Source: a virus. From it: DNA of 51,519 nt. This document shows positions 1-51,519 of the stretch, piece after piece. Location: positions 1-51,519 of IMG/VR virus record IMGVR_UViG_3300020183_000113; one strand, written 5' to 3'. The position numbers and the translations under genes were made by a program. Under the pieces are notes generated by a model. That model was not told the DNA's origin. It searched no databases and saw nothing but the letters and a program-made list of their open reading frames with translations. How positions within the stretch are numbered: the first letter of the stretch is position 1; the number at the start of each line of letters is the position of its first letter.

Positions 1-937
1 TACTACTTGTCTTTCTACTTATACGAGTTATTCTGTTTGGCGTTAAAGAGCTCAATTCCAATTTTGTCTCTTCTCCAAAAACGTTTTTTTCAAAACCAGC
101 CTTAGTCACAATCAAATCATCGACTGAGGTCAAAACTTTGTGTTGTCTCACGTAGTATTTTGATAAGGTCTCGACGGGGTTATCTGGATTTATCATTCTT
201 TTAAAAGTCCCCACCACACCATTTGAAAATGTGTTTCCTGTAAAACCGTAGTTATACACATTAAAAATATGACTATCAGAATCTGTCTGACCATTACCTA
301 ACGTAAAAACTTCGAATAGGTCGTTATTGCCATAAGAAATAGAAAGTTTTACAAATTCTCCGGGTGTTAGTCCATGAGGAGAAATACAAGTGAATTGAAT
401 CAAACTTAACCCTTGATATTGAATATTACTTATTGTGAAAGGAATACCATTTTTAGCAACCCAATTATTGATTGCACATAAAGTTGTGCTTAGATAAGCA
501 TTCTCATTGTTTTGACTAACATAAGTTAGATAGAAGGACCAATTATAGGTATATGCACTCTTGGCATAATAATCTACATGTTGGTCTGATATATTAGGTC
601 TAAAAAAGTCAAACTCATAAAATTGAGGAAATCCTTTCCAAACACCTGTAGTCACTGATTCTACGTTGTCAACTAAATAAAGATTGTATTGGAAAGGTAA
701 ATAATTTGTGGTCCCAGTGATAGTATTACCATAGAGGTAGACCACCTTAAAGGTCGGTCTAAACACAGTACAAGCTTGCCTCTCATCATCATAGACCTGT
801 TCTAAACTTATTGTTGCACTCCTATCGTATTCTGTGATTACTTGTTGTTTTTCCTCCAAAGTTATTTGAAGAGATTGGTCTACTGTTGGTGATTCAGGAA
901 ACTGTAATTCACTTGGTATCAGAGTAAACTTATTCAT
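1..937 (-). CDS. Phage structural protein, 3' part missing (partial)
   Basis: An open frame runs from an ATG at 937-935 off the left edge, giving at least 312 codons without a stop. The start overlaps the end of the preceding 1707-residue gene by 8 bases (ATGAATAA), which suggests translational coupling and a shared virion role. The protein is rich in Asn, Tyr, Phe and Thr, with no signal peptide or long hydrophobic segment. Recognisable words are FRPTFKVVYLYGN near residue 50 and SKYYVRQHKVLT near residue 260. I do not recognise a family. Context at the end of the baseplate operon suggests a baseplate or tail-associated protein, but this rests on position only. Confidence 0.7.
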   Translation of the reverse strand, partial: MNKFTLIPSELQFPESPTVDQSLQITLEEKQQVITEYDRSATISLEQVYDDERQACTVFRPTFKVVYLYGNTITGTTNYLPFQYNLYLVDNVESVTTGVWKGFPQFYEFDFFRPNISDQHVDYYAKSAYTYNWSFYLTYVSQNNENAYLSTTLCAINNWVAKNGIPFTISNIQYQGLSLIQFTCISPHGLTPGEFVKLSISYGNNDLFEVFTLGNGQTDSDSHIFNVYNYGFTGNTFSNGVVGTFKRMINPDNPVETLSKYYVRQHKVLTSVDDLIVTKAGFEKNVFGEETKLELSSLTPNRITRISRKTSS

Positions 938-3900
938 TCGGTAGATACTTTTGTTTAAATTTATCTAAAGCTGAGGCACCCTTCACAACTCCGAAATAAA
1001 AATGAAATGGTGCCCCGACCATAAACTTAGTTTTCATACCTGGAAAAATAGAGCCACTGTATAATCCTTGTGAATTTTTGTTAAAAATGTATCCACGTTG
1101 ATTAACATCTAATGAAGTATTTGATGGTACAAAATAATTTGGTGTTGTTAAATTTCTTCTGTCCAAAGATTGATATGGTGAGGTTACTATATCTGAAATT
1201 GTTGTTGCCCAATTGTTAAACTCACTTCCGAAAATAATTTGAGTAACAGCACCTGGTTCTAGTTGCCATTGATAGAAAGGAACTTTTTGAGATTTTATTC
1301 CGTATTTGTAAACTACTGCTGTAATGTTAGGGTCAAATCTGAAATCTATCAAACCAGGGCTTATGAAATCTTTTGTTTGTAAATTTTCGGTAGATGATGA
1401 GTAAAACACCCCGATTGTTGGATTTGCTTGTCCTTGTGTATAAACAAACACTGAATTATTAGGGTTTGTATCAGAAAATGGATAATACTCAGGACTAAAT
1501 GGAATCAAACCAATCTCAGAATTTATCGAAAATAACTGAGCCAGGTCTGCGTCAAGTCTACTTTTCGGATTGAAAAAGGGTGTTGTGGGTCTTCCATTTC
1601 TCGTGAACAGTGAATTCACTGAATTATCTCTTGAATTCAACATTTGTTGTAAGAATGTCTTATTTAAAATTCTCGAAATGACAAAAAGATTGACCAAATC
1701 AGATGTGTCTGAATAACTTGTGTTTCCTAAATTATTCATTACATAAGCATTTGTTGATGGTTCCAAAATTATTTCGGAATAAAAAAAGTCTTTCATTCCC
1801 AAATTCATAATTGTGGTCGGAAATAATAAATTCCTTCGATTCAATGAAAACTCAGGAAAATTGACATTAGTAGGACGACCTATGAATTCGGAGGGTGTAT
1901 ATCCAGAAATGAAAGGACTGCTTCTAAAATAAAAATTATTTGTGTTTGAATCAAAGAAAGTCACCCGTTTAGGATAGTTCGGAGGATTTGCTCGATTATT
2001 TGAATCATAGGTAATATCTACTTGGATGGGGAACATAAACAAAGACCCATTAACCCAGTTGTTTGTGAAACTCTGGCTTAAAACTCCTCGACACAAACCA
2101 TAAAAAAATCTGAACCTATACGCCCACTCGTTGAAATTTCTTACATCTTTTCTTATGTCCCTTATTCTCCTTTTGACAAACTGATAACATCCTGAAACGA
2201 CCGAATCGGTATCTTCACAATTTTTATTTATGGTGAACCCTGTTCCGGTTCCATCGTAACAAGACAAACTAACCATTCTACTACAATCGAAACTATCGAA
2301 AACGTTAGGGGCCGCAAATTGACCCCCTATATCCTCTGTTGGTTGTTGTGCACCTGTACTTACTAAAGTGTTCTCCACATTTTCTGCAGAGCCAGTTTCA
2401 TCAGAAATTAAGTATACTCCGAAGTTCAAATTTTGTTGTAGGAGATAAGGATTAATCAACCAACTTGCCCCATCCAATATATCAGAACTCGGTAATCTAT
2501 CAGTCCTGAAAATATTTCTAGTGTTTGTTTGTATGTTCATTGGTGTTGCACTGAAAGTTGGATAGTAGGTATATGTTAAATTCAACATTATTGTTTCATT
2601 GGGTTCATATTTTTCGGCAGAACCAACAAAAAACGCTCCTCCCGACAAATCTTCTGTAGGACCGTAGAACGCTGCTGGTTCATCAAAAGTGTATGAAGCA
2701 ATACGATTACTGATTGTTCCGTTGAAGAAGTTACCCGCTCTAGGATTATTTATAACCGCATTTTGATAGTTTGTTCCCAAATTTGTAACTTGTAAGTAAC
2801 CTCTGGCGAATGGAGAACCATCAGGTGTGTAGTAAGGAACCACCTGTGAAGCATCTAAAGAGGAATAAAAACCAATTTGTGAAGTGGTAAACGCACTCCA
2901 CTGAGTTCCAACTGTGGTTGAACCATTTATACCACCTCTGAAAAAATGGGAAGGATAAAAAATTTCACTCTGACCGTTGACAGTAAAAGGTTGGACTGTC
3001 ATAGAGGTATTAGTCAACTTCTGAATTGGAATATTAAGTTTAGTACTAGCAGTCACAACTAACTCAGTGTTATCACCCACACTTCTACCAAATAAGACGT
3101 TCAAGTCAAATTTGTTATTATATCTCGGAGAATAAGGGTCAACTCCCCTTTGAAGTATTACTAAATATTGTTTGTCAAAATCCTCGTACAAATCTGAGTT
3201 TTCGAATTCGCCACTGACTATTGGTGCCCCCCAACCAAGACTTACCACAAATCTTTCCTCTGTATTGAGGATGAGTCTAGTTTTGGAAGTCAAAACATCT
3301 GCTAATGATTCACTCGGAAAGGAACTGGGGAAATATTGAAAAGCCTGAGCCATGGTCATAGCTGTAACAACTTGAAAATATTCAATATCCGATGCGTATC
3401 TATAAATTTCGTTTGATGAGCCATAACCAAGATTATAAGATTTAGGTATACCCCTATATGGGTCGTTCGGATTCGCATATTCCACATTATAGACTGATGA
3501 GCCTACATTCAGTGGTGTTCCAGTAATTCCAAGAGTAATACTACTTGTTTCGTTAAAATATTTGAAATTGATATCCTGTGAATTTGTAGGGTTTACAAAT
3601 GATAGTATTTGACCTGTCTCTAATTTTTCTTGTAGTGAAATACAAAGGGTGTTGTCGAGGTGAAAACCCGTATTACCCGTAAAGTCAAAAGTAACTCTAA
3701 TTTGATTTTTTCCCGTGAAATACTTTTGTCTTAAATTGAATAAATTAATTCTTTCTCCGTAAGGTAAATAATTAGAAAATACATATGCTCTTCTCAAATT
3801 GTTTCTTCTGTTGTGAATATACCCTTGAATTGATATTGGATTTTTATATGTTGAGATTTCTTGTATTCTATTCACATTTCTTCCTCTTTGTGAGGTTGGA

Positions 3901-6050
3901 TTTCCCGCTAATACGGCGCTTACCATAAATTCTAATTGATTAAAATCATCAGGATTGAAGTTTGAAGGTTCCAAAATATTTGTATTTACTCCCTCGAGAT
4001 AACCCCAAAATCCCGAATATTGAGATAAAACACTATAACCTACTTGAATAAACTCGGACCCTTCGTCCCTAGTAGTACATGGGCACCCCTCACAATCGGG
4101 ATATGTTATAGCAGGTAGACTTATAACTTTAACTGATTTACCCTGTAGAAGTCTACCCAAAACAGTTGCCGCGATTGCAAATCCAAGAGTTATACCAAAG
4201 TTTGTTAGATATTGAAATGCCTGAGTGGTAAATTGTGCCGCCTGTAGATTATAATAAACAACTAGTAAAGCTCCTTCGATTACATTTACATTTGAACCTT
4301 GTAAAGAAGCCCCGAAATAAGCATTTCCAGCTTGTATAAAATTCGAAATAGCTAAAGCCAAAAAAAGCCCTGATAAAGCGAATAGGAATGCTTGTACAAT
4401 ACCTTTAGTTTCGTTCAGAAAATCCCATAAGGCCAAAATGAAATGTATTACAACAATAAGAGGAGTTGAAATTAATTGAAAGATTTGAAGAATAATCGAA
4501 ACTATAAAATATAGTAAATCGAAATTTCTAAAACCTTCATTCACAGGAAATTTGTTTACTGTATCCGTACAAGAATTATCGTCGATTTCCTTTATTCCAA
4601 TAAATCTACTCCTTCCTCCGTTTTTATATTGGTCTATCAGAGATGATGGTGTATAAACCCTATTATAATCAAACTGATAAAATGTATCCTCACAGTTAAT
4701 AATCTCGTTTATTCTTGTGTTCGCTTGTTGAGATGTAAATCCATCTGTGTACCCTGACCAACTTAGTCCAAAATAATAAGAACTTGCTAATTGTCTTCTT
4801 TGGTTAGTATTACCATTTATGTTTGGGTCATTTCCAGGGGTGCTCCATCCGTACTCTCTGACGTTGGGGAGAAGATAATATGGTCTTCTCGAGCCTTCGG
4901 TCAAGTTTGCGGGTTGAGTCCATTTTATTTTAAATCTATATTTTCCTTTGGTTGGAATTCCTATCGATGGGTCGTAAGAAATTATTCTCTGGCCAAACTC
5001 ATTTGTTACAAAATAATCCAAATTCATTGGTAATTCTACCAACCACGCACCGTTTTCATCTATGACGTTTCCGTTTTGCTCTAATTTATATTCCTCTAAA
5101 ATAGGGTTTCCACTAACATCTAAATTAATTGTTTGTCTCAGTGCTAAAATTTGTCCAGTTCCAATCTCAAGTGAACACAGATTACCAAAATTGTCTTTTG
5201 GTCTTTCTCCCAATGGTAAACCTATAAGTTTTGCGGGTGGCCTTAGTCTCATTTGGTCCGATGTAGAAAATATCGAACCCATAAAAACTGAAGTGGGTTG
5301 AATATCCACGTTAGCTTCGTCTCTTAAATCAAAATCGACTCTGTTGATTGAAATTTGACATAAGGATGGTTCTCCCCAAAGTGGTGTGACATCTAAATTT
5401 TTTGTTATATTAATTATTTGAGGTAAGGAACTCAAATCTGAAGATGTTCTAAATCTGTTACCAGCTACTTGAGCATCAGTGGCTAAACCCATTCTTATCA
5501 AGTCTTGTGGTGTTAGTGAAAACTCTCCAATGTCTGAAAGGTCAACATCCATGACAATTGTTTGTTCACCGAGTGGCACCCCCATAATCATGTAATCTCC
5601 ACTCTCATTTGTTTTTGCTGTAAACTTGTAATATTTGTCGTAAATTTCAAAAGCGGTGTTTCCTGTTAGAACGTCCAATCTTGTAGGAAGTGTCCCTGTG
5701 GCCGCATGAACTGAATATGATTTTTCGTATGGAAGGAGATTGTATCTAAAACCATCCTCATTTTTATCTAGTGGTGATTTATATGGGTATATGCTTGAAA
5801 TAATTGGGTTTGATTCATCCAAGGTTTCAATTGGTACGAAAACAGATACTCGAGCATTTGGTAATCCCAATCCATTGTTTGCGGTGACTCTTCCTACCAA
5901 AACCCCGTAATCACTACATGACCTTAAGTATATGTCAGTCTGATTGAGTTTTAAGGATAGTATTTCCAAAAACTCAAACTCCTGTTCTAATTCTACATTG
6001 ATAGATTTTGTGATACCAAGTTCCGTCCTAATCCTGTAAGATTGACCCAT
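930..6050 (-). CDS. Giant baseplate/tail protein with internal hydrophobic region (1706 aa)
   Basis: Start chosen at the ATG 6050-6048 (MGQSYRIRTELG). A TTG one codon upstream would add a residue but is less likely. Residues about 50-170 look like a carboxypeptidase-regulatory/transthyretin-like beta domain (GRVTANNGLGLPNARVSVFV, then NESGDYMIMGVPLGEQTI). Residues about 505-640 hold several long hydrophobic stretches (for example IVSIILQIFQLISTPLIVVI and AFLFALSGLFLALAI). A cysteine cluster follows, CEGCPC near residue 653. The rest is Asn/Phe/Tyr-rich beta-type sequence typical of tail proteins. It lies downstream of gp6 and gp25 in a baseplate operon. Function is unknown. A virion protein with a membrane-active segment is an inference. 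The start is preceded by a CTATTTATT box 13 bases away. Confidence 0.8.
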   Translation of the reverse strand: MGQSYRIRTELGITKSINVELEQEFEFLEILSLKLNQTDIYLRSCSDYGVLVGRVTANNGLGLPNARVSVFVPIETLDESNPIISSIYPYKSPLDKNEDGFRYNLLPYEKSYSVHAATGTLPTRLDVLTGNTAFEIYDKYYKFTAKTNESGDYMIMGVPLGEQTIVMDVDLSDIGEFSLTPQDLIRMGLATDAQVAGNRFRTSSDLSSLPQIINITKNLDVTPLWGEPSLCQISINRVDFDLRDEANVDIQPTSVFMGSIFSTSDQMRLRPPAKLIGLPLGERPKDNFGNLCSLEIGTGQILALRQTINLDVSGNPILEEYKLEQNGNVIDENGAWLVELPMNLDYFVTNEFGQRIISYDPSIGIPTKGKYRFKIKWTQPANLTEGSRRPYYLLPNVREYGWSTPGNDPNINGNTNQRRQLASSYYFGLSWSGYTDGFTSQQANTRINEIINCEDTFYQFDYNRVYTPSSLIDQYKNGGRSRFIGIKEIDDNSCTDTVNKFPVNEGFRNFDLLYFIVSIILQIFQLISTPLIVVIHFILALWDFLNETKGIVQAFLFALSGLFLALAISNFIQAGNAYFGASLQGSNVNVIEGALLVVYYNLQAAQFTTQAFQYLTNFGITLGFAIAATVLGRLLQGKSVKVISLPAITYPDCEGCPCTTRDEGSEFIQVGYSVLSQYSGFWGYLEGVNTNILEPSNFNPDDFNQLEFMVSAVLAGNPTSQRGRNVNRIQEISTYKNPISIQGYIHNRRNNLRRAYVFSNYLPYGERINLFNLRQKYFTGKNQIRVTFDFTGNTGFHLDNTLCISLQEKLETGQILSFVNPTNSQDINFKYFNETSSITLGITGTPLNVGSSVYNVEYANPNDPYRGIPKSYNLGYGSSNEIYRYASDIEYFQVVTAMTMAQAFQYFPSSFPSESLADVLTSKTRLILNTEERFVVSLGWGAPIVSGEFENSDLYEDFDKQYLVILQRGVDPYSPRYNNKFDLNVLFGRSVGDNTELVVTASTKLNIPIQKLTNTSMTVQPFTVNGQSEIFYPSHFFRGGINGSTTVGTQWSAFTTSQIGFYSSLDASQVVPYYTPDGSPFARGYLQVTNLGTNYQNAVINNPRAGNFFNGTISNRIASYTFDEPAAFYGPTEDLSGGAFFVGSAEKYEPNETIMLNLTYTYYPTFSATPMNIQTNTRNIFRTDRLPSSDILDGASWLINPYLLQQNLNFGVYLISDETGSAENVENTLVSTGAQQPTEDIGGQFAAPNVFDSFDCSRMVSLSCYDGTGTGFTINKNCEDTDSVVSGCYQFVKRRIRDIRKDVRNFNEWAYRFRFFYGLCRGVLSQSFTNNWVNGSLFMFPIQVDITYDSNNRANPPNYPKRVTFFDSNTNNFYFRSSPFISGYTPSEFIGRPTNVNFPEFSLNRRNLLFPTTIMNLGMKDFFYSEIILEPSTNAYVMNNLGNTSYSDTSDLVNLFVISRILNKTFLQQMLNSRDNSVNSLFTRNGRPTTPFFNPKSRLDADLAQLFSINSEIGLIPFSPEYYPFSDTNPNNSVFVYTQGQANPTIGVFYSSSTENLQTKDFISPGLIDFRFDPNITAVVYKYGIKSQKVPFYQWQLEPGAVTQIIFGSEFNNWATTISDIVTSPYQSLDRRNLTTPNYFVPSNTSLDVNQRGYIFNKNSQGLYSGSIFPGMKTKFMVGAPFHFYFGVVKGASALDKFKQKYLPNE

Positions 6051-6063
6051 CAATTACTTTTGA

Positions 6064-6072
6064 AATAAATAG
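6064..6072 (-). promoter_or_regulatory. CTATTTATT box ahead of the 1706-aa gene
   Basis: The coding strand reads CTATTTATT, 13 bases before the ATG at 6050. The intergenic region also holds an imperfect hairpin (75-82 pairing with 94-103 of the 6000 block). Same box family as ahead of other tail genes; promoter or translation element is not resolved. Confidence 0.4.
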
Positions 6073-6138
6073 TTATTGTGTCATTTTATAAAGGACACAC
6101 AATAGAAGTATAGGGTTTCAACCCTCAAAATAAATTGA

Positions 6139-7977
6139 TTAAGAGAAGGTGATTGTTTGGAAATTCTTGACAGAAACCCTAATATCTTTGTTTGGAAATC
6201 TTATCTGATATATTTGATTCGGTTGAGCAAAGATTGTATCATCAACGGGTCCTATCTCTTTTGTTTCAGGGTCTGAATATTCCATAGAAGTTTCTGCGGA
6301 TGAGTATTGACCACCAACTTCATTAAATACGTCGATACTTGCAACAGTCAAGACACCGTTTGTATTTTGAATAATACTTCTTAATTCAGACAAATATACA
6401 TTCTGTCCTAATTCCCTTGTTTGAGGATTTAAATATGCGGATATCTTGTCGATTACATTTGTAATAACCTGACCTGAGTTTTGAGCTGAATCTAAAACAA
6501 TCGATACGTCGACGCTGAGGTCAACCACTTCAGCACTAAATATAGAGATGTAGTCGTTCATCATTCTATAGTTCGAAAGATAATTTGCAATGTTTTGTTT
6601 TAAGGTATTAGAAACAATATTTGTTAATTTTCCTGATATATCATAAGATAAAATTTGTACTAGGATTTTGTTGTCGTTTTCTGTGATTGAGACTTTTGCA
6701 GGTGCTCCGAATTGTGCTGGCATTGTCCTGATTATTGACTCATAATCAGATACAGTTACTGCTCTTTTTTGTGCTGAAAAGTTGAAAGAAACATAGTTCC
6801 TGACTTCCTCCAAGGTTGGCATGTTTGCTCCCCCAATCGCAGCCGCGACGTTATTACATCTCAAAGAATTTACAACTGATGTGTTAATATTATCTGAAGG
6901 TCCGTTTACAAAGAAAGAAACAGTTCCAACTTGATTGATAACATTTGTCCCCAAGTTGGTATTCAATCCTCCACCAACTCTATATTGAATAAATAAAGTA
7001 GAATTTGGTCTTAAGGCGGAGCCTAAAGAGAGGTTATTGGTATATTTCTGTAAATCTAAAGTAGTACCCAAAGTAGTAAATTGGTCCAAAGCGTCCTGTG
7101 CTGTGTTTGTACCACCGCCAAAAGTTATTTTTTTAAAACCTTCTGATGTAAATTCTGAAATGAACTTATTTTGAGTTTGTATATATCTTCCAACTTTGAT
7201 ACCAGGTTGGTCAGTAGCCTTTGTTGGGTCCTCTACAAAAATTCTGTCCTCGGCTAAAGCATCCACTTCATACCACCTGTCCTGTAATCCCAAGAATTCA
7301 GCTGTTGTTGGTAAATTTGTAAATTGGGTACCATTTTTCAGAAGCACACTTGTAATACCTAATACATTTTTTTCAGGTAAAAATAGTTCGAAAAATGGTC
7401 TGACATCATTTGGCGTAATTACTCTTTTGAAAACCTTTGTGATACCATTTACTACAACCTCTCTTTTCGTGATTGTATAGTTGATTAAAACTCCATTTGC
7501 ATTGAAATTTGGTATTTTCAACCGATTGGGAAATCCTTGGGAATTATAGGGGGATGTAAAATCAATATCTTCGACGTTCTCGAAAACCAAACCCGCACCA
7601 ATTACTTGTGAGCCTCTAAGAAGAGTTCCTAAATATCTTTCATCTTCTTTATCCCCAAAGGCTGGAACAGTTATTGAAAAATCTACTAGAGAAACTGATG
7701 GCCTCATTCCGGGAATTTTTAATCCGTAGGTTCTAGCAATATTGTAAATTGATGATTTTTGTTGTGCGTATTGGAGGACCGTTTCTTGTAAACTTCTATC
7801 AATATTGAAGTTCAAATTATCTGCTACGGCTGCATTTAAATCTAAAAATACTGAAAATACAGAGGCGTCATTGAAGTCTTGAATAAGTTCTGGATAATAA
7901 GTTCTTACATAGTTTTGTAACTCAACTCTTATTGCCGCAAAATCTCTTGTAGTGTATGATATGTTTCTTTCTGCCAT
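6139..7977 (-). CDS. Baseplate wedge protein, gp6-like
   Basis: A 612-residue protein with the T4 gp6/baseplate-J type opening: ISYTTRDFAAIRVELQNYV, then TYYPELIQDFNDASVFSVFL, then a helix ending LQETVLQYAQQKSSIYNIAR and GLKIPGMRPSVSLVDFSI. These are the conserved features of gp6 wedge subunits, which form the dimeric ring holding baseplate wedges together and relay sheath contraction. Later, KRAVTVSDYESIIRTMP near residue 408 is another family hallmark. T4 gp6 is 660 residues, so the length fits. It lies 5 bases after the gp25-like gene, the usual partner, in one operon. No Shine-Dalgarno; AT-rich leader. Confidence 0.93.
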   Translation of the reverse strand: MAERNISYTTRDFAAIRVELQNYVRTYYPELIQDFNDASVFSVFLDLNAAVADNLNFNIDRSLQETVLQYAQQKSSIYNIARTYGLKIPGMRPSVSLVDFSITVPAFGDKEDERYLGTLLRGSQVIGAGLVFENVEDIDFTSPYNSQGFPNRLKIPNFNANGVLINYTITKREVVVNGITKVFKRVITPNDVRPFFELFLPEKNVLGITSVLLKNGTQFTNLPTTAEFLGLQDRWYEVDALAEDRIFVEDPTKATDQPGIKVGRYIQTQNKFISEFTSEGFKKITFGGGTNTAQDALDQFTTLGTTLDLQKYTNNLSLGSALRPNSTLFIQYRVGGGLNTNLGTNVINQVGTVSFFVNGPSDNINTSVVNSLRCNNVAAAIGGANMPTLEEVRNYVSFNFSAQKRAVTVSDYESIIRTMPAQFGAPAKVSITENDNKILVQILSYDISGKLTNIVSNTLKQNIANYLSNYRMMNDYISIFSAEVVDLSVDVSIVLDSAQNSGQVITNVIDKISAYLNPQTRELGQNVYLSELRSIIQNTNGVLTVASIDVFNEVGGQYSSAETSMEYSDPETKEIGPVDDTIFAQPNQIYQIRFPNKDIRVSVKNFQTITFS

Positions 7978-7982
7978 ATCTT

Positions 7983-8456
7983 TTAAATATTGATTATTAC
8001 AAAATCACTCTGTGAAAACGTTTGTGCATTGACCGAATAATCTATTTTTATTTTCGCGGTATATTCTCCAGTGCCTTTTCCAGGGATTCTATATAAATCG
8101 TAAAGTCTAGGGTCACTTGATATCGGTTTTTCATTAATACTATTCACCTCTATCGATTGTTCCGCAGGTTCGATTGTAATTTGGTTCACCAACAAATTCG
8201 GTAGAAACTGATTTATGGAATCGCGAATATCAGACTCTATAGCTTGGAATGTCAAACCATCGTTTGGTTCGAAAATAAATTCATACAACCTTGTACCGAA
8301 CTCAGGTAAATAATATCTTGACCCTTTTCTTGTTAACAATAGATAAATCAGGTCAGACCTAATTTGTTGTGCTTGAAATTCTGTAAGTTGAAGATAATCA
8401 CCTCTCAATGAGTCTTCGAAAGGGAATTTCAAGCCATAAGTTGTGCCCTCTGCCAT
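7983..8456 (-). CDS. Baseplate wedge protein, gp25-like
   Basis: A 157-residue protein of the gp25/GPW family: LKFPFEDS near the N terminus, then LTEFQAQQIRSDLIYLLLTR, KGSRYYLPEFGTRLYEFIFE and later a beta-rich C terminus. In T4, gp25 sits in the inner baseplate next to the first sheath ring and, with gp6 and gp53, nucleates sheath assembly. T4 gp25 is 132 residues, so this one has a slightly longer C terminus. Immediately upstream of gp6-like (5-base gap) and 14 bases after the DUF5522 gene. An ATATTTATT box lies 5 bases before the ATG. Confidence 0.93.
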   Translation of the reverse strand: MAEGTTYGLKFPFEDSLRGDYLQLTEFQAQQIRSDLIYLLLTRKGSRYYLPEFGTRLYEFIFEPNDGLTFQAIESDIRDSINQFLPNLLVNQITIEPAEQSIEVNSINEKPISSDPRLYDLYRIPGKGTGEYTAKIKIDYSVNAQTFSQSDFVIINI

Positions 8457-8461
8457 ATCAA

Positions 8462-8470
8462 ATAAATATA
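8462..8470 (-). promoter_or_regulatory. ATATTTATT box ahead of gp25-like gene
   Basis: Coding-strand ATATTTATT, 5 bases before the ATG, directly after the DUF5522 stop codon. If it were a -10 element the transcript would start at or inside the gene, so a translation role is possible. Confidence 0.3.
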
Positions 8471-8668
8471 CTACTGAGTTTTTTTAGATAAAGCCGTATT
8501 ACCTTTTTGTGTCTTAGGCTCGAAGGGACAATGTCTACATCCCGAACCACAACAATAACCTCTTTTGATATGATATTGTTCTGTCATTACTTGGAGCCCA
8601 TTTTCAATATAAAAATCAGAAGGGAGAAGTTTAACCTTCTCCCTTACTATATTTTTTTTTGTTTCCAT
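8471..8668 (-). CDS. DUF5522-like cysteine-rich small protein
   Basis: A 65-residue protein matching the pattern I know for DUF5522: DFYIENGLQVMTEQYHIKRG followed by YCCGSGCRHCPF. Four cysteines in CCxxxCxxC spacing plus a histidine suggest metal binding, but no function is established. The family is common in Bacteroidota chromosomes, so this is likely host-derived (inference). Its ATG overlaps the stop of the ribonucleotide reductase gene by one base (TAATG), suggesting translational coupling and perhaps a linked role. Confidence 0.75.
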   Translation of the reverse strand: METKKNIVREKVKLLPSDFYIENGLQVMTEQYHIKRGYCCGSGCRHCPFEPKTQKGNTALSKKTQ

Positions 8669-10530
8669 TAAACTAATGTGACTTCACATGTGCCACCAGC
8701 ACATGCGACCTCTCCGTTCAAATCGGTGTTATCATCTACCTCTACTATTTTGGATAAATCAACATCTTTTAGTGTTGCAAGGAGTTCGTCATATTTTTCT
8801 TTGGTACAATCTTCAAATGGTGCTTGAATGTAAGTTCCCCCGTCATAAGGGAGTACTGAAAGACCATTATAAAATTCTTTATTTTCCCACATCCACTCAC
8901 CTACAGCTGGCCATTCATGTTCACGAATTGAAACTGTTGCAGATACGTTATGTGCGTTTGAACCACTTCTATGACCCGGTCTAATCCATTCTTGTTGAAC
9001 TCTTTTTACTCGTTCAAGTAATTGGATTGGTGATTCATTTCTTATAATGGAACCTTCAGGTGCCTTTTGTGGTATACCAATCACTGCTGTGTCGTGTGGT
9101 CTGAAATATTCGTCTTCTACCAATTCAAAGTGCTTGTTTTTAAGATAGGAATAGATAGATTCATTTTTACCAACTCTGAGTCTTCTGATGTAATATTCAT
9201 TATGCCAAGCATGAATTCCTGAAGATGTTCCTAAAGTTAGTGAAGTGGTTCCGGCTGGTTTCACAGTAGTGGTTCTAGCCGCAGGGTTAATACCAATCAA
9301 ATCAGCAACTCTTTTGTTTTCTTCCTTAACAATTTTGGCCGCCGCTTTCATATTCAATCCAAGAACTGCACCTGAACCAATGCCTGTCATAGAAATACCA
9401 ATAAGTCCGTCCTTCTCTGTTGTTCTTTGCCAAATAGGTCTTAAATAATGAAAATCAGTATAACCTGCTTGTAGTGTTCCAATAAACGATGCGGCTTTAA
9501 CCCTGTCCTCGTAATCCTCTTGTGAAACCACGTTCGAAACATTTACCTCTGTAAGATTACAAAATTGGAATGGTCTTAGTGCAATTTCACAACAAGGATT
9601 GGTTCCCCAATCTTTATCGTTGCTCAAATAAATTCCTGGTTCTCCAGCACCACTTACCTCAATTCTCTTCCACAAATCCATAAAATAATCTTTAGTTATT
9701 TTGTGTCTCATGAGAACTGCAGAGTTATTAGCTCTTCCTCTTTGAGGATTTTGTTCCCACCACTGACCACTTTTACTTCCTATCATTTCTTCGTCGGTAG
9801 CTGAAAAAAGTGAAATGAGAGCCGCTCTTCTAATACCACCAGCAAGGACTGCGTCAGCGATGTGGCATACCATGTCATGAACTTCAATCGGTCTGAGTTT
9901 ATCTCCGTTGTTCTTTGAATCTAAAATACCTTCGAGTTTAATCAAACACTCTTTAAGTGGTTGAGGACCCGGAGCTTTACCACCTGATGTTAAAAGTCGA
10001 GCACCTTTAGGTCTAATATCGCTAAAATCAAATTTAATATGTGAACCACCGTAGAAATATGATTTGACTAATACTTTTACAGCGTCAGCCCATCCTTCGA
10101 TTGAGTCAGCGACCAACCATCGTCTTCCTCTTTCCCTATTTGGTTTTATTATTTCAGGTAGAACATTTACATGATGTTTCTGAACAGAATATCCTACCCC
10201 TGTACCACCTAGTAACAAGAACATAATTTCAGAGAAAACTCTCCAATCATCAACGGGTGCGTATGCGCAGTTATAAATTCTGTTTGGTGAAATTTCAATA
10301 GGTTTACCGGCAAATTGCATTGACCTCATTGATGGAAGAACTTGTTTTTTGTAAACATACATGTAGTTATCTCGAATTTCTTTTTTTAATTGTGGAAACT
10401 TTTTGATATGCATATCCATGTTTCTTGTGACAAGCTCCTGCCACGTCTCTCTTCTTTTCAACTCAGGAATGTACTTGGCATACTTCATATACACTGTAAT
10501 CTCTGATAAAATTCTGTTTGAAATGTCCAT
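8668..10530 (-). CDS. nrdJ: Adenosylcobalamin-dependent (class II) ribonucleotide reductase
   Basis: A 620-residue monomeric-type class II reductase that makes deoxynucleotides from ribonucleotides with adenosylcobalamin as radical source. Visible signatures: NCAYAP with Cys88, GGTGVGYSVQ near 108, the active-site loop NPCCEIALRP with Asn311, Cys313 and Glu315, then FCNLTEVN with Cys324 (redox partner of Cys88 by homology with the Lactobacillus RTPR). The C-terminal tail CAGGTC (Cys610, Cys615) is the expected re-reducing dithiol. The protein is shorter than bacterial RTPR (about 740). No NrdB or NrdG partner is in the window, as expected for class II. It starts a small unit with DUF5522 and, by readthrough, gp25. 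It feeds the replication genes just upstream. Confidence 0.93.
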   Translation of the reverse strand: MDISNRILSEITVYMKYAKYIPELKRRETWQELVTRNMDMHIKKFPQLKKEIRDNYMYVYKKQVLPSMRSMQFAGKPIEISPNRIYNCAYAPVDDWRVFSEIMFLLLGGTGVGYSVQKHHVNVLPEIIKPNRERGRRWLVADSIEGWADAVKVLVKSYFYGGSHIKFDFSDIRPKGARLLTSGGKAPGPQPLKECLIKLEGILDSKNNGDKLRPIEVHDMVCHIADAVLAGGIRRAALISLFSATDEEMIGSKSGQWWEQNPQRGRANNSAVLMRHKITKDYFMDLWKRIEVSGAGEPGIYLSNDKDWGTNPCCEIALRPFQFCNLTEVNVSNVVSQEDYEDRVKAASFIGTLQAGYTDFHYLRPIWQRTTEKDGLIGISMTGIGSGAVLGLNMKAAAKIVKEENKRVADLIGINPAARTTTVKPAGTTSLTLGTSSGIHAWHNEYYIRRLRVGKNESIYSYLKNKHFELVEDEYFRPHDTAVIGIPQKAPEGSIIRNESPIQLLERVKRVQQEWIRPGHRSGSNAHNVSATVSIREHEWPAVGEWMWENKEFYNGLSVLPYDGGTYIQAPFEDCTKEKYDELLATLKDVDLSKIVEVDDNTDLNGEVACAGGTCEVTLV

Positions 10531-10664
10531 TTTGTGTAATTTTTTGTGAAAATGATTTTATTAAAAAATCGGGGATTTTCTTATTAAATATCGGGTCGAT
10601 GGTCAATAGACCTGAAAAATAATTAAAAAAAAATAAGTTTTTTTTGAAAAAAGTAGATATTTAA
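10531..10664. other. AT-rich intergenic spacer between helicase and reductase genes
   Basis: The spacer of 134 bases has long A and T runs on both sides of a short inverted repeat (GGTC-tatt-GACC). It has no open frame worth calling. It probably contains the promoter for the ribonucleotide reductase gene, but I see no clear box: the closest match on the coding strand is GATATTTAATAA. Confidence 0.4.
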
Positions 10665-12044
10665 TTAGCTCGTTTTTTGATTTTCTCGAGCTTTTCTTTT
10701 TTCAATAAGTTCCCTAACTCTGTCTCTTTTTTTCTCCTCTTGTTGTTCCTCAAATCCGAGGAAGGTTACTGATGTCTCGGTGTCGATTTCCAGTAGTTCA
10801 TTATTAAATTTACAATTTTCAAACACGATTCCATCTTTACCCAAACGAGATTTGGTTATGGCTATTGTCGCTAAATTCAATTCTTTTTGTTGGAGTGTTT
10901 TAGCTACAGTAATAATTACATGTCCGACTTGAGCTTTCTTTATAGAACCTCCCATTTGGTCGGTGGTTACCACTTCTGAAGATATAGAACTTCTATTACC
11001 TTGAGTTGCTGTCCAACCTACCATATTTAACTCGTGGCACATTGCTTCAAATGCTCTCATCACAGAACCCTCAGCCTTCCATTCATCTTTTGCAGATTGG
11101 TCAGGTAAAATACAATCAATATAGTCCATAAGAATCAAATCAATCTTATTACCATCTGCAATCATCTTCCTAACTTGGTTTTTTATTTGATTCATGGTTA
11201 CTGAATCAGATGCTAATTTCTTAAGAATGAGTTTGTTCTTCATCGTTTCTTGTATCTCTACAATCTTAGACATAACATCTTGTTTATTATTTGCTAGTTC
11301 GTCAGGGGCAATACCGGTCCAAATTGTAAAATGTTTTCTTTGCACAATTTTTGGGTTGTCTTCAAAAAATATTTGAAGAACATTATAACCTAAGTTAAAT
11401 GCAGTGTTAGCAATTTTGGTCAGGATAGTGGTCTTACCAACACCAGTTGGTGCAAGTATAACCCCAATCTCACCTTTGGCTAAACCACCTTTCAATAGTC
11501 TGTCAATGCCGGGTATACCCATGGGTATAGGATGCCTATAATCCTCTTCCAAAACAGTATCCAAACCCGTAAAAATATCAGAAATGTCTTTTTCAATTTC
11601 ACCAACTTGTAAGGCTTCACGAACGAGACCTTCGACCTTATCGTATGATTCAAAATCTCCCTCTGTGATAATCTTTTGAGCTTTGTCCATTGCCTTTCTA
11701 AGTTCTTGTTGTTTACAAAACTTTAGTGCTTTCTCTTGAACAAACTGCGCTCCTTCGAAAGGCGCATCTTTTACTTGTTTGAGTGTATCGAGTACAATCT
11801 TAGTAACCAACTCTTGTGAAACCTCAGCTCTGATAAGCTGTTCTAATGTTTCGAAGTTAGGGGTAGCCTCGAATTTTTCATAATATTCTTTAATTAATTG
11901 AATTATGATTTTGAAATACTTATTATCAAAATAAGACCCCTCAATTACATCCATAATGGATGATGAAAAATCTTTATCCTCGATAATTTGGTTAAGTAAT
12001 TGAATTTGAAACGTGTTCCCTAAGTAATCAAAATTTTTATTCAT
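10665..12044 (-). CDS. Replicative DNA helicase, DnaB/gp41-like
   Basis: A 459-residue DnaB-family helicase like T4 gp41 (475 aa). The N-terminal helical domain opens NFDYLGNTFQIQLLNQIIED; the C-terminal RecA fold carries Walker A APTGVGKTT (198-206) and Walker B LILMDYIDCI near 308. Near 345 the GWTATQGNRSS segment is the sensor/loop region that follows Walker B. It unwinds the lagging-strand template at the fork and should work with the polymerase, SSB and recombinase encoded nearby. The C terminus is a charged Lys/Arg/Glu tail. It is transcribed towards the reductase after a 134-base gap. No primase or gp59-like loader is recognised here. Confidence 0.92.
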   Translation of the reverse strand: MNKNFDYLGNTFQIQLLNQIIEDKDFSSSIMDVIEGSYFDNKYFKIIIQLIKEYYEKFEATPNFETLEQLIRAEVSQELVTKIVLDTLKQVKDAPFEGAQFVQEKALKFCKQQELRKAMDKAQKIITEGDFESYDKVEGLVREALQVGEIEKDISDIFTGLDTVLEEDYRHPIPMGIPGIDRLLKGGLAKGEIGVILAPTGVGKTTILTKIANTAFNLGYNVLQIFFEDNPKIVQRKHFTIWTGIAPDELANNKQDVMSKIVEIQETMKNKLILKKLASDSVTMNQIKNQVRKMIADGNKIDLILMDYIDCILPDQSAKDEWKAEGSVMRAFEAMCHELNMVGWTATQGNRSSISSEVVTTDQMGGSIKKAQVGHVIITVAKTLQQKELNLATIAITKSRLGKDGIVFENCKFNNELLEIDTETSVTFLGFEEQQEEKKRDRVRELIEKRKARENQKTS

Positions 12045-12077
12045 ATCTACGAAATATATCCCCTCTTTTATTAAATA

Positions 12078-12530
12078 TTAATCTCTTAAATCAAATTCGC
12101 AGTATTCATAATTTAATTTTTCAGATGAAAAAATGTCAGTAAGTTCTTTAAGAACATCTTTCAAATATGGTCTTACATCAACTGTATAACGAATTTTTGG
12201 TGGGAATTTTTTTCCATCAAAAATTCTATGACAAATTGTCTGGTCTCCTACTTTAACGAATATATTGAAGAACTCGGGCCCTTCAGTAAATGAAGTCTCC
12301 ATTATTTTTGGGTCATGAATTATGGATTCTTTGTTGTCCATCATGTAGACAACAGTCTTCATTTTCAAATAGTACTCTAATTCATCTTTAAGGTCTTTAA
12401 TAAACTCATAAAACTCGATGGAGTTTTTTGCGTCATAGTTAAATCCTTTGACATTGAAATATCTTTGTACCACTATATTTTCGTTTAGGGTAAGGAGAAA
12501 CTCCATTTTCGTAATGTCTTGTTCTTTCAT
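12078..12530 (-). CDS. Hypothetical protein in replication operon
   Basis: A 150-residue acidic, soluble protein of unknown family. It has a mixed alpha/beta pattern: FLLTLNENIVVQRYFNVKGF near the N terminus, a helical middle with Tyr/Lys (FIKDLKDELEYYLKMK), and a C-terminal helix VRPYLKDVLKELTDIFSSEK. No motif, membrane segment or signal peptide is visible. It sits between helicase and oxygenase genes with gaps of 33 and 6 bases, so it is co-transcribed with the replication set. A helicase accessory or small regulatory role is possible but unsupported. Confidence 0.75.
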   Translation of the reverse strand: MKEQDITKMEFLLTLNENIVVQRYFNVKGFNYDAKNSIEFYEFIKDLKDELEYYLKMKTVVYMMDNKESIIHDPKIMETSFTEGPEFFNIFVKVGDQTICHRIFDGKKFPPKIRYTVDVRPYLKDVLKELTDIFSSEKLNYEYCEFDLRD

Positions 12531-12536
12531 ATTTTT

Positions 12537-13313
12537 TTATTTTAATAAATTTTCTAAATCTAAATTATCCGATTTTTTGGTTTCATTATTTTCTTTCTTT
12601 CCTAAATAATGGTCGTAGAAAAATCTTACTTGATTTTTATTTTCTGGTTCTACGAAATTATCTGTGAAGTAATATAAAGCTAAGGAATATCTATCGACAT
12701 GTTCTGGTGAATTCAAAGGAATCGGATGTCCGTGGGGTGCTTTTTCAATATCGAATATTACCATACGATTAAAGATGGGTTCTACTTCGACTTCTTTATT
12801 TTGTAAATCTTTACTCCAAAGTTCGAGGTTTCCACCCCATTCAGATTTCCAATTTTCATTGAGATATATAAGAACGTTTAATTTTCTTAACTTTTTTGTT
12901 TTAGGGTGTTCATTGTAATCGTGATGAACTGAGAGTTTTCCACCTCTTTTTATTCTATGGATACCGCCTCCCATTAATACTGGGTCACGATATAACTGCT
13001 CATGACCTGTTAAATCTTTTAGAAATACTAAAAATTCGTCCGAGTTTAAATAGTCCATAAACATGGTGGTTATTGGTAACTTGGTATGAAATTCTTTCAT
13101 GTCTGTAAGTTCCGAGGGGTAATAATATTTGGAAACTTGAAATTCTTGGGTCCATTCAACTGTGTCATGATGCCATATGTCATGTTTCGTAATTTCTTCT
13201 TTACATTTTCTAAGTAAAAATTCGGGGAAAAAATTATCAATTACAATATAAGGAAATGGTAAGTTTGCCCTGTACGTTGTGTTCAGTTTTTTACCCAAGG
13301 ATTTGTCTATCAT
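12537..13313 (-). CDS. 2-oxoglutarate/Fe(II)-dependent oxygenase (prolyl hydroxylase-like)
   Basis: Start set at the ATG 13313-13311, which overlaps the RNase H stop in a classic ATGA. A longer reading from 13370 would overlap RNase H by 61 bases. The 258-residue protein shows the P4H-type double-stranded beta helix: LPFPYIVIDNFFPEFLL, the iron ligands in HHDYN (His130, Asp132), LNVLIYLNENW, WGGNLELW, the distal histidine in HGHP (His194 or His196) and Arg208 in RYSLALYYFT for 2-oxoglutarate. It should hydroxylate a protein, nucleic acid or small-molecule substrate; which one is unknown. Similar enzymes are frequent in T4-like phages of aquatic bacteria. Its place in the replication operon, coupled to RNase H, is notable. 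Confidence 0.88.
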   Translation of the reverse strand: MIDKSLGKKLNTTYRANLPFPYIVIDNFFPEFLLRKCKEEITKHDIWHHDTVEWTQEFQVSKYYYPSELTDMKEFHTKLPITTMFMDYLNSDEFLVFLKDLTGHEQLYRDPVLMGGGIHRIKRGGKLSVHHDYNEHPKTKKLRKLNVLIYLNENWKSEWGGNLELWSKDLQNKEVEVEPIFNRMVIFDIEKAPHGHPIPLNSPEHVDRYSLALYYFTDNFVEPENKNQVRFFYDHYLGKKENNETKKSDNLDLENLLK

Positions 13314-14302
13314 AGTTTTCGTTTTTCTTTTCTTGTTAATTTCATAAATGGTCTCAGGAATTTTACCCAAGCCTCATCATCTTTTGGAAGATATTTGAAT
13401 AGGCCGTCTTCCATCATCAGTCTCATTAGGTTTTTGTAACCTCTGTCAGTTGGGTCGATTGTGTCAGTGTGGATTTGTTCTACTAAGGATTTACCTTGGT
13501 CCGTAATCAGTGGGTTTTTAAGGTCAACAATTTGTTTATTAATGAGATAAAATTGTTCTCCAAGTATAGCGCTTTTTGTTCGTCCTGTCAAAATATTCTG
13601 TAAAGATTTTGGTAATTTGTTTTGTTTGATATTTCGTGCACAATCCAATATTTCTTCGATTGTGCATGATTTTTCCAATATTTGTGGAAATAGTTTCACT
13701 AATGTTTTTTCACCTAAACCTTCAATACCATCAATATTATCTGACTTATCGCCAATGAATATTTTGGTAACTAAAATATTTTCGTGAGGTATTTCAACTT
13801 TATTGATTGATATATTATCTCCGTTTTTGAAATATTTTCTCGCTACAGGTGAATAGATGGTCACCCTTTGACTTATTAATTGAGTGAGGTCTTTATCACC
13901 TGAGAAGATTATAATCTCTTCATCGGTCGCAATTTGACTATAGTAAGCAATCAGGTCGTCAGCTTCATTGTTAATTATCTCAACCTGTCGAACAAAGACC
14001 TCCTCCAAATACATCTTGACTCTCCCTTTTTGTTGCAAGTAAGATTCGTATTTGTACTCATTCATGTCTCGTCTTCTATTTCCCTTGTATTGTGGGTATA
14101 TGGATTTTCGTATCGATGAGTTTGAATCCCCATCCCAAAACACAATGACTTTGTCATGATTGTGTTCTTCTAAAAATTTTCTAATGGTGTTTATGAAATG
14201 ATAAACACCTCCTATATGTGAACCGTCACTATAAAGGTCTTTTACCCCGTGAAACCCTATTTTAAATAAATTATCTCCGTCTATTAATAATGTCTTGCTC
14301 AC
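13310..14302 (-). CDS. 5'-3' exonuclease / RNase H of T4 type (FEN family)
   Basis: A 330-residue FEN-superfamily nuclease, close in length to T4 RNase H (305). Metal-binding acidic residues are visible: LLIDGDN (Asp8, Asp10), VFWDGDSNSSIRKSIYPQYK with the arch basic residues, NEADDLIAYYSQ, IFSGDKDLTQLI and IFIGDKSDNIDGIEGLGEKT, the last being the helix-hairpin-helix and third acidic site. It removes RNA primers and 5' flaps from lagging-strand fragments. It lies 19 bases after uvsX-like and overlaps the oxygenase gene by 4 bases, within the replication operon. Confidence 0.92.
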   Translation of the reverse strand: MSKTLLIDGDNLFKIGFHGVKDLYSDGSHIGGVYHFINTIRKFLEEHNHDKVIVFWDGDSNSSIRKSIYPQYKGNRRRDMNEYKYESYLQQKGRVKMYLEEVFVRQVEIINNEADDLIAYYSQIATDEEIIIFSGDKDLTQLISQRVTIYSPVARKYFKNGDNISINKVEIPHENILVTKIFIGDKSDNIDGIEGLGEKTLVKLFPQILEKSCTIEEILDCARNIKQNKLPKSLQNILTGRTKSAILGEQFYLINKQIVDLKNPLITDQGKSLVEQIHTDTIDPTDRGYKNLMRLMMEDGLFKYLPKDDEAWVKFLRPFMKLTRKEKRKL

Positions 14303-14321
14303 ATACCTTTTTTGAAGGTTA

Positions 14322-15323
14322 CTAATCTTCTTTTTCTTCTGTCAGGGTGAAATCACCTTCAGCCCCTATAATGTCTTTCCAATAATCGGCATATTCTTTC
14401 TTATAAGTTTCAATAGACACTTTTTCTTCTGTAGAATCTTTACCCGCTAAAAATCCGTGTGGCGTAACAATTATTCTTCCATCATCATATCCGAGTCCAT
14501 TGATATGATTTTTCATGACGGATACTTTGCTTCTCACAGCAAACTTAACGCTTCTTTTATCTTTAGTTGCGGTTATTTTGGTAGTTCCAGCACCTTTTTG
14601 ATTTCCAAACAAAAATACAAGTGATGAGTTTAACCAAACTGACTCCCCACCCTTTGCTTTGATTTTAGGTTGTCCAAAAGGATTATCAGGTAGTTCAACC
14701 CAAGGTTGATTGATTATGATGAGTGTGTTCTCGTATTCGTTATCCGATTTTCTTGAACCTGATATTCTCTGATTTATTCCCATTCCTATTTTGTCAGAAA
14801 GGACAGATGCGTTGTGTTGTTTACCACCTTTTCCTTCGAATGTCATCTTACATGGTACAGAGCCAACCGAGTCCCATATGAAACACAAACTGTAATTCAT
14901 CTCACCTTTTTCTTGTGCATCTAATAATTGATTGATGTAGTCTGTAATTTGTTCTATATAACTAAAGTTATTGTTGAACAAAAAGAACCCATCCCAATCC
15001 ATTTCACCTGTCTCAGTATCCACAACCTCTTCACATTGAAATCCCATCATTTTGGCATGGTCAAAACTCCACTTTTGCTCTGTAATAATAAACACAGGTA
15101 GTATTTCTTTTTTTTGTGCGTCAACCGCAGCTTTGATAGCTGCTGTTGTTTTACCTGTATCTGAGTGCCCTAAAAACATATTTATATGTCCGATTGCGGG
15201 GCCAGGAAGTCCAACCGCATCCAAAAAATCTCCACCCAAATCTAAAAATCTTTGGGGTTTATATTTTGCAGAAGTCGAAAACTTCTTTTTTAAGTTACTA
15301 AAATCGTTTTTTTTGATTGCCAT
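14322..15323 (-). CDS. uvsX: RecA/UvsX-like recombinase
   Basis: A 333-residue RecA-fold protein. Walker A is GHSDTGKT (52-59), close to the RecA/Rad51 pattern rather than T4 UvsX's own. Walker B-like CFIWDSVGSVP follows near 145, then LIIINQPWVELPDNPFGQPK and KAKGGESVWLNSSLV, equivalent to the L1/L2 DNA-binding region. The acidic C terminus (TLTEEKED) resembles the regulatory tail of RecA. Role: strand exchange in recombination-dependent replication and repair, acting on filaments that compete with the gp32-like SSB encoded upstream. The symbol is given by context and family; a plain recA-like name would be equally fair. Confidence 0.9.
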   Translation of the reverse strand: MAIKKNDFSNLKKKFSTSAKYKPQRFLDLGGDFLDAVGLPGPAIGHINMFLGHSDTGKTTAAIKAAVDAQKKEILPVFIITEQKWSFDHAKMMGFQCEEVVDTETGEMDWDGFFLFNNNFSYIEQITDYINQLLDAQEKGEMNYSLCFIWDSVGSVPCKMTFEGKGGKQHNASVLSDKIGMGINQRISGSRKSDNEYENTLIIINQPWVELPDNPFGQPKIKAKGGESVWLNSSLVFLFGNQKGAGTTKITATKDKRSVKFAVRSKVSVMKNHINGLGYDDGRIIVTPHGFLAGKDSTEEKVSIETYKKEYADYWKDIIGAEGDFTLTEEKED

Positions 15324-15325
15324 AA

Positions 15326-15538
15326 TTAAAAGTCTAAGTCATAAGTAATAAAGTCATCCAATTCTTCGCTCGGGTGGTATTCTTTCCAATCACCATCATA
15401 ATACATATAATACCCACCCCCATTCGAGTCCTCCCATTTTCTCAATCGATACTCTGTCCCTTCGTCATCAAGTATAGTAATTTCGTAAGTAGTAGATTCG
15501 TAAATTTTTTGTGGCTTGTGTTTTACAGTAAATGTCAT
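15326..15538 (-). CDS. Small acidic hypothetical protein
   Basis: A 70-residue acidic protein, rich in Tyr, Asp and Glu, ending DDFITYDLDF. The pattern of short beta strands around GGGYYMYYDGDW suggests a small beta sheet. The frame is 2 bases from the uvsX-like gene and starts just after the gp32 terminator, so it fills the gap exactly. A plus-strand open frame over the same region is a shadow. No family recognised. Confidence 0.65.
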   Translation of the reverse strand: MTFTVKHKPQKIYESTTYEITILDDEGTEYRLRKWEDSNGGGYYMYYDGDWKEYHPSEELDDFITYDLDF

Positions 15539-15551
15539 ATAAATAAAAAAT

Positions 15552-15579
15552 ATGTTCCCGACACGAATGTCGGGAACAT
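15552..15579 (-). terminator. Rho-independent terminator after gp32-like gene
   Basis: A perfect 12-base-pair stem (ATGTTCCCGACA) closes a TTCG tetraloop on the minus strand, followed by a run of six T. It lies 8 bases past the gp32 stop and just before the small acidic gene, so it would cap most SSB transcripts and leave limited readthrough into uvsX. Confidence 0.85.
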
Positions 15580-15587
15580 GTTATAAT

Positions 15588-16436
15588 TTAGAACGGTAAG
15601 TCTGTGTCTATTTCAGCCTCTGCCTGAGGGTCTTGGGTTTTAGAAGATTTACCTCCACCAATTGAGGTTTCAGAAACTTCATTATCTCCATATATATATC
15701 CACCTTTTTCGTTATCCCACTTTGGTGTTTTACCTTCAGCGATTGCTTCGAGATACTCAATAGGTTTTTTACTATATACGTCTGTCCAAGTCAATTCATC
15801 GTCTACCCAAGCTTTAGCTTGTTCAGCGTCTTGAGAGATTGGAGTTGGGTCATCATACATAATAGCCGAAACTGTTGTGTATTCTTTTCCCTTCGGTGTT
15901 TTTGACTTGGCAAGTTCGATAACAAAATCACGACCTTTGTCAGGGTCTGTAACATCTCCCTTATTTCTCCAAATTGGAATGATTTTGTCAAGGATACCTT
16001 CGTTCTTATAGTTGTGCTTGAAGCGCCAAAACTTTGGTCCATCAGCTTCGTTATCACGGTCGATAACTTTTACGATGTAGAACTTACGTGACTTGTACTG
16101 TTTAGCAAGTTCTTTATCAGAATCTTTGCCTGTACTCATCAAATCCTCATAAACTTCGTTTAGTGGTGAACGTTCATTATCATTTTTTCCTGGGTCGTAG
16201 AACTTTTGCCACTGACCTCCTACTTGGATTTCATGATACCAAGCTTCTTTAAATGGTGAACTGCCATCTTTAGTAGGAAGAATTCTTATTCTCCTTTGAC
16301 CTGATTTCTCTTTGTCTCCTAAGATTAAAGCGAAATACTTTTTCATTCTTTCATCCTGCGACATTTTTGATTGGGCCCCGCCCCCATACTGATTTTTTTC
16401 ATACTGCGCCAATACGGCATCTAATACATTACTCAT
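15588..16436 (-). CDS. Single-stranded DNA-binding protein, gp32-like
   Basis: A 282-residue protein of T4 gp32 type (T4: 301). It has the small basic N-terminal region, RIRILPTKDG and FKEAWYHEIQVG (OB fold entry), an aromatic-rich core KFWRFKHNYKNEG and VTDPDKGRDFVIEL, and an acidic C-terminal tail. There is no cysteine anywhere, so the zinc site of T4 gp32 is missing. The tail ends DTDLPF, unlike T4 gp32 but like the tip of bacterial SSB, which docks partner proteins. Role: coats single strands during replication and recombination. It has its own strong terminator, fitting high expression. Confidence 0.9.
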   Translation of the reverse strand: MSNVLDAVLAQYEKNQYGGGAQSKMSQDERMKKYFALILGDKEKSGQRRIRILPTKDGSSPFKEAWYHEIQVGGQWQKFYDPGKNDNERSPLNEVYEDLMSTGKDSDKELAKQYKSRKFYIVKVIDRDNEADGPKFWRFKHNYKNEGILDKIIPIWRNKGDVTDPDKGRDFVIELAKSKTPKGKEYTTVSAIMYDDPTPISQDAEQAKAWVDDELTWTDVYSKKPIEYLEAIAEGKTPKWDNEKGGYIYGDNEVSETSIGGGKSSKTQDPQAEAEIDTDLPF

Positions 16437-16495
16437 TTTTAAAAGTTTTAGTTTTGTTTATAAAATATAATTGAGATTTCCCTATTTGTCAAATT

Positions 16496-16518
16496 AAAAA
16501 GGGACCTTAAGGTCCCTT
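16496..16518 (-). terminator. Rho-independent terminator after the 218-aa gene
   Basis: On the minus strand AAGGGACC-TTAA-GGTCCCTT forms an 8-base-pair stem with a tetraloop and continues into TTT, four bases after the stop of the 218-aa gene. It separates that gene from gp32, which therefore needs its own promoter in the 16437-16495 spacer. Confidence 0.78.
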
Positions 16519-16521
16519 GTA

Positions 16522-17178
16522 TTATCTTTTAAATTCGAAGTTATTTTTTGTTTCACTATTTGGTTGGAAAGAGTTTTTGATATCATTCACATTGATATCG
16601 GTAACTTCGTCTGATGTCAAAATATAATCATTTTTTCCTGTTTTTTCCATTTCTTCTTTTTTGTCTGTGAAAAAATCAGAAAGTTTTTGATTGTAAGGAT
16701 ATGAATCATATGTTCTTAGTTCTAATTTTTCTTGAGGAGTTTTTTCTCTATATCTTTCAATCTTTGCCTCAAGGTCATTAAGTTTTTTCATTATATTGTC
16801 CATCTCTCCTAACTTTTGCTCTAAATTATCTAACTGAACAAATAGTGTTTCAAAATATTCCTCTTGTTTTTGTTCGACATTCTTTTGTGAGGAAACTAAT
16901 TCAGTAACATCGAGTTCTTCCGTATCAGAAGACTCCGTCTCCTCAGACTCTCCTTTGTCGTCAATTTTTTCAACATCAGGGTCTGATTCAACATCCAATG
17001 GTTCTGTTTTAGCAACAGGTGCTTCCACAGGTGGTTGCTCAGGTGTAGATGTGGGTACCGCAGCTGGTGGGGCTGGCGCTGGTGGTTCTACCGGGGTGAT
17101 AGCTTCCTGTTCGTTGATATATTGATTAATCCTTCTATATCTTTCGATTTCACTTAATATTTTCTTATCTAAACTCAT
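16522..17178 (-). CDS. Pro-rich, coiled-coil acidic protein of unknown function
   Basis: A 218-residue protein with three parts. Residues 1-25 are a basic amphipathic helix (KKILSEIERYRRINQYINEQ). Residues 26-65 are a Pro/Ala/Glu-rich linker, followed by a strongly acidic stretch to about 95. Residues 100-150 form a predicted coiled coil (LFVQLDNLEQKLGEMDNIMK with heptad leucines). The C terminus is polar. This looks like an extended or scaffolding-type protein, or a virion component with a disordered linker. I do not recognise a family. The upstream 74-aa gene is 4 bases away. Confidence 0.7.
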   Translation of the reverse strand: MSLDKKILSEIERYRRINQYINEQEAITPVEPPAPAPPAAVPTSTPEQPPVEAPVAKTEPLDVESDPDVEKIDDKGESEETESSDTEELDVTELVSSQKNVEQKQEEYFETLFVQLDNLEQKLGEMDNIMKKLNDLEAKIERYREKTPQEKLELRTYDSYPYNQKLSDFFTDKKEEMEKTGKNDYILTSDEVTDINVNDIKNSFQPNSETKNNFEFKR

Positions 17179-17182
17179 TTTA

Positions 17183-17407
17183 TTATCCGTTTAACAATTG
17201 TTTTATTCCGTGAACAGTTTCAACTTTTACTTTTCTGTTTGCCATGTGTTGATGTCCGGCTCTTTCAATTAGACCATCTCGTTCTCTAACAACATAACAT
17301 TCACCCGTGTCAAGGTCACAAACCTCTTTTGTACCATCTCCATTGTCTTCCTCAGAAAATCTTACTGATTTTCCAAGATAGGCATCTAATTTTGATTTCA
17401 AGTTCAT
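17183..17407 (-). CDS. Small hypothetical protein
   Basis: A 74-residue protein with a CDLDTGEC pair of cysteines near residues 30-37 and a basic C-terminal half ending VHGIKQLLNG. A predicted beta hairpin around RFSEEDNGDGTKEVCDLDTG is the only structure I can suggest. It leads a two-gene unit with the coiled-coil protein, and an ATATTTATA box sits 14 bases before its ATG. No family recognised. Confidence 0.65.
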   Translation of the reverse strand: MNLKSKLDAYLGKSVRFSEEDNGDGTKEVCDLDTGECYVVRERDGLIERAGHQHMANRKVKVETVHGIKQLLNG

Positions 17408-17421
17408 AAAAATACTTTTTA

Positions 17422-17430
17422 TATAAATAT
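17422..17430 (-). promoter_or_regulatory. ATATTTATA box ahead of the 74-aa gene
   Basis: Coding-strand ATATTTATA, 14 bases before the ATG at 17407, in the 24-base gap after the 2261-aa gene. Same spacing as ahead of 29506 and 43430. Confidence 0.42.
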
Positions 17431-17431
17431 A

Positions 17432-20400
17432 TTAAACTGGGATGAAATCGAACGTCTCAGGTGCTATTATTCCATTAGGACCACTTGTAGTGGTGAGTAC
17501 TCTGACTCTTAAGCTTGTTCGTGTTGTTATTGCTGTGATAGTAGGAACAGAAAACTTAATTTTATTCGATGAGATTAGTTGAATGGTATTGGCATTAACC
17601 CTTGTCCATAAGTTTGCGGGTACTCCACCAAACTCGATTCCTCTGATATAATCCAAATTTTGTCCTTCTATACTAACGATTGTTCCTGGTTTTCCTTCTG
17701 AAGGATTTATTGATGCTAATGTTGTCACAGGACAAATGGGTTGATTTGTGGTTGATGAATTTAATGGTGCTCCTGTCTGTTCTTTCAGTGGGAAAATTAC
17801 AACAAATCCTTGTTTTTTAGCACTGTCCACCGCTTGTTCGAAAATGGGTTTGAAAGTATTTTCCAAACGCAATTTATTTTGTTTGAAATATTCTACACTA
17901 ACGTTTGAAGATGGAAATTCGGTACAATAATACTCTATTACTAATCCATTCAAAATTTGAGATACTCTTGGTGCCAAAAGGGCTCCCATAAAATCAAGAT
18001 ACTTATCTAAACTAATAAATCTTGCTGTAGGTAAATCCAACCCCCCTTGGACCGTATTAAGTTTCAGACAAGTATATGCCCCATTCTCGATGTGTTTAAC
18101 GAGATTACCTGGTAGTGGTTTATCTAAAGTAATACCTGCGAAATTAAAGTTAGCCGACATGAAATTACCACCATCTTTACCAGGTAAAGAATAAGACCTA
18201 ACATAAGACAAGACGTAAATTAGTGTTTGTAATCCCTGATTTGTTGGAAATTTTTTCTTGATACTGTTTGAGAAGTTATCGATACTTTCAGATTCGTCTT
18301 TTTTAGGTTGAGTTATAAAATTTGCAAATTGAGGAGCTCTTTTATTGAAACAAGTTTCCTCAGCCGCTTGTTGAATTGAATTAGTGTTAACAATTAAATT
18401 ATTTTCAATTTGTTGCTGAGTTGTTGGAATATTTTCTTTTCCCGCCCTTTGAAAAATTTGTGCTTCGATTCTTGTTAAAAGATTTTGATTAATCTTTTGA
18501 ATGAAACTGTCTATCTGAGGAAAATCAAAATATCCTTGTCTAACACCTTTGAAGTTTGTACTAAAATCCCCTGGCGTGATTGTGTGAGTCACTTCAGTAA
18601 TCATATAAGGTCCGTAAAACATCGGGACGTGTCTCAGGTTGAAATACATCGTAGGTTGTATTAGTGCGTTTCCTAAACAACTTACATCACACTGATAACT
18701 TCTTCTTTTGTACATGTTATACAAACTGGCATTTTGAGTCGTTACGTTTCTCGTATTCAGTTGGTCTGTCATTTGTATTAACGCAGCAATTGTCTCTGAA
18801 GTAGCTTTTCCCGTATCTTGAGTAACTGAAAAATTATGAAATACGTTTTGGTTTCTAATACCAATATCAACTGTAAATCCAACCACTTTATTCGAATAGT
18901 CATAATCCTTTTTATCTTGTATATTCTCGATTAGGGGGTTGTTTGGATTTCTCAAATCAAAACCATCATCTCCATATCCTGAAATTTGTCTTGGTAATGG
19001 TAATTGGTCCGACGGCTTTCCAACATAAAAACATACCATCTTTGGTGTAGCATTTCTATAGTCCACATTTGTAAATGTACCCCAAAGGTTATTTCCGAAA
19101 TTTTGAATACTCTCTGAGTTTGGATTTCTTGTTCCATCGACATTCAGAACGTTGTAAAAATTAACATAAGCCGGTAAGGGCATCACCGTGAAGTTATTTT
19201 GAATCAACATACTACTCAGGAGGGTAAACACACTCATTTGGTCGTTAAGTGATTTTCTGTTGATTAAGTTCTTTACCGCGAAAATATCCACCAATATTGT
19301 GTCCCCAATATTTCTTGAAGCTCTGTCTAAAAAAAGGAAGTCTTCGAATAAAGTTTTAGAAACGTAGTCTGTTCCTGCAATCCATTTATCGTTAAGGGCT
19401 CTGAAAAGATTATATAATTCCGATTTACCTTGTGTCCCTGATAATGTGCTTTGTATATTTTGTTCTATTGGTTGTGGAATGTCTTTTAGTTTCTTTTTGA
19501 CATTTTCAATAACTGCGTTCAACAAATCTGTTTGAAGTCCATTTTCAGTTCCAAAAAATGCTCTTAGATTACTTTTAAAAAGAGCTGAAGTTAAGGTCGG
19601 ATTTTCGAGTTTTTGTGTCGCATAAATTTTTATCAATTGTGATAAGTTGGCAATGTTGAAAACACTAAATTCGATATCATTGTCAACGAAGAAATCTGTA
19701 ATGTATGAGCCATCGTCAGAGTAAACTAAACCTGGTATTGTTGAAAATCCTACTTCAGTTCTTAAAGATGTCCATTCTCTTGGATTTTGTCTTTGTGATT
19801 GTTGTAATGTTGTAGTTCCTCCCCTTGTTGGTAAACTTCCAGGTACATATGTTTTGAATTTTTGTGGTCTTGTAATACTTTGACTACCAGCAAATGAATT
19901 GAATATTCTTCTTTCGTATTTGGATGGATTTCCGTTTTTCACTATCACATCATACTCCATAAAGTTTTTAATGTTGTTCTTGAAATTTTCGAACTGAGAT
20001 TCGATAGCTTTTTGGAAAAATTTTTCCGCGGGTTGAACGGGTGTATTCGTCTCGATGAACATTGTATTTTTGAAAAAGAGTTGGAAGTTTCTGAAGTTGA
20101 CATCTATGTCTATTTGAAATTCTCCTGCCGTAGAAGTATTTTTTTGATATTGAACTTTATTTGCTGGTTTACAAAAATTCAAGAATTCCTTCTCCATTAG
20201 GTTGAGAGTCTTTCTATCAAAAACACCAAATATCTCCTCTATTTTACTATAGTTAACATTAGCCTGTAAAAAAATTGGTGATTGGTCAGCTGTTAACGGA
20301 TTTATAGTAGTTAGGTATTCGTCAGGTTCTGGTTTTCTCAACACATTTGAATTGAAATATCCGTAGTTAGGTGCAGACCATATTGACCTGATTGACCCAT

Positions 20401-23400
20401 TATACATCGACGGATTGTTGACAATTGGTTCTGTTGTTTCTTGAGCTGTTGTCGGATTGGTCAAACACTGCGATTTGGTTTGATTAACATTTATTCCGAA
20501 AGATGGGACGATATAATATTTTTGGTATGAGGTAGATGTTTGAGTATCCGCTGGTGGAAGTAGACATGTGTTCAAAGTAGAATTAGCGTCGATTAGAGTT
20601 GTTGGTAATAACACCGACCATGTTTTCAAGGTCAGATTTTTACCACTCTCTTTTGCATTTATGGACGAATTAGGAAAATTGTAGAGTTGAAGTTTATCAT
20701 TCACCGCAGACTGTAATTCATCATCAGAATAGTTTTTGAACAAACTAAAGTTATTGAAAAAATAAGAAAAGTCGTTTATCAAGTTAGGATAAAAACCTGT
20801 GTTAATATTAATATCATTATTCGCGGTAGATTCTAAAACTATTTTTGTTTGTGGACTTGTAGAATTTGCTCTGTATGTATAAACTTTTGTTCTCGAACTT
20901 GTTATTGGGTCATAATTTTTGACATAGTCAAAATTTGTCCAAACAGTATTGTCTAATATATCGGTGTTTTTTTCAACAAACATTTTATATCTATGCCAAA
21001 CTGAACCTATCTTTAATATCCAAGCGTAAGGTAGTTTATGTATTGCTGCGTATTTGTTGAAACAAGATGAAACATAATCCAATTCATTTGTTTGACCCAA
21101 GGTTTTATATCTTTCCCTTAATGTTCCGAGTGGTAAAGAATTCAAAAACAAATACGCCGCCTGAATATAAGGGTGTTCCTTATTATTTTTTTGATTGTTT
21201 ACCCCATTTTGAATTGCGTTAATAAAATAGGGTGAGTTTAATATCGAGGTGGTCTGAATTTCAGGTAGATTGGTCTTGTTAGCTAAAGGGTTTACAATAT
21301 ATCCTACCGTTGGAATGAAGTTTTTGGGGAGCTCACTCTCATAAAATATTTTTATTTCCTCTGTTTGACTTCCTGTAGATACATTCACCAAAGTAGGTTG
21401 AACGGCATTATAATAACAAAAATTTGTGACTGGTCTGTTTTCAGTGTAGTTGTATATGTTTGTGAAATTCGAAATAACATTCCTTTCTTGATACAGTTTC
21501 AAACTTTTATTCGTGCCAAAAACTTGATTACCCTCTGATTGATTGCTTAAAGACATATTGTTTTTAACCCAAGTTGCATCCGTGAAAGGATATGTGTCAA
21601 TTATAAGTGGGTCGTTTGATGCATTCGTCACCATTTGTCTAAACGACTCAAGCGGTATGTTTGTCTCGGGATTCAAACCGAGCTCCGTAGTTTTATAAAT
21701 GGCGAAAGGTTTTTCCAAATCTGCTTTTATATATGGAGTGTTGAATATTCCGCTTTCATAATTTACCCAAAGTGGTCCTGTACCATTGTTCGAGAACTCT
21801 CTCAAATAACCAGGAAAGTTCTGAGCGGTAAATGGTTTATCTTTTAATGTGAAACTAAGAAAAGGATTACTTGTACCAAGACTCAAAATTATGTTTTGTG
21901 TTTCGCTTGAAAAATTTGTCTCAATTAATTGACTCCTTTGATTGCTATTGACTCGTATATAATTTGAATAGTAAGAAGTTAGGTATTGTCTTTCCCAAAT
22001 CTCATATAGAAATTTAATTTCTTGTTTGTTAACATAAGTGAGATTCACGGGTGGGTATTGTAAAGCATTTACTTGTGTCAGAAAGGTTGTTAGTTGTGAG
22101 TCTAGTGGGGGTTGTGCTACAGGTGGGTTGTCTTTTTGATTTAAACCTTTGATGTATTCCTCGACAAACTCAACCTCGGGCCAAACCTTAAAATTATACG
22201 CTTGTGTTAGCCCTACAACGGAAGGATGTCCCAAATATTCCAATTGAAATCTGCCTTTTTTGTCATCAGGTGATTCTACGAAAAATTGGGGCCATGGATA
22301 AACAGGTTCTTCAGCGGTTACAATACCTTGATTTTGGTTTTGTGCTTCTTGTGTTATTGGGATACTATAAGGTGCTTCGGGATTTGGTGCCGATTTTCTC
22401 GTATCTTGAATTACAGATTTCCTTATTGGATTGTTCCTTACGTTCCATGAATTTGTGTGAACGTCTTCCATCAACCTGATGAAAGCTTCGGCATTTGCCA
22501 TGATTACCGCACTGATATTTCTTACGGTTGGTTTGAACCCGATACCTGTGGCACTGTCTTGTATGAATGCCGCCAAGTCAGCAGTGATAACTTGTTGTAT
22601 TTGTAAAAGTTTTTGTGAAGCTTCCGCATTTACAATCTTCACAATATTATCGAATCTATCTTTACCTTCAAATACAAAAAAGTTTGACGTTGGTGTGTTA
22701 AAAAAATTTATATTTGAAATAAGAAGTATTTTTATTCTCTCGTTGTTTTCAGTAATTTGAGTTGGTGTTGCCTCTATAACATTTAAAAAACGCTCCGCAG
22801 TTTTCTTTTCATTTATGTCATTTGGGTTCAACTGATATAAAAAACTTCCGAAGTTTAGATTATTGAGTTTGATTCCCAATCTTCTACCCTCCCCCAAAGT
22901 TGGATTTTCTTTCAGAGTTTTTACTGAACTATCCACAATGTCTTTCAGTTGATTAAGAGCTAACTGACGTGCTTGTGGGTTTTCTCTAATATTCTCTTTA
23001 AAATAATAAACTAAAGTACCGTTGTCCAACACGATAGGTCTTGGGTCCAAGTTAATCGAAAACCAACTTACTGTGGATGTACCCCTAACTTTATCAAATA
23101 ATGTATTCAGAGTTTTTTGATAGTTTTTTATATCTGTTAGGGGCTCAACATTTGCCTTTGGATATGAATTAATGGCATTTTGTTCAAACATCTCCATTTT
23201 GTAAACAAACTGCATCAACGTTAATTCAGGAAAATCTGGAGGTATGAGACCTTTGGTTTTGTATTCATTATAAACCTCTACCACCTTTTCATATCCCTTT
23301 TCTGTCACAAACTCCGTGACAGAATTAACCGAAGAGTCTGTTGAGGTATTAATTTTACCCGCTTGTGCTCCAGACGCATTTGTTAAGGTAGATTGATTAT

Positions 23401-24217
23401 TGGTTGTTGTGTTAGACACCACGGGAGTAGATATGATATTATATCTTTTATTATACATGTGAGGTGTGGCAATCAGATGAGAAACTAAAACCTCATTCAA
23501 TATATTGAATTTGAATCCTTTGAATTCCAAAGAAATACTGTAGTTTCCTGTAGATGAATTGAAACGAGCATTAAACTTTTCAAGGTTAAGTTGGTATCTG
23601 ATTGCCTGTCCGTAATATCCCTTGAGGGTCAAATAAAATTGTGGGTATGGTAAATTAAAAAAGGCGGCATATGGAGATTGGTCTCCGAGTTGAAATAAAG
23701 CTCTTCCTTGGACATCTTCGAGTTCCATAGATACAGAGGGTATAAATGAAGTTGATGTTCTAATGGAAATTTGTGTTATTCCCAACAATCCATTATCGAC
23801 AATACTTTGACTATCAACAACTCCCTTAACAAAATACGCTTCCCCTTTTGAATCAACCCTTCTTTGTTCTGACATTTGATTTTGACCCCTTCCTACCAAA
23901 CTATTTTTACCTGTAATTTCATCGACATAACCTGAAGTTTGATAGTTGTCTTTATTGGGTTTCAGGAAGTTGATACCAGCAACCGTCATTGTGGTGCTGA
24001 TATTTTCACTGGGTTGTGTTCCTAATGCTAGTTTTGTTCTTGGTAGAACTTGTGCCTCCAAGTTGGCATACATCACTAGATTTTCGTGGTCAACTAATCT
24101 TTCGCTAATGACACCCTGACTATCGACAGTTTTATTTGGGTCGACAATGACAATATTGTTGTAATCGTATTCAACTAAAATATTTCCGCTCAAGTCGGAT
24201 TGAAAATTACCTGCCAT
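17432..24217 (-). CDS. Giant baseplate hub-like protein with C-terminal IPT/TIG domain (2261 aa)
   Basis: A 2261-residue tail protein. The N-terminal third has SMELEDVQGRALFQLGDQSP and YPQFYLTLKGYYGQAIRYQL near residues 165-210, beta-rich repeats typical of hub or gp27/late-control-D-like domains. Near residues 1860-1895, PMFYGPYMITEVTHTITPGD followed by FSTNFKGVRQGYFD resembles the end of hub domains. The last 100 residues (from about 2160) form an IPT/TIG immunoglobulin-like domain: LASINPSEGKPGTIVSIEGQ, then FGGVPANLW. The middle is long, Asn-rich and unassigned. It overlaps gp53 by 11 bases. Most likely it occupies the central baseplate hub; alternatives are a tail-fibre network or wedge protein. 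TIG domains in virions often bind sugars or stabilise tips. Confidence 0.78.
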   Translation of the reverse strand: MAGNFQSDLSGNILVEYDYNNIVIVDPNKTVDSQGVISERLVDHENLVMYANLEAQVLPRTKLALGTQPSENISTTMTVAGINFLKPNKDNYQTSGYVDEITGKNSLVGRGQNQMSEQRRVDSKGEAYFVKGVVDSQSIVDNGLLGITQISIRTSTSFIPSVSMELEDVQGRALFQLGDQSPYAAFFNLPYPQFYLTLKGYYGQAIRYQLNLEKFNARFNSSTGNYSISLEFKGFKFNILNEVLVSHLIATPHMYNKRYNIISTPVVSNTTTNNQSTLTNASGAQAGKINTSTDSSVNSVTEFVTEKGYEKVVEVYNEYKTKGLIPPDFPELTLMQFVYKMEMFEQNAINSYPKANVEPLTDIKNYQKTLNTLFDKVRGTSTVSWFSINLDPRPIVLDNGTLVYYFKENIRENPQARQLALNQLKDIVDSSVKTLKENPTLGEGRRLGIKLNNLNFGSFLYQLNPNDINEKKTAERFLNVIEATPTQITENNERIKILLISNINFFNTPTSNFFVFEGKDRFDNIVKIVNAEASQKLLQIQQVITADLAAFIQDSATGIGFKPTVRNISAVIMANAEAFIRLMEDVHTNSWNVRNNPIRKSVIQDTRKSAPNPEAPYSIPITQEAQNQNQGIVTAEEPVYPWPQFFVESPDDKKGRFQLEYLGHPSVVGLTQAYNFKVWPEVEFVEEYIKGLNQKDNPPVAQPPLDSQLTTFLTQVNALQYPPVNLTYVNKQEIKFLYEIWERQYLTSYYSNYIRVNSNQRSQLIETNFSSETQNIILSLGTSNPFLSFTLKDKPFTAQNFPGYLREFSNNGTGPLWVNYESGIFNTPYIKADLEKPFAIYKTTELGLNPETNIPLESFRQMVTNASNDPLIIDTYPFTDATWVKNNMSLSNQSEGNQVFGTNKSLKLYQERNVISNFTNIYNYTENRPVTNFCYYNAVQPTLVNVSTGSQTEEIKIFYESELPKNFIPTVGYIVNPLANKTNLPEIQTTSILNSPYFINAIQNGVNNQKNNKEHPYIQAAYLFLNSLPLGTLRERYKTLGQTNELDYVSSCFNKYAAIHKLPYAWILKIGSVWHRYKMFVEKNTDILDNTVWTNFDYVKNYDPITSSRTKVYTYRANSTSPQTKIVLESTANNDININTGFYPNLINDFSYFFNNFSLFKNYSDDELQSAVNDKLQLYNFPNSSINAKESGKNLTLKTWSVLLPTTLIDANSTLNTCLLPPADTQTSTSYQKYYIVPSFGINVNQTKSQCLTNPTTAQETTEPIVNNPSMYNGSIRSIWSAPNYGYFNSNVLRKPEPDEYLTTINPLTADQSPIFLQANVNYSKIEEIFGVFDRKTLNLMEKEFLNFCKPANKVQYQKNTSTAGEFQIDIDVNFRNFQLFFKNTMFIETNTPVQPAEKFFQKAIESQFENFKNNIKNFMEYDVIVKNGNPSKYERRIFNSFAGSQSITRPQKFKTYVPGSLPTRGGTTTLQQSQRQNPREWTSLRTEVGFSTIPGLVYSDDGSYITDFFVDNDIEFSVFNIANLSQLIKIYATQKLENPTLTSALFKSNLRAFFGTENGLQTDLLNAVIENVKKKLKDIPQPIEQNIQSTLSGTQGKSELYNLFRALNDKWIAGTDYVSKTLFEDFLFLDRASRNIGDTILVDIFAVKNLINRKSLNDQMSVFTLLSSMLIQNNFTVMPLPAYVNFYNVLNVDGTRNPNSESIQNFGNNLWGTFTNVDYRNATPKMVCFYVGKPSDQLPLPRQISGYGDDGFDLRNPNNPLIENIQDKKDYDYSNKVVGFTVDIGIRNQNVFHNFSVTQDTGKATSETIAALIQMTDQLNTRNVTTQNASLYNMYKRRSYQCDVSCLGNALIQPTMYFNLRHVPMFYGPYMITEVTHTITPGDFSTNFKGVRQGYFDFPQIDSFIQKINQNLLTRIEAQIFQRAGKENIPTTQQQIENNLIVNTNSIQQAAEETCFNKRAPQFANFITQPKKDESESIDNFSNSIKKKFPTNQGLQTLIYVLSYVRSYSLPGKDGGNFMSANFNFAGITLDKPLPGNLVKHIENGAYTCLKLNTVQGGLDLPTARFISLDKYLDFMGALLAPRVSQILNGLVIEYYCTEFPSSNVSVEYFKQNKLRLENTFKPIFEQAVDSAKKQGFVVIFPLKEQTGAPLNSSTTNQPICPVTTLASINPSEGKPGTIVSIEGQNLDYIRGIEFGGVPANLWTRVNANTIQLISSNKIKFSVPTITAITTRTSLRVRVLTTTSGPNGIIAPETFDFIPV

Positions 24218-24530
24218 AATAATAAAAATAGTTTTCTACCGCCGACTTATAATCTTGTAATGACGAGACCAAAGGAAACGGAATTACCAAAATTGCGCCA
24301 TCGTAGATTGTATTTTCTAAACCTCCGAAAATTGGATTTGCTTGTAATATCAACCAGTTATATACCGGTGAATTATAAAACTGTTGTGATACCTTATCTA
24401 ACCTACTTTGACCCACTTTGTAAATGTAAGCTTTGTCGGTTGTTTTTGAAGGCAATGTGACAAATGGTACAACTGATTGTTGACCGTTGATGATGAATTC
24501 TGTATATCTATTGTAATATGGATAGCTCAT
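24207..24530 (-). CDS. Baseplate wedge protein, gp53-like
   Basis: A 107-residue protein with the compact gp53/LysM-like pattern: YTEFIINGQQSVVPFV, then GQSRLDKVSQQFYNSPVYNW and LILQANPIFGGLENTIYDGA, then IPFPLVSSLQDYKSAVENYF. T4 gp53 is 196 residues, so this is a short form that is common in T4-like phages of other hosts. It joins wedges around the hub with gp6 and gp25. It is nested between two giant genes: its stop overlaps the hub gene start by 11 bases and its ATG overlaps the stop of the 1658-aa gene by one base. Confidence 0.88.
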   Translation of the reverse strand: MSYPYYNRYTEFIINGQQSVVPFVTLPSKTTDKAYIYKVGQSRLDKVSQQFYNSPVYNWLILQANPIFGGLENTIYDGAILVIPFPLVSSLQDYKSAVENYFYYYGR

Positions 24531-27500
24531 TAGTTAAGTTTTACTTTAGAAATATACACACCGGTTCCATCTAATGAATTCCAAACCGCTTTTTCTCTAT
24601 TACTATTATTCACCGCACCTAAAGACCTAATGAGTTTTTTCTGACCGTCGTTTGGTGAGTCGTTCCTGTCGTAATCGAAGTCCCTAATTTTTCCTGTTGG
24701 ATATGGGGTAAAATTCAAGAAGTTTTTCAATTTATCTTTTTCTATGGTGTCCAAAAAGGTTGTTGTCAATTTATCTTCTTCTTCGAACGCTGGCTTAGCT
24801 TTCACTTCCCAATAAGAGTCAAATACTTTTCCATAGTCGCTATTTCTACTCGAACCACCTAAACTCGGGTTGGTTATCAATTCTCCAACTATAAAATTTT
24901 TAAAATTTTGATAGTTAGCCGATTTCAAATCCTGTGACAGTATAGCATACATTCTTCTGAATTGTAAGTCTCCAAAATTATCATTGAGACTGAATGGGAA
25001 GAATACTTGACTACCAAATTCTTGAGGAGAACTAGAATCCCAATATGTGAGATAACCTGTATAACCTGTTGAACCATCTTGGAAAGATGTTTGACTTTTC
25101 AAGGCATCATAATAACCATTTATCGCAACTCCAATTTTCTCTGAATCAGAAACTAATTCTGTGGCGGAGCCGTTTATCTCAGTCAAATCATAAATTACAA
25201 GATTACCATTTTTTTGTTGATATCCATCTGTACCATCAGCTGAACCGTTGACATATGGAATAGTATTGATTCTTGAAAGGTATTGAATGAAGTTTTGTTG
25301 ATTATATGTGGTATCTTGAATAATTTTCGCAATTGCATTCATAAAAGTATCCCTCTTGTTATTTACGAAATTTGTGTAATTCGTTTTGATTATTCTTTGT
25401 GCCTTCGCTGATAAATCAGGACCCGGTGAACCAATGAATTGCAAAAATGGGTCACTATCATTTTTTATATCCTTTAACATATCAGAAAATATGTTATCAA
25501 TCGAAGTTTGATAATTATCGTTTTTTCCGAACAACAACACATCCTCGGAAGGGTTCGATATCAAATTACCTTGTTGATAAATGTTCCCGAAGGACCAAAG
25601 TTGTAAAATGGCGTTGTTATACTGTGTGAAGGTGCTTCTACATTGATTGAACATTGTTTGGAAATAGGTTTGGGTTTGTGTTAGAACAGTATCCATGAAT
25701 TGGGTATAGCTTAATACACCTGTTTCTCCTGTTGAAGTTATAACATTAGTTGTTCTGTTTCCTATTGTCGATGCGTTCCCGAGTCCACTGGTATTTTGTA
25801 CTTGATTTGTGGTTGGTGCTGACGGTTGTTGTACCATTTGTAGAAAATCCTTACTCAAAACTTTTAGATTATTGAGGTCGGTTGGGTCAGCTCTTTCATC
25901 CCACATTTCAGTGTTGGCGTAATAATTGAATGACAGAGCGTTTTGAAGTCTATCTACAGCATTTGCAAGACCTTGTCCACCAACAAAATTGAATCCCAAA
26001 GTTACACTAGCAATCATCGGTTGAATACCGATACCTTCAGGATTTATATCCAAACCCTCAAATTGTAATTGAAGACTGTTGGGTATTATCTTTGTATGAT
26101 AAAAATCCCCTATTCTTAAAACAAGCACGGGAGGTATACCAAAAGCTGTGTTTATAGCGTTATTAAAGTCCAACTGATAACTTCCATCAGGTTGTGGGTT
26201 TACGGTTGGTATTGTGTCTCCGGGTCTCATACATTGTTGCAAGAAAGTTAATCTTGAGTTAAGACCCTCAGGTGTGGTCGAATGAAAACCAGGTTGGAAA
26301 AACTTCAATTTTTGTTTTAAACTGTCGTACACCATTGGAGTTTCCTGTTTTATTGTTTCGAAATAATCACACTCTGAAATAAGGTTTCTGACTATTCTTT
26401 TTGTGACCCAATCTGAATTTCGGTACTTTGGTTCTAAATCAGCTCGAGGAATTGGTCTTTCTTGATTTGTTTGTAATACTGAACCTGATGGAACATTTGG
26501 ATTTGCAGGTTTTTGTACGGGTTGTGGACTACTGACTATAATTTTACTAATGGACACTCTTCTACAAGCCATAGCCTTTGTACTAGTAATATTCGGATTA
26601 CTGTCGTAGGTATTCGAATCGTTATTACTTATTATCTCAGAACATTTTTCAGTTTGAATATTTGAGACAAACTGTGTACCTTGGTATTGTCTTACCTCAC
26701 CACTTTCTCCAAGAGCTTTAACTGTAGGAAAAATAATCCTTCTATTAGCAACAAAGTTTTTTAATTTTTCGTTGTCTGTAAAAAACTTTATAATACTTAC
26801 ACCTCTCCTCTCCGATAGTTTTATATTATAATCATTAGTACCAGGGGCAGATGCACTGGCTTCCAAGAAAATAGTCACCGTTGAATTGGAATTTTCTTTC
26901 AGGAATTGTGCCAATTGGTCGACAAACTTTTCTTTAATTTCGTCATAGTTCTCAGCAACTACATCATCAAAAAAACGGGCGGATTCACTTCCGGAAGGGT
27001 AGGTACCTCCAATTTGAGAATTGTATGTTGTATAATAATAATCGTAATCTTGCACAGTGTCACTGACAACGGGTTGGGCGTTGGGGAAGAAGAAGGCAAA
27101 GTTTTCAAATTGTTTGAATGTTTCCGATGGTGTCTGTTGTACAGGTTGAATTGTCACTTGACTTTTATTTTCTGTATCAAAAGCTCCTGATGCTTGATTA
27201 TCTCTGATTGCTCCAATCGCTTCTTTACTAGCATCCTTGGACGAGATAATTTGTTGTAATACGGCGAGTTCGTTTGGTGAAATTGTGTAGTATTTCTTAG
27301 CCAACTCATACAAATCATATTTCTTACAGCCGGCAAAAAATGAATCCAACAATCCGTTAATTCTCTCTGAGTTAGTATTATTAGCTAAAACTTTGTTTAC
27401 TATAACATTCAGAACTGATGGATGGTCAACAACAATTTTCCAAGAGATAGTTCCGTCTCGGGATGAATTTGTGTAGGTGTAAATCTTTTCTGTTCTACCC

Positions 27501-29506
27501 AAGAAATCTTGTTCCTTCCAACTTGCTCTTGAATTTTCTGAAAACGTTAACGCATAAGGTGGGAACCACATTACCCTACCACCATTCGGTCCTCTTTCAC
27601 AAATTGGTAGGTCGTTAACGTTCACTCCTGGTGTATGTGATGTTCTCCAAGCTAAGTTCTCTAATGAGAACATATATTTTTTGGCATAAGCTTGGTCTCC
27701 AGTACCTATAAGATTGGAAGAGTCTTGACCTCCCTCTTGTTTGTTCGGGTAAATATTAAGATTATATGTTTTATCAAATACCGAAAAGGAAAATCTTCTA
27801 TTTTCATTAACAACCCCATCAGTTTTTTGCAAATCGGAATATTGGGCGTATGGAAGGTCTTTAGAAAAAACTCTACAGTATTCGGTTCCAACCTCTTGTC
27901 CTAATGAACCAACATAAGTTAATACTCTTGAACCCTTTGTCATTTCTCTATACCCGTCATGAAAGACTTTACTCACTTGGTCAATAGCGTTTCCGACGTG
28001 TTGTAATCTTCTACCACCATTAGGTTGACTATCTATCAACCTCTGTGTGTCATCCATAATAGAACCCCCCCTGAATGGAATATTTGTGGATTCTGTTGTG
28101 ACAAATGATGAAGGTCTGAAGTTTTCATCTGGGTTTGTTACTTCACCACCTATACCCACCTTTTTTCCAGCATTTCCTTTATATTTCGGAGAAACCCATG
28201 TTAGGCCACCCTCTAATCCGCCACCATCAATATAAACTGGAGCATTTGCTCCTAATCTTATTTCTCTATTCGGACCCTCATATAATTGAGCTAATTCCGT
28301 GGGTCCATATACAGGTGCCTGAACTTCTGCTCCAAATTCACTGACGGGTAAGTCTCCTGTAGGTGAAAATATTTGAGAGGGGTCAGAAGTAATTGAGCCA
28401 ATATAAAAATTAGAATTATTTTGCGTGGTTCCTACAATTGCACCACCCATTCTATCAAAAATATTTCTGTTGTATTCTGGTTTGAATCTATTGAATTTAA
28501 GGTTTCCGAATAATCTTGACCTTTGACCACCACCCGTATTATTCAAAAAAATTTGTGAACCTGTTCGGTCCACTCCTAGTAATCTCGAAAAAAATTTTCC
28601 AACCCCTGTATTTGATTGTCTGAATGCATTTGTGATTTGTTGAATAGTTGTTGGTTGTCCTAAGACAATACTTGTATCGAAATAGGAACCTGGTATTGGT
28701 GAAACAGGTATTATACTGCCCGCCAATCTCAAAGCAAAGTCTGCTGCCGCTAAAACAGGGTTTTGTGGTACTGTGATTGTGAAGTTTGGTTCAATTAATG
28801 GTACTCTTGTTGTGACTAAATTAAGAATGTCAGTACCGCTATCCACATTGAAAAGATTTGCCCTTGCCAAAGTATTTTGGAAAATGTTGGCGGCTATTCT
28901 GTCTTGGAATTCTTTTTTAAGTGTCCTTGCTCCTAATTGAGCTAAAAAGGAGTCTTGACTCATTAATCCATTACTTCCCAAAGGGTCAGGGTTTAAAAGT
29001 ATAGATATTGGAGCATATGATGAAGGAACAAAAGTTGTAGGGTATGGTTGATTATTATAAAGGTTCGGAGTACCACTTCTTATAAAGTCTGGTTGAGTAA
29101 TGTACTCACCACTATCTAATACTTCTTCTGTTCCATTAGAATAGGCGTTTTTGGGCTTCCAATTGTATTGTTCGATAGATGCTTGGTCCAATATTCGAGC
29201 ATCTTGTTGACCAGGCCCATATTCTCCCTCATTGGATTTAGAATTTGTTAATGCTCCAGGGTCAGGTACCTGTCTATAACCTCCTTCAGCACCGTACTGA
29301 TTGAGAGGATATAATCTATTTGCTAAACTTGGCTCATCGATTAATTGGTCTGGACTATCCTGTACGGATAAATCAGTTTGAATATAGGGTACATTGTTTG
29401 AAAAAGAAGGTCTGTTGGGAGCCTTAGCGTAAGGTGTAAGGTTCCTTGTAATTAATTTTTTTCTGAACGCGTCTGAGTTGACTAAATCTAACGGACTTCC
29501 TTCCAT
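24530..29506 (-). CDS. Giant baseplate protein with embedded OmpA-like domain (1658 aa)
   Basis: Start set at the ATG 29506-29504 (MEGSPLDLV); a TTG directly upstream is ignored. Three regions can be read. Residues about 640-700: WFPPYALTFSENSRASWKEQ and FLGRTEKIYTYTNSSRDGTI, then VVDHPS, a motif seen in phage baseplate/tail-junction proteins. Residues about 850-990: an OmpA-C-like peptidoglycan-binding domain with TVTIFLEASASAPGTNDYN, LSERRGVSIIKFF near 900 and CRRVSISKI near 980. Residues about 1150-1210: LDINPEGIGIQPMIASVTLG and LQNALSFNYYANTEMWDER. The last part is helical. It lies between the tape measure and gp53, so a baseplate/tube-junction location is likely. The OmpA-like domain would touch the cell wall (inference). 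Confidence 0.8.
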   Translation of the reverse strand: MEGSPLDLVNSDAFRKKLITRNLTPYAKAPNRPSFSNNVPYIQTDLSVQDSPDQLIDEPSLANRLYPLNQYGAEGGYRQVPDPGALTNSKSNEGEYGPGQQDARILDQASIEQYNWKPKNAYSNGTEEVLDSGEYITQPDFIRSGTPNLYNNQPYPTTFVPSSYAPISILLNPDPLGSNGLMSQDSFLAQLGARTLKKEFQDRIAANIFQNTLARANLFNVDSGTDILNLVTTRVPLIEPNFTITVPQNPVLAAADFALRLAGSIIPVSPIPGSYFDTSIVLGQPTTIQQITNAFRQSNTGVGKFFSRLLGVDRTGSQIFLNNTGGGQRSRLFGNLKFNRFKPEYNRNIFDRMGGAIVGTTQNNSNFYIGSITSDPSQIFSPTGDLPVSEFGAEVQAPVYGPTELAQLYEGPNREIRLGANAPVYIDGGGLEGGLTWVSPKYKGNAGKKVGIGGEVTNPDENFRPSSFVTTESTNIPFRGGSIMDDTQRLIDSQPNGGRRLQHVGNAIDQVSKVFHDGYREMTKGSRVLTYVGSLGQEVGTEYCRVFSKDLPYAQYSDLQKTDGVVNENRRFSFSVFDKTYNLNIYPNKQEGGQDSSNLIGTGDQAYAKKYMFSLENLAWRTSHTPGVNVNDLPICERGPNGGRVMWFPPYALTFSENSRASWKEQDFLGRTEKIYTYTNSSRDGTISWKIVVDHPSVLNVIVNKVLANNTNSERINGLLDSFFAGCKKYDLYELAKKYYTISPNELAVLQQIISSKDASKEAIGAIRDNQASGAFDTENKSQVTIQPVQQTPSETFKQFENFAFFFPNAQPVVSDTVQDYDYYYTTYNSQIGGTYPSGSESARFFDDVVAENYDEIKEKFVDQLAQFLKENSNSTVTIFLEASASAPGTNDYNIKLSERRGVSIIKFFTDNEKLKNFVANRRIIFPTVKALGESGEVRQYQGTQFVSNIQTEKCSEIISNNDSNTYDSNPNITSTKAMACRRVSISKIIVSSPQPVQKPANPNVPSGSVLQTNQERPIPRADLEPKYRNSDWVTKRIVRNLISECDYFETIKQETPMVYDSLKQKLKFFQPGFHSTTPEGLNSRLTFLQQCMRPGDTIPTVNPQPDGSYQLDFNNAINTAFGIPPVLVLRIGDFYHTKIIPNSLQLQFEGLDINPEGIGIQPMIASVTLGFNFVGGQGLANAVDRLQNALSFNYYANTEMWDERADPTDLNNLKVLSKDFLQMVQQPSAPTTNQVQNTSGLGNASTIGNRTTNVITSTGETGVLSYTQFMDTVLTQTQTYFQTMFNQCRSTFTQYNNAILQLWSFGNIYQQGNLISNPSEDVLLFGKNDNYQTSIDNIFSDMLKDIKNDSDPFLQFIGSPGPDLSAKAQRIIKTNYTNFVNNKRDTFMNAIAKIIQDTTYNQQNFIQYLSRINTIPYVNGSADGTDGYQQKNGNLVIYDLTEINGSATELVSDSEKIGVAINGYYDALKSQTSFQDGSTGYTGYLTYWDSSSPQEFGSQVFFPFSLNDNFGDLQFRRMYAILSQDLKSANYQNFKNFIVGELITNPSLGGSSRNSDYGKVFDSYWEVKAKPAFEEEDKLTTTFLDTIEKDKLKNFLNFTPYPTGKIRDFDYDRNDSPNDGQKKLIRSLGAVNNSNREKAVWNSLDGTGVYISKVKLN

Positions 29507-29520
29507 CAAAATTTATTTAT

Positions 29521-29529
29521 TATAAATAG
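29521..29529 (-). promoter_or_regulatory. CTATTTATA box ahead of the 1658-aa gene
   Basis: Coding-strand CTATTTATA, 14 bases before the ATG at 29506, in the 46-base gap after the tape measure gene. Confidence 0.45.
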
Positions 29530-29552
29530 GTATAATTGAATTTTCTTGAGTC

Positions 29553-31475
29553 TTATGGACTTTGTCTAATTAAATCCAATTTCCTCAATGACTCATATAA
29601 ATTTTTTGCCAATTGTTCAGAAAGTTGAAGTCCTCCCTTATTTACTAAATCTATTAGTTCCTGTGGTGAATTAACTCCTTGAAGTTGAGGGTTGATAGTT
29701 GGTGAGTATGATATGGCTGGACTATTGATGTTTATAACGTTTCCTGTGGCAACTTTCGCTGTTGAAAATGCAGACATCCTATTTGTAAGTGTATCGTCAC
29801 TACTTGTTGTTAACATCTTGTAACCAGGTTCTTCCTCCCTTTTCGTTTTTGGTGCTTGCATTCCAAGTGATTTAACCTCTCCTTCTCTGCCGCCAAATAA
29901 ACTTTTATAGTATCCATCTATAGTTTCCATCATAGGTTTCAAATTTTCATTCACACCCGAAGAAATTTTCTTATAATTTACACTGGCGGTATTAAAAATT
30001 TCAGGAACTATTTCAGAAATTTTTGCTTTACTCTCGTTGAAAAGTTGGTCAATTTCTTTTTTTTCGTCTTCTTTGCTTAATTTTTTACCTCTTATCTCTT
30101 TTGTTTTCTCGTCTAAATCTTTCATAATGGTTTTGAATCTCGTATCTTCCAAACCTCTTTGAAACAGTTCCGACATTTGTCTGGTTGTATTTACTCCACC
30201 TTCAAAAGATTGTTGCATTCCAGGTAATTGAAAAAAGGCTGTTGTTAAATTTTCTTTAATACCTTCTAATTCAGCAAGCATCTTTTCTGCTGTATTAAGT
30301 TGAGATGTTTGAATTTCCTCGATTGTCTTCGGAGCCTTTGATTGTTGTTCTATAATTCTTTTGAAATCTTCTTCCTGTAATTCGATTAAATTTTTTTGAT
30401 ATTCATATCCTCTTTCATCTTTGATACTTACTTCGTATTCTCCACCTTCACCCATTCTAGCCACGTTTGCAATCAACATCTTATTTTCCTCACTCACCTC
30501 AAAGTTCAATCCTGTTGTGTTGATTTTTGCAAGTTTGGAGTCCATCTCTGCGGCCGCCAAGGCGGTTTTTCTTAATTCTGCGGCAGTGATTCCCGTTGCG
30601 TCAGCAAGTTCTTTCATAGTAAGAATTCCTTGGGGACTTATTTTGAAACTTTTAGACGTTTCATCAAAATAAGTAAATTGTTTTGTCATACTAATCAAAG
30701 AGTTCTGTAATCCCGAAGGGTCAGTCAATGATTGATTTAGAAGACTTAAAGGGTCACCCAAACTACCAACAGCTACACCCAGCCTCTGAAATGATGAAGC
30801 CATTTGAATTGCTTTTTCTGGGTCGAGAACACTTTCTGCAAATTCAAATGTTTTTTTCATATCAAACCTCAGCATAGAAGCTTGTGCCGCCATTTTGGTC
30901 AGTCCCTGAACCCCATTTTGAAAATTGAATCTCGATAGTTGTTCCGTGTTAGTGACTACATCTTTCATTACGGACCTAGCGTTTTGTCCCACACTTTGAA
31001 CATAAACGATAGATTCTTGTAAATTTTTAGCGACATCACTGTAAGAAATTCCTACCTTATCAAATGAGTCCACCAAAGATAAAACACTTTGGTCTAATAT
31101 CTTACCAGCAGCAAAAAGTTCTCTAACATCCTTAGTTGTAGCAATTAATTGAGTTCTTGTACCTCCTGCAATTTCTGAAATTGTTTTTCTGACATCATCA
31201 AAAGTTCCACCCAATCTTGTAACGTCAGGTGCGGCATCATTTATTGCTTTGGAAATCTCTTGAAATCTGATTCTTCCTCCAACAAAAGTTTTATTTAGTT
31301 CGTCGGATTGAATTATTAGCCTTTGAAAAAGTTGTGAAGCTGCCCCAATTCCTTGTCGTAAATCTGTAAGATTGGCGATTGATTTTTTAATAGCCTCCGT
31401 TAAAATATTAAAATCTTTTATTGCGGCTGTACTAGTAGATGAAGTGGGGTCGACACTTGCGTCCTGAAAAAACAT
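29553..31475 (-). CDS. Tape measure-like tail protein
   Basis: A 640-residue, largely alpha-helical protein with long Lys/Glu/Gln-rich helices and a more hydrophobic middle, the usual look of a tape measure. It lies directly downstream of tube and chaperone genes, the expected place. Examples are FNILTEAIKKSIANLTDLRQ near the N terminus and EIRGKKLSKEDEKKEIDQLF near 470. The C-terminal 60 residues turn beta/Asn-rich (NVININSPAISYSPTINPQL). At about 1.5 angstroms per residue it would span roughly 95 nm, close to a T4-sized tail (rule of thumb, not measured). T4 gp29 is 590 residues, so the length fits. No lysozyme or peptidase motif seen. Confidence 0.72.
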   Translation of the reverse strand: MFFQDASVDPTSSTSTAAIKDFNILTEAIKKSIANLTDLRQGIGAASQLFQRLIIQSDELNKTFVGGRIRFQEISKAINDAAPDVTRLGGTFDDVRKTISEIAGGTRTQLIATTKDVRELFAAGKILDQSVLSLVDSFDKVGISYSDVAKNLQESIVYVQSVGQNARSVMKDVVTNTEQLSRFNFQNGVQGLTKMAAQASMLRFDMKKTFEFAESVLDPEKAIQMASSFQRLGVAVGSLGDPLSLLNQSLTDPSGLQNSLISMTKQFTYFDETSKSFKISPQGILTMKELADATGITAAELRKTALAAAEMDSKLAKINTTGLNFEVSEENKMLIANVARMGEGGEYEVSIKDERGYEYQKNLIELQEEDFKRIIEQQSKAPKTIEEIQTSQLNTAEKMLAELEGIKENLTTAFFQLPGMQQSFEGGVNTTRQMSELFQRGLEDTRFKTIMKDLDEKTKEIRGKKLSKEDEKKEIDQLFNESKAKISEIVPEIFNTASVNYKKISSGVNENLKPMMETIDGYYKSLFGGREGEVKSLGMQAPKTKREEEPGYKMLTTSSDDTLTNRMSAFSTAKVATGNVININSPAISYSPTINPQLQGVNSPQELIDLVNKGGLQLSEQLAKNLYESLRKLDLIRQSP

Positions 31476-31488
31476 TAATTAGGTTTTC

Positions 31489-31497
31489 TATAAATAG
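31489..31497 (-). promoter_or_regulatory. CTATTTATA box ahead of tape measure gene
   Basis: Coding-strand CTATTTATA, 13 bases before the ATG at 31475 and 7 bases past the stop of the overlapping chaperone frame. Confidence 0.45.
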
Positions 31498-31504
31498 GTT
31501 CAGT

Positions 31505-31693
31505 TTACTTTTTTTCAGAGTTAGATTCTATCCACTTATCCAAAAGATACTTCCTTATGAATATAGGCATAATGATAAAGTCTGAATATGAAATATTCAA
31601 AAGGGTACTCAAATAATAAAATTCGTCTAATTGATTTTTCCTATACTCAGAAGAAAGGGCGAAAAAATTCAACCCCAAAACTAACGTTGACAG
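31505..31693 (-). CDS. Hidden +1-frame extension of the tail chaperone
   Basis: An open frame of 62 codons lies in the +1 frame relative to the gp26-like ORF and overlaps its last 15 codons. It has no ATG near its beginning; it could be reached by a +1 slip at GAA TTT TTT CGC (second TTT 31664-31662, where Phe tRNA can move to TTC before an Arg CGC codon), or from a TTG at 31672. The product after the slip is 51 residues: YRKNQLDEFYYLSTLLNI, then SDFIIMPIFIRKYLLDKW. That aromatic, MP-containing helical pattern resembles C-terminal parts of baseplate-hub chaperones (gp26/gp51 type). Fusion would give a 295-residue long form. The mechanism is inference; a plain overlapping gene or an assembly error remains possible. 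Confidence 0.55.
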   Translation of the reverse strand: MSTLVLGLNFFALSSEYRKNQLDEFYYLSTLLNISYSDFIIMPIFIRKYLLDKWIESNSEKK

Positions 31694-32393
31694 TCAGTTT
31701 TTCTCCTGATGGGGCTATTACAACTTTCCTTAAATCCAATCTCGGCTCATTATCATATAAAAAATTTCTTATGTATTTCGAATCCGCTATTGGTAATGAT
31801 TCAACAAACTTCGCAATCTCCTCCTTATTGGAATTTCCGTTTACTTCTTGTATTTGTCTTTGTAGTGTAAGTGTGACCTTTGGAGCGGGTCTTCCAGAGG
31901 GATAAGAAGCAACTATTTTTTGTATATCTGCGGTCTCCCCGTATGTTAATATTTTCAACTTTACTTGTGAGCCTGTTTTAGGTAAAGTGGTCAAATATGT
32001 CCCGTCTTCCGATGGTTCTTGTTTTGATTTTATAATATCTAATTCATCCAATCTAACAACAGAATCAAACCCCTTCTTCGTTTGTGGGTCAACAAGACTC
32101 AAGTTTATTTCGGGGCCAAAAGAGGTATTTCTTAAAAATATGAGAATGGCTTCTATATCCCCTTCTAATAAATCTTCTATTTTAAGGTCTGGTTCATAAA
32201 TTTTGTTCCTTAATAAAAGGGTTGTAATATCGTCTGAACCACCTAGAAGAATATTTTCATCGGAAGCTGTAAGATAACCTACCTTAATTGATTTTTTCTT
32301 GTTTTTATAAAATATACCTTGTGAAGGTAGAGGCACCACGTCATGTGGTAGTGACATCATTTGTTGTCCGTATTCTCTTGATTTGTCTTCCAT
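31647..32393 (-). CDS. Baseplate hub / tail assembly chaperone, gp26-like
   Basis: A 248-residue protein with VVPLPSQGIFYKNKKKSIKV near residue 20, then ASDENILLGG, TTLLLRNKIYEPDLKIEDLL and ILIFLRNTSFGPEINL, the sequence of elements seen in gp26-type hub/chaperone proteins of T4-like phages. The last residues FGVEFFRPFF are hydrophobic. It lies between tube and tape measure genes, where tail assembly chaperones sit in most phages. It starts 5 bases after a strong terminator that follows the tube gene, so its expression should be lower than the tube's. Its 3' end overlaps a second frame, described separately. Confidence 0.75.
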   Translation of the reverse strand: MEDKSREYGQQMMSLPHDVVPLPSQGIFYKNKKKSIKVGYLTASDENILLGGSDDITTLLLRNKIYEPDLKIEDLLEGDIEAILIFLRNTSFGPEINLSLVDPQTKKGFDSVVRLDELDIIKSKQEPSEDGTYLTTLPKTGSQVKLKILTYGETADIQKIVASYPSGRPAPKVTLTLQRQIQEVNGNSNKEEIAKFVESLPIADSKYIRNFLYDNEPRLDLRKVVIAPSGEKLTVNVSFGVEFFRPFF

Positions 32394-32397
32394 ATAT

Positions 32398-32432
32398 AAA
32401 AAATAACCGTAAAGTTTATGTCTTTACGGTTA
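32398..32432 (-). terminator. Terminator/attenuator between tube and chaperone genes
   Basis: On the minus strand TAACCGTAAAG pairs with CTTTACGGTTA (11 base pairs, loop of 7) and is followed by TTTTTT. It lies after the tube gene and ends just before the chaperone ATG, so it should reduce readthrough and set tube in excess of chaperone. Confidence 0.75.
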
Positions 32433-32454
32433 AATATATAAATTATTGATTTTT

Positions 32455-32463
32455 TATAAATAG
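32455..32463 (-). promoter_or_regulatory. CTATTTATA box between tube stop and terminator
   Basis: Coding-strand CTATTTATA, 2 bases after the tube stop codon and 61 bases before the chaperone ATG. Transcripts starting here would meet the hairpin at once. Confidence 0.35.
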
Positions 32464-32465
32464 TA

Positions 32466-32954
32466 TTAATATACTAACACACATCTATCCATTCTTAGAC
32501 CTGCTGTAATGTCAGCTAAATTGTCTGTGTTGTATGCTAAAGAACCAAAGTTGACAGATGTCAAGAATGTTCCGAATAAAATCCATTTTTCCACAACCAC
32601 ACCTGTTGGGTCTAACATTTCGAGGTCGATATCTTTTTTGTAGCCCGCGGCATATCCCATACGACCTGTGACCGACTCAGCATGTAAACGAACCCACTCC
32701 ATCAAAGCTTGTGCTGCGGATGGTCCAATCGGGTCTCTGAATTTAACTTGTATTTCATCCCAATTGAATCTTCCCGCAACGTATGTAGATGTGTTTAGGA
32801 ATTCTATTTCTTTTGATGCAATTTTAATTGATGGTCTAGATGTTGACTCAACAAACCATTCATTAATACCTAAAGAAGAAGGAAACCTCAAAATAAATCG
32901 GTTTTGTCGTTTCGGTTCATACGGTATCGGCATTTTCATTAATAAATCAGCCAT
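32466..32954 (-). CDS. Tail tube protein, gp19-like
   Basis: A 162-residue protein matching T4 gp19 (163 residues) in length and pattern: PYEPKRQNRFILRFPSSLGI, then STSRPSIKIASKEIEFLN, FNWDEIQVKFRDPIGPSAAQ, DIDLEMLDPTGVVVEKWILF and FGSLAYNTDNLADITAGLRM. It stacks as hexameric rings around the tape measure to form the inner tube of the contractile tail. Followed by a strong terminator. An ATATTTATA box with exactly 33 bases to the ATG precedes it, as for the sheath gene. Confidence 0.93.
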   Translation of the reverse strand: MADLLMKMPIPYEPKRQNRFILRFPSSLGINEWFVESTSRPSIKIASKEIEFLNTSTYVAGRFNWDEIQVKFRDPIGPSAAQALMEWVRLHAESVTGRMGYAAGYKKDIDLEMLDPTGVVVEKWILFGTFLTSVNFGSLAYNTDNLADITAGLRMDRCVLVY

Positions 32955-32987
32955 ATCATTAAGTTTTTGTTTCTATTGTTTATATCC

Positions 32988-32996
32988 TATAAATAT
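32988..32996 (-). promoter_or_regulatory. ATATTTATA box ahead of the tube gene
   Basis: Coding-strand ATATTTATA within an imperfect palindrome, 33 bases before the tube ATG. The 33-base spacing is identical to that for the sheath and ribbon-helix-helix genes. Confidence 0.48.
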
Positions 32997-33045
32997 AGGG
33001 TGTTGGAAAATATTTCTATTGACTTTTGACCCCATTTTTTAATTA

Positions 33046-33870
33046 TTAATTTACTCGTTTCTTAATTCCCCCAGCAGTAGAATAAGTTTTAACCATATCA
33101 TCTTTATCAAAAGCTTTCTTAATTACTTCTACATTTTTTGGGTCATCATCTGAAAATCCTATCTCTGGCTCAGATGGAATAAACTTATTTCCTACATCAT
33201 TTTTTAACCAAGCTCGTTTATTTAGGATTGCAGCCATCCCTTTTATATATTCGACAAAATCTTTCATTGCTTTCACCTTTGCTTCTTCAGGATTAGTTGC
33301 TCCTGATTCGTCTCCGAACGACACAGGATGATACTTATTTAGAGCCAAATAAGTTTTGATTAATTCTTCATCAGACATTTCATCTTCACCTACAAATGAC
33401 CTGTACTTTTTTAGGTTTTTAATCAGTTTGTCTTTGTCAATGCCATTGAAACCTGAAACGATATAATTGTAGATTGTTTCTCTAATTACATTTGGGTTGT
33501 GTCCTCTAGCAGTAATGATTGAAAATATTGAACCGTTGTTAATCGCTTCTCTAAAATCATTGAACGCTGGTCCAGTTTCTGCTTTCATTGCATCAATTAA
33601 AAAATCTTTATCTCCCTCACTTCTGAAATATTTAAATGGGTTATCTGTAAAACCAACGATTGTTTTTCCTTTGTAGTCAAAATCTTTCTTTCCGATGTGA
33701 TGACGGTGCTCAGCAAAATCCTCGGTTGACATACCCACTTCATTTCCTTTATCATCCTTTACCATAATTTTAGTAGGCATATGAACGATATTATCATCCC
33801 AATCAAAAGCATAGTATTTCAGTTCAGGTGTCTTTTCGTCTTTGAATGCTTCTGTTAAAACAATTTCCAT
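33046..33870 (-). CDS. HAD-like phosphatase-type protein of unknown role
   Basis: A 274-residue protein with HAD-superfamily motifs: YYAFDWDDNIV (Asp23, Asp25; the usual Thr is Asn), SIITARGHNP near residue 114 as motif II, and GFSDDDPKNVEVI near 239 as the acidic motif IV. Between them lies a helical cap. HAD enzymes are phosphatases, nucleotidases or related hydrolases; the substrate here is unknown. It is oddly placed between sheath and tube genes, and has a terminator of the sheath just upstream of its ATG, so it would be expressed at a low level. The C terminus is basic (GGIKKRVN). Confidence 0.75.
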   Translation of the reverse strand: MEIVLTEAFKDEKTPELKYYAFDWDDNIVHMPTKIMVKDDKGNEVGMSTEDFAEHRHHIGKKDFDYKGKTIVGFTDNPFKYFRSEGDKDFLIDAMKAETGPAFNDFREAINNGSIFSIITARGHNPNVIRETIYNYIVSGFNGIDKDKLIKNLKKYRSFVGEDEMSDEELIKTYLALNKYHPVSFGDESGATNPEEAKVKAMKDFVEYIKGMAAILNKRAWLKNDVGNKFIPSEPEIGFSDDDPKNVEVIKKAFDKDDMVKTYSTAGGIKKRVN

Positions 33871-33878
33871 ATGAGGCT

Positions 33879-33901
33879 AAAAAAGGGGGATTTCTCCCCC
33901 C
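33879..33901 (-). terminator. Rho-independent terminator after the sheath gene
   Basis: On the minus strand GGGGG-(6 bases)-CCCCC then TTTTTT, 7 bases past the sheath stop and directly before the HAD-like gene ATG. Confidence 0.78.
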
Positions 33902-33907
33902 GTTTAA

Positions 33908-36900
33908 TTATATATTTTCGAACGAAGCTCCTGTCGGTGTAATAAAGAATTCAATATCTATGAATTCAAGAGCTTTAGTTGGTTTAAGGTAAATTTTACC
34001 TGTGAGAGTGTTTCTGTCCAAATCTTCTGGAGAAGAAGAAACGGTCACACGGAAATCGTAAAGACCTCTATCTCTTCTGATACCATCAAGGATTGGGTTA
34101 ACACTATCTAAGAATTGTTGTCTTACTATTTGGTCGTTCTGTTCGAATAGTAATCTTACAGCTACAGCTGAGATTAACTTACGAGCTTGTAATAACAGTC
34201 TTCTTACGTTCAATCTATTCAAAGCTGTATCTGCAATTTGAAGTGTTTTATTTCCAAATATTACAGTTCCAACATCTGCAAATGTTGCTATAGGATTTAA
34301 TCTTCCTTGATATAAAGTATCTCTATCTTCTTGAGTCAACTTGATACGAGCTTTAATTGAATTTACTAAACCTCTCGTATAACCCGCTGTTGCGAACCAT
34401 GGGAAAGAGATATTATCAGTAAGTGCTAAATTTCTACAAACTTCACCAGTTGCCGGTAGATAGATTTGAGTATTATTTACGGTATCTCTTGTTAAAATCC
34501 AAGGGTAATATGTTGCTGTATAGTTTGAGTCGATACCAGTATTATCAAGGTTGTCGACCGCTTCTTGTGGGTAAATAATTTGAAGTGAATCAGTTGAATC
34601 AGGTGTGTACATGTCGTAATCAGGTGTAGTCACTATATAAACACTATCTGCTCTCTGGAATTGAATCATGTCAATTGCCTCTTCGCACAAATTAGAATTG
34701 TTTACGTAGTCTATACTCGAGGTTGCGAACAAATTGATGTTTGTTGACTCTGGATTTCTATAAGTAAGAATACCAAGTAAGTAAGCATAATAGTCAGTAT
34801 TAGCAAAATCTTGAGTGTTATTTTCTACAATAATTCTCTTGAAAATACCTTCACCTGTAGCATTGGGATATCTTATAGAGGTCGCTGCTCCTGCAAGATA
34901 TCCAGAAGAACCAAGTTGGAATTCATCTTTATTAGTTCTAAATTCTCTGTATATGTCCCATCCATCGAAACCACCAGCAAAACATACTGTGTATTTCCTA
35001 GCAAATATAAAATAATAAGGATTTTCTTGTGACTCAGGGTCTGATGTAAATGTAGCTACTCCACATTCATATGCAGGTTCACCACTAGTTGTGTAAACGT
35101 TACCTATTGTAACAACCGTAGCACCAGAGTCCATATGAAATCCTTTAGTTAATCCATTCCAAGGGATTGATTCAGTTGTATCTGCCCAATCAATCTGTGG
35201 GTTTTGTTGACCCAAATATTGAAGAAATGAATCATCAATGCCAAAATATGATGAAAAACCTAAGTAACTTCTTCTTATAACATCACCAGGTGAATTTACT
35301 GTAGACGCAAAAGGTGGGTTAAAAATAGGTTCTTGGGGATAATAATATTTTATTTTGTAAACGATATATGGAGCATAATTAGAAGATGAACCATATTCTC
35401 TCTGAGTATACCCGTTGAAACCACATGGTAATGCATCTATTGGAGCGTTTTCCGCCATTTCAATCATAATATATTTTGATAACAAAATATATTCACCGTC
35501 TGATGAACCAATTTTTTTAGCAATAAAATTGTTAGAACTTGGGTCCAAATTACAGTTGGTAAACTTTTCAATAACAATTGGATTTGTATCTGTGTCAAAG
35601 AAGTTTCTGACTAAGACATCAAAAGACATATTATTAAATGACAAATTAGTAATTGATACTTTCACTTCAGTGTTTGCCGCATTACCATCAGAAATTGATA
35701 TAAATCTGAATAAGTCATAAACTTTATTACCTCTCAACTCAGACACTAAGAAAGGTGTTTTCGGTGATTGATATTTTTGTAATTTCCACGCTATTGATGT
35801 TTGAGACGGGGTCCCCGCAGCAGGTCTTGAACCAGGTAAAGAAATTAAATTACAATTAAGACCTCTTACATAACTTGAATTATATCCATAGGATAGAGAA
35901 CCAGGGTAAATTTCCTCAACAAATAAAGGTACTTCATTTCTCGGTTTTTGAAAATTTTCTACTCCTAATACTTTTGTAATGTATTCTGATGAAGTAGACT
36001 GCAACGAAGTTTCAAATTGAAAGCTTTCTCCATTTTTTGTAACTCCTGAAACCCCGAACAAAGATAATGGATTTTGAGTTACCCCACTATATTGACCATC
36101 ACAAACCAATTTGACATCAGTAAGACCTGTTACTTCATATACAGGACCATGATTTTGACTTGATGAGTTATTTGTATATAAAGAAATTCCTCTTGACCTT
36201 AATGTAGCAACAACCATATTGTTCCAATCATGGAAAGCTGTGCCGGAGTAAGTAAAGATACTACCTGATACAGAGCCCGAGAAAACTCCCGTACTTGGAT
36301 TTGTCAATTGATTAACGGTCCAAGATACAGATGTCCCTGAATAATTATCTCCACTCTGTAAATCGAAGTTAGCATAGAACCAAGCATCATTTTGGCCATC
36401 CGTCAACTCATTATTATCAAGATTGACATTGTCAACATCAAACCCATCTGTGAATCCTGTAAAACCAGCGTTAATTAAATTGAAATAATTATTGCTAGGA
36501 ATAGAACCCCAAGAGAAAACAGTGTTACCTGATAAAGAGGTATTAGAAAAAATAGATTGTATAGCAGTATTCCAACTAGCATTGTAAGATGACGTACTTC
36601 CGTTATTAAGTGTGTAAACATTATTGAATACCGTAGAAATAGAAGCGGGTAAGCTAGTCCAATTGACGGTACCTCCCGTGTTACCTGAGAAATTACTTGT
36701 GAAATTTACTTGAGCGACGCTCGCATTAATTCCGATTGTTTTTGGGTCAGGATTAGCTACTATGGATATACTCCAAGACGGGCCCGCGTCGTATCCAGAC
36801 AATCCCAATACTCTTGTAACAAATAGTTGATTAGATTGTTGTAAATATGATTTAGCTATATACGCGGCTTCATACTTGGGAATTTGTGTATTTACAAACT

Positions 36901-37105
36901 TTGTTGGTTCAGTACCTCCGAAGAAGGCTTGAAACTCGTCAAAATTTGTTATGAAAACAGGTTCGAATGCAGGACCCTTGATAGTCTCTCCCACTAAACC
37001 TAATGTTGTTACACCAACGCTTTGTGCTACAAACGATAAGTCGGTCTCTGAAGTGTAGACGCCCGGTGAAACATAAACTTTTTGGTTTACAGTTGTTGTT
37101 GCCAT
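33908..37105 (-). CDS. Tail sheath protein, gp18-like, enlarged
   Basis: A 1065-residue sheath protein, against 659 for T4 gp18. The N terminus has the family opening QKVYVSPGVYTSETDLSFVA, VGVTTLGLVGETIKGPAFEP and FITNFDEFQAFFGG. The C terminus carries AVAVRLLFEQNDQIVRQQFL, NPILDGIRRDRGLYDFRV and KIYLKPTKALEFIDIEFFI, the part that meshes with neighbouring subunits. The conserved ends are separated by a long Ser/Asn/Thr/Gly-rich middle (roughly residues 120-700), which should form protruding domains on the tail surface. It contracts to drive the tube through the envelope. A strong terminator follows. Confidence 0.93.
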   Translation of the reverse strand: MATTTVNQKVYVSPGVYTSETDLSFVAQSVGVTTLGLVGETIKGPAFEPVFITNFDEFQAFFGGTEPTKFVNTQIPKYEAAYIAKSYLQQSNQLFVTRVLGLSGYDAGPSWSISIVANPDPKTIGINASVAQVNFTSNFSGNTGGTVNWTSLPASISTVFNNVYTLNNGSTSSYNASWNTAIQSIFSNTSLSGNTVFSWGSIPSNNYFNLINAGFTGFTDGFDVDNVNLDNNELTDGQNDAWFYANFDLQSGDNYSGTSVSWTVNQLTNPSTGVFSGSVSGSIFTYSGTAFHDWNNMVVATLRSRGISLYTNNSSSQNHGPVYEVTGLTDVKLVCDGQYSGVTQNPLSLFGVSGVTKNGESFQFETSLQSTSSEYITKVLGVENFQKPRNEVPLFVEEIYPGSLSYGYNSSYVRGLNCNLISLPGSRPAAGTPSQTSIAWKLQKYQSPKTPFLVSELRGNKVYDLFRFISISDGNAANTEVKVSITNLSFNNMSFDVLVRNFFDTDTNPIVIEKFTNCNLDPSSNNFIAKKIGSSDGEYILLSKYIMIEMAENAPIDALPCGFNGYTQREYGSSSNYAPYIVYKIKYYYPQEPIFNPPFASTVNSPGDVIRRSYLGFSSYFGIDDSFLQYLGQQNPQIDWADTTESIPWNGLTKGFHMDSGATVVTIGNVYTTSGEPAYECGVATFTSDPESQENPYYFIFARKYTVCFAGGFDGWDIYREFRTNKDEFQLGSSGYLAGAATSIRYPNATGEGIFKRIIVENNTQDFANTDYYAYLLGILTYRNPESTNINLFATSSIDYVNNSNLCEEAIDMIQFQRADSVYIVTTPDYDMYTPDSTDSLQIIYPQEAVDNLDNTGIDSNYTATYYPWILTRDTVNNTQIYLPATGEVCRNLALTDNISFPWFATAGYTRGLVNSIKARIKLTQEDRDTLYQGRLNPIATFADVGTVIFGNKTLQIADTALNRLNVRRLLLQARKLISAVAVRLLFEQNDQIVRQQFLDSVNPILDGIRRDRGLYDFRVTVSSSPEDLDRNTLTGKIYLKPTKALEFIDIEFFITPTGASFENI

Positions 37106-37138
37106 TATTTTAAATTATTCTGTGAGATTTATTTTATT

Positions 37139-37147
37139 GATAAATAT
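37139..37147 (-). promoter_or_regulatory. ATATTTATC box ahead of the sheath gene
   Basis: Coding-strand ATATTTATC, 33 bases before the sheath ATG, in the divergent region shared with the ribbon-helix-helix gene. Confidence 0.48.
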
Positions 37148-37182
37148 TCTAATAGGAATGAAAAAACTTTACTTTTCATTAT

Positions 37183-37191
37183 CTATTTATA
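37183..37191 (+). promoter_or_regulatory. CTATTTATA box ahead of the ribbon-helix-helix gene
   Basis: Plus-strand CTATTTATA, 33 bases before the ATG at 37225. It faces away from the sheath box, 35 bases apart. Confidence 0.48.
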
Positions 37192-37194
37192 AAC

Positions 37195-37219
37195 GGTAGG
37201 AATAAATTCTACCTTTTTT
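37195..37219 (+). terminator. Possible attenuator or operator hairpin in the RHH leader
   Basis: GGTAGGAATAAATTCTACC folds with a 7-pair stem (one G-U) and is followed by six T, all between the box and the ATG. It could end transcripts early (attenuation), mark the end of an upstream unit, or serve as a palindromic operator for the RHH protein itself. Confidence 0.4.
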
Positions 37220-37224
37220 CTACT

Positions 37225-37386
37225 ATGAGAATTAAGAGAGAAATAAAAAACATAAAAATAGACCCTAAGGTCCACGAAATATTAAAAAAGTATTGCGACA
37301 AAAGAGGTATGAAAATTTATAAATTTTTGGAAAATTTGATAATACAAAATTGTCAGGAAAAAAGGGATATCTACGGTGAAAATTAG
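37225..37386 (+). CDS. Ribbon-helix-helix-like small regulator (53 aa)
   Basis: A 53-residue basic protein too short for routine ORF listing. It reads IKNIKIDPKVHEILKKYC then KRGMKIYKFLENLIIQN: a beta strand with alternating residues followed by two helices, as in the Arc/CopG ribbon-helix-helix fold, which binds DNA as a dimer with the strand in the major groove. The codon use and AT content match its neighbours. It is divergent from the sheath gene and ends 4 bases inside the convergent gp15-like gene. A repressor or activator of tail genes is a plausible role (inference). Confidence 0.65.
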   Translation: MRIKREIKNIKIDPKVHEILKKYCDKRGMKIYKFLENLIIQNCQEKRDIYGEN

Positions 37387-38423
37387 AAAAGTTTATTATC
37401 AAATTTTATAGAGGAGGGTTTACTGTTATTTTCTTTTTCAACATCTACTCTTAACATATCATTGAAAGTAATTTGAATAAAATTAACATTTGTACCATAA
37501 AAATCTCCGTTGATATAAACATCATAAGACAAAACATTATCTGTTGATATAATCGACATTTTAGCAGTAAAATCTATTTTTTCACTCAAAGAAGTTACAC
37601 CAGATAAAAATAAAAAATCAGATGGAAATTGACTTGGATTTTGTGGCCAAGTTTTTCTTTTCTTTTTCAGTGTTGAAGTGTCAACTTCAACAATTTGTGT
37701 AATTCTTTGAATTGCAGGTTTTACCTCAAACTCTTCCTCGTCTATCAAATAACCCAACATTGTAAAATCATAGTTTTGTATATAATACTTTCTTGATTCA
37801 ATATTCATCTGAGACTCGTCACCTACATTGTTTAAAATTATAGGAACATACTGGCCTTTAATAAATGTGTAAGCTTGTCTAGAAGCGAAGATTGACATCA
37901 CGTTTTTATTTAGCTGATTCAACTCTCTCATTCTATTACAAATAATCTTCAAACTATAGTTGATGTCAACAGGAACAGGTTGGGGAATTGTATATATATC
38001 CATCCCTTGCATATTACCATCCCAAGTAGGGACAGAAGCATAATAAAACTGTTTACGATTCGGAATGTTATATTTCGTGGCAGGATTCGAGCCAAACTTT
38101 ACTTCAGGTACTCTAACAAGGGTTATAAAAGGAGGACTCGGATTAAAATCCAAATCTACAAAACTAGATGTTTCCAAATACTGAGTCCAATTTTGACTTG
38201 TAATAATAATATCTAAAAAAGGAACAATTTTTCCAGAAGTGACCACCTTTAGTTCTGTTTTACAAAACTCTAACATACCCTTATCCAAATCAGCATGTAA
38301 TACTGATTTTGGCAAATATGTTCCATCTTTTTTTATATATTCCAATAATTGTTCTCTCCTTGCGCTCAAAGTTTTGTTTGGTACTAATTGAATAGTTGGT
38401 TTTACTTGTTTTGGTAACGGCAT
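37383..38423 (-). CDS. Possible tail terminator / sheath-stabilising protein (gp15-like position)
   Basis: A 346-residue protein with NYSLKIICNRMRELNQLNKN near residue 155, then FASRQAYTFIKGQYVPIILN and RKYYIQNYDFTMLGYLIDEE. This block is conserved in T4-like phages of aquatic bacteria as far as I recall, but its named role is uncertain. The place next to the sheath and before the neck proteins corresponds to T4 gp15, the proximal sheath-stabilising protein (272 residues). The C-terminal 100 residues look like a beta domain. Its 3' end overlaps the plus-strand RHH gene by 4 bases. The gp15 assignment rests mainly on gene order. Confidence 0.5.
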   Translation of the reverse strand: MPLPKQVKPTIQLVPNKTLSARREQLLEYIKKDGTYLPKSVLHADLDKGMLEFCKTELKVVTSGKIVPFLDIIITSQNWTQYLETSSFVDLDFNPSPPFITLVRVPEVKFGSNPATKYNIPNRKQFYYASVPTWDGNMQGMDIYTIPQPVPVDINYSLKIICNRMRELNQLNKNVMSIFASRQAYTFIKGQYVPIILNNVGDESQMNIESRKYYIQNYDFTMLGYLIDEEEFEVKPAIQRITQIVEVDTSTLKKKRKTWPQNPSQFPSDFLFLSGVTSLSEKIDFTAKMSIISTDNVLSYDVYINGDFYGTNVNFIQITFNDMLRVDVEKENNSKPSSIKFDNKLF

Positions 38424-38429
38424 AGTATA

Positions 38430-39119
38430 TTAATTTTTTGTCATCGAAGCCACAGTCGTCAATGCGTTCCAATGAGAAGAGGACTTGGAAGAACTTGCAC
38501 CATTAACTATTCCGAGCCCTCTACCTTGGGAATTTCCAACAAATACATTTGAAGCCGGTACTCCGCTATCAACTGCACTTCTAACACTTGATTTTGTCTC
38601 AGGACCAAGAGCGTACGGCTCTATTATATAAAGCATGTTTTTGGATGTGCCCATAGCACTTGCAATATCGCTGGATTTCCTACAACCCGCACTGAAAAGA
38701 TACACAGGTATATTTTGGTTTTGGTTTATGAATTCAACTATAGTTGAGGTTGGTGTATTATATGTAAATTCTTTGACCTTTTTATCAACACCCAAACCTT
38801 GTTTTAATAAATTAGCTTGAGAACCAATTTTTAAATCACCAACCCTGTAGTCTAACCCACCAACCAAGACAGCATCGTAACCACCAATAGTTTTTTCAGG
38901 GAATTTTATATCCTTTGGGACTGAAAGTCCGAATTCTTTTTCAACCGCTTTTCTTGTGAGAGGACCAAGTAAACCATCAACACCATCTTTATTAGGACCA
39001 TACTTTCCTAAATCATAACCTTTACTAACCAATACTTTCTGAATTCTTTCGACATCAGAACTGAAAGTGGCTGTTTCGATTAACATATTATGTTGTGATT
39101 CTTTAAGAATATATCTCAT
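38430..39119 (-). CDS. Peptidoglycan-binding-domain protein, C-terminal domain unknown
   Basis: A 229-residue protein. Residues 21-65 are a PG_binding_1 three-helix domain: VERIQKVLVSKGYDLGKYGP, DGVDGLLGPLTRKAVEKEFG. Residues 75-229 have an alpha/beta character (VYLFSAGCRKSSDIASAMG near 140, VFVGNSQGRGLGIVNG near 195, then Ser-rich SSSHWNALTTVASM). The glycine/serine-rich loops and a late histidine hint at a hydrolase, but no known catalytic motif is certain. It could be an endolysin or a virion-associated wall-binding protein. No signal peptide or transmembrane segment. It lies between gp15-like and gp14-like candidates, which favours a virion role. Confidence 0.7.
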   Translation of the reverse strand: MRYILKESQHNMLIETATFSSDVERIQKVLVSKGYDLGKYGPNKDGVDGLLGPLTRKAVEKEFGLSVPKDIKFPEKTIGGYDAVLVGGLDYRVGDLKIGSQANLLKQGLGVDKKVKEFTYNTPTSTIVEFINQNQNIPVYLFSAGCRKSSDIASAMGTSKNMLYIIEPYALGPETKSSVRSAVDSGVPASNVFVGNSQGRGLGIVNGASSSKSSSHWNALTTVASMTKN

Positions 39120-39122
39120 AAA

Positions 39123-39638
39123 TTAAATTCCTTTAAATTCGTTCTCACTTACCATAGTAGCTACAATTGTTCTATAAAACGGTTTGTAACCACCGTAAGT
39201 ATGTTTGTTATCTGACCTTACATATCCATCGTCCTCTACAACATAGTATCTTACTCTATCTTCACTTTCATAGTATCCCAAATAATCTCCCATAAAAATC
39301 TCAACCCCTAAATCTTCTAAAGTTTTTTGATAAACACTAAATCTCATATTACCTGGTTCTTGCTGTTTAACTTTTGAGGTCCCCAATAATTTATTAGTCG
39401 GAGAAGAAACTTGGACATATCCTTTTATTTCAACAGGTGCCAGAAATTGAATCCCATCTTCCAAAACCTCACCATACACATCATCAGTTTTAGTTTTATA
39501 TCTATCTATTCTATAAAGAATGACAGTAAAATTCATATCTCCAATTAACCACTCCTCACCCATACCAATATCAAGAACATAATCTTCACCACCGAAAAAC
39601 TTACCGAGTCTTGTGATTGGAACTAAATTTTCTCTCAT
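39123..39638 (-). CDS. Neck protein candidate, gp14-like
   Basis: Start set at the ATG 39638-39636 (MRENLVPITRLGKFFGGEDY); a longer frame to 39704 would invade the divergent gene's start region. The 171-residue protein has YKTKTDDVYGEVLEDGIQFL near residue 48, reminiscent of the DxxYGE/FGED motif of T4 gp14, and a beta-rich C terminus with GDYLGYYESEDRVRYYVVED. T4 gp14 is 256 residues. Gene order gp13, this gene, gp15-like, sheath, tube follows T4. The assignment is by motif and order only. An ATATTTATC box lies 3 bases before the ATG. Confidence 0.5.
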   Translation of the reverse strand: MRENLVPITRLGKFFGGEDYVLDIGMGEEWLIGDMNFTVILYRIDRYKTKTDDVYGEVLEDGIQFLAPVEIKGYVQVSSPTNKLLGTSKVKQQEPGNMRFSVYQKTLEDLGVEIFMGDYLGYYESEDRVRYYVVEDDGYVRSDNKHTYGGYKPFYRTIVATMVSENEFKGI

Positions 39639-39641
39639 ATT

Positions 39642-39650
39642 GATAAATAT
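39642..39650 (-). promoter_or_regulatory. ATATTTATC box in the divergent gp14-like/SET gene region
   Basis: Coding-strand ATATTTATC for the leftward gene, 3 bases before its ATG. The 43-base space 39639-39681 must also hold the start signals for the rightward SET gene. Confidence 0.3.
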
Positions 39651-39681
39651 TGTTTCAAAGATTATATTTCGACTAAGTACT

Positions 39682-40080
39682 ATGCGTGTAAATCCACCGA
39701 CCAAAATTTATTTGGACAAAAGTCCAATCCACGGTAGAGGAATATTTGCCTCTGAAAAAATTCTTATTAATGAAGTTTTCGAAATATGCCCATACTTGGA
39801 TTTGAATATTCCTAAAAAAACATCTAGCCCAATTTTGATTAACCATCGATTTAATTGGCCTATGGGGACATCAGAATGGGAATTACAAGTCGTTGGTTTA
39901 GGCTTTTCGAGTTTTTATAATCACAGTAACACACCAAATGCAAATTGGAGGTCCAATAAAGTACATGATACATTCGAGTTTTACGCAACAAGAGACATAG
40001 ATAAAGATGAAGAAATTCTAATTTTCTATGGTGGTGAAGAATATTGGAATGATGGTAGAAAAGATATTAATATCAAATAA
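39682..40080 (+). CDS. SET-domain protein methyltransferase-like
   Basis: Start set at the ATG 39682-39684 (MRVNPPTKIYLD); a frame open to 39613 would overlap the divergent gene. The 132-residue protein is a minimal SET domain, the fold of S-adenosylmethionine-dependent lysine methyltransferases. Signatures: SPIHGRGIFASEKILINE (GRG at 18-20), FYNHSNTPNANW (79-89, the NHS cofactor-binding element) and RDIDKDEEILIFYGGEEYW with Tyr116, the catalytic tyrosine position. No pre-SET or post-SET zinc cysteines. Its stop overlaps the start of the SNF2 gene (TAATG). Target unknown; a phage or host protein is possible. Confidence 0.85.
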   Translation: MRVNPPTKIYLDKSPIHGRGIFASEKILINEVFEICPYLDLNIPKKTSSPILINHRFNWPMGTSEWELQVVGLGFSSFYNHSNTPNANWRSNKVHDTFEFYATRDIDKDEEILIFYGGEEYWNDGRKDINIK

Positions 40081-41834
40081 TGAGTTCTGAAATTAGTTTA
40101 GAGTCTAAAGCCATCACATTACTCGAAACCTATCAGGGGGCTAACAACTACATTTTGGAGCTGAAAAGAAAGTCTCAAATTAATAAAAAATTTTATCCAA
40201 CAAGAAGTCAATCAGAATACATAATTGAAAACTATGAGATTTCCCCTAAAATTGCTCGAAAATGGATAATCTTAGATGCTTATTTTGCACAAAAACTCGC
40301 AGACGACAAATTATATACTGAAATTCCAACAAAAATATGGGTGGAAAAATTATTAGCGGAAAGGGAAAAATCTTTTCACATTTGGGGAAAAATTTTTGAT
40401 TCTGAAGAAATTCACGATTTTTGGCTTCCAAAGGCGGCTGTAATAAAAGATAATACCGTTAAGGATGTGGTGATTAACTACGAAAAATACTCTGTAAGAC
40501 CTCCTCTTAATCATCAAAAAGAGGCGGTTCAAAAACTAGTAGAAAACAAAAAATTCATATTGGCTGATGACATGGGTCTTGGTAAGACTACTTCAACAAT
40601 AATAGCCGCTCTTGAAACAGGTGCGAAAAAAATACTTATTATTTGTCCTGCAACATTGAAAATAAATTGGAAAAGGGAAATTGAGAACTACACTGACAAA
40701 AGTATTTTTATCGCGGAGGGAAAGAATTTTTCAACAGAACACGACTTTGTTATTATAAATTACGATATAATAAAAAATTTCCATGACATTAAGAAAAAAA
40801 GTGAGTCACAAATTAATAATGCGAATTTCGATTTGGTGGTTGTTGATGAGGCACACTATATCAAAAATCCTCAAGCCCAACGAACAAAATTAATTAATGA
40901 CATAGTCAAAAAAGTTGACCGACTATGGCTTTTAACAGGCACACCTATGACATCAAGACCAATTGATTATTATAACTTGTTAAGTCTTGTAGATTCACCT
41001 GTTGCCAAGAATTGGATGGCCTATGTTATCAGATATTGTTCGGGATATCAATTTAGGGTTGGTCCAAGAAAAGTTTGGAATGTGATGGGAGCATCAAACT
41101 TGGAAGAATTAAGAGACAGAACATCATCATTATTACTCAGAAGATTAAAAGAAGATGTTTTAGATTTGCCAGACAAGATTATTACACCTGTATATCTTAG
41201 ACTTAAATCTAAAGAGTATGAAGAACTCATGGGTGAATATTATAATTGGTACGAAAAAAACCCTGAAGAATCCAAATCTCTCACTGTTCAATTTACAAAA
41301 CTCACAAAAGTAAGACAAATTATTGCAGATGAGAAAACAAATCAAACGATTGAGCTTGCCGAAAACATATTAGAACAAGGAAAAAAAGTTATAATATTTT
41401 GTAATTTTACTAACTCTCTAAATAAAATCTGTGAACATTTTGGTAAGTCAGCAGTTAAACTTGATGGTTCAATGTCAAAACCCGAAAGACAATTAGCAGT
41501 GGACCAATTTCAAGAAAACGAAAAAATTACGGTGTTTGTTGGAAACATTAAGGCCGCTGGTGTCGGTATCACACTCACGTCAGCCGAAGCTGTAATAATG
41601 AACGACTTATCTTTTTTACCATCCGACCACTCTCAAGCCGAAGACCGAGCATACAGATACGGTCAAAAGAACAATGTATTGGTATATTACCCCATCTTTG
41701 AAAACACAATCGAGGGTATAATCTATGACATATTAAACCAAAAGAAAAACGTTATTGCTACTGTTATGGGGGACATTCAAAATTCTGCGGACTTCGTGGA
41801 AGAAATAATGAACCGCATCAACGAAATGAGATAA
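40080..41834 (+). CDS. SNF2-family helicase/ATPase
   Basis: A 584-residue two-domain SF2 ATPase of the SNF2 (SMARCAL1/HepA-like) group. Motifs: Q-like PPLNHQKEAVQKL (141-153), Walker A DDMGLGKTT (163-171), ICPATLKINWKREIE, Walker B VVVDEAHYIKNP with DEAH at 256-259, LLTGTPMTSRPIDYYN, and in the second half IIFCNFTNSLN, KLDGSMSKPERQ and the arginine finger motif SQAEDRAYRYGQ near 518. Such enzymes translocate on double-stranded DNA and remodel forks or bound proteins. The first 135 residues are a helical extension. It is coupled to the SET gene by a one-base overlap. Confidence 0.92.
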   Translation: MSSEISLESKAITLLETYQGANNYILELKRKSQINKKFYPTRSQSEYIIENYEISPKIARKWIILDAYFAQKLADDKLYTEIPTKIWVEKLLAEREKSFHIWGKIFDSEEIHDFWLPKAAVIKDNTVKDVVINYEKYSVRPPLNHQKEAVQKLVENKKFILADDMGLGKTTSTIIAALETGAKKILIICPATLKINWKREIENYTDKSIFIAEGKNFSTEHDFVIINYDIIKNFHDIKKKSESQINNANFDLVVVDEAHYIKNPQAQRTKLINDIVKKVDRLWLLTGTPMTSRPIDYYNLLSLVDSPVAKNWMAYVIRYCSGYQFRVGPRKVWNVMGASNLEELRDRTSSLLLRRLKEDVLDLPDKIITPVYLRLKSKEYEELMGEYYNWYEKNPEESKSLTVQFTKLTKVRQIIADEKTNQTIELAENILEQGKKVIIFCNFTNSLNKICEHFGKSAVKLDGSMSKPERQLAVDQFQENEKITVFVGNIKAAGVGITLTSAEAVIMNDLSFLPSDHSQAEDRAYRYGQKNNVLVYYPIFENTIEGIIYDILNQKKNVIATVMGDIQNSADFVEEIMNRINEMR

Positions 41835-41848
41835 TATCAGAAAGCGTG

Positions 41849-41857
41849 TTATTTATA
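41849..41857 (+). promoter_or_regulatory. TTATTTATA box within a short inverted repeat ahead of the SOD-fusion gene
   Basis: TTATTTATA lies 20 bases before the ATG at 41878, and is enclosed by arms GAAAGCGT and ACGCCTTTC, which can pair with one bulged base. The hairpin may also act as a weak terminator of the SNF2 transcript. Confidence 0.35.
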
Positions 41858-41877
41858 TAAAACGCCTTTCATTATTT

Positions 41878-43407
41878 ATGAAAAAATTACAAGAAGAAAT
41901 CCAAAAAATCGAATATAAGATTTTGGAAAACAAAGTGAACGAAGAGAAAAATTTACTCCTCACAGAAATGAAAAAAATAGGGATAGAAAAATTACCCTAT
42001 TCTTACTCAGCCCTCAAAACATTCATTGACCCCGAGACAATGGAATTTCACTACAACAAACATTATAAGGGTTATGTAGATAAATTGAACGACGCATTAG
42101 CCAAAAAGAATTACGGTGATTTGGAACTTGAAAAAATAATTAAAAATATTTCAAGGTACGACAAAGTAATAAGAAATAACGCTGGTGGAGCATTCAACCA
42201 CGCAATGTTTTGGAATATGTTAACACCGAAGCCAAAAAAATTGACTGGCGAACTTTATAAAAAGATTACCAAAGAATATGGTACATTCACCAATTTCAAA
42301 AAGAAATTTGAAACGATTGCTAAAGACAGGTTTGGGTCAGGATGGGTTTGGTTACTATTAACTAAGAACGGAAATTTGAAAATAATGTCTACTCCAAATC
42401 AAGACAACCCACTTATGAACGTTGTTGAAGGTGGGGGATTTCCATTATTGGGTTTGGACTTATGGGAACATGCTTATTATCTCAAATACAGAAACAAAAG
42501 AGACGAATACATCACAAACTTTTGGAAAGTTGTAAATTGGGATTTTGTTTCCAAACTATTCGAAATGAAATCCAAAACGAACCTTATTGAATCAAAAATT
42601 GGTCAAGGGTTACTAATGGAAGGTAAAAAAAATTTTATTCAATCTTGTGGTAAAGAGGATGATAACTTTTTTCAATCCTTATTAGAAAACAACGAGATTA
42701 GTAAAATATATGGTGGTGGAATTTATACCGCTCTCAAAAAAATTTCTTGGTTAGAATTCAAAGAAAAAGACATCAGTCAAAACAGAATGCAAGGTTTCTA
42801 TAAAGATGGAACAAGGCACGACATTAGTTATTTAGCTGGTAATCACAGGGCTTTTTGTATGATAACAAAAAGTGTGAACGCCCTACTTTCTTCTTTGGGA
42901 AAACCAAAAATTTTATTGCGGGGGAAAAAACCCGAAGAACAAATTGAGGGAATCAAAAGACTTGTCAAAATACTTGTAATGGGCGCTGACAAAATTTTTA
43001 AAGAAGATTCTGCTTTTTACATTGCTATTATGTCAAACTTAGGTGAAAGTAAAATAAAAGGAGGAAAAGTAGAATCATGGTCCAAAGAAAGATTGGAAAA
43101 AGAATTTGGAGAAGGTAATGTAGAAATAAAAAGTTCTTTCGGGGCACAATCTGATTCTGAGGGGTTAGATTGCGAAATTCAGGTTGACGGTAAAATTTAC
43201 AAATCACAAATAAAGCCATTTTCTACATACTTTATTGAGGATGAAAATTATGTAGTACTAACACCAAGTAGTGTAAAAAAATATAATGTTGATTGGATGA
43301 TTTTCAGTAATTCATTCGAAACTATCGTATTCGAAAACAAAAATATCGAAAAAGGAATAAATGCCTACAAGTTTCCCGTGAGTGATTTTATTTATACCTT
43401 GAGATGA
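41878..43407 (+). CDS. Fe/Mn superoxide dismutase fused to nuclease-like domain
   Basis: A 509-residue fusion. Residues 1-38 are a charged helix. Residues 39-228 are an Fe/Mn superoxide dismutase with the complete metal site: His58 in FHYNKH, His108 in FNHAMFW, Asp194 and His198 in LDLWEHAYY, plus DRFGSGWVWL. Residues 236-509 are not part of any SOD. Near 425-446 there is SDSEGLDCEIQVDG then KIYKSQIKPF, which fits the PD-(D/E)xK nuclease pattern (Asp431, Glu433, Gln444, Lys446). The nuclease reading is a motif judgement. Catalysis: superoxide dismutation; role of the fusion is unknown. Flanked by SNF2 and gp13-like genes, so it may be a virion or host-response protein. Confidence 0.8.
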   Translation: MKKLQEEIQKIEYKILENKVNEEKNLLLTEMKKIGIEKLPYSYSALKTFIDPETMEFHYNKHYKGYVDKLNDALAKKNYGDLELEKIIKNISRYDKVIRNNAGGAFNHAMFWNMLTPKPKKLTGELYKKITKEYGTFTNFKKKFETIAKDRFGSGWVWLLLTKNGNLKIMSTPNQDNPLMNVVEGGGFPLLGLDLWEHAYYLKYRNKRDEYITNFWKVVNWDFVSKLFEMKSKTNLIESKIGQGLLMEGKKNFIQSCGKEDDNFFQSLLENNEISKIYGGGIYTALKKISWLEFKEKDISQNRMQGFYKDGTRHDISYLAGNHRAFCMITKSVNALLSSLGKPKILLRGKKPEEQIEGIKRLVKILVMGADKIFKEDSAFYIAIMSNLGESKIKGGKVESWSKERLEKEFGEGNVEIKSSFGAQSDSEGLDCEIQVDGKIYKSQIKPFSTYFIEDENYVVLTPSSVKKYNVDWMIFSNSFETIVFENKNIEKGINAYKFPVSDFIYTLR

Positions 43408-43415
43408 TATTTATA
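43407..43415 (+). promoter_or_regulatory. ATATTTATA box ahead of gp13-like gene
   Basis: ATATTTATA, 14 bases before the ATG at 43430, starting on the last base of the SOD-fusion stop codon. Confidence 0.43.
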
Positions 43416-43429
43416 GCTAAATCATTTTG

Positions 43430-44557
43430 ATGGCAGTAATCCCTGAACCAGAAAGAAGTAGAATCTATAATAGATTAAGAAATCAACTTGGAGCGCCTTT
43501 ACGTAGTGTAGAACTTACTGACGAAATGCTTGACTCTTTGATGGAACTTTCAATTGGCGATTATGAAGAGTATATTCTACAGTGGTTGATTGATTCTCAA
43601 TGGGTCAACCTTGTCAATTTGAACATGAATGAAAAATCTGTCGCTAGAGCTTTGATAACAAGAACTATGGACTTTGAGCAACAATTTTCATACTCATATT
43701 CTAAAATTGTGGGACTACAAACAGTAGGACCTTGGGTGTTGAAAAAAGATTATTTTGAACTTAGTGCCAATACACAAAATTACGAAATTCCTGCGGGTCG
43801 TGAAGTAAACGAACTTCTATGGTTCTCGAACCGACCTTTCAACGCATTAGGAATAGGGGGTATTGGTGGATTTGGTTTTGGTGGTATAGGTTTGGGTGCA
43901 GACCAAGCAGGTTATGCTCAAATGGGTTATCAAGGCTCATACTTTATGATGTCAGGTTTTGACTACTTGATAAGAATGCAAGAAGCAAATATTTTAAACA
44001 GAATCTTAGGAGGTTCATTAACTTATAGAATAACAGGTTTACCCGATGGTAAGAAAAATATATTTCTTTATAATACACCCGGTGGAAGATTCAACTGGAG
44101 TAATTACAGCTTGTATGTTGGAAAAACTGTTTGGTATTGGTATTATGATGTAGGGCCCGATGATAGACTAGATTGTCTCAAAGCGAACCCAGACGTCATA
44201 AAACTACCAACAGACGTTCCAATCGAATCCCTTTCTTGGGAAGACATAAACGTTCCTGGCCAACAATGGGTCCGTAGATGGTTTACCGCCTATTGTAAAG
44301 AGACATTGGCGCGAGTAAGAGGAAAATACTCAGGTAATTTGAAAACTCCTGATAGTGAAATTACTTTGGATTATCAAAGTTTATCAACTGAATCCAAAGA
44401 CGAAAAATTAAAATTACTCGAGGAACTGACAGGTCCTGAAGGATGGTTAACAAGACTTAGACCTGAAAAAGTAATGGAGAGAGAAGCCACAATTGCAGAA
44501 AATCTTAACAAACAAATGAGATATAGAGCGATGCCCCGTCAAATTTACGTAATCTAA
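43430..44557 (+). CDS. Neck protein, gp13-like
   Basis: Start set at the ATG 43430-43432 (MAVIPEPERSRIYNRLRNQL); a TTG directly before is ignored. The 375-residue protein has the head-completion pattern LGAPLRSVELTDEMLDSLME near residues 20-40, then DYEEYILQWLI. T4 gp13 is 309 residues. Residues 141-156 are a Gly-rich stretch (GIGGIGGFGFGGIGLG), unusual and probably a flexible loop. Later GGSLTYRITGLPDGKK, WVRRWFTAYCKETLARVRGK and a charged C terminus. gp13 joins the head to the tail after DNA packaging. Followed by a one-base overlap (TAATGG) with the next gene. Confidence 0.72.
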   Translation: MAVIPEPERSRIYNRLRNQLGAPLRSVELTDEMLDSLMELSIGDYEEYILQWLIDSQWVNLVNLNMNEKSVARALITRTMDFEQQFSYSYSKIVGLQTVGPWVLKKDYFELSANTQNYEIPAGREVNELLWFSNRPFNALGIGGIGGFGFGGIGLGADQAGYAQMGYQGSYFMMSGFDYLIRMQEANILNRILGGSLTYRITGLPDGKKNIFLYNTPGGRFNWSNYSLYVGKTVWYWYYDVGPDDRLDCLKANPDVIKLPTDVPIESLSWEDINVPGQQWVRRWFTAYCKETLARVRGKYSGNLKTPDSEITLDYQSLSTESKDEKLKLLEELTGPEGWLTRLRPEKVMEREATIAENLNKQMRYRAMPRQIYVI

Positions 44558-44892
44558 TGGCAATTGTAAAATCAATACCTTCCATAAGAATTATAAATGG
44601 GTTTAAAATTGAAACCTCTGAAGTCGCAATTGTATCAGAGCCATCTTATACAATTCAGGGTGAAGCTTGTGTTGTTGTAAGAGGAATTCAAGAATCAATT
44701 CTTTATTTAAATTCAAAGACAAGTGACCATGTGGTTGTAAAATCAATGACAAAACTAGTGGTAATACCTGATTTGGGTTTAATCGATGAAGAGTTTAATG
44801 AAGTTGAATTAGATAAATTTGCTTGTGTGGAGTTTAGATTCGTTAGGGGTAATTGGTATATTCTCTCATCAGACGGATTGAAACAATCCTAA
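44557..44892 (+). CDS. Small beta-rich hypothetical protein
   Basis: A 111-residue, mostly beta protein (IVSEPSYTIQGEACVVVRGI, then VVVKSMTKLVVIPDLGLIDE). No family recognised. Its start overlaps the gp13-like stop by one base, and its 3' end overlaps the convergent DNA polymerase gene by 24 bases, so no independent terminator separates the two units. A small virion or neck-associated protein by context. Confidence 0.7.
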   Translation: MAIVKSIPSIRIINGFKIETSEVAIVSEPSYTIQGEACVVVRGIQESILYLNSKTSDHVVVKSMTKLVVIPDLGLIDEEFNEVELDKFACVEFRFVRGNWYILSSDGLKQS

Positions 44893-47631
44893 TTTTTTCT
44901 CCCATCCTTCATCAGCCAGATTGTAAATGTAATCAGGCTCTAATCCTCTTCTTTTCCAATATTCCAATTCTTGTTCAGTTATTTGAAGAACGTCTTCTTC
45001 CAATTTATCTTGGTCTCCACTATTGAAAGGTATGCCGTTGATAAGTTCACATTGAGATGTAGTAAATATTCCTCTTTCAGCTGGGTCGTTCACAATTAAT
45101 GCATCTCTGATTTCCTGTTTAAATACAACTAGTAAAGGTTCAATTCTCTTGTTAAAAGTAACAACCGCTCTCGGAACATTATAATCGCCGGTCATATTAG
45201 GATTAATATCTAGAATGTCGGAATCCAACATATAACAATTTATTTGAACACCCTCACCCTTCTTTTGAACATCTCCGTGAGATGCTTTTACGCCATTATT
45301 AACATACATTATTACATCGCCCAAATTTGCAGTAAGATTGTTTTGTAATATTAATTCCATATGTGCCATTCTTGACATCTGATTACCCGCTTTGGTTCGC
45401 TGAGACAATCTTTTTTTATAATCATCTAGTGTCAATTTAACCTTAGCTCTTTGGGCAATTTTAGATAAAGCAATTTTTTTGTCGAATATTAATTGTAGAT
45501 ATTGATAGTAATACTCTATAAATTCTTTTCCCTTACCTTCTAACAGAATTTTAATACCATTGTCTAAAAATTCTTCAATATATAGTGGAAGTTTTTTTGA
45601 TTTTATAGAGTTTCCAGTCAACTTTACTTTTCCTTTAGAATCCATCACAGCATAGTTTTTTCTCGATAAATTTATACATGAAGGCCATATGCCGTCTGTG
45701 TCAAGAGCCATTTCCCCTCTCATGAATATATCATTATACTCCGCGACGTCAGCTTCGGGACCAAAATACACTTTACCCGCATCTACTTTCCAATTCAAAC
45801 CACGACCAATATATCTATGAGTGTCTGAATCTTCTGGACTTGAGAAATTAACGCCATCCGTATCCATAACTAAAGGGGTGTAACCTTTGCACATAAAAAA
45901 CTTAATCATTTGACGAAGGTACTGACGACCAGTACAAGTGATTTGCTCACCCATATACATGTCACCCCAAGCAAATACTTGAGGAGCTGACAAAGCACCA
46001 AACATTGAGTTGATGAATATTTTTATTGGTAGTTGTTTGTTCGAATATGAAAGTGATTTTTCTTGGTCTGTAAAATAGTAATCCTCAGCGAGTTGTTTGT
46101 ATTTGATACGAGTATCACGAAAATGTTTTAACATTCCCTTCATACCTCCCGTGACATCACATGTAGGGAATATATCATGTACAAGTTGAATAGATGGGTA
46201 TAGGGAAGAAAAGTCTAATTTGAGTACATTCTTACTGTATCCTACCTTGAGTAGTCGTGAAAGACCTCCTACAAAGTTTGTCTTGGGTTGTTTTTGAGGT
46301 ATCGCTAATCCATTTTTATAAGACCAAGCAATCATTAACATTTTCCATAGACTCGCAGTTCCCATTGTTGAGACCCTTTCATAAGTCGTAGGTATTATAG
46401 AGGCAAGCAAAAATGAAGCTTGATTAAATTCCTTATCGACTGCCAAAGATTCCTCCAAGTCGTCCTCTAAGTATCTTTCAACGAGATTATCCCCTGTAGT
46501 TCGGATGTAAACATCGTCTCTCTTTTTACAAACCTCATCTATTTTTTCGTCTGTTCCAATTTTTTTGTAATTACCGTTTTGAATATTCAACCAATACTCT
46601 TCTTTAGCAGCGTACATCTTTCCGATATGTGCGTGCTCTATGTATATACGGTCTTTGGCTTCTCTATTAATAAACTTTGTAATGTATTTTAAACCTGCAG
46701 CTTTAATATTTGAATTAATTGCCTGAGCTCTACGAACTGAGTGAAGGATGTCAATAACATTGTACCCCCAAATTGAAGTTTGAAGATAATCCTCAACTTC
46801 ATTTGCAAGTTTTAAAATACTTTCCTTTCTTGTATAAGAATGTTGTGGGTGTAGAGATTTAATTGTTTTTCTTAGGTCAATACCAAGTATTTGTGCTCTT
46901 ACGAAAATCCAATTCCAATCAAAATTTGCTGAGTTGTAACCTCCTATAATTGAAGGTTTTATTTGGTCGATTATATTAAAAAATTCGACGATTGCACCCT
47001 TTTCTTGAGATTCATTAAGACATTCAATAACCTTATTATATCCCTTGTTCGTTTTAATTCCAATCATCAATATGCGTCCGTCTTTCGGGTCCAATGCGTT
47101 TGTTTCCAAGTCAAAAACCAAACGAGTCACTTGGTCGTAATCATAGAATCCTTTAAATAATCTTTTTTCTTTCGCAATAAAATATTGTTCAACAGGAGGG
47201 AGGATTAAAATTTTATCTTTTGACTTATCACTCCAAGGGTCAAAATTACCATCTCTAAAAAATTGTATTAGTTCTCTATAACCTTTTAGTGATTTTACCA
47301 AATATAATAGACCTTTTTCTAGTCTTTCATCTCCTTTCGTTTCAAGTTTTTCAATCACAATTCCATGTTTGGACATTGCTTCTTTTTGTGCTAACTTTGA
47401 ATCATTATAAAAACCACAACCTCTAAGGTCTCCAACCCAAGCAAATGGTATGAAATGGTCTTTACGGATGTCTTTTCCTTTACCTGGTATTTCTTTTACT
47501 TTGTAAATTGAATTTGAAACGTAGTCAAACTCGATAGCTATTATAAATTGTTCTGGGTCATTTCCGTGGAGAAAGTCCTCAATTTCTTGACTTGATATCA
47601 TATATTTTCCGAGTGGCTTATTAGCTTTCAC
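44869..47631 (-). CDS. DNA polymerase, family B (gp43-like)
   Basis: A 920-residue replicative polymerase with 3'-5' exonuclease (T4 gp43: 898). Exo I LVFDLETNALDP (Asp174, Glu176), Exo II GGYNSANFDWNWIF, and Exo III-type YLEDDLEES. Polymerase motif A LKLDFSSLYPSIQ, motif B KQLPIKIFINSMFGA (Phe in place of the usual Tyr) and motif C VMDTDGVNF. The C terminus LGLFQSV is hydrophobic, where a sliding-clamp peptide would be expected. The first codon is read as GTG at 47631-47629, overlapping the stop of a nine-codon leader (GTGA). An ATG ten codons later (MISSQEIEDFL) is the alternative start. It copies both strands with the helicase and SSB encoded here. Confidence 0.93.
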   Translation of the reverse strand: MKANKPLGKYMISSQEIEDFLHGNDPEQFIIAIEFDYVSNSIYKVKEIPGKGKDIRKDHFIPFAWVGDLRGCGFYNDSKLAQKEAMSKHGIVIEKLETKGDERLEKGLLYLVKSLKGYRELIQFFRDGNFDPWSDKSKDKILILPPVEQYFIAKEKRLFKGFYDYDQVTRLVFDLETNALDPKDGRILMIGIKTNKGYNKVIECLNESQEKGAIVEFFNIIDQIKPSIIGGYNSANFDWNWIFVRAQILGIDLRKTIKSLHPQHSYTRKESILKLANEVEDYLQTSIWGYNVIDILHSVRRAQAINSNIKAAGLKYITKFINREAKDRIYIEHAHIGKMYAAKEEYWLNIQNGNYKKIGTDEKIDEVCKKRDDVYIRTTGDNLVERYLEDDLEESLAVDKEFNQASFLLASIIPTTYERVSTMGTASLWKMLMIAWSYKNGLAIPQKQPKTNFVGGLSRLLKVGYSKNVLKLDFSSLYPSIQLVHDIFPTCDVTGGMKGMLKHFRDTRIKYKQLAEDYYFTDQEKSLSYSNKQLPIKIFINSMFGALSAPQVFAWGDMYMGEQITCTGRQYLRQMIKFFMCKGYTPLVMDTDGVNFSSPEDSDTHRYIGRGLNWKVDAGKVYFGPEADVAEYNDIFMRGEMALDTDGIWPSCINLSRKNYAVMDSKGKVKLTGNSIKSKKLPLYIEEFLDNGIKILLEGKGKEFIEYYYQYLQLIFDKKIALSKIAQRAKVKLTLDDYKKRLSQRTKAGNQMSRMAHMELILQNNLTANLGDVIMYVNNGVKASHGDVQKKGEGVQINCYMLDSDILDINPNMTGDYNVPRAVVTFNKRIEPLLVVFKQEIRDALIVNDPAERGIFTTSQCELINGIPFNSGDQDKLEEDVLQITEQELEYWKRRGLEPDYIYNLADEGWEKKLGLFQSV

Positions 47632-47657
47632 ACTATCGTGAAGTTCACCTTACTCAT
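47628..47657 (-). CDS. Nine-codon leader peptide coupled to DNA polymerase
   Basis: An ATG at 47657 opens MSKVNFTIV and stops at TGA 47630-47628, which overlaps the polymerase GTG by sharing TG (GTGA). This geometry is what one expects for translational coupling of a leader to a weak-start gene. T4 gene 43 is known to be regulated at translation; nothing shows the same mechanism here. The peptide itself is probably not functional. It could also be chance, given its length. Confidence 0.45.
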   Translation of the reverse strand: MSKVNFTIV

Positions 47658-47662
47658 TCAAT

Positions 47663-47671
47663 AATAAATAT
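47663..47671 (-). promoter_or_regulatory. ATATTTATT box ahead of the polymerase leader
   Basis: Coding-strand ATATTTATT, 5 bases before the leader ATG and 31 bases before the polymerase GTG, in the 64-base spacer. Confidence 0.38.
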
Positions 47672-47695
47672 AATAAAAAGGGATTACCAATCAAA

Positions 47696-48076
47696 TTAAC
47701 AACAGGCAGATTCTGCGATAAAACTGTCTTCGATATTAATATATAGTTGTTCTCTAAGTGGAAGAATTAAATTGCCTTCATCGTTTTTTATCAAAAACTG
47801 ACCTTGATATCTTCCTGGTGTATCAGTATCCATCGATGTAAATTGAAAATAAATATAATACTCTGTCAATGCTCCTGGCTCAGGCAATATCAATGAAACT
47901 ATATAACAAGGAGCTGAGACAATTTTCGGAATACCTGTATAAACATCAACCATTGTGAAAAAGATTGTTGAATACGGCAACGACTTCATCAGTTCCAAAT
48001 AACTCGACCTCCCGTCTTGAACAACCTGCATTTTAAGCAACGGAAGGGTAGCATTCTTAGCGATATAAAATTCCAT
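47696..48076 (-). CDS. Small beta-rich phage protein, possible baseplate adaptor
   Basis: A 126-residue protein with FYIAKNATLPLLKMQVVQDG, SIFFTMVDVYTGIPKI-like strand pattern (here STIFFTMVDVYTGIPKIV), then EYYIYFQFTSMDTDTPGRYQ and EGNLILPLREQLYINIEDSF. The pattern resembles N-terminal domains of baseplate upper proteins (BppU-like) and is common in aquatic phages as I recall, but it is not a confident assignment. The C terminus ends ESACC. It lies 64 bases from the DNA polymerase start, with a short ATATTTATT box 3 bases before its ATG. Confidence 0.6.
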   Translation of the reverse strand: MEFYIAKNATLPLLKMQVVQDGRSSYLELMKSLPYSTIFFTMVDVYTGIPKIVSAPCYIVSLILPEPGALTEYYIYFQFTSMDTDTPGRYQGQFLIKNDEGNLILPLREQLYINIEDSFIAESACC

Positions 48077-48079
48077 AAC

Positions 48080-48088
48080 AATAAATAT
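48080..48088 (-). promoter_or_regulatory. ATATTTATT box ahead of the 126-aa gene
   Basis: Coding-strand ATATTTATT, 3 bases before the ATG, set in an inverted repeat (AACAATA and TATTGTT). Too close for a standard -10 element. Confidence 0.3.
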
Positions 48089-48092
48089 ATTG

Positions 48093-49769
48093 TTATGACT
48101 CTTTCCTTAAATCTCTACTGTAATGTTCAAATCTATTGTGTTCCGTTGGAGTGAGTAATAAAATACCCGGTTTCAATTCACCCTTCTTTGTCAATTGGTA
48201 CATATGACTCATCCAAGTTTGTTCAAAAGGATGCGCCCAAGTGGTGTCCAAAAACATCTTGACATTACCAGGTCTTGAAACAATCTGAGGCCAATTACAA
48301 TAATAAACTTCTCCTGTTGCGTATGGAACTCCTTTGTGAGATAGAATAGAATCATATTTTGCTTTGGGAGCATTTGGGTCAAGTCCCATTTGGGGTAGCC
48401 TTGGTTTTCCTGGCCAAAATTCTTCTCTCACATGTTGTGGTACATTATACCAAGACCATTGAATACTGTTGTCACCAAAAAACTCAGAATAATTAAGTTT
48501 GAGGAAATCAAAATTTTCTTTGTTAGTAATTTCTAATGACTTTGTGAAAAGATTTGGAACCATTCTGTTGAAACCATTTCTACACACTTCATCTGGTTTA
48601 CAGAAAAAGAACATGTCATCTTCAAAAAACAAATAGTAATCCAAATCGGTTTCGTTTTCAAAGTGTTCTGCAATAAATTGGCGTCCACCACAAATACCCA
48701 AATTATCTTTTTTTATTTCTTCAAATTGATATTCATCACAAATCTGACTGTAAATTAAATCTGTGTTTCGGTCAGTTGAATTATTCAATAAAAACTTTTT
48801 TGTTTTGAGTAAAAAATCTTTATCATATTCCATCATTGAATCAATCAACGTTTGAAATTGTTTGGGACTGTTAAAACCAATGACATATAAACCCACTTTA
48901 CTTGTATCAAGCTTGTTTTGTATGGTAGCCGACTTTTCGTTTTTCGGCACGAGCTTGTCATTTTTCAAGTCTTCAAAAAACTTACCAATTAATCCATTGG
49001 ATTCAATTTCGAAATAATTTACAAGGTCTGCATGTTTATAACAGATTATACTGAAGATAGACTCCTCAGTTCCCATGAAACCTTCTTCCAAAGTGGACCT
49101 TAATAATCCATAATAGATTGAATTCAAGTTTGATATCGTTTCTCTCGGTCCTCCAAAAAACCCACCTCGAGCAACTTTGTTAACTTTGGCACCAGCAATT
49201 TCATTCAATTTATTATATTCAAAACCATGAATCTCCCTTTCAGCATCGTAAGGGAAACAGATAAAAGAGAATTTTGAAATATATTTGGATAGTTTATCTA
49301 AAACCAAATCATGTGTAAAATAACCAGGGTGCACCGTATTTGTTAATCCACCATCAATCCAAAAAAGATATTCAGAATTAAACTTATCCATTATTTTAGC
49401 ATCGTTCAACAGAAATACTTTGGACATTACCAATGGATTATAATTTTCCAAACGAGCTTGTGTTGAGTCTTTCAACCAACCAGCCAAGTTTTTCCAACTA
49501 TTACTATTTCTGATATTTTGAATCAAAGGGAAAAATTCATTGTTTTGAAACCAAGAAAGGGGTCTTTCTATAAATTGTGTATTGGACTGTTTTCTTCTTG
49601 AGAAAACGAATTCTTCTAATTCTTTATCGCCATAGATAATTATGTTAGCATCAACCTCTAACAATTTTTCAAATTTATCTAAATAGTGTTGATAAGGTCG
49701 TGACCAACCTTCACTCAATTCGGACCTACCGATGTCCCATATACCTGTGACTAATGTTATATTACTCAT
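48093..49769 (-). CDS. Two-domain glycosyltransferase (HtrL/YibB-like plus GT-A)
   Basis: A 558-residue protein with two modules. Residues 1-270 match the HtrL/YibB (WlaTC) pattern: NITLVTGIWDIGRSELSE, NIIIYGDKELEEF and LFWIDGGLTN (WIDGG at 137-141), then FPYDAEREIHGFEYNK and KVARGGFFGGPRE. Residues 290-558 look like a second GT-A fold: KVGLYVIGFNSPKQFQTLID, then YYLFFEDDMFFF (EDD 383-385), the divalent-metal site. It should add sugars to an unknown acceptor, perhaps a virion protein, DNA or host surface polysaccharide. Overlaps the next gene by 8 bases. No signal peptide. Confidence 0.8.
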   Translation of the reverse strand: MSNITLVTGIWDIGRSELSEGWSRPYQHYLDKFEKLLEVDANIIIYGDKELEEFVFSRRKQSNTQFIERPLSWFQNNEFFPLIQNIRNSNSWKNLAGWLKDSTQARLENYNPLVMSKVFLLNDAKIMDKFNSEYLFWIDGGLTNTVHPGYFTHDLVLDKLSKYISKFSFICFPYDAEREIHGFEYNKLNEIAGAKVNKVARGGFFGGPRETISNLNSIYYGLLRSTLEEGFMGTEESIFSIICYKHADLVNYFEIESNGLIGKFFEDLKNDKLVPKNEKSATIQNKLDTSKVGLYVIGFNSPKQFQTLIDSMMEYDKDFLLKTKKFLLNNSTDRNTDLIYSQICDEYQFEEIKKDNLGICGGRQFIAEHFENETDLDYYLFFEDDMFFFCKPDEVCRNGFNRMVPNLFTKSLEITNKENFDFLKLNYSEFFGDNSIQWSWYNVPQHVREEFWPGKPRLPQMGLDPNAPKAKYDSILSHKGVPYATGEVYYCNWPQIVSRPGNVKMFLDTTWAHPFEQTWMSHMYQLTKKGELKPGILLLTPTEHNRFEHYSRDLRKES

Positions 49770-50643
49770 AAATTCTATTAAATTCTTCTAATATTCTGTA
49801 AAAACTTTTATTTTCTTCAAACAGTTTTGGATTCGTGCCTGATGGACAATTATCAGGACACCACCAAATGTCAAAGTGCTTACGTACAAACAAGTCTTTA
49901 TGATTTTGATACATCAAGCTCATAATAACCTCTTCATGATATACTCTTTCGACTGGTGTTATTTGATTAACATAATTTTCAAAAATACCAACAACATTGT
50001 CCCACAGGTCCCTATGACCTCCAAACATTCCACCTATAATATGAATACTTCTATCGTAATTGTTGTACCACTTTTCATTCACAGTTCCAGACCAATAATT
50101 TCTTTCATTGTCTTTTCCCAATATCAAGAACTTGCCTTCAGTATCCTCAATCAAATTTTTGAGAAAACTATTACTGAAAAGATTACTTTCATAATACCTA
50201 CCTTGAGGGTGTAAACTACCTGTAAGGTATTTGTTTGGTATAAGACCACAGTGAGATAAACCTGCGTCAATCCAAAAATAATAATCATAAGATTTATCTT
50301 CATTCCACCACCAAGCAAATTTTGACCACTGAATTTCAATACATCTGTCACCAGTTTTAGCATCTTCATAATTTTTGTGTTTGGAAAGGAGTTCTTCGAA
50401 TTTAGTTTTTTTCAAATCAAAGATTACAAATTGAAGTTTATCTTCACTAATATTATTTTCGGTATAAAAAAACCTTTTTAATCTTTCTATCTCTCTATCT
50501 GAGGTATAACAAACAAAATCAGCACCTGTGATTTTCAAAAGTGAAAGTAAACTGTATTGATAATGACCGCCTCTTGAGCTTCTTCCTCCAAACCCTGTAC
50601 CAGCCAAATCACTGTAGATACAAGTTATAAATTTAGTTCGCAT
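49762..50643 (-). CDS. HtrL/YibB-like glycosyltransferase
   Basis: A 293-residue protein related to the first module of its downstream neighbour: KFITCIYSDLAGTGFGG near the N terminus, YYFWIDAGLSHCG near 121-133, and IIGGMFGGHRDLW near 204. The shared WID(A/G)G and GGxFGG words suggest that the two genes are paralogues from duplication. Predicted glycosyltransferase; donor and acceptor unknown. It overlaps the downstream gene by 8 bases and the upstream GT25-like gene by 11 bases, so the three act as one unit. Confidence 0.75.
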   Translation of the reverse strand: MRTKFITCIYSDLAGTGFGGRSSRGGHYQYSLLSLLKITGADFVCYTSDREIERLKRFFYTENNISEDKLQFVIFDLKKTKFEELLSKHKNYEDAKTGDRCIEIQWSKFAWWWNEDKSYDYYFWIDAGLSHCGLIPNKYLTGSLHPQGRYYESNLFSNSFLKNLIEDTEGKFLILGKDNERNYWSGTVNEKWYNNYDRSIHIIGGMFGGHRDLWDNVVGIFENYVNQITPVERVYHEEVIMSLMYQNHKDLFVRKHFDIWWCPDNCPSGTNPKLFEENKSFYRILEEFNRIYE

Positions 50644-51367
50644 GGGTAAATTCTATATGAATATTTTGTTCTTTTGTAGATTTATTGTTATGTAAACTTA
50701 AAAACTCACCAGGTATTTTCACAGGAGAGTATTGATTCCAATTATAAGTTTGAGTATAAAAATTATTATACTGTCCGTGTGACACATCTGACCAATCAGA
50801 AATTTGAGGTCCTATTGGTACTATGGGTACATAACTCTGATAAATACTTGTAATAAATTGATAGATAAAGTCATCAATTGCAAAATAATTCAATTTTGAA
50901 GCCTCTTCTATTTCTAAAACCTTATCATAAACTGAACTATGATACATTATCATGTTGGTAGCAAAAATTCCCCTATGATGTTCCTCCTTGGGAGGTAGAT
51001 TAGTTGCATCCAAAAACCAAGGAAATTTCTCACTTCTATTGACCGGTCTGTTCAAAGTGGGAGCTAAGTTTACAACGGAAAACTCAAAATTTTCTGTTGT
51101 AGATTCGCATTTTTCGATGAAAGATTTTGCATAAGGCATTATGGTACAATCATCTTCAACTATGAGAACCTTATCATAATTTCTCTCTTTGGCAAGCTTT
51201 ATAATTTCCAAATGTGATTTTGTGCACCCAACATGACTGTTTGTATCCACCGCAGGAAAATACTCGTATTCCCAACCGATATACTCCATCTCCTTTTTGA
51301 TGGATTCGAACCTATCTTTTCGTCTCTCCAAATTTACAACAAATTTCGGAGAATCTGTGAAAATCAT
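50633..51367 (-). CDS. GT25-like glycosyltransferase
   Basis: A 244-residue protein of the glycosyltransferase family 25 (LPS biosynthesis) type: FVVNLERRKDRFESIKKEM near residues 9-27, a conserved GCTKSHLEIIKLA (47-59), and VLIVEDDCTIMP with the metal-binding EDD at 71-73. The C terminus carries ISDWSDVSHGQYN, similar to the loop after the donor site. It transfers a hexose to a lipid, protein or polysaccharide acceptor. Its ATG overlaps the stop of the partial upstream gene by one base, and its end overlaps the next gene by 11 bases. Confidence 0.82.
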   Translation of the reverse strand: MIFTDSPKFVVNLERRKDRFESIKKEMEYIGWEYEYFPAVDTNSHVGCTKSHLEIIKLAKERNYDKVLIVEDDCTIMPYAKSFIEKCESTTENFEFSVVNLAPTLNRPVNRSEKFPWFLDATNLPPKEEHHRGIFATNMIMYHSSVYDKVLEIEEASKLNYFAIDDFIYQFITSIYQSYVPIVPIGPQISDWSDVSHGQYNNFYTQTYNWNQYSPVKIPGEFLSLHNNKSTKEQNIHIEFTHAN

Positions 51368-51519
51368 TAGCTAACGTGATTATGATTTAGTTGTCCTGTA
51401 AGTCTATCACACCATCCCTTCGACTCTGAGTGTGGCCACACAACCCAATACTTTGGAAGAACGTCAGTTTGAAATTCCCTCCAAATTTTACAGTATTTGT
51501 CAGGGTCGTTCATCAGTCT
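51367..51519 (-). CDS. Hypothetical protein, 5' part cut by window edge
   Basis: The minus-strand frame is open from the right edge to a TAA at 51369-51367, giving at least 50 codons. An in-frame ATG lies at 51513-51511 but the true start may be outside. Readable sequence includes YCKIWREFQTDVLPKYW and WPHSESKGWCDRLTGQL. Too short to assign. Coupled to the GT25-like gene by TAATG, so it likely belongs to the same glycosylation unit. Confidence 0.6.
   Translation of the reverse strand, partial: RLMNDPDKYCKIWREFQTDVLPKYWVVWPHSESKGWCDRLTGQLNHNHVS

Follow-up and report, generated by a model that had tools for sequence, protein, structure and literature searches.

The gp26-like locus

The window, by which we mean the whole 51.5-kb virus record analysed here, carries genes for a gp32-like SSB, a DnaB-like helicase, sheath, tube, gp15-like and baseplate proteins according to family searches, and its source is an uncultured T4-like myophage, a virus of bacteria. 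No relative was found in GTDB genomes and no host was therefore assigned; no tRNA genes were found within the 51.5-kb window. On the minus strand, the sheath gene (33908-37105) is followed by the tube gene, the gp26-like gene and a 640-aa ORF (Table 1). A gp19-like tube gene upstream and a putative tape measure protein (TMP) gene downstream, the latter identified by its position, give the gp26-like gene the placement of a tail assembly chaperone (TAC). The original prediction had located it between tail tube and tape measure: the tube was borne out by a family match, whereas the tape measure is named from its position, the 640-aa ORF having no family match and no match in phage records either. 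A weak BLASTP match links this ORF to the TMP of Flavobacterium phage immuto, and an annotated TMP occupies the same place in both immuto and SP-15.

The gp26-like protein belongs to the T4 gp26 family, as the original label implied: it matches PF12322 at 32.9 bits, above the curated cut-off of 24.5, and phrog_150 at 3e-11. Its AF2 model (pLDDT 86.6), built separately from that of the extension described below, retrieves T4-like hub proteins in a Foldseek search, and its only plausible solved match is the HK97 TAC 2OB9 (probability 0.60, with a weak E of 0.77). The gene ends with GAA TTT TTT CGC CCT TTC TTC TGA at 31647-31670 (-).

Several other genes of the window merit mention. In the sheath protein (1065 aa), the sheath match is confined to residues ~815-1063 and the ~800 N-terminal residues have no clear family. 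A 1659-aa tail-module protein (24530-29509, -) contains an OmpA-like stretch at about residues 860-937 that scores under the Pfam cut-off. The 509-aa protein at 41878-43407 (+) carries complete Fe/Mn superoxide dismutase domains (residues 37-226; PF02777, 2e-39), followed by ~280 residues without a Pfam match, and is not what a phage would ordinarily be expected to carry. Also encoded are a ribonucleotide-reductase-like protein matching a B12-type insertion domain (8668-10530, -) and an HtrL/YibB-like protein (48093-49769, -).

Table 1. Features of the gp26-like locus and their positions in the window.
Feature	Position	Strand	Basis
gp26-like gene (248 aa), putative short form of the tail assembly chaperone (TAC-N, 'G' form)	31647..32393	-	ORF, ends ..GVEFFRPFF*, stop TGA
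extension in the +1 frame, putative TAC-C ('T') domain, 51 aa + stop; ALSSEYRKNQLDEFYYLSTLLNISYSDFIIMPIFIRKYLLDKWIESNSEKK	31505..31660 (51 residues: 31508-31660)	-	conservation, coding selection, AF2
putative 295-aa frameshift fusion (TAC-NC, 'GT' form)	31505..32393	-	predicted; one base skipped at 31661-31664
slip codon 244 UUU, P site, predicted to re-pair +1 on UUC	31662..31664	-	TTT in 112/112 distinct clade A sequences
A-site codon 245 CGC, rare Arg codon	31659..31661	-	CGN in 112/112
frozen CCT TTC TTC TGA after slip site	31647..31658	-	frame 0 end, overlaps start of +1 extension
stem S1 5' arm GCCCCA	31710..31715	-	complementary to 31672-31677
stem S1 3' arm UGGGGU	31672..31677	-	ends 7 bases before slip codon
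UCAGGAGAAA, frozen at synonymous sites; possible S2 5' arm	31700..31709	-	complementary to UUUCUUCUGA (31647-31656)
tail tube protein, gp19-like	32466..32954	-	phrog_4542, 3e-23
putative tape measure protein, 640 aa	29553..31475	-	position alone

A conserved coding extension in the +1 frame

As originally predicted, the +1 frame runs past the stop of the gp26-like gene, being open from stop to stop for 62 codons (31505-31693, -) with no ATG at its beginning and a TTG at 31678; the longest +1-frame run within gp26 is 25 codons. Translation with one four-base step at codon 244 reproduces the proposed fusion of 295 residues, 51 of them new, with a predicted junction peptide VEFFALSSEYR, of the GVEFFALSSEYR kind.

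The extension is maintained across the window's own clade (clade A), for which we assembled 161 loci with the site, comprising 112 distinct sequences. In 158 of the 161 loci the +1 extension is complete (46-62 codons); the other three run off the contig. Beyond the frame 0 stop, substitutions fall 25/14/61% on codon positions 1/2/3 (p ~1e-67, 44 disjoint close pairs), and the median dN/dS of the extension in this clade is ~0.44. The 51-residue extension is under protein-level selection. The arrangement is also recovered without a protein query: a DNA-level scan for the 21-base motif TTTTTTCGNCCTTTCTTCTGA alone returned at least 80 loci, and among the matches listed, frame 0 is open upstream in 80/80 and an extension-like +1 frame follows in 80/80 (77 by pattern, two at contig ends and one read by eye). 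This is far beyond chance.

Assembly errors can, in general experience, create overlaps of this type. A sequencing error or a decayed frame is refuted by the same arrangement in more than 250 contigs and in isolate genomes, and we give it practically no credence. An extension fused in one continuous frame, the sign of such an error, was found in none of the relatives read out, and related phages retain the +1 frame together with its extension and the TTT-CGN site.

The AF2 model of the extension consists of three helices (pLDDT 90) and resembles a TAC of phage BonaeVitae (TM 0.88, with a weak E of 0.56). Family searches with the extension alone gave nothing above cut-off and no direct phrog_634 hit.

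The predicted slip site

The 3' end of the gp26-like gene carries the elements of a UUU_CGN site: P-site UUU at codon 244 and A-site CGN at codon 245 are both conserved in every one of the 112 distinct sequences. Codon 245 is CGC in 49, CGG in 33, CGT in 29 and CGA in one, whereas elsewhere in the gp26 genes of this clade AGA and AGG make up about nine tenths of Arg codons. Among the larger ORFs of the window, CGC is the second rarest sense codon (7/16,078) and CGG the rarest (3). The codons that follow, CCT TTC TTC, are frozen at synonymous sites, with a same-codon frequency of 0.98 against 0.38-0.57 expected (112 sequences). The original prediction of a +1 slip of tRNA-Phe at TTT TTT CGC before a rare Arg codon can be refined: the slip is placed at the second TTT (codon 244, UUU to UUC) because many relatives have TTC TTT CGN, in which codon 243 is TTC. 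An extension in the -1 frame at an X XXY YYZ site, as in -1 frameshifted TACs, was not found here; the extension lies in +1.

Homologous sites in more distant relatives vary around the same pattern. Among 64 distinct sequences of the immuto-like clade, the site aligned with it is TTT TTT TGG (30), TTT CTT TGG (28) or TTT CTA TGG (4), and CCT GAC is frozen at the slip site; a third clade has TTC TTT TGG. The extension is again in +1 in SP-15 (TTT TTT CAC), LIS04 (TTT TTT AGT), GXN1 (TTC TTT CGT), RM378 and Mel-JY01 (both TTT TTT TGG) and the 484-kb huge phage LR756508 (TTT CTA). The wider relatives thus have a +1 extension at the same site, mostly UUU_CGN, UUU_UGG or CUU_UGG. A few variants (TTT CTA, TTT TTT AGT) re-pair less favourably if the second codon slips +1, and for these the first TTT is required.

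These variants also bear on other routes into the +1 frame. Transcriptional slippage on the six-T run of the window (GAATTTTTTCGC) would yield mRNAs short of one T, but many relatives that keep the frame have a run of only three or four T (GATTTCTTTCGC, TTTCTTTGG, TTCTTTTGG), and slippage of this kind does not require conservation of CGN; we regard it as very improbable. A -2 slip would reach the same frame with one extra Phe, and UUU UUU C does allow the re-pairing, yet TTC TTT CGN and TTT CTT TGG forbid it, which makes this route highly unlikely as well. Since C-broken runs of this type (TTC TTT CGN, TTT CTT TGG, TTC TTT TGG) recur, +1 re-pairing is the simplest route.

RNA pairing upstream of the predicted slip site

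Outside the slip site, the strongest synonymous constraint in gp26 lies at codons 227-231 (112 sequences), and Gly240 is GGG in 110/112. These positions fall in the two arms of a stem, S1, which is 98% paired in the 112-sequence set, where slid registers reach at most 66%. In 29 diverse sequences, 97.7% of cells are paired against at most 63% in slid controls, two pairs have changed on both sides (CG/AU/UA and CG/GC), and the covariation score is 0.296 vs 0.178 in shuffles, whose counts ignore relatedness. An A at 227.3 occurs in just two sequences, the sisters L141 and L159, and both carry T at 240.3. L399, one of the sequences recovered by the motif only, has G-C and U-A at two S1 pairs, and its compensatory changes and those of L141/L159 are separate events.

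S1 may stimulate the shift in the window's clade. Judging from the place of the stem, with its 3' arm ending seven bases before the slip codon, it would pull the ribosome forward. The immuto-like clade yielded no upstream stem; S1 would therefore be a helper and not a family requirement. Folding the window region as a single sequence gave nothing remarkable (z -0.83), and an Rfam search gave nothing above the gathering score.

A second candidate pairing, S2, joins UCAGGAGAAA with UUUCUUCUGA and is 93% paired in the 112 sequences and 88% in the 29 diverse ones, with slid controls at most 62% in the 112-sequence set. There is hardly any compensatory change and variation mostly breaks the pairing, and we do not claim S2 as a pseudoknot around the slip site.

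Kinship with T4 gp26 and gp51

T4 gp26 and gp51 (PF12322, phrog_150 and phrog_634) have been tabulated as hub assembly chaperones (PMC3004832). The window shares with them a gp26-like N part, but T4 has two separate genes where the window would use a frameshift. T4 gp51 matches phrog_150 over its whole length (3e-84) and also phrog_634, a family of cyanophage proteins named 'hub assembly catalyst'. Successive profile matches lead from the window extension to the immuto-like extension (8e-15), from there to cyanophage gp51 (1e-5) and on to the T4 gp51 C-terminus (2e-6); the link is transitive, the direct profile match between window extension and T4 gp51 being non-significant (0.06). By these profile comparisons, T4 gp51 is a gp26-like part followed by the same kind of C-terminal extension.

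Modes across relatives

A first scan, which gave 80 related loci, and further scans of viral contigs yielded 264 readable gp26 3' ends, and a crude open-length rule scored the extension as +1 in 259 of them. Of the three exceptions read individually, L116 has both frames open with the +1 extension present. The other two, L178 and L184, encode the extension separately, in a gene that begins at an ATG and adds residues at the N-terminus; this two-gene form is nested within the +1 clade in the gp26 tree and is probably derived from it. Judging from these frames, the +1 shift is the norm in this large T4-like group. The description of a +1 slip as unusual in the original prediction holds insofar as classic TACs shift -1, but not in the sense of a lone oddity. 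We also note that annotated records miss the long form.

A second group has the extension in -1. In T4-like cyanophages (L274, L276-L355), the end of gp26 is invariably T TTT TTC and the annotated gp51 is readable in -1; the -1 extension together with a nearby ATG just after the stop was present in 35/35 read, and cyanophage gp51 may be made both as a fusion and alone. L086 and L273 likewise fall in the -1 group, whose sites are T TTT TTC or T TTT TTT, and XacN1, RAS14, IC12 and LR756511 also have the extension in -1. A scan with the XacN1 gene as query found nothing. About five mode changes are needed on the gp26 tree, in which several long branches make deep placements unsure.

The two-gene forms raise the question of whether the window extension, too, could be a separate gp51-like gene, translated from its own start or by ribosomes that re-initiate, in a coupled manner, once they have reached the gp26 stop. 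In cyanophage records gp51 is annotated as a gene of 63 aa that starts at an ATG of its own, L178 and L184 are a true two-gene form, and the +1 frame of the window does offer the TTG at 31678. That TTG, however, exists because TTTGGGG is conserved, and in 10 of the 112 distinct sequences no start codon (ATG, GTG or TTG) occurs between the upstream +1 stop and extension residue 9; in several of these start-less relatives the stop directly precedes NFF. A separate start would also leave unexplained both the selection on UUU CGN and the conservation that begins at the first residues of the extension, and we consider it improbable. AGGAGA (31702-31707) was considered as a Shine-Dalgarno sequence for an internal start and set aside, as its distance from the TTG is 23 bases and the same 10 relatives have no usable start.

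Discussion

On comparative sequence grounds, we consider it very likely that programmed +1 ribosomal frameshifting makes a short TAC-N and a long TAC-NC from the gp26-like gene, the counterpart of T4 gp26/gp51 and lambda G/GT. The conserved +1 frame and the fitting neighbours support the frameshifted tail assembly chaperone originally proposed. One gene would thus supply two chaperones. Most ribosomes would stop at UGA and release the 248-aa short form, and a minority would pause while tRNA-Phe occupies UUU (codon 244) and the A site presents the rare codon CGC; re-pairing of this tRNA in +1, from UUU to UUC, would then add the 51-residue extension. In the window's clade, S1 would probably re-form behind the ribosome and favour forward movement. 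By analogy with lambda gpG/gpGT, the tape measure protein would be coated by both forms, and tail tube subunits would be brought in by the C domain.

Like the lambda G/GT TACs, the gene lies just before the putative tape measure gene and would have a short form and a frameshift-extended long form, and the predicted three-helix C domain of the window resembles an annotated TAC, at a weak E-value; the classic lambda-type cases, however, shift -1 and the window would shift +1. T4-like TACs of cyanophages and jumbo phages that shift -1 share the gene pair, its place and the terminal run of Phe codons, but their extension is in -1. According to PMC12846349 and PMC10885494, T4-like TAC genes were identified by Vladimirov, Gautam and Davidson (Virology 2022), whose subject is the pairing of gp26 and gp51 as TAC-N/TAC-NC, and some have -1 poly-T sites while others have paired short and long genes. 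A TAC that very likely shifts +1 has been described in the haloarchaeal myovirus HSTV-2 (PMC5009743); it differs in belonging to an archaeal virus.

The UUU_CGN +1 motif itself is known from influenza A PA-X and amalgaviruses (PMC5052127, PMC5009743). P-site UUU, A-site CGN and direction are identical to those of the window, but these are RNA viruses of eukaryotes without homology to it, and the accessible parts of the two papers report no upstream stem. In E. coli prfB (CUU_UGA), CUU re-pairs to UUU as it would at the immuto-like CUU_UGG; unlike the phage sites, prfB makes use of a stop codon, and a Shine-Dalgarno sequence lies near its slip codon. In the open literature, outside which most subscription papers lie, our search yielded no report of a phage UUU_CGN site or of TACs that shift +1 in this group. 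The +1 direction, the phage UUU_CGN and the 5' stem look new, whereas T4-like TACs as such were already published in 2022.

More tentatively, and a little short of an even chance in our judgement, phages may use UUU_CGN driven by an upstream stem, possibly part of a pseudoknot spanning the slip site, that pulls the ribosome one base forward, with the T4-like TAC family having changed repeatedly among shifting +1, shifting -1, a duplicated gene and a split gene. If true, a structure on the 5' side would do for this bacterial +1 element what a pseudoknot on the 3' side does for -1 shifting. The GT frameshift arrangement has been reviewed as conserved 'except T4' (PMC5009743); T4 is that review's exception to the rule of frameshifted TACs, yet a large T4-like group appears to shift, and in +1. 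The match to a site of eukaryotic viruses suggests that, on both kinds of ribosome, tRNA-Phe reading UUU is prone to slip forward when a slow CGN codon follows. Finally, the natural variants at one homologous spot (UUU_CGN, UUU_UGG, CUU_UGG, -1 U_UUU_UUC, duplicated and split) constitute a test set for the evolution of shift direction and its stimulators.

Follow-up and report, generated by a model that had tools for sequence, protein, structure and literature searches.

An apparently modular neck operon in large uncultivated T4-like phages, with a SNF2-family ATPase, a fusion of superoxide dismutase with a predicted nuclease, and a facultative SET gene

Introduction

Relatives of the genes discussed here have been described in several systems. 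PBCV-1 vSET and other short SET-only enzymes consist of the SET domain alone, with conserved catalytic elements, as does the 121–132 aa family described below. The short relatives that we compared are SET domain-containing protein 7, SETs of Stenotrophomonas phages, and cellular SET-only proteins. A report on phage Ps15 names a SET-domain protein without a function (PMC9025141). Phages also encode SNF2-family helicases (phrog_62), and 277 records in a phage collection match the SNF2 protein studied here at 1e-20. A study of freshwater phages reports superoxide dismutases (SODs) among their oxidative-stress genes (PMC6802176). Finally, I-Ssp6803I, Hjc, DpnI/NhoI, and the SPARDA complex are PD-(D/E)xK nucleases that share a core fold and an E..D..QxK motif with residues 389–509 of the fusion protein described below.

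We analysed a stretch of viral DNA of 51,519 nucleotides ("the window"; IMG/VR record IMGVR_UViG_3300020183_000113). It comes from a group of large uncultivated T4-like (gp23/gp21-type) phages: gp21 was found in 8/10 long relatives and gp23 in 7/7. Indirect signs suggest that the hosts are probably Bacteroidota. We propose, with a probability of roughly 0.68, that the genes in question form a modular rightward neck operon with a fixed SNF2 gene, a near-fixed SOD-nuclease gene, and a swappable SET slot.

Results and Discussion

A rightward block of five genes

A sequence-only reading of the window had described a plus-strand island at 39682–43407 that encodes a SET methyltransferase, a SNF2 ATPase, and an SOD fused to a nuclease-like domain, between genes on the opposite strand. 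All three hold up as complete genes, and their domain content was borne out. But the block does not end there: a head-tail adaptor gene and a small gene extend it to 44892, making five genes in all (Table 1). Genes at 39638 and below are leftward, and so is the polymerase to the right of the block, but the two genes after the fusion are not.

Table 1. Features of the rightward block and its left border
Feature	Position	Strand	Basis or remark
Conserved leftward neck-region gene, left border of SET slot	39123..39638	-	Likely ATG start; ORF opens at 39704
Divergent intergenic stretch, leftward block to SET	39639..39681	.	Read from sequence
SET-domain protein, 132 aa	39682..40080	+	Predicted protein-lysine methyltransferase; Pfam, alignment of relatives, solved chains
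SNF2-family ATPase/helicase, 584 aa	40080..41834	+	Pfam SNF2-rel_dom, Helicase_C; phrog_62
SOD - helical part - PD-(D/E)xK nuclease fusion (predicted), 509 aa	41878..43407	+	Single ORF; Pfam SOD domains
Fe/Mn-SOD domain, residues 37-230	41986..42567	+	Chain 6gsc; H58, H108, D194, H198
Low-confidence linker, residues 231-252	42568..42633	+	pLDDT; conserved LxE sites E238, E248
PD-(D/E)xK nuclease core (predicted), residues 389-509	43042..43404	+	Candidate catalytic E399, D431, Q444, K446
Head-tail adaptor-like neck protein, 376 aa	43427..44557	+	phrog_211, 1.3e-9; same strand as the island
Conserved 111-aa gene, last of rightward block	44557..44892	+	ORF list; matches in relatives

By comparison with relatives, the start of the SET gene is the ATG at 39682; the longest ORF opens at a GTG further upstream. 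From this ATG to the likely ATG of the divergent gene is about 43 bp, as read from the sequence. The divergent gene has no match in Pfam or PHROGs. We define the SET slot as the interval from 39638 to the start of SNF2. When the slot is empty in relatives, 52–70 bp separate the matches to the two bordering genes.

SNF2 is fixed, the fusion is nearly so, and SET comes and goes

Our surveys of IMG/VR kept the best 80 matches per search, so they over-sample near relatives. SNF2 was present in all of the adaptor-anchored loci in each of two surveys (80/80 and 80/80), with or without SET, while SET was present in 39/60 and 45/68 of the adaptor-anchored loci with the slot in view. Across 120 genotypes of IMG/VR relatives, 73 have SET, 40 have a nearly empty slot, and 7 have other content. 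In the relative L134, an endonuclease VII/HNH-like gene occupies the slot. All four combinations of presence and absence of SET and SOD exist (52, 43, 16, and 3 of the 120 genotypes; SOD was not observable in 6). On the combined (backbone) tree, the presence of SET changed at least 9 times (11 on the adaptor tree) and the SOD fusion changed twice. In the IMG/VR relatives surveyed, then, SNF2 is fixed, SOD-nuclease is near-fixed, and SET is facultative.

We also considered that SET might have moved elsewhere in the genome rather than being lost, and rejected this: of 24 long contigs, 15 carry a single SET and the other 9 lack one. Among the 10 long contigs with a SET-less slot, G005 alone has a (weak) SET elsewhere.

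Median dN/dS is 0.13 for SET, 0.029 for SNF2, 0.036 for the SOD half, and 0.177 for the nuclease half, so all four are under purifying selection. By this measure evolution is about fivefold faster in the nuclease half than in the SOD half, as might be expected in an arms race.

An SOD joined to a predicted nuclease

The fusion is the more unusual gene of the locus. We identified 108 distinct full-length relatives, of 497–513 aa. A scan turned up 520 viral stretches with a gene related to at least part of it, and all 80 of those that we fetched cover both halves, so the fusion is not a chance event. Among 29 phage-collection records, none covers at least 80% of the fusion. We found no paper on an SOD-nuclease fusion in one open-access library, which does not prove that there is none. 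One member of the family, A0A6J5L953, is labelled just "superoxide dismutase" in a structure library.

The N-terminal half is an Fe/Mn SOD. Both Pfam domains are present (Sod_Fe_N and Sod_Fe_C), the best solved chain is 6gsc (2.2e-61), and H58, H108, D194, and H198, which we take to be the metal ligands, are found in 108/108 distinct sequences. It is complete, like other Fe/Mn SODs including phage-borne ones; unlike them, it carries about 280 further fused residues. It would most likely clear superoxide in the infected cell or in the virion.

Sequence comparisons were uninformative for the C-terminal half. Pfam gave no families for the window's protein; among 37 members, DUF6602 appeared in 8 (best 0.015) and the best single value for any family was 0.0036, none of which is convincing. 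Nor is the one match in PHROGs (0.056), NCBIfam had no match, and the best match among PDB sequences (0.045) was to proteins with unrelated names. A search of the phage collection with a divergent member as the query had no match, and an IMG/VR search with the window's nuclease type alone returned 26 loci.

Structure prediction was more revealing. Since the full-length model was poor (pLDDT 70.5), the C-terminal part was predicted alone, and the model of the core (residues 389–509) has a pLDDT of 86.9. The best Foldseek hit for the core is the homing endonuclease I-Ssp6803I (E 4e-3, prob 1.00). VIA-align, which covers mainly residues 159–279 of the C-terminal model, also ranks I-Ssp6803I first (Z 7.8, middling by the tool's own note), with Hjc at Z 7.7 and restriction enzymes about equal. 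Of its first 29 rows, 23 are named as nucleases, restriction enzymes, or Holliday-junction resolvases; the other six are three SPARDA rows, RecU, a PBP-related factor A, and SSO0001, all of which we take to be nuclease-like. Furthermore, E399, D431, Q444, and K446 are present in 108/108 distinct sequences and in 37/37 rows of alignment A4. With the core fold, the acidic residues, and the (E/Q)xK motif of the PD-(D/E)xK superfamily, the C-terminal half is most likely a nuclease that would cut DNA via its E/D/QxK site. Unlike in the known enzymes, the core is preceded by a helical part (about residues 259–388) and by SOD.

A 735-kb phage (LR756501) encodes an unfused 290-aa protein that is homologous to the C-terminal part of the fusion (hhalign probability 98.7) and that lies beside a SET gene. 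Unlike the fusion, it has no SOD, and there is no SNF2 within the 12.4 kb that we fetched. We found no relatives of the unfused protein in IMG/VR.

Might the fusion be packaged and cleaved?

It is possible, though on the doubtful side, that the fusion is a head-packaged polyprotein, that a gp21-type protease cuts its linker at LxE|(S/G/A), and that the free halves are injected with the DNA. The T4 internal proteins would be the model for entry of SOD and nuclease into the host. In the model of the fusion, pLDDT is below 50 at residues 234–252. This linker is variable, and yet it has two LxE sites 10 residues apart: E238 is present in 108/108 distinct sequences and E248 in 104/108. With S/G/A/T next and L/I/V/M two before, the motif is found in 99/108 at the first site and in 91/108 at the second; a second count with another anchor, missing 6 of the 108, was lower (97 and 82). 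Similar sites occur in the relatives' capsid precursor (LINE|A at residue 60, in a protein that starts with MGALLES; 5/5 records compared) and near the start of the gp21-like protein (RILE|A, in 5/6), and a gp21 gene is present in most of the long relatives. Proteases of giant phages are reported to resemble gp21 in cutting after a Glu that follows a short motif (PMC9026906), and gp21 to trim N-terminal peptides off internal proteins and gp23 (PMC9958956). The resemblance of the two LxE sites to those of the capsid precursor makes the idea testable, if unproven.

However, single LxE sites are also conserved in the SOD core (1, at residue 184), SNF2 (3), and the adaptor (2), so the motif alone is weak and we no longer consider it as strong proof of packaging. 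Also, the targeting sequences of T4 internal proteins are N-terminal, whereas the fusion has its sites within the chain, at residues 238 and 248, so it is not a T4-type prohead-processed protein with an N-terminal targeting peptide. (A tandem motif at the N terminus was found in 4/104 ORFs, versus 0.44 in shuffled sequences, and three of the four are orthologue-like.) We are rather doubtful that a capsid-packaged polyprotein, cut in this way, lets the virion deliver SOD and DNA nuclease jointly at injection. If packaging does occur, SOD would counter an oxidative response and the nuclease would act on host or rival DNA.

Is the nuclease a homing endonuclease?

Alternatively, the C-terminal half might be homing-endonuclease-like and have been placed by mobility, with the fusion holding it beside a useful SOD. 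The best solved match is I-Ssp6803I, which is a resemblance of fold only; the slot in L134 holds a gene of the endonuclease VII/HNH type; in T4, segE lies directly before uvsW; and the nuclease half outpaces the SOD half in evolution. But Hjc and restriction enzymes score about as well as I-Ssp6803I, the fusion is near-fixed (2 changes on the tree), and purifying selection acts on the nuclease. We consider this reading unlikely.

A SNF2-family ATPase that may replace UvsW

The SNF2 protein has both helicase lobes (SNF2-rel_dom at 1.7e-31 and Helicase_C at 2.5e-19) and the family's signature: the alignment to its best solved chain, the snf2/rad54-family helicase 1z63, keeps LADDMGLGKT and DEA. 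It matches phrog_62 at 7.6e-116 and belongs to the same core family as those phage helicases. But the best-ranked 30 of the 277 phage-collection records are only 26–32% identical to it, and unlike them it stands in a neck operon. We do not consider it a chromatin remodeller, because its 584 aa include no histone- or chromatin-reading domain from Pfam.

Nor do we class it as a UvsW, as Pfam finds UvsW_N in T4 UvsW and not in the window's SNF2. T4 UvsW matches phrog_16 at 7.1e-124, and in 6 long relatives, the window-type SNF2 was the sole long match to phrog_16. We speculate that this short ATPase stands in for UvsW in recombination and replication of the phage, which within the proposed operon would be its most likely role. 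The suggestion is a weak one because SNF2 lacks UvsW_N and because the long relatives may be incomplete.

PADLOC had no match for SET or for the fusion. For SNF2 its matches were generic helicases, and we dropped the idea of membership in a defence system. The best of these (5.7e-46) was ZorD1, described as an SNF2 helicase with an Mrr-like nuclease, which raises the question of whether SNF2 and the nuclease domain cooperate as in such proteins. Their genes adjoin on the same strand, and the SOD fusion changes just twice on the tree. However, the match to ZorD is limited to the helicase core, at 102.7 bits versus NCBIfam's cut-off of 1500; here the helicase and the nuclease are separate genes, so SNF2 is not Zorya ZorD; and 19/120 genotypes keep SNF2 without the SOD fusion. 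Cooperation of this kind seems improbable.

A vSET-like protein in a swappable slot

The window's SET protein scores 52.1 bits against Pfam's SET domain (cut-off 22.4). Its complete motifs, as reported by the sequence-only reading, were confirmed, and the Asn-His element and catalytic tyrosine have not been lost among relatives: G20, N80, H81, and Y116 are kept in 78/78 distinct relatives, and G18 in 65/78. These residues represent the Gly motif, Asn-His, and the catalytic Tyr. The closest solved chains are 5h6z (SET domain-containing protein 7, 1.5e-23), 4rz0 (PFL0690c), and 1n3j (PBCV-1 vSET, 119 aa, with a profile match of 5.7e-15). Its family has a single domain of 121–132 aa (19 distinct sequences), close to the roughly 120 aa expected of a vSET-like short SET. 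We read it as a predicted vSET-like protein-lysine methyltransferase. Saprospiraceae and other Bacteroidota account for many of the 80 best cellular SETs.

Unlike other short SETs, the window's SET is encoded by a facultative neck-region gene coupled to SNF2; the SET of Stenotrophomonas phage Moby, by comparison, belongs to a cluster of small genes. The TAATG overlap of SET and SNF2 that the same reading had pointed out is present (40078–40082), and stop-start coupling is general in the slot: across 172 loci measured, the distance from the stop of SET to the start of SNF2 is -4 in 47, -1 in 43, and 0 in 32. The adjacency is repeated in related phages as well. But SNF2 is common without SET, and SET occurs with no SNF2 alongside in 7 further viral contigs (near-copies among them), in Moby, and in the 735-kb phage; tblastn found no SNF2 neighbour in 80 cellular SET loci.

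The two proteins also co-vary weakly. Mean identity is 0.52 for SET versus 0.83 for SNF2, and the correlation between their identities is weak (r = 0.24). Near-identical SNF2s mostly have similar SETs beside them (median 0.93, 85 pairs), but such a pair can have SETs at 40%, and SNF2 pairs at 80–85% can have SETs at 99%; SET tracks SNF2 over short distances only.

A facultative slot that they share accounts for the adjacency, and the best explanation is that SET is a swappable accessory gene rather than an obligate partner of SNF2. Our data do not support a dedicated partnership of SET and SNF2. Coupling, repeated adjacency, and the similar SETs beside near-identical SNF2s still allow a functional link. 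The idea first put forward, of a chromatin-like partnership directed at nucleoid proteins or defence, is very unlikely despite the coupling and the conserved catalytic residues, given how often each gene occurs without the other and how weakly they co-vary.

In the proposed operon, the slot upstream of SNF2 would be empty or would hold another small gene or a vSET-like SET. SET is probably translated from the message of SNF2, and its most likely targets would be lysines in a protein of the host or of the phage.

Implications

A nuclease module appears to have gone unrecognised in a protein with 108 distinct forms, one of which is named as a plain SOD. Should both halves prove active, certain phage SODs that are counted as simple antioxidants may do something else. 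The otherwise conserved operon, which occurs both with SET and without it, offers a natural comparison for identifying the targets of phage SET enzymes.

The gene block and its boundaries

The window record (51,519 bases) is classed as linear and is perhaps a fragment. It encodes T4-like tail genes (sheath, tube, and baseplate), as well as DNA polymerase, ribonucleotide reductase, a DnaB-like helicase, a UvsX-like recombinase, and SSB. The contigs of relatives reach 326 kb. A gp23-type capsid protein is encoded in all seven long relatives that were searched, and a gp21-type protease in 8 of 10.

The sequence-only reading described 39682–43407 as a plus-strand island. Its three genes are indeed intact and rightward, and TAATG contains both the SET stop and the SNF2 start. 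But two more rightward genes follow, one for an adaptor-like neck protein and one for a 111-aa protein, so the strand switches lie near 39640 and 44890 instead of at the ends of the block. With the boundaries corrected, the description is mostly right.

Locations of the genes discussed (in the window unless a contig is named)
Feature	Location	Strand	Description
SET	39682–40080	+	block gene 1; 132 aa, intact
SNF2	40080–41834	+	block gene 2; 584 aa, intact
SOD-nuclease	41878–43407	+	block gene 3; 509 aa, intact
Adaptor-like neck protein	43427–44557	+	
111-aa gene	44557–44892	+	
Gene with a weak peptidoglycan-binding match	38430–39119		N-terminal ILKES...LIET stretch; patchy among relatives
1659-aa protein	24530–29509		weak internal OmpA-family match (2.7e-5, under the curated cut-off); no PHROG match at 0.001
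Glucosyltransferase-like gene	50633–51367		phrog_2835, 1.5e-8
Endonuclease VII/HNH-like gene	L134:8330–8893		in place of other relatives' SOD-nuclease
SET and unfused nuclease-half homologue	L083:5023–6363		LR756501 (735-kb phage); divergent neighbors
Three genes near head genes	L357:17554–18468, L359:16639–17523, L360:17050–17877		common N-terminal KL(T/N)E...LxE stretch, like the fusion linker

SNF2 is constant while SET comes and goes

We surveyed the locus with four scans of IMG/VR against window genes, taking the best 80 matches per scan; contigs are shared between scans, and because only the best matches were taken, near relatives are over-sampled. SNF2 was present in 80/80 loci when anchoring on the SOD fusion, the window's adaptor, or a distant adaptor. 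The fusion was present in 80/80 and 57/80 loci for the two adaptors, and SET in 32/70, 39/60, and 45/68 of the loci with its slot in view. After collapsing identical SNF2 and SET pairs, 120 genotypes remained: 52 with SET and the fusion, 43 with the fusion only, 16 with SET only, 3 with neither, and 6 for which the SOD was not observable. SET occupies its slot in 73 genotypes; in 40 the slot is shorter than 120 bases, and in 7 it has other contents. (All eight first-survey loci whose slot is filled but lacks SET have a leftward ORF of 105–113 aa there; this count does not include L303.) A FastTree tree built from SNF2 and the adaptor together (108 rows) implies a minimum of 9 changes for SET and 2 for the fusion; a tree of the adaptor alone gives 11 and 2.

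SET is under purifying selection (median dN/dS of 0.13 across 98 pairs), and its catalytic residues are retained among relatives, with no loss of the catalytic tyrosine or NHS elements found in the alignment. With a profile of 16 phage SETs, the best solved matches were 5h6z (SET domain-containing protein 7), 4rz0 (PFL0690c), and 1n3j (PBCV-1 vSET). Of 397 cellular relatives, the top 80 have 33–42% identity; many are from Saprospiraceae or other Bacteroidota, and others are from candidate phyla, spirochaetes, and methanogens. We take SET to be a short, SET-only protein with predicted lysine methyltransferase activity.

Are SET and SNF2 partners, as had been suggested? When anchoring on SET, SNF2 was found in 71/80 viral loci. 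Two of the other nine are contigs that end near SET (L102 and L120); in the other seven (L143–145, L149, and L157–159, some of them near-copies of one another), SET lies elsewhere, near genes that look, by eye, like those for glycosyltransferases and methyltransferases. (A large protein that by eye looks secreted and cellular in type is also encoded in L158 and L159.) SET also lacks a nearby SNF2 in Stenotrophomonas phage Moby, where it lies in a cluster of small genes. Near cellular SETs, no SNF2 was found in 80 bacterial and archaeal loci (8.6 kb on average; tblastn at 1e-4).

Across the 73 SET-bearing genotypes, SET pairs average 0.52 identity and SNF2 pairs 0.83, and the two are only loosely tied (r = 0.24). 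They do travel together at short range: for the 85 pairs with SNF2 at least 95% identical, the median SET identity is 0.93. Yet SET can be as low as 40% identical in such pairs, and it can be up to 99% identical when SNF2 is at just 80–85%, which suggests that SET alleles are replaced through exchange. With SNF2 also present where SET is not, and SET found elsewhere without SNF2, a dedicated partnership is unlikely. What remains in its favor is the overlap: the SNF2 start is at −4 to +11 bases from the SET stop in 164/172 loci.

SNF2 itself has both helicase lobes, groups with phrog_62, and contains no chromatin-reader domain according to Pfam. T4 UvsW matches phrog_16 (7.1e-124), and in six long relatives this SNF2 is the sole long match to phrog_16. 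(In G007 the match crosses a stop, and G001–G003 have additional short partial matches.) A UvsW-like role would be reasonable, but this is weak because the UvsW_N domain is missing from SNF2 and the records of the long relatives may be incomplete.

A superoxide dismutase fused to a predicted nuclease

Residues 37–230 of the fusion are a complete Fe/Mn SOD. His58, His108, Asp194, and His198, which we take to be the metal ligands, are conserved in all 108 distinct fusion sequences. Conservation is strong in the SOD half (mean identity of 0.87 across 95 genotypes; dN/dS = 0.036). Sequences of the C-terminal half are divergent (0.47; dN/dS = 0.177), and in this half Glu399, Asp426, Asp431, Gln444, and Lys446 are conserved in 108/108. 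For an AlphaFold2 model of this half (pLDDT = 86.9), the top solved match from Foldseek was the homing endonuclease I-Ssp6803I (E = 4e-3), followed by Hjc resolvases. The VIA-align Z scores, which the tool itself describes as middling, were 7.8 (I-Ssp6803I), 7.7 (Hjc), 7.6 (a SPARDA complex), and 7.4 (NhoI). Because the top structural matches agree with the motif, we find the nuclease assignment convincing.

In a library of viral structures, the same full domain occurs in the protein A0A6J5L953, which is named superoxide dismutase. BFVD A0A8D9CCA0 (1113 aa, from an uncultured marine phage) has the same helical plus nuclease domain in another architecture. The 735-kb phage, with its unfused homologue (hhalign probability of 98.7), is a second SET-nuclease neighborhood, although this is one case, with no SNF2 in the 12.4 kb seen.

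In the 19 genotypes without the fusion, the gap from SNF2 to the adaptor is 17–34 bases in 18 and 771 bases in L259, a contig that also appears as L134. The junction between SNF2 and the fusion is another insertion point, as L204, L207, L220, L277, L295, and others have roughly 276 to 1711 extra bases there.

How might the fusion work? The simpler reading is that it would act as a bifunctional enzyme inside the infected cell. Alternatively, the linker, which is modeled with low confidence, might be cleaved in the head, which would free the SOD and the nuclease, both for injection. Glu238 and Glu248 of the linker are conserved in 108/108 and 104/108 distinct sequences, and they have a hydrophobic residue at position −2 and S, G, A, or T at +1 in 99 and 91 (97 and 82 in a second count with another anchor). 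In 5/5 capsid precursors inspected from these phages, the protein starts with MGALLES and has LINE|A at residue 60, presumably near the T4 cleavage position at about 65. According to published work, gp21 trims internal proteins and gp23, and giant-phage proteases, like gp21, cleave after glutamate behind a short motif (PMC9026906, PMC9958956). However, T4 targeting peptides are N-terminal, and isolated LxE sites are likewise conserved in the SNF2 family (3), the adaptor family (2), and the SOD core (1), so we consider cleavage in the head doubtful. The KL(T/N)E...LxE stretch of the three genes near head genes is possibly a head-targeting peptide of this phage group. It is also possible that the C-terminal half descends from a homing endonuclease, but the fusion is nearly fixed, which argues for a retained function and against this idea.

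In the literature, mainly from listings, we found no description of such a fusion. The new element is the architecture of SOD plus PD-(D/E)xK nuclease, which is recurrent in this phage group.
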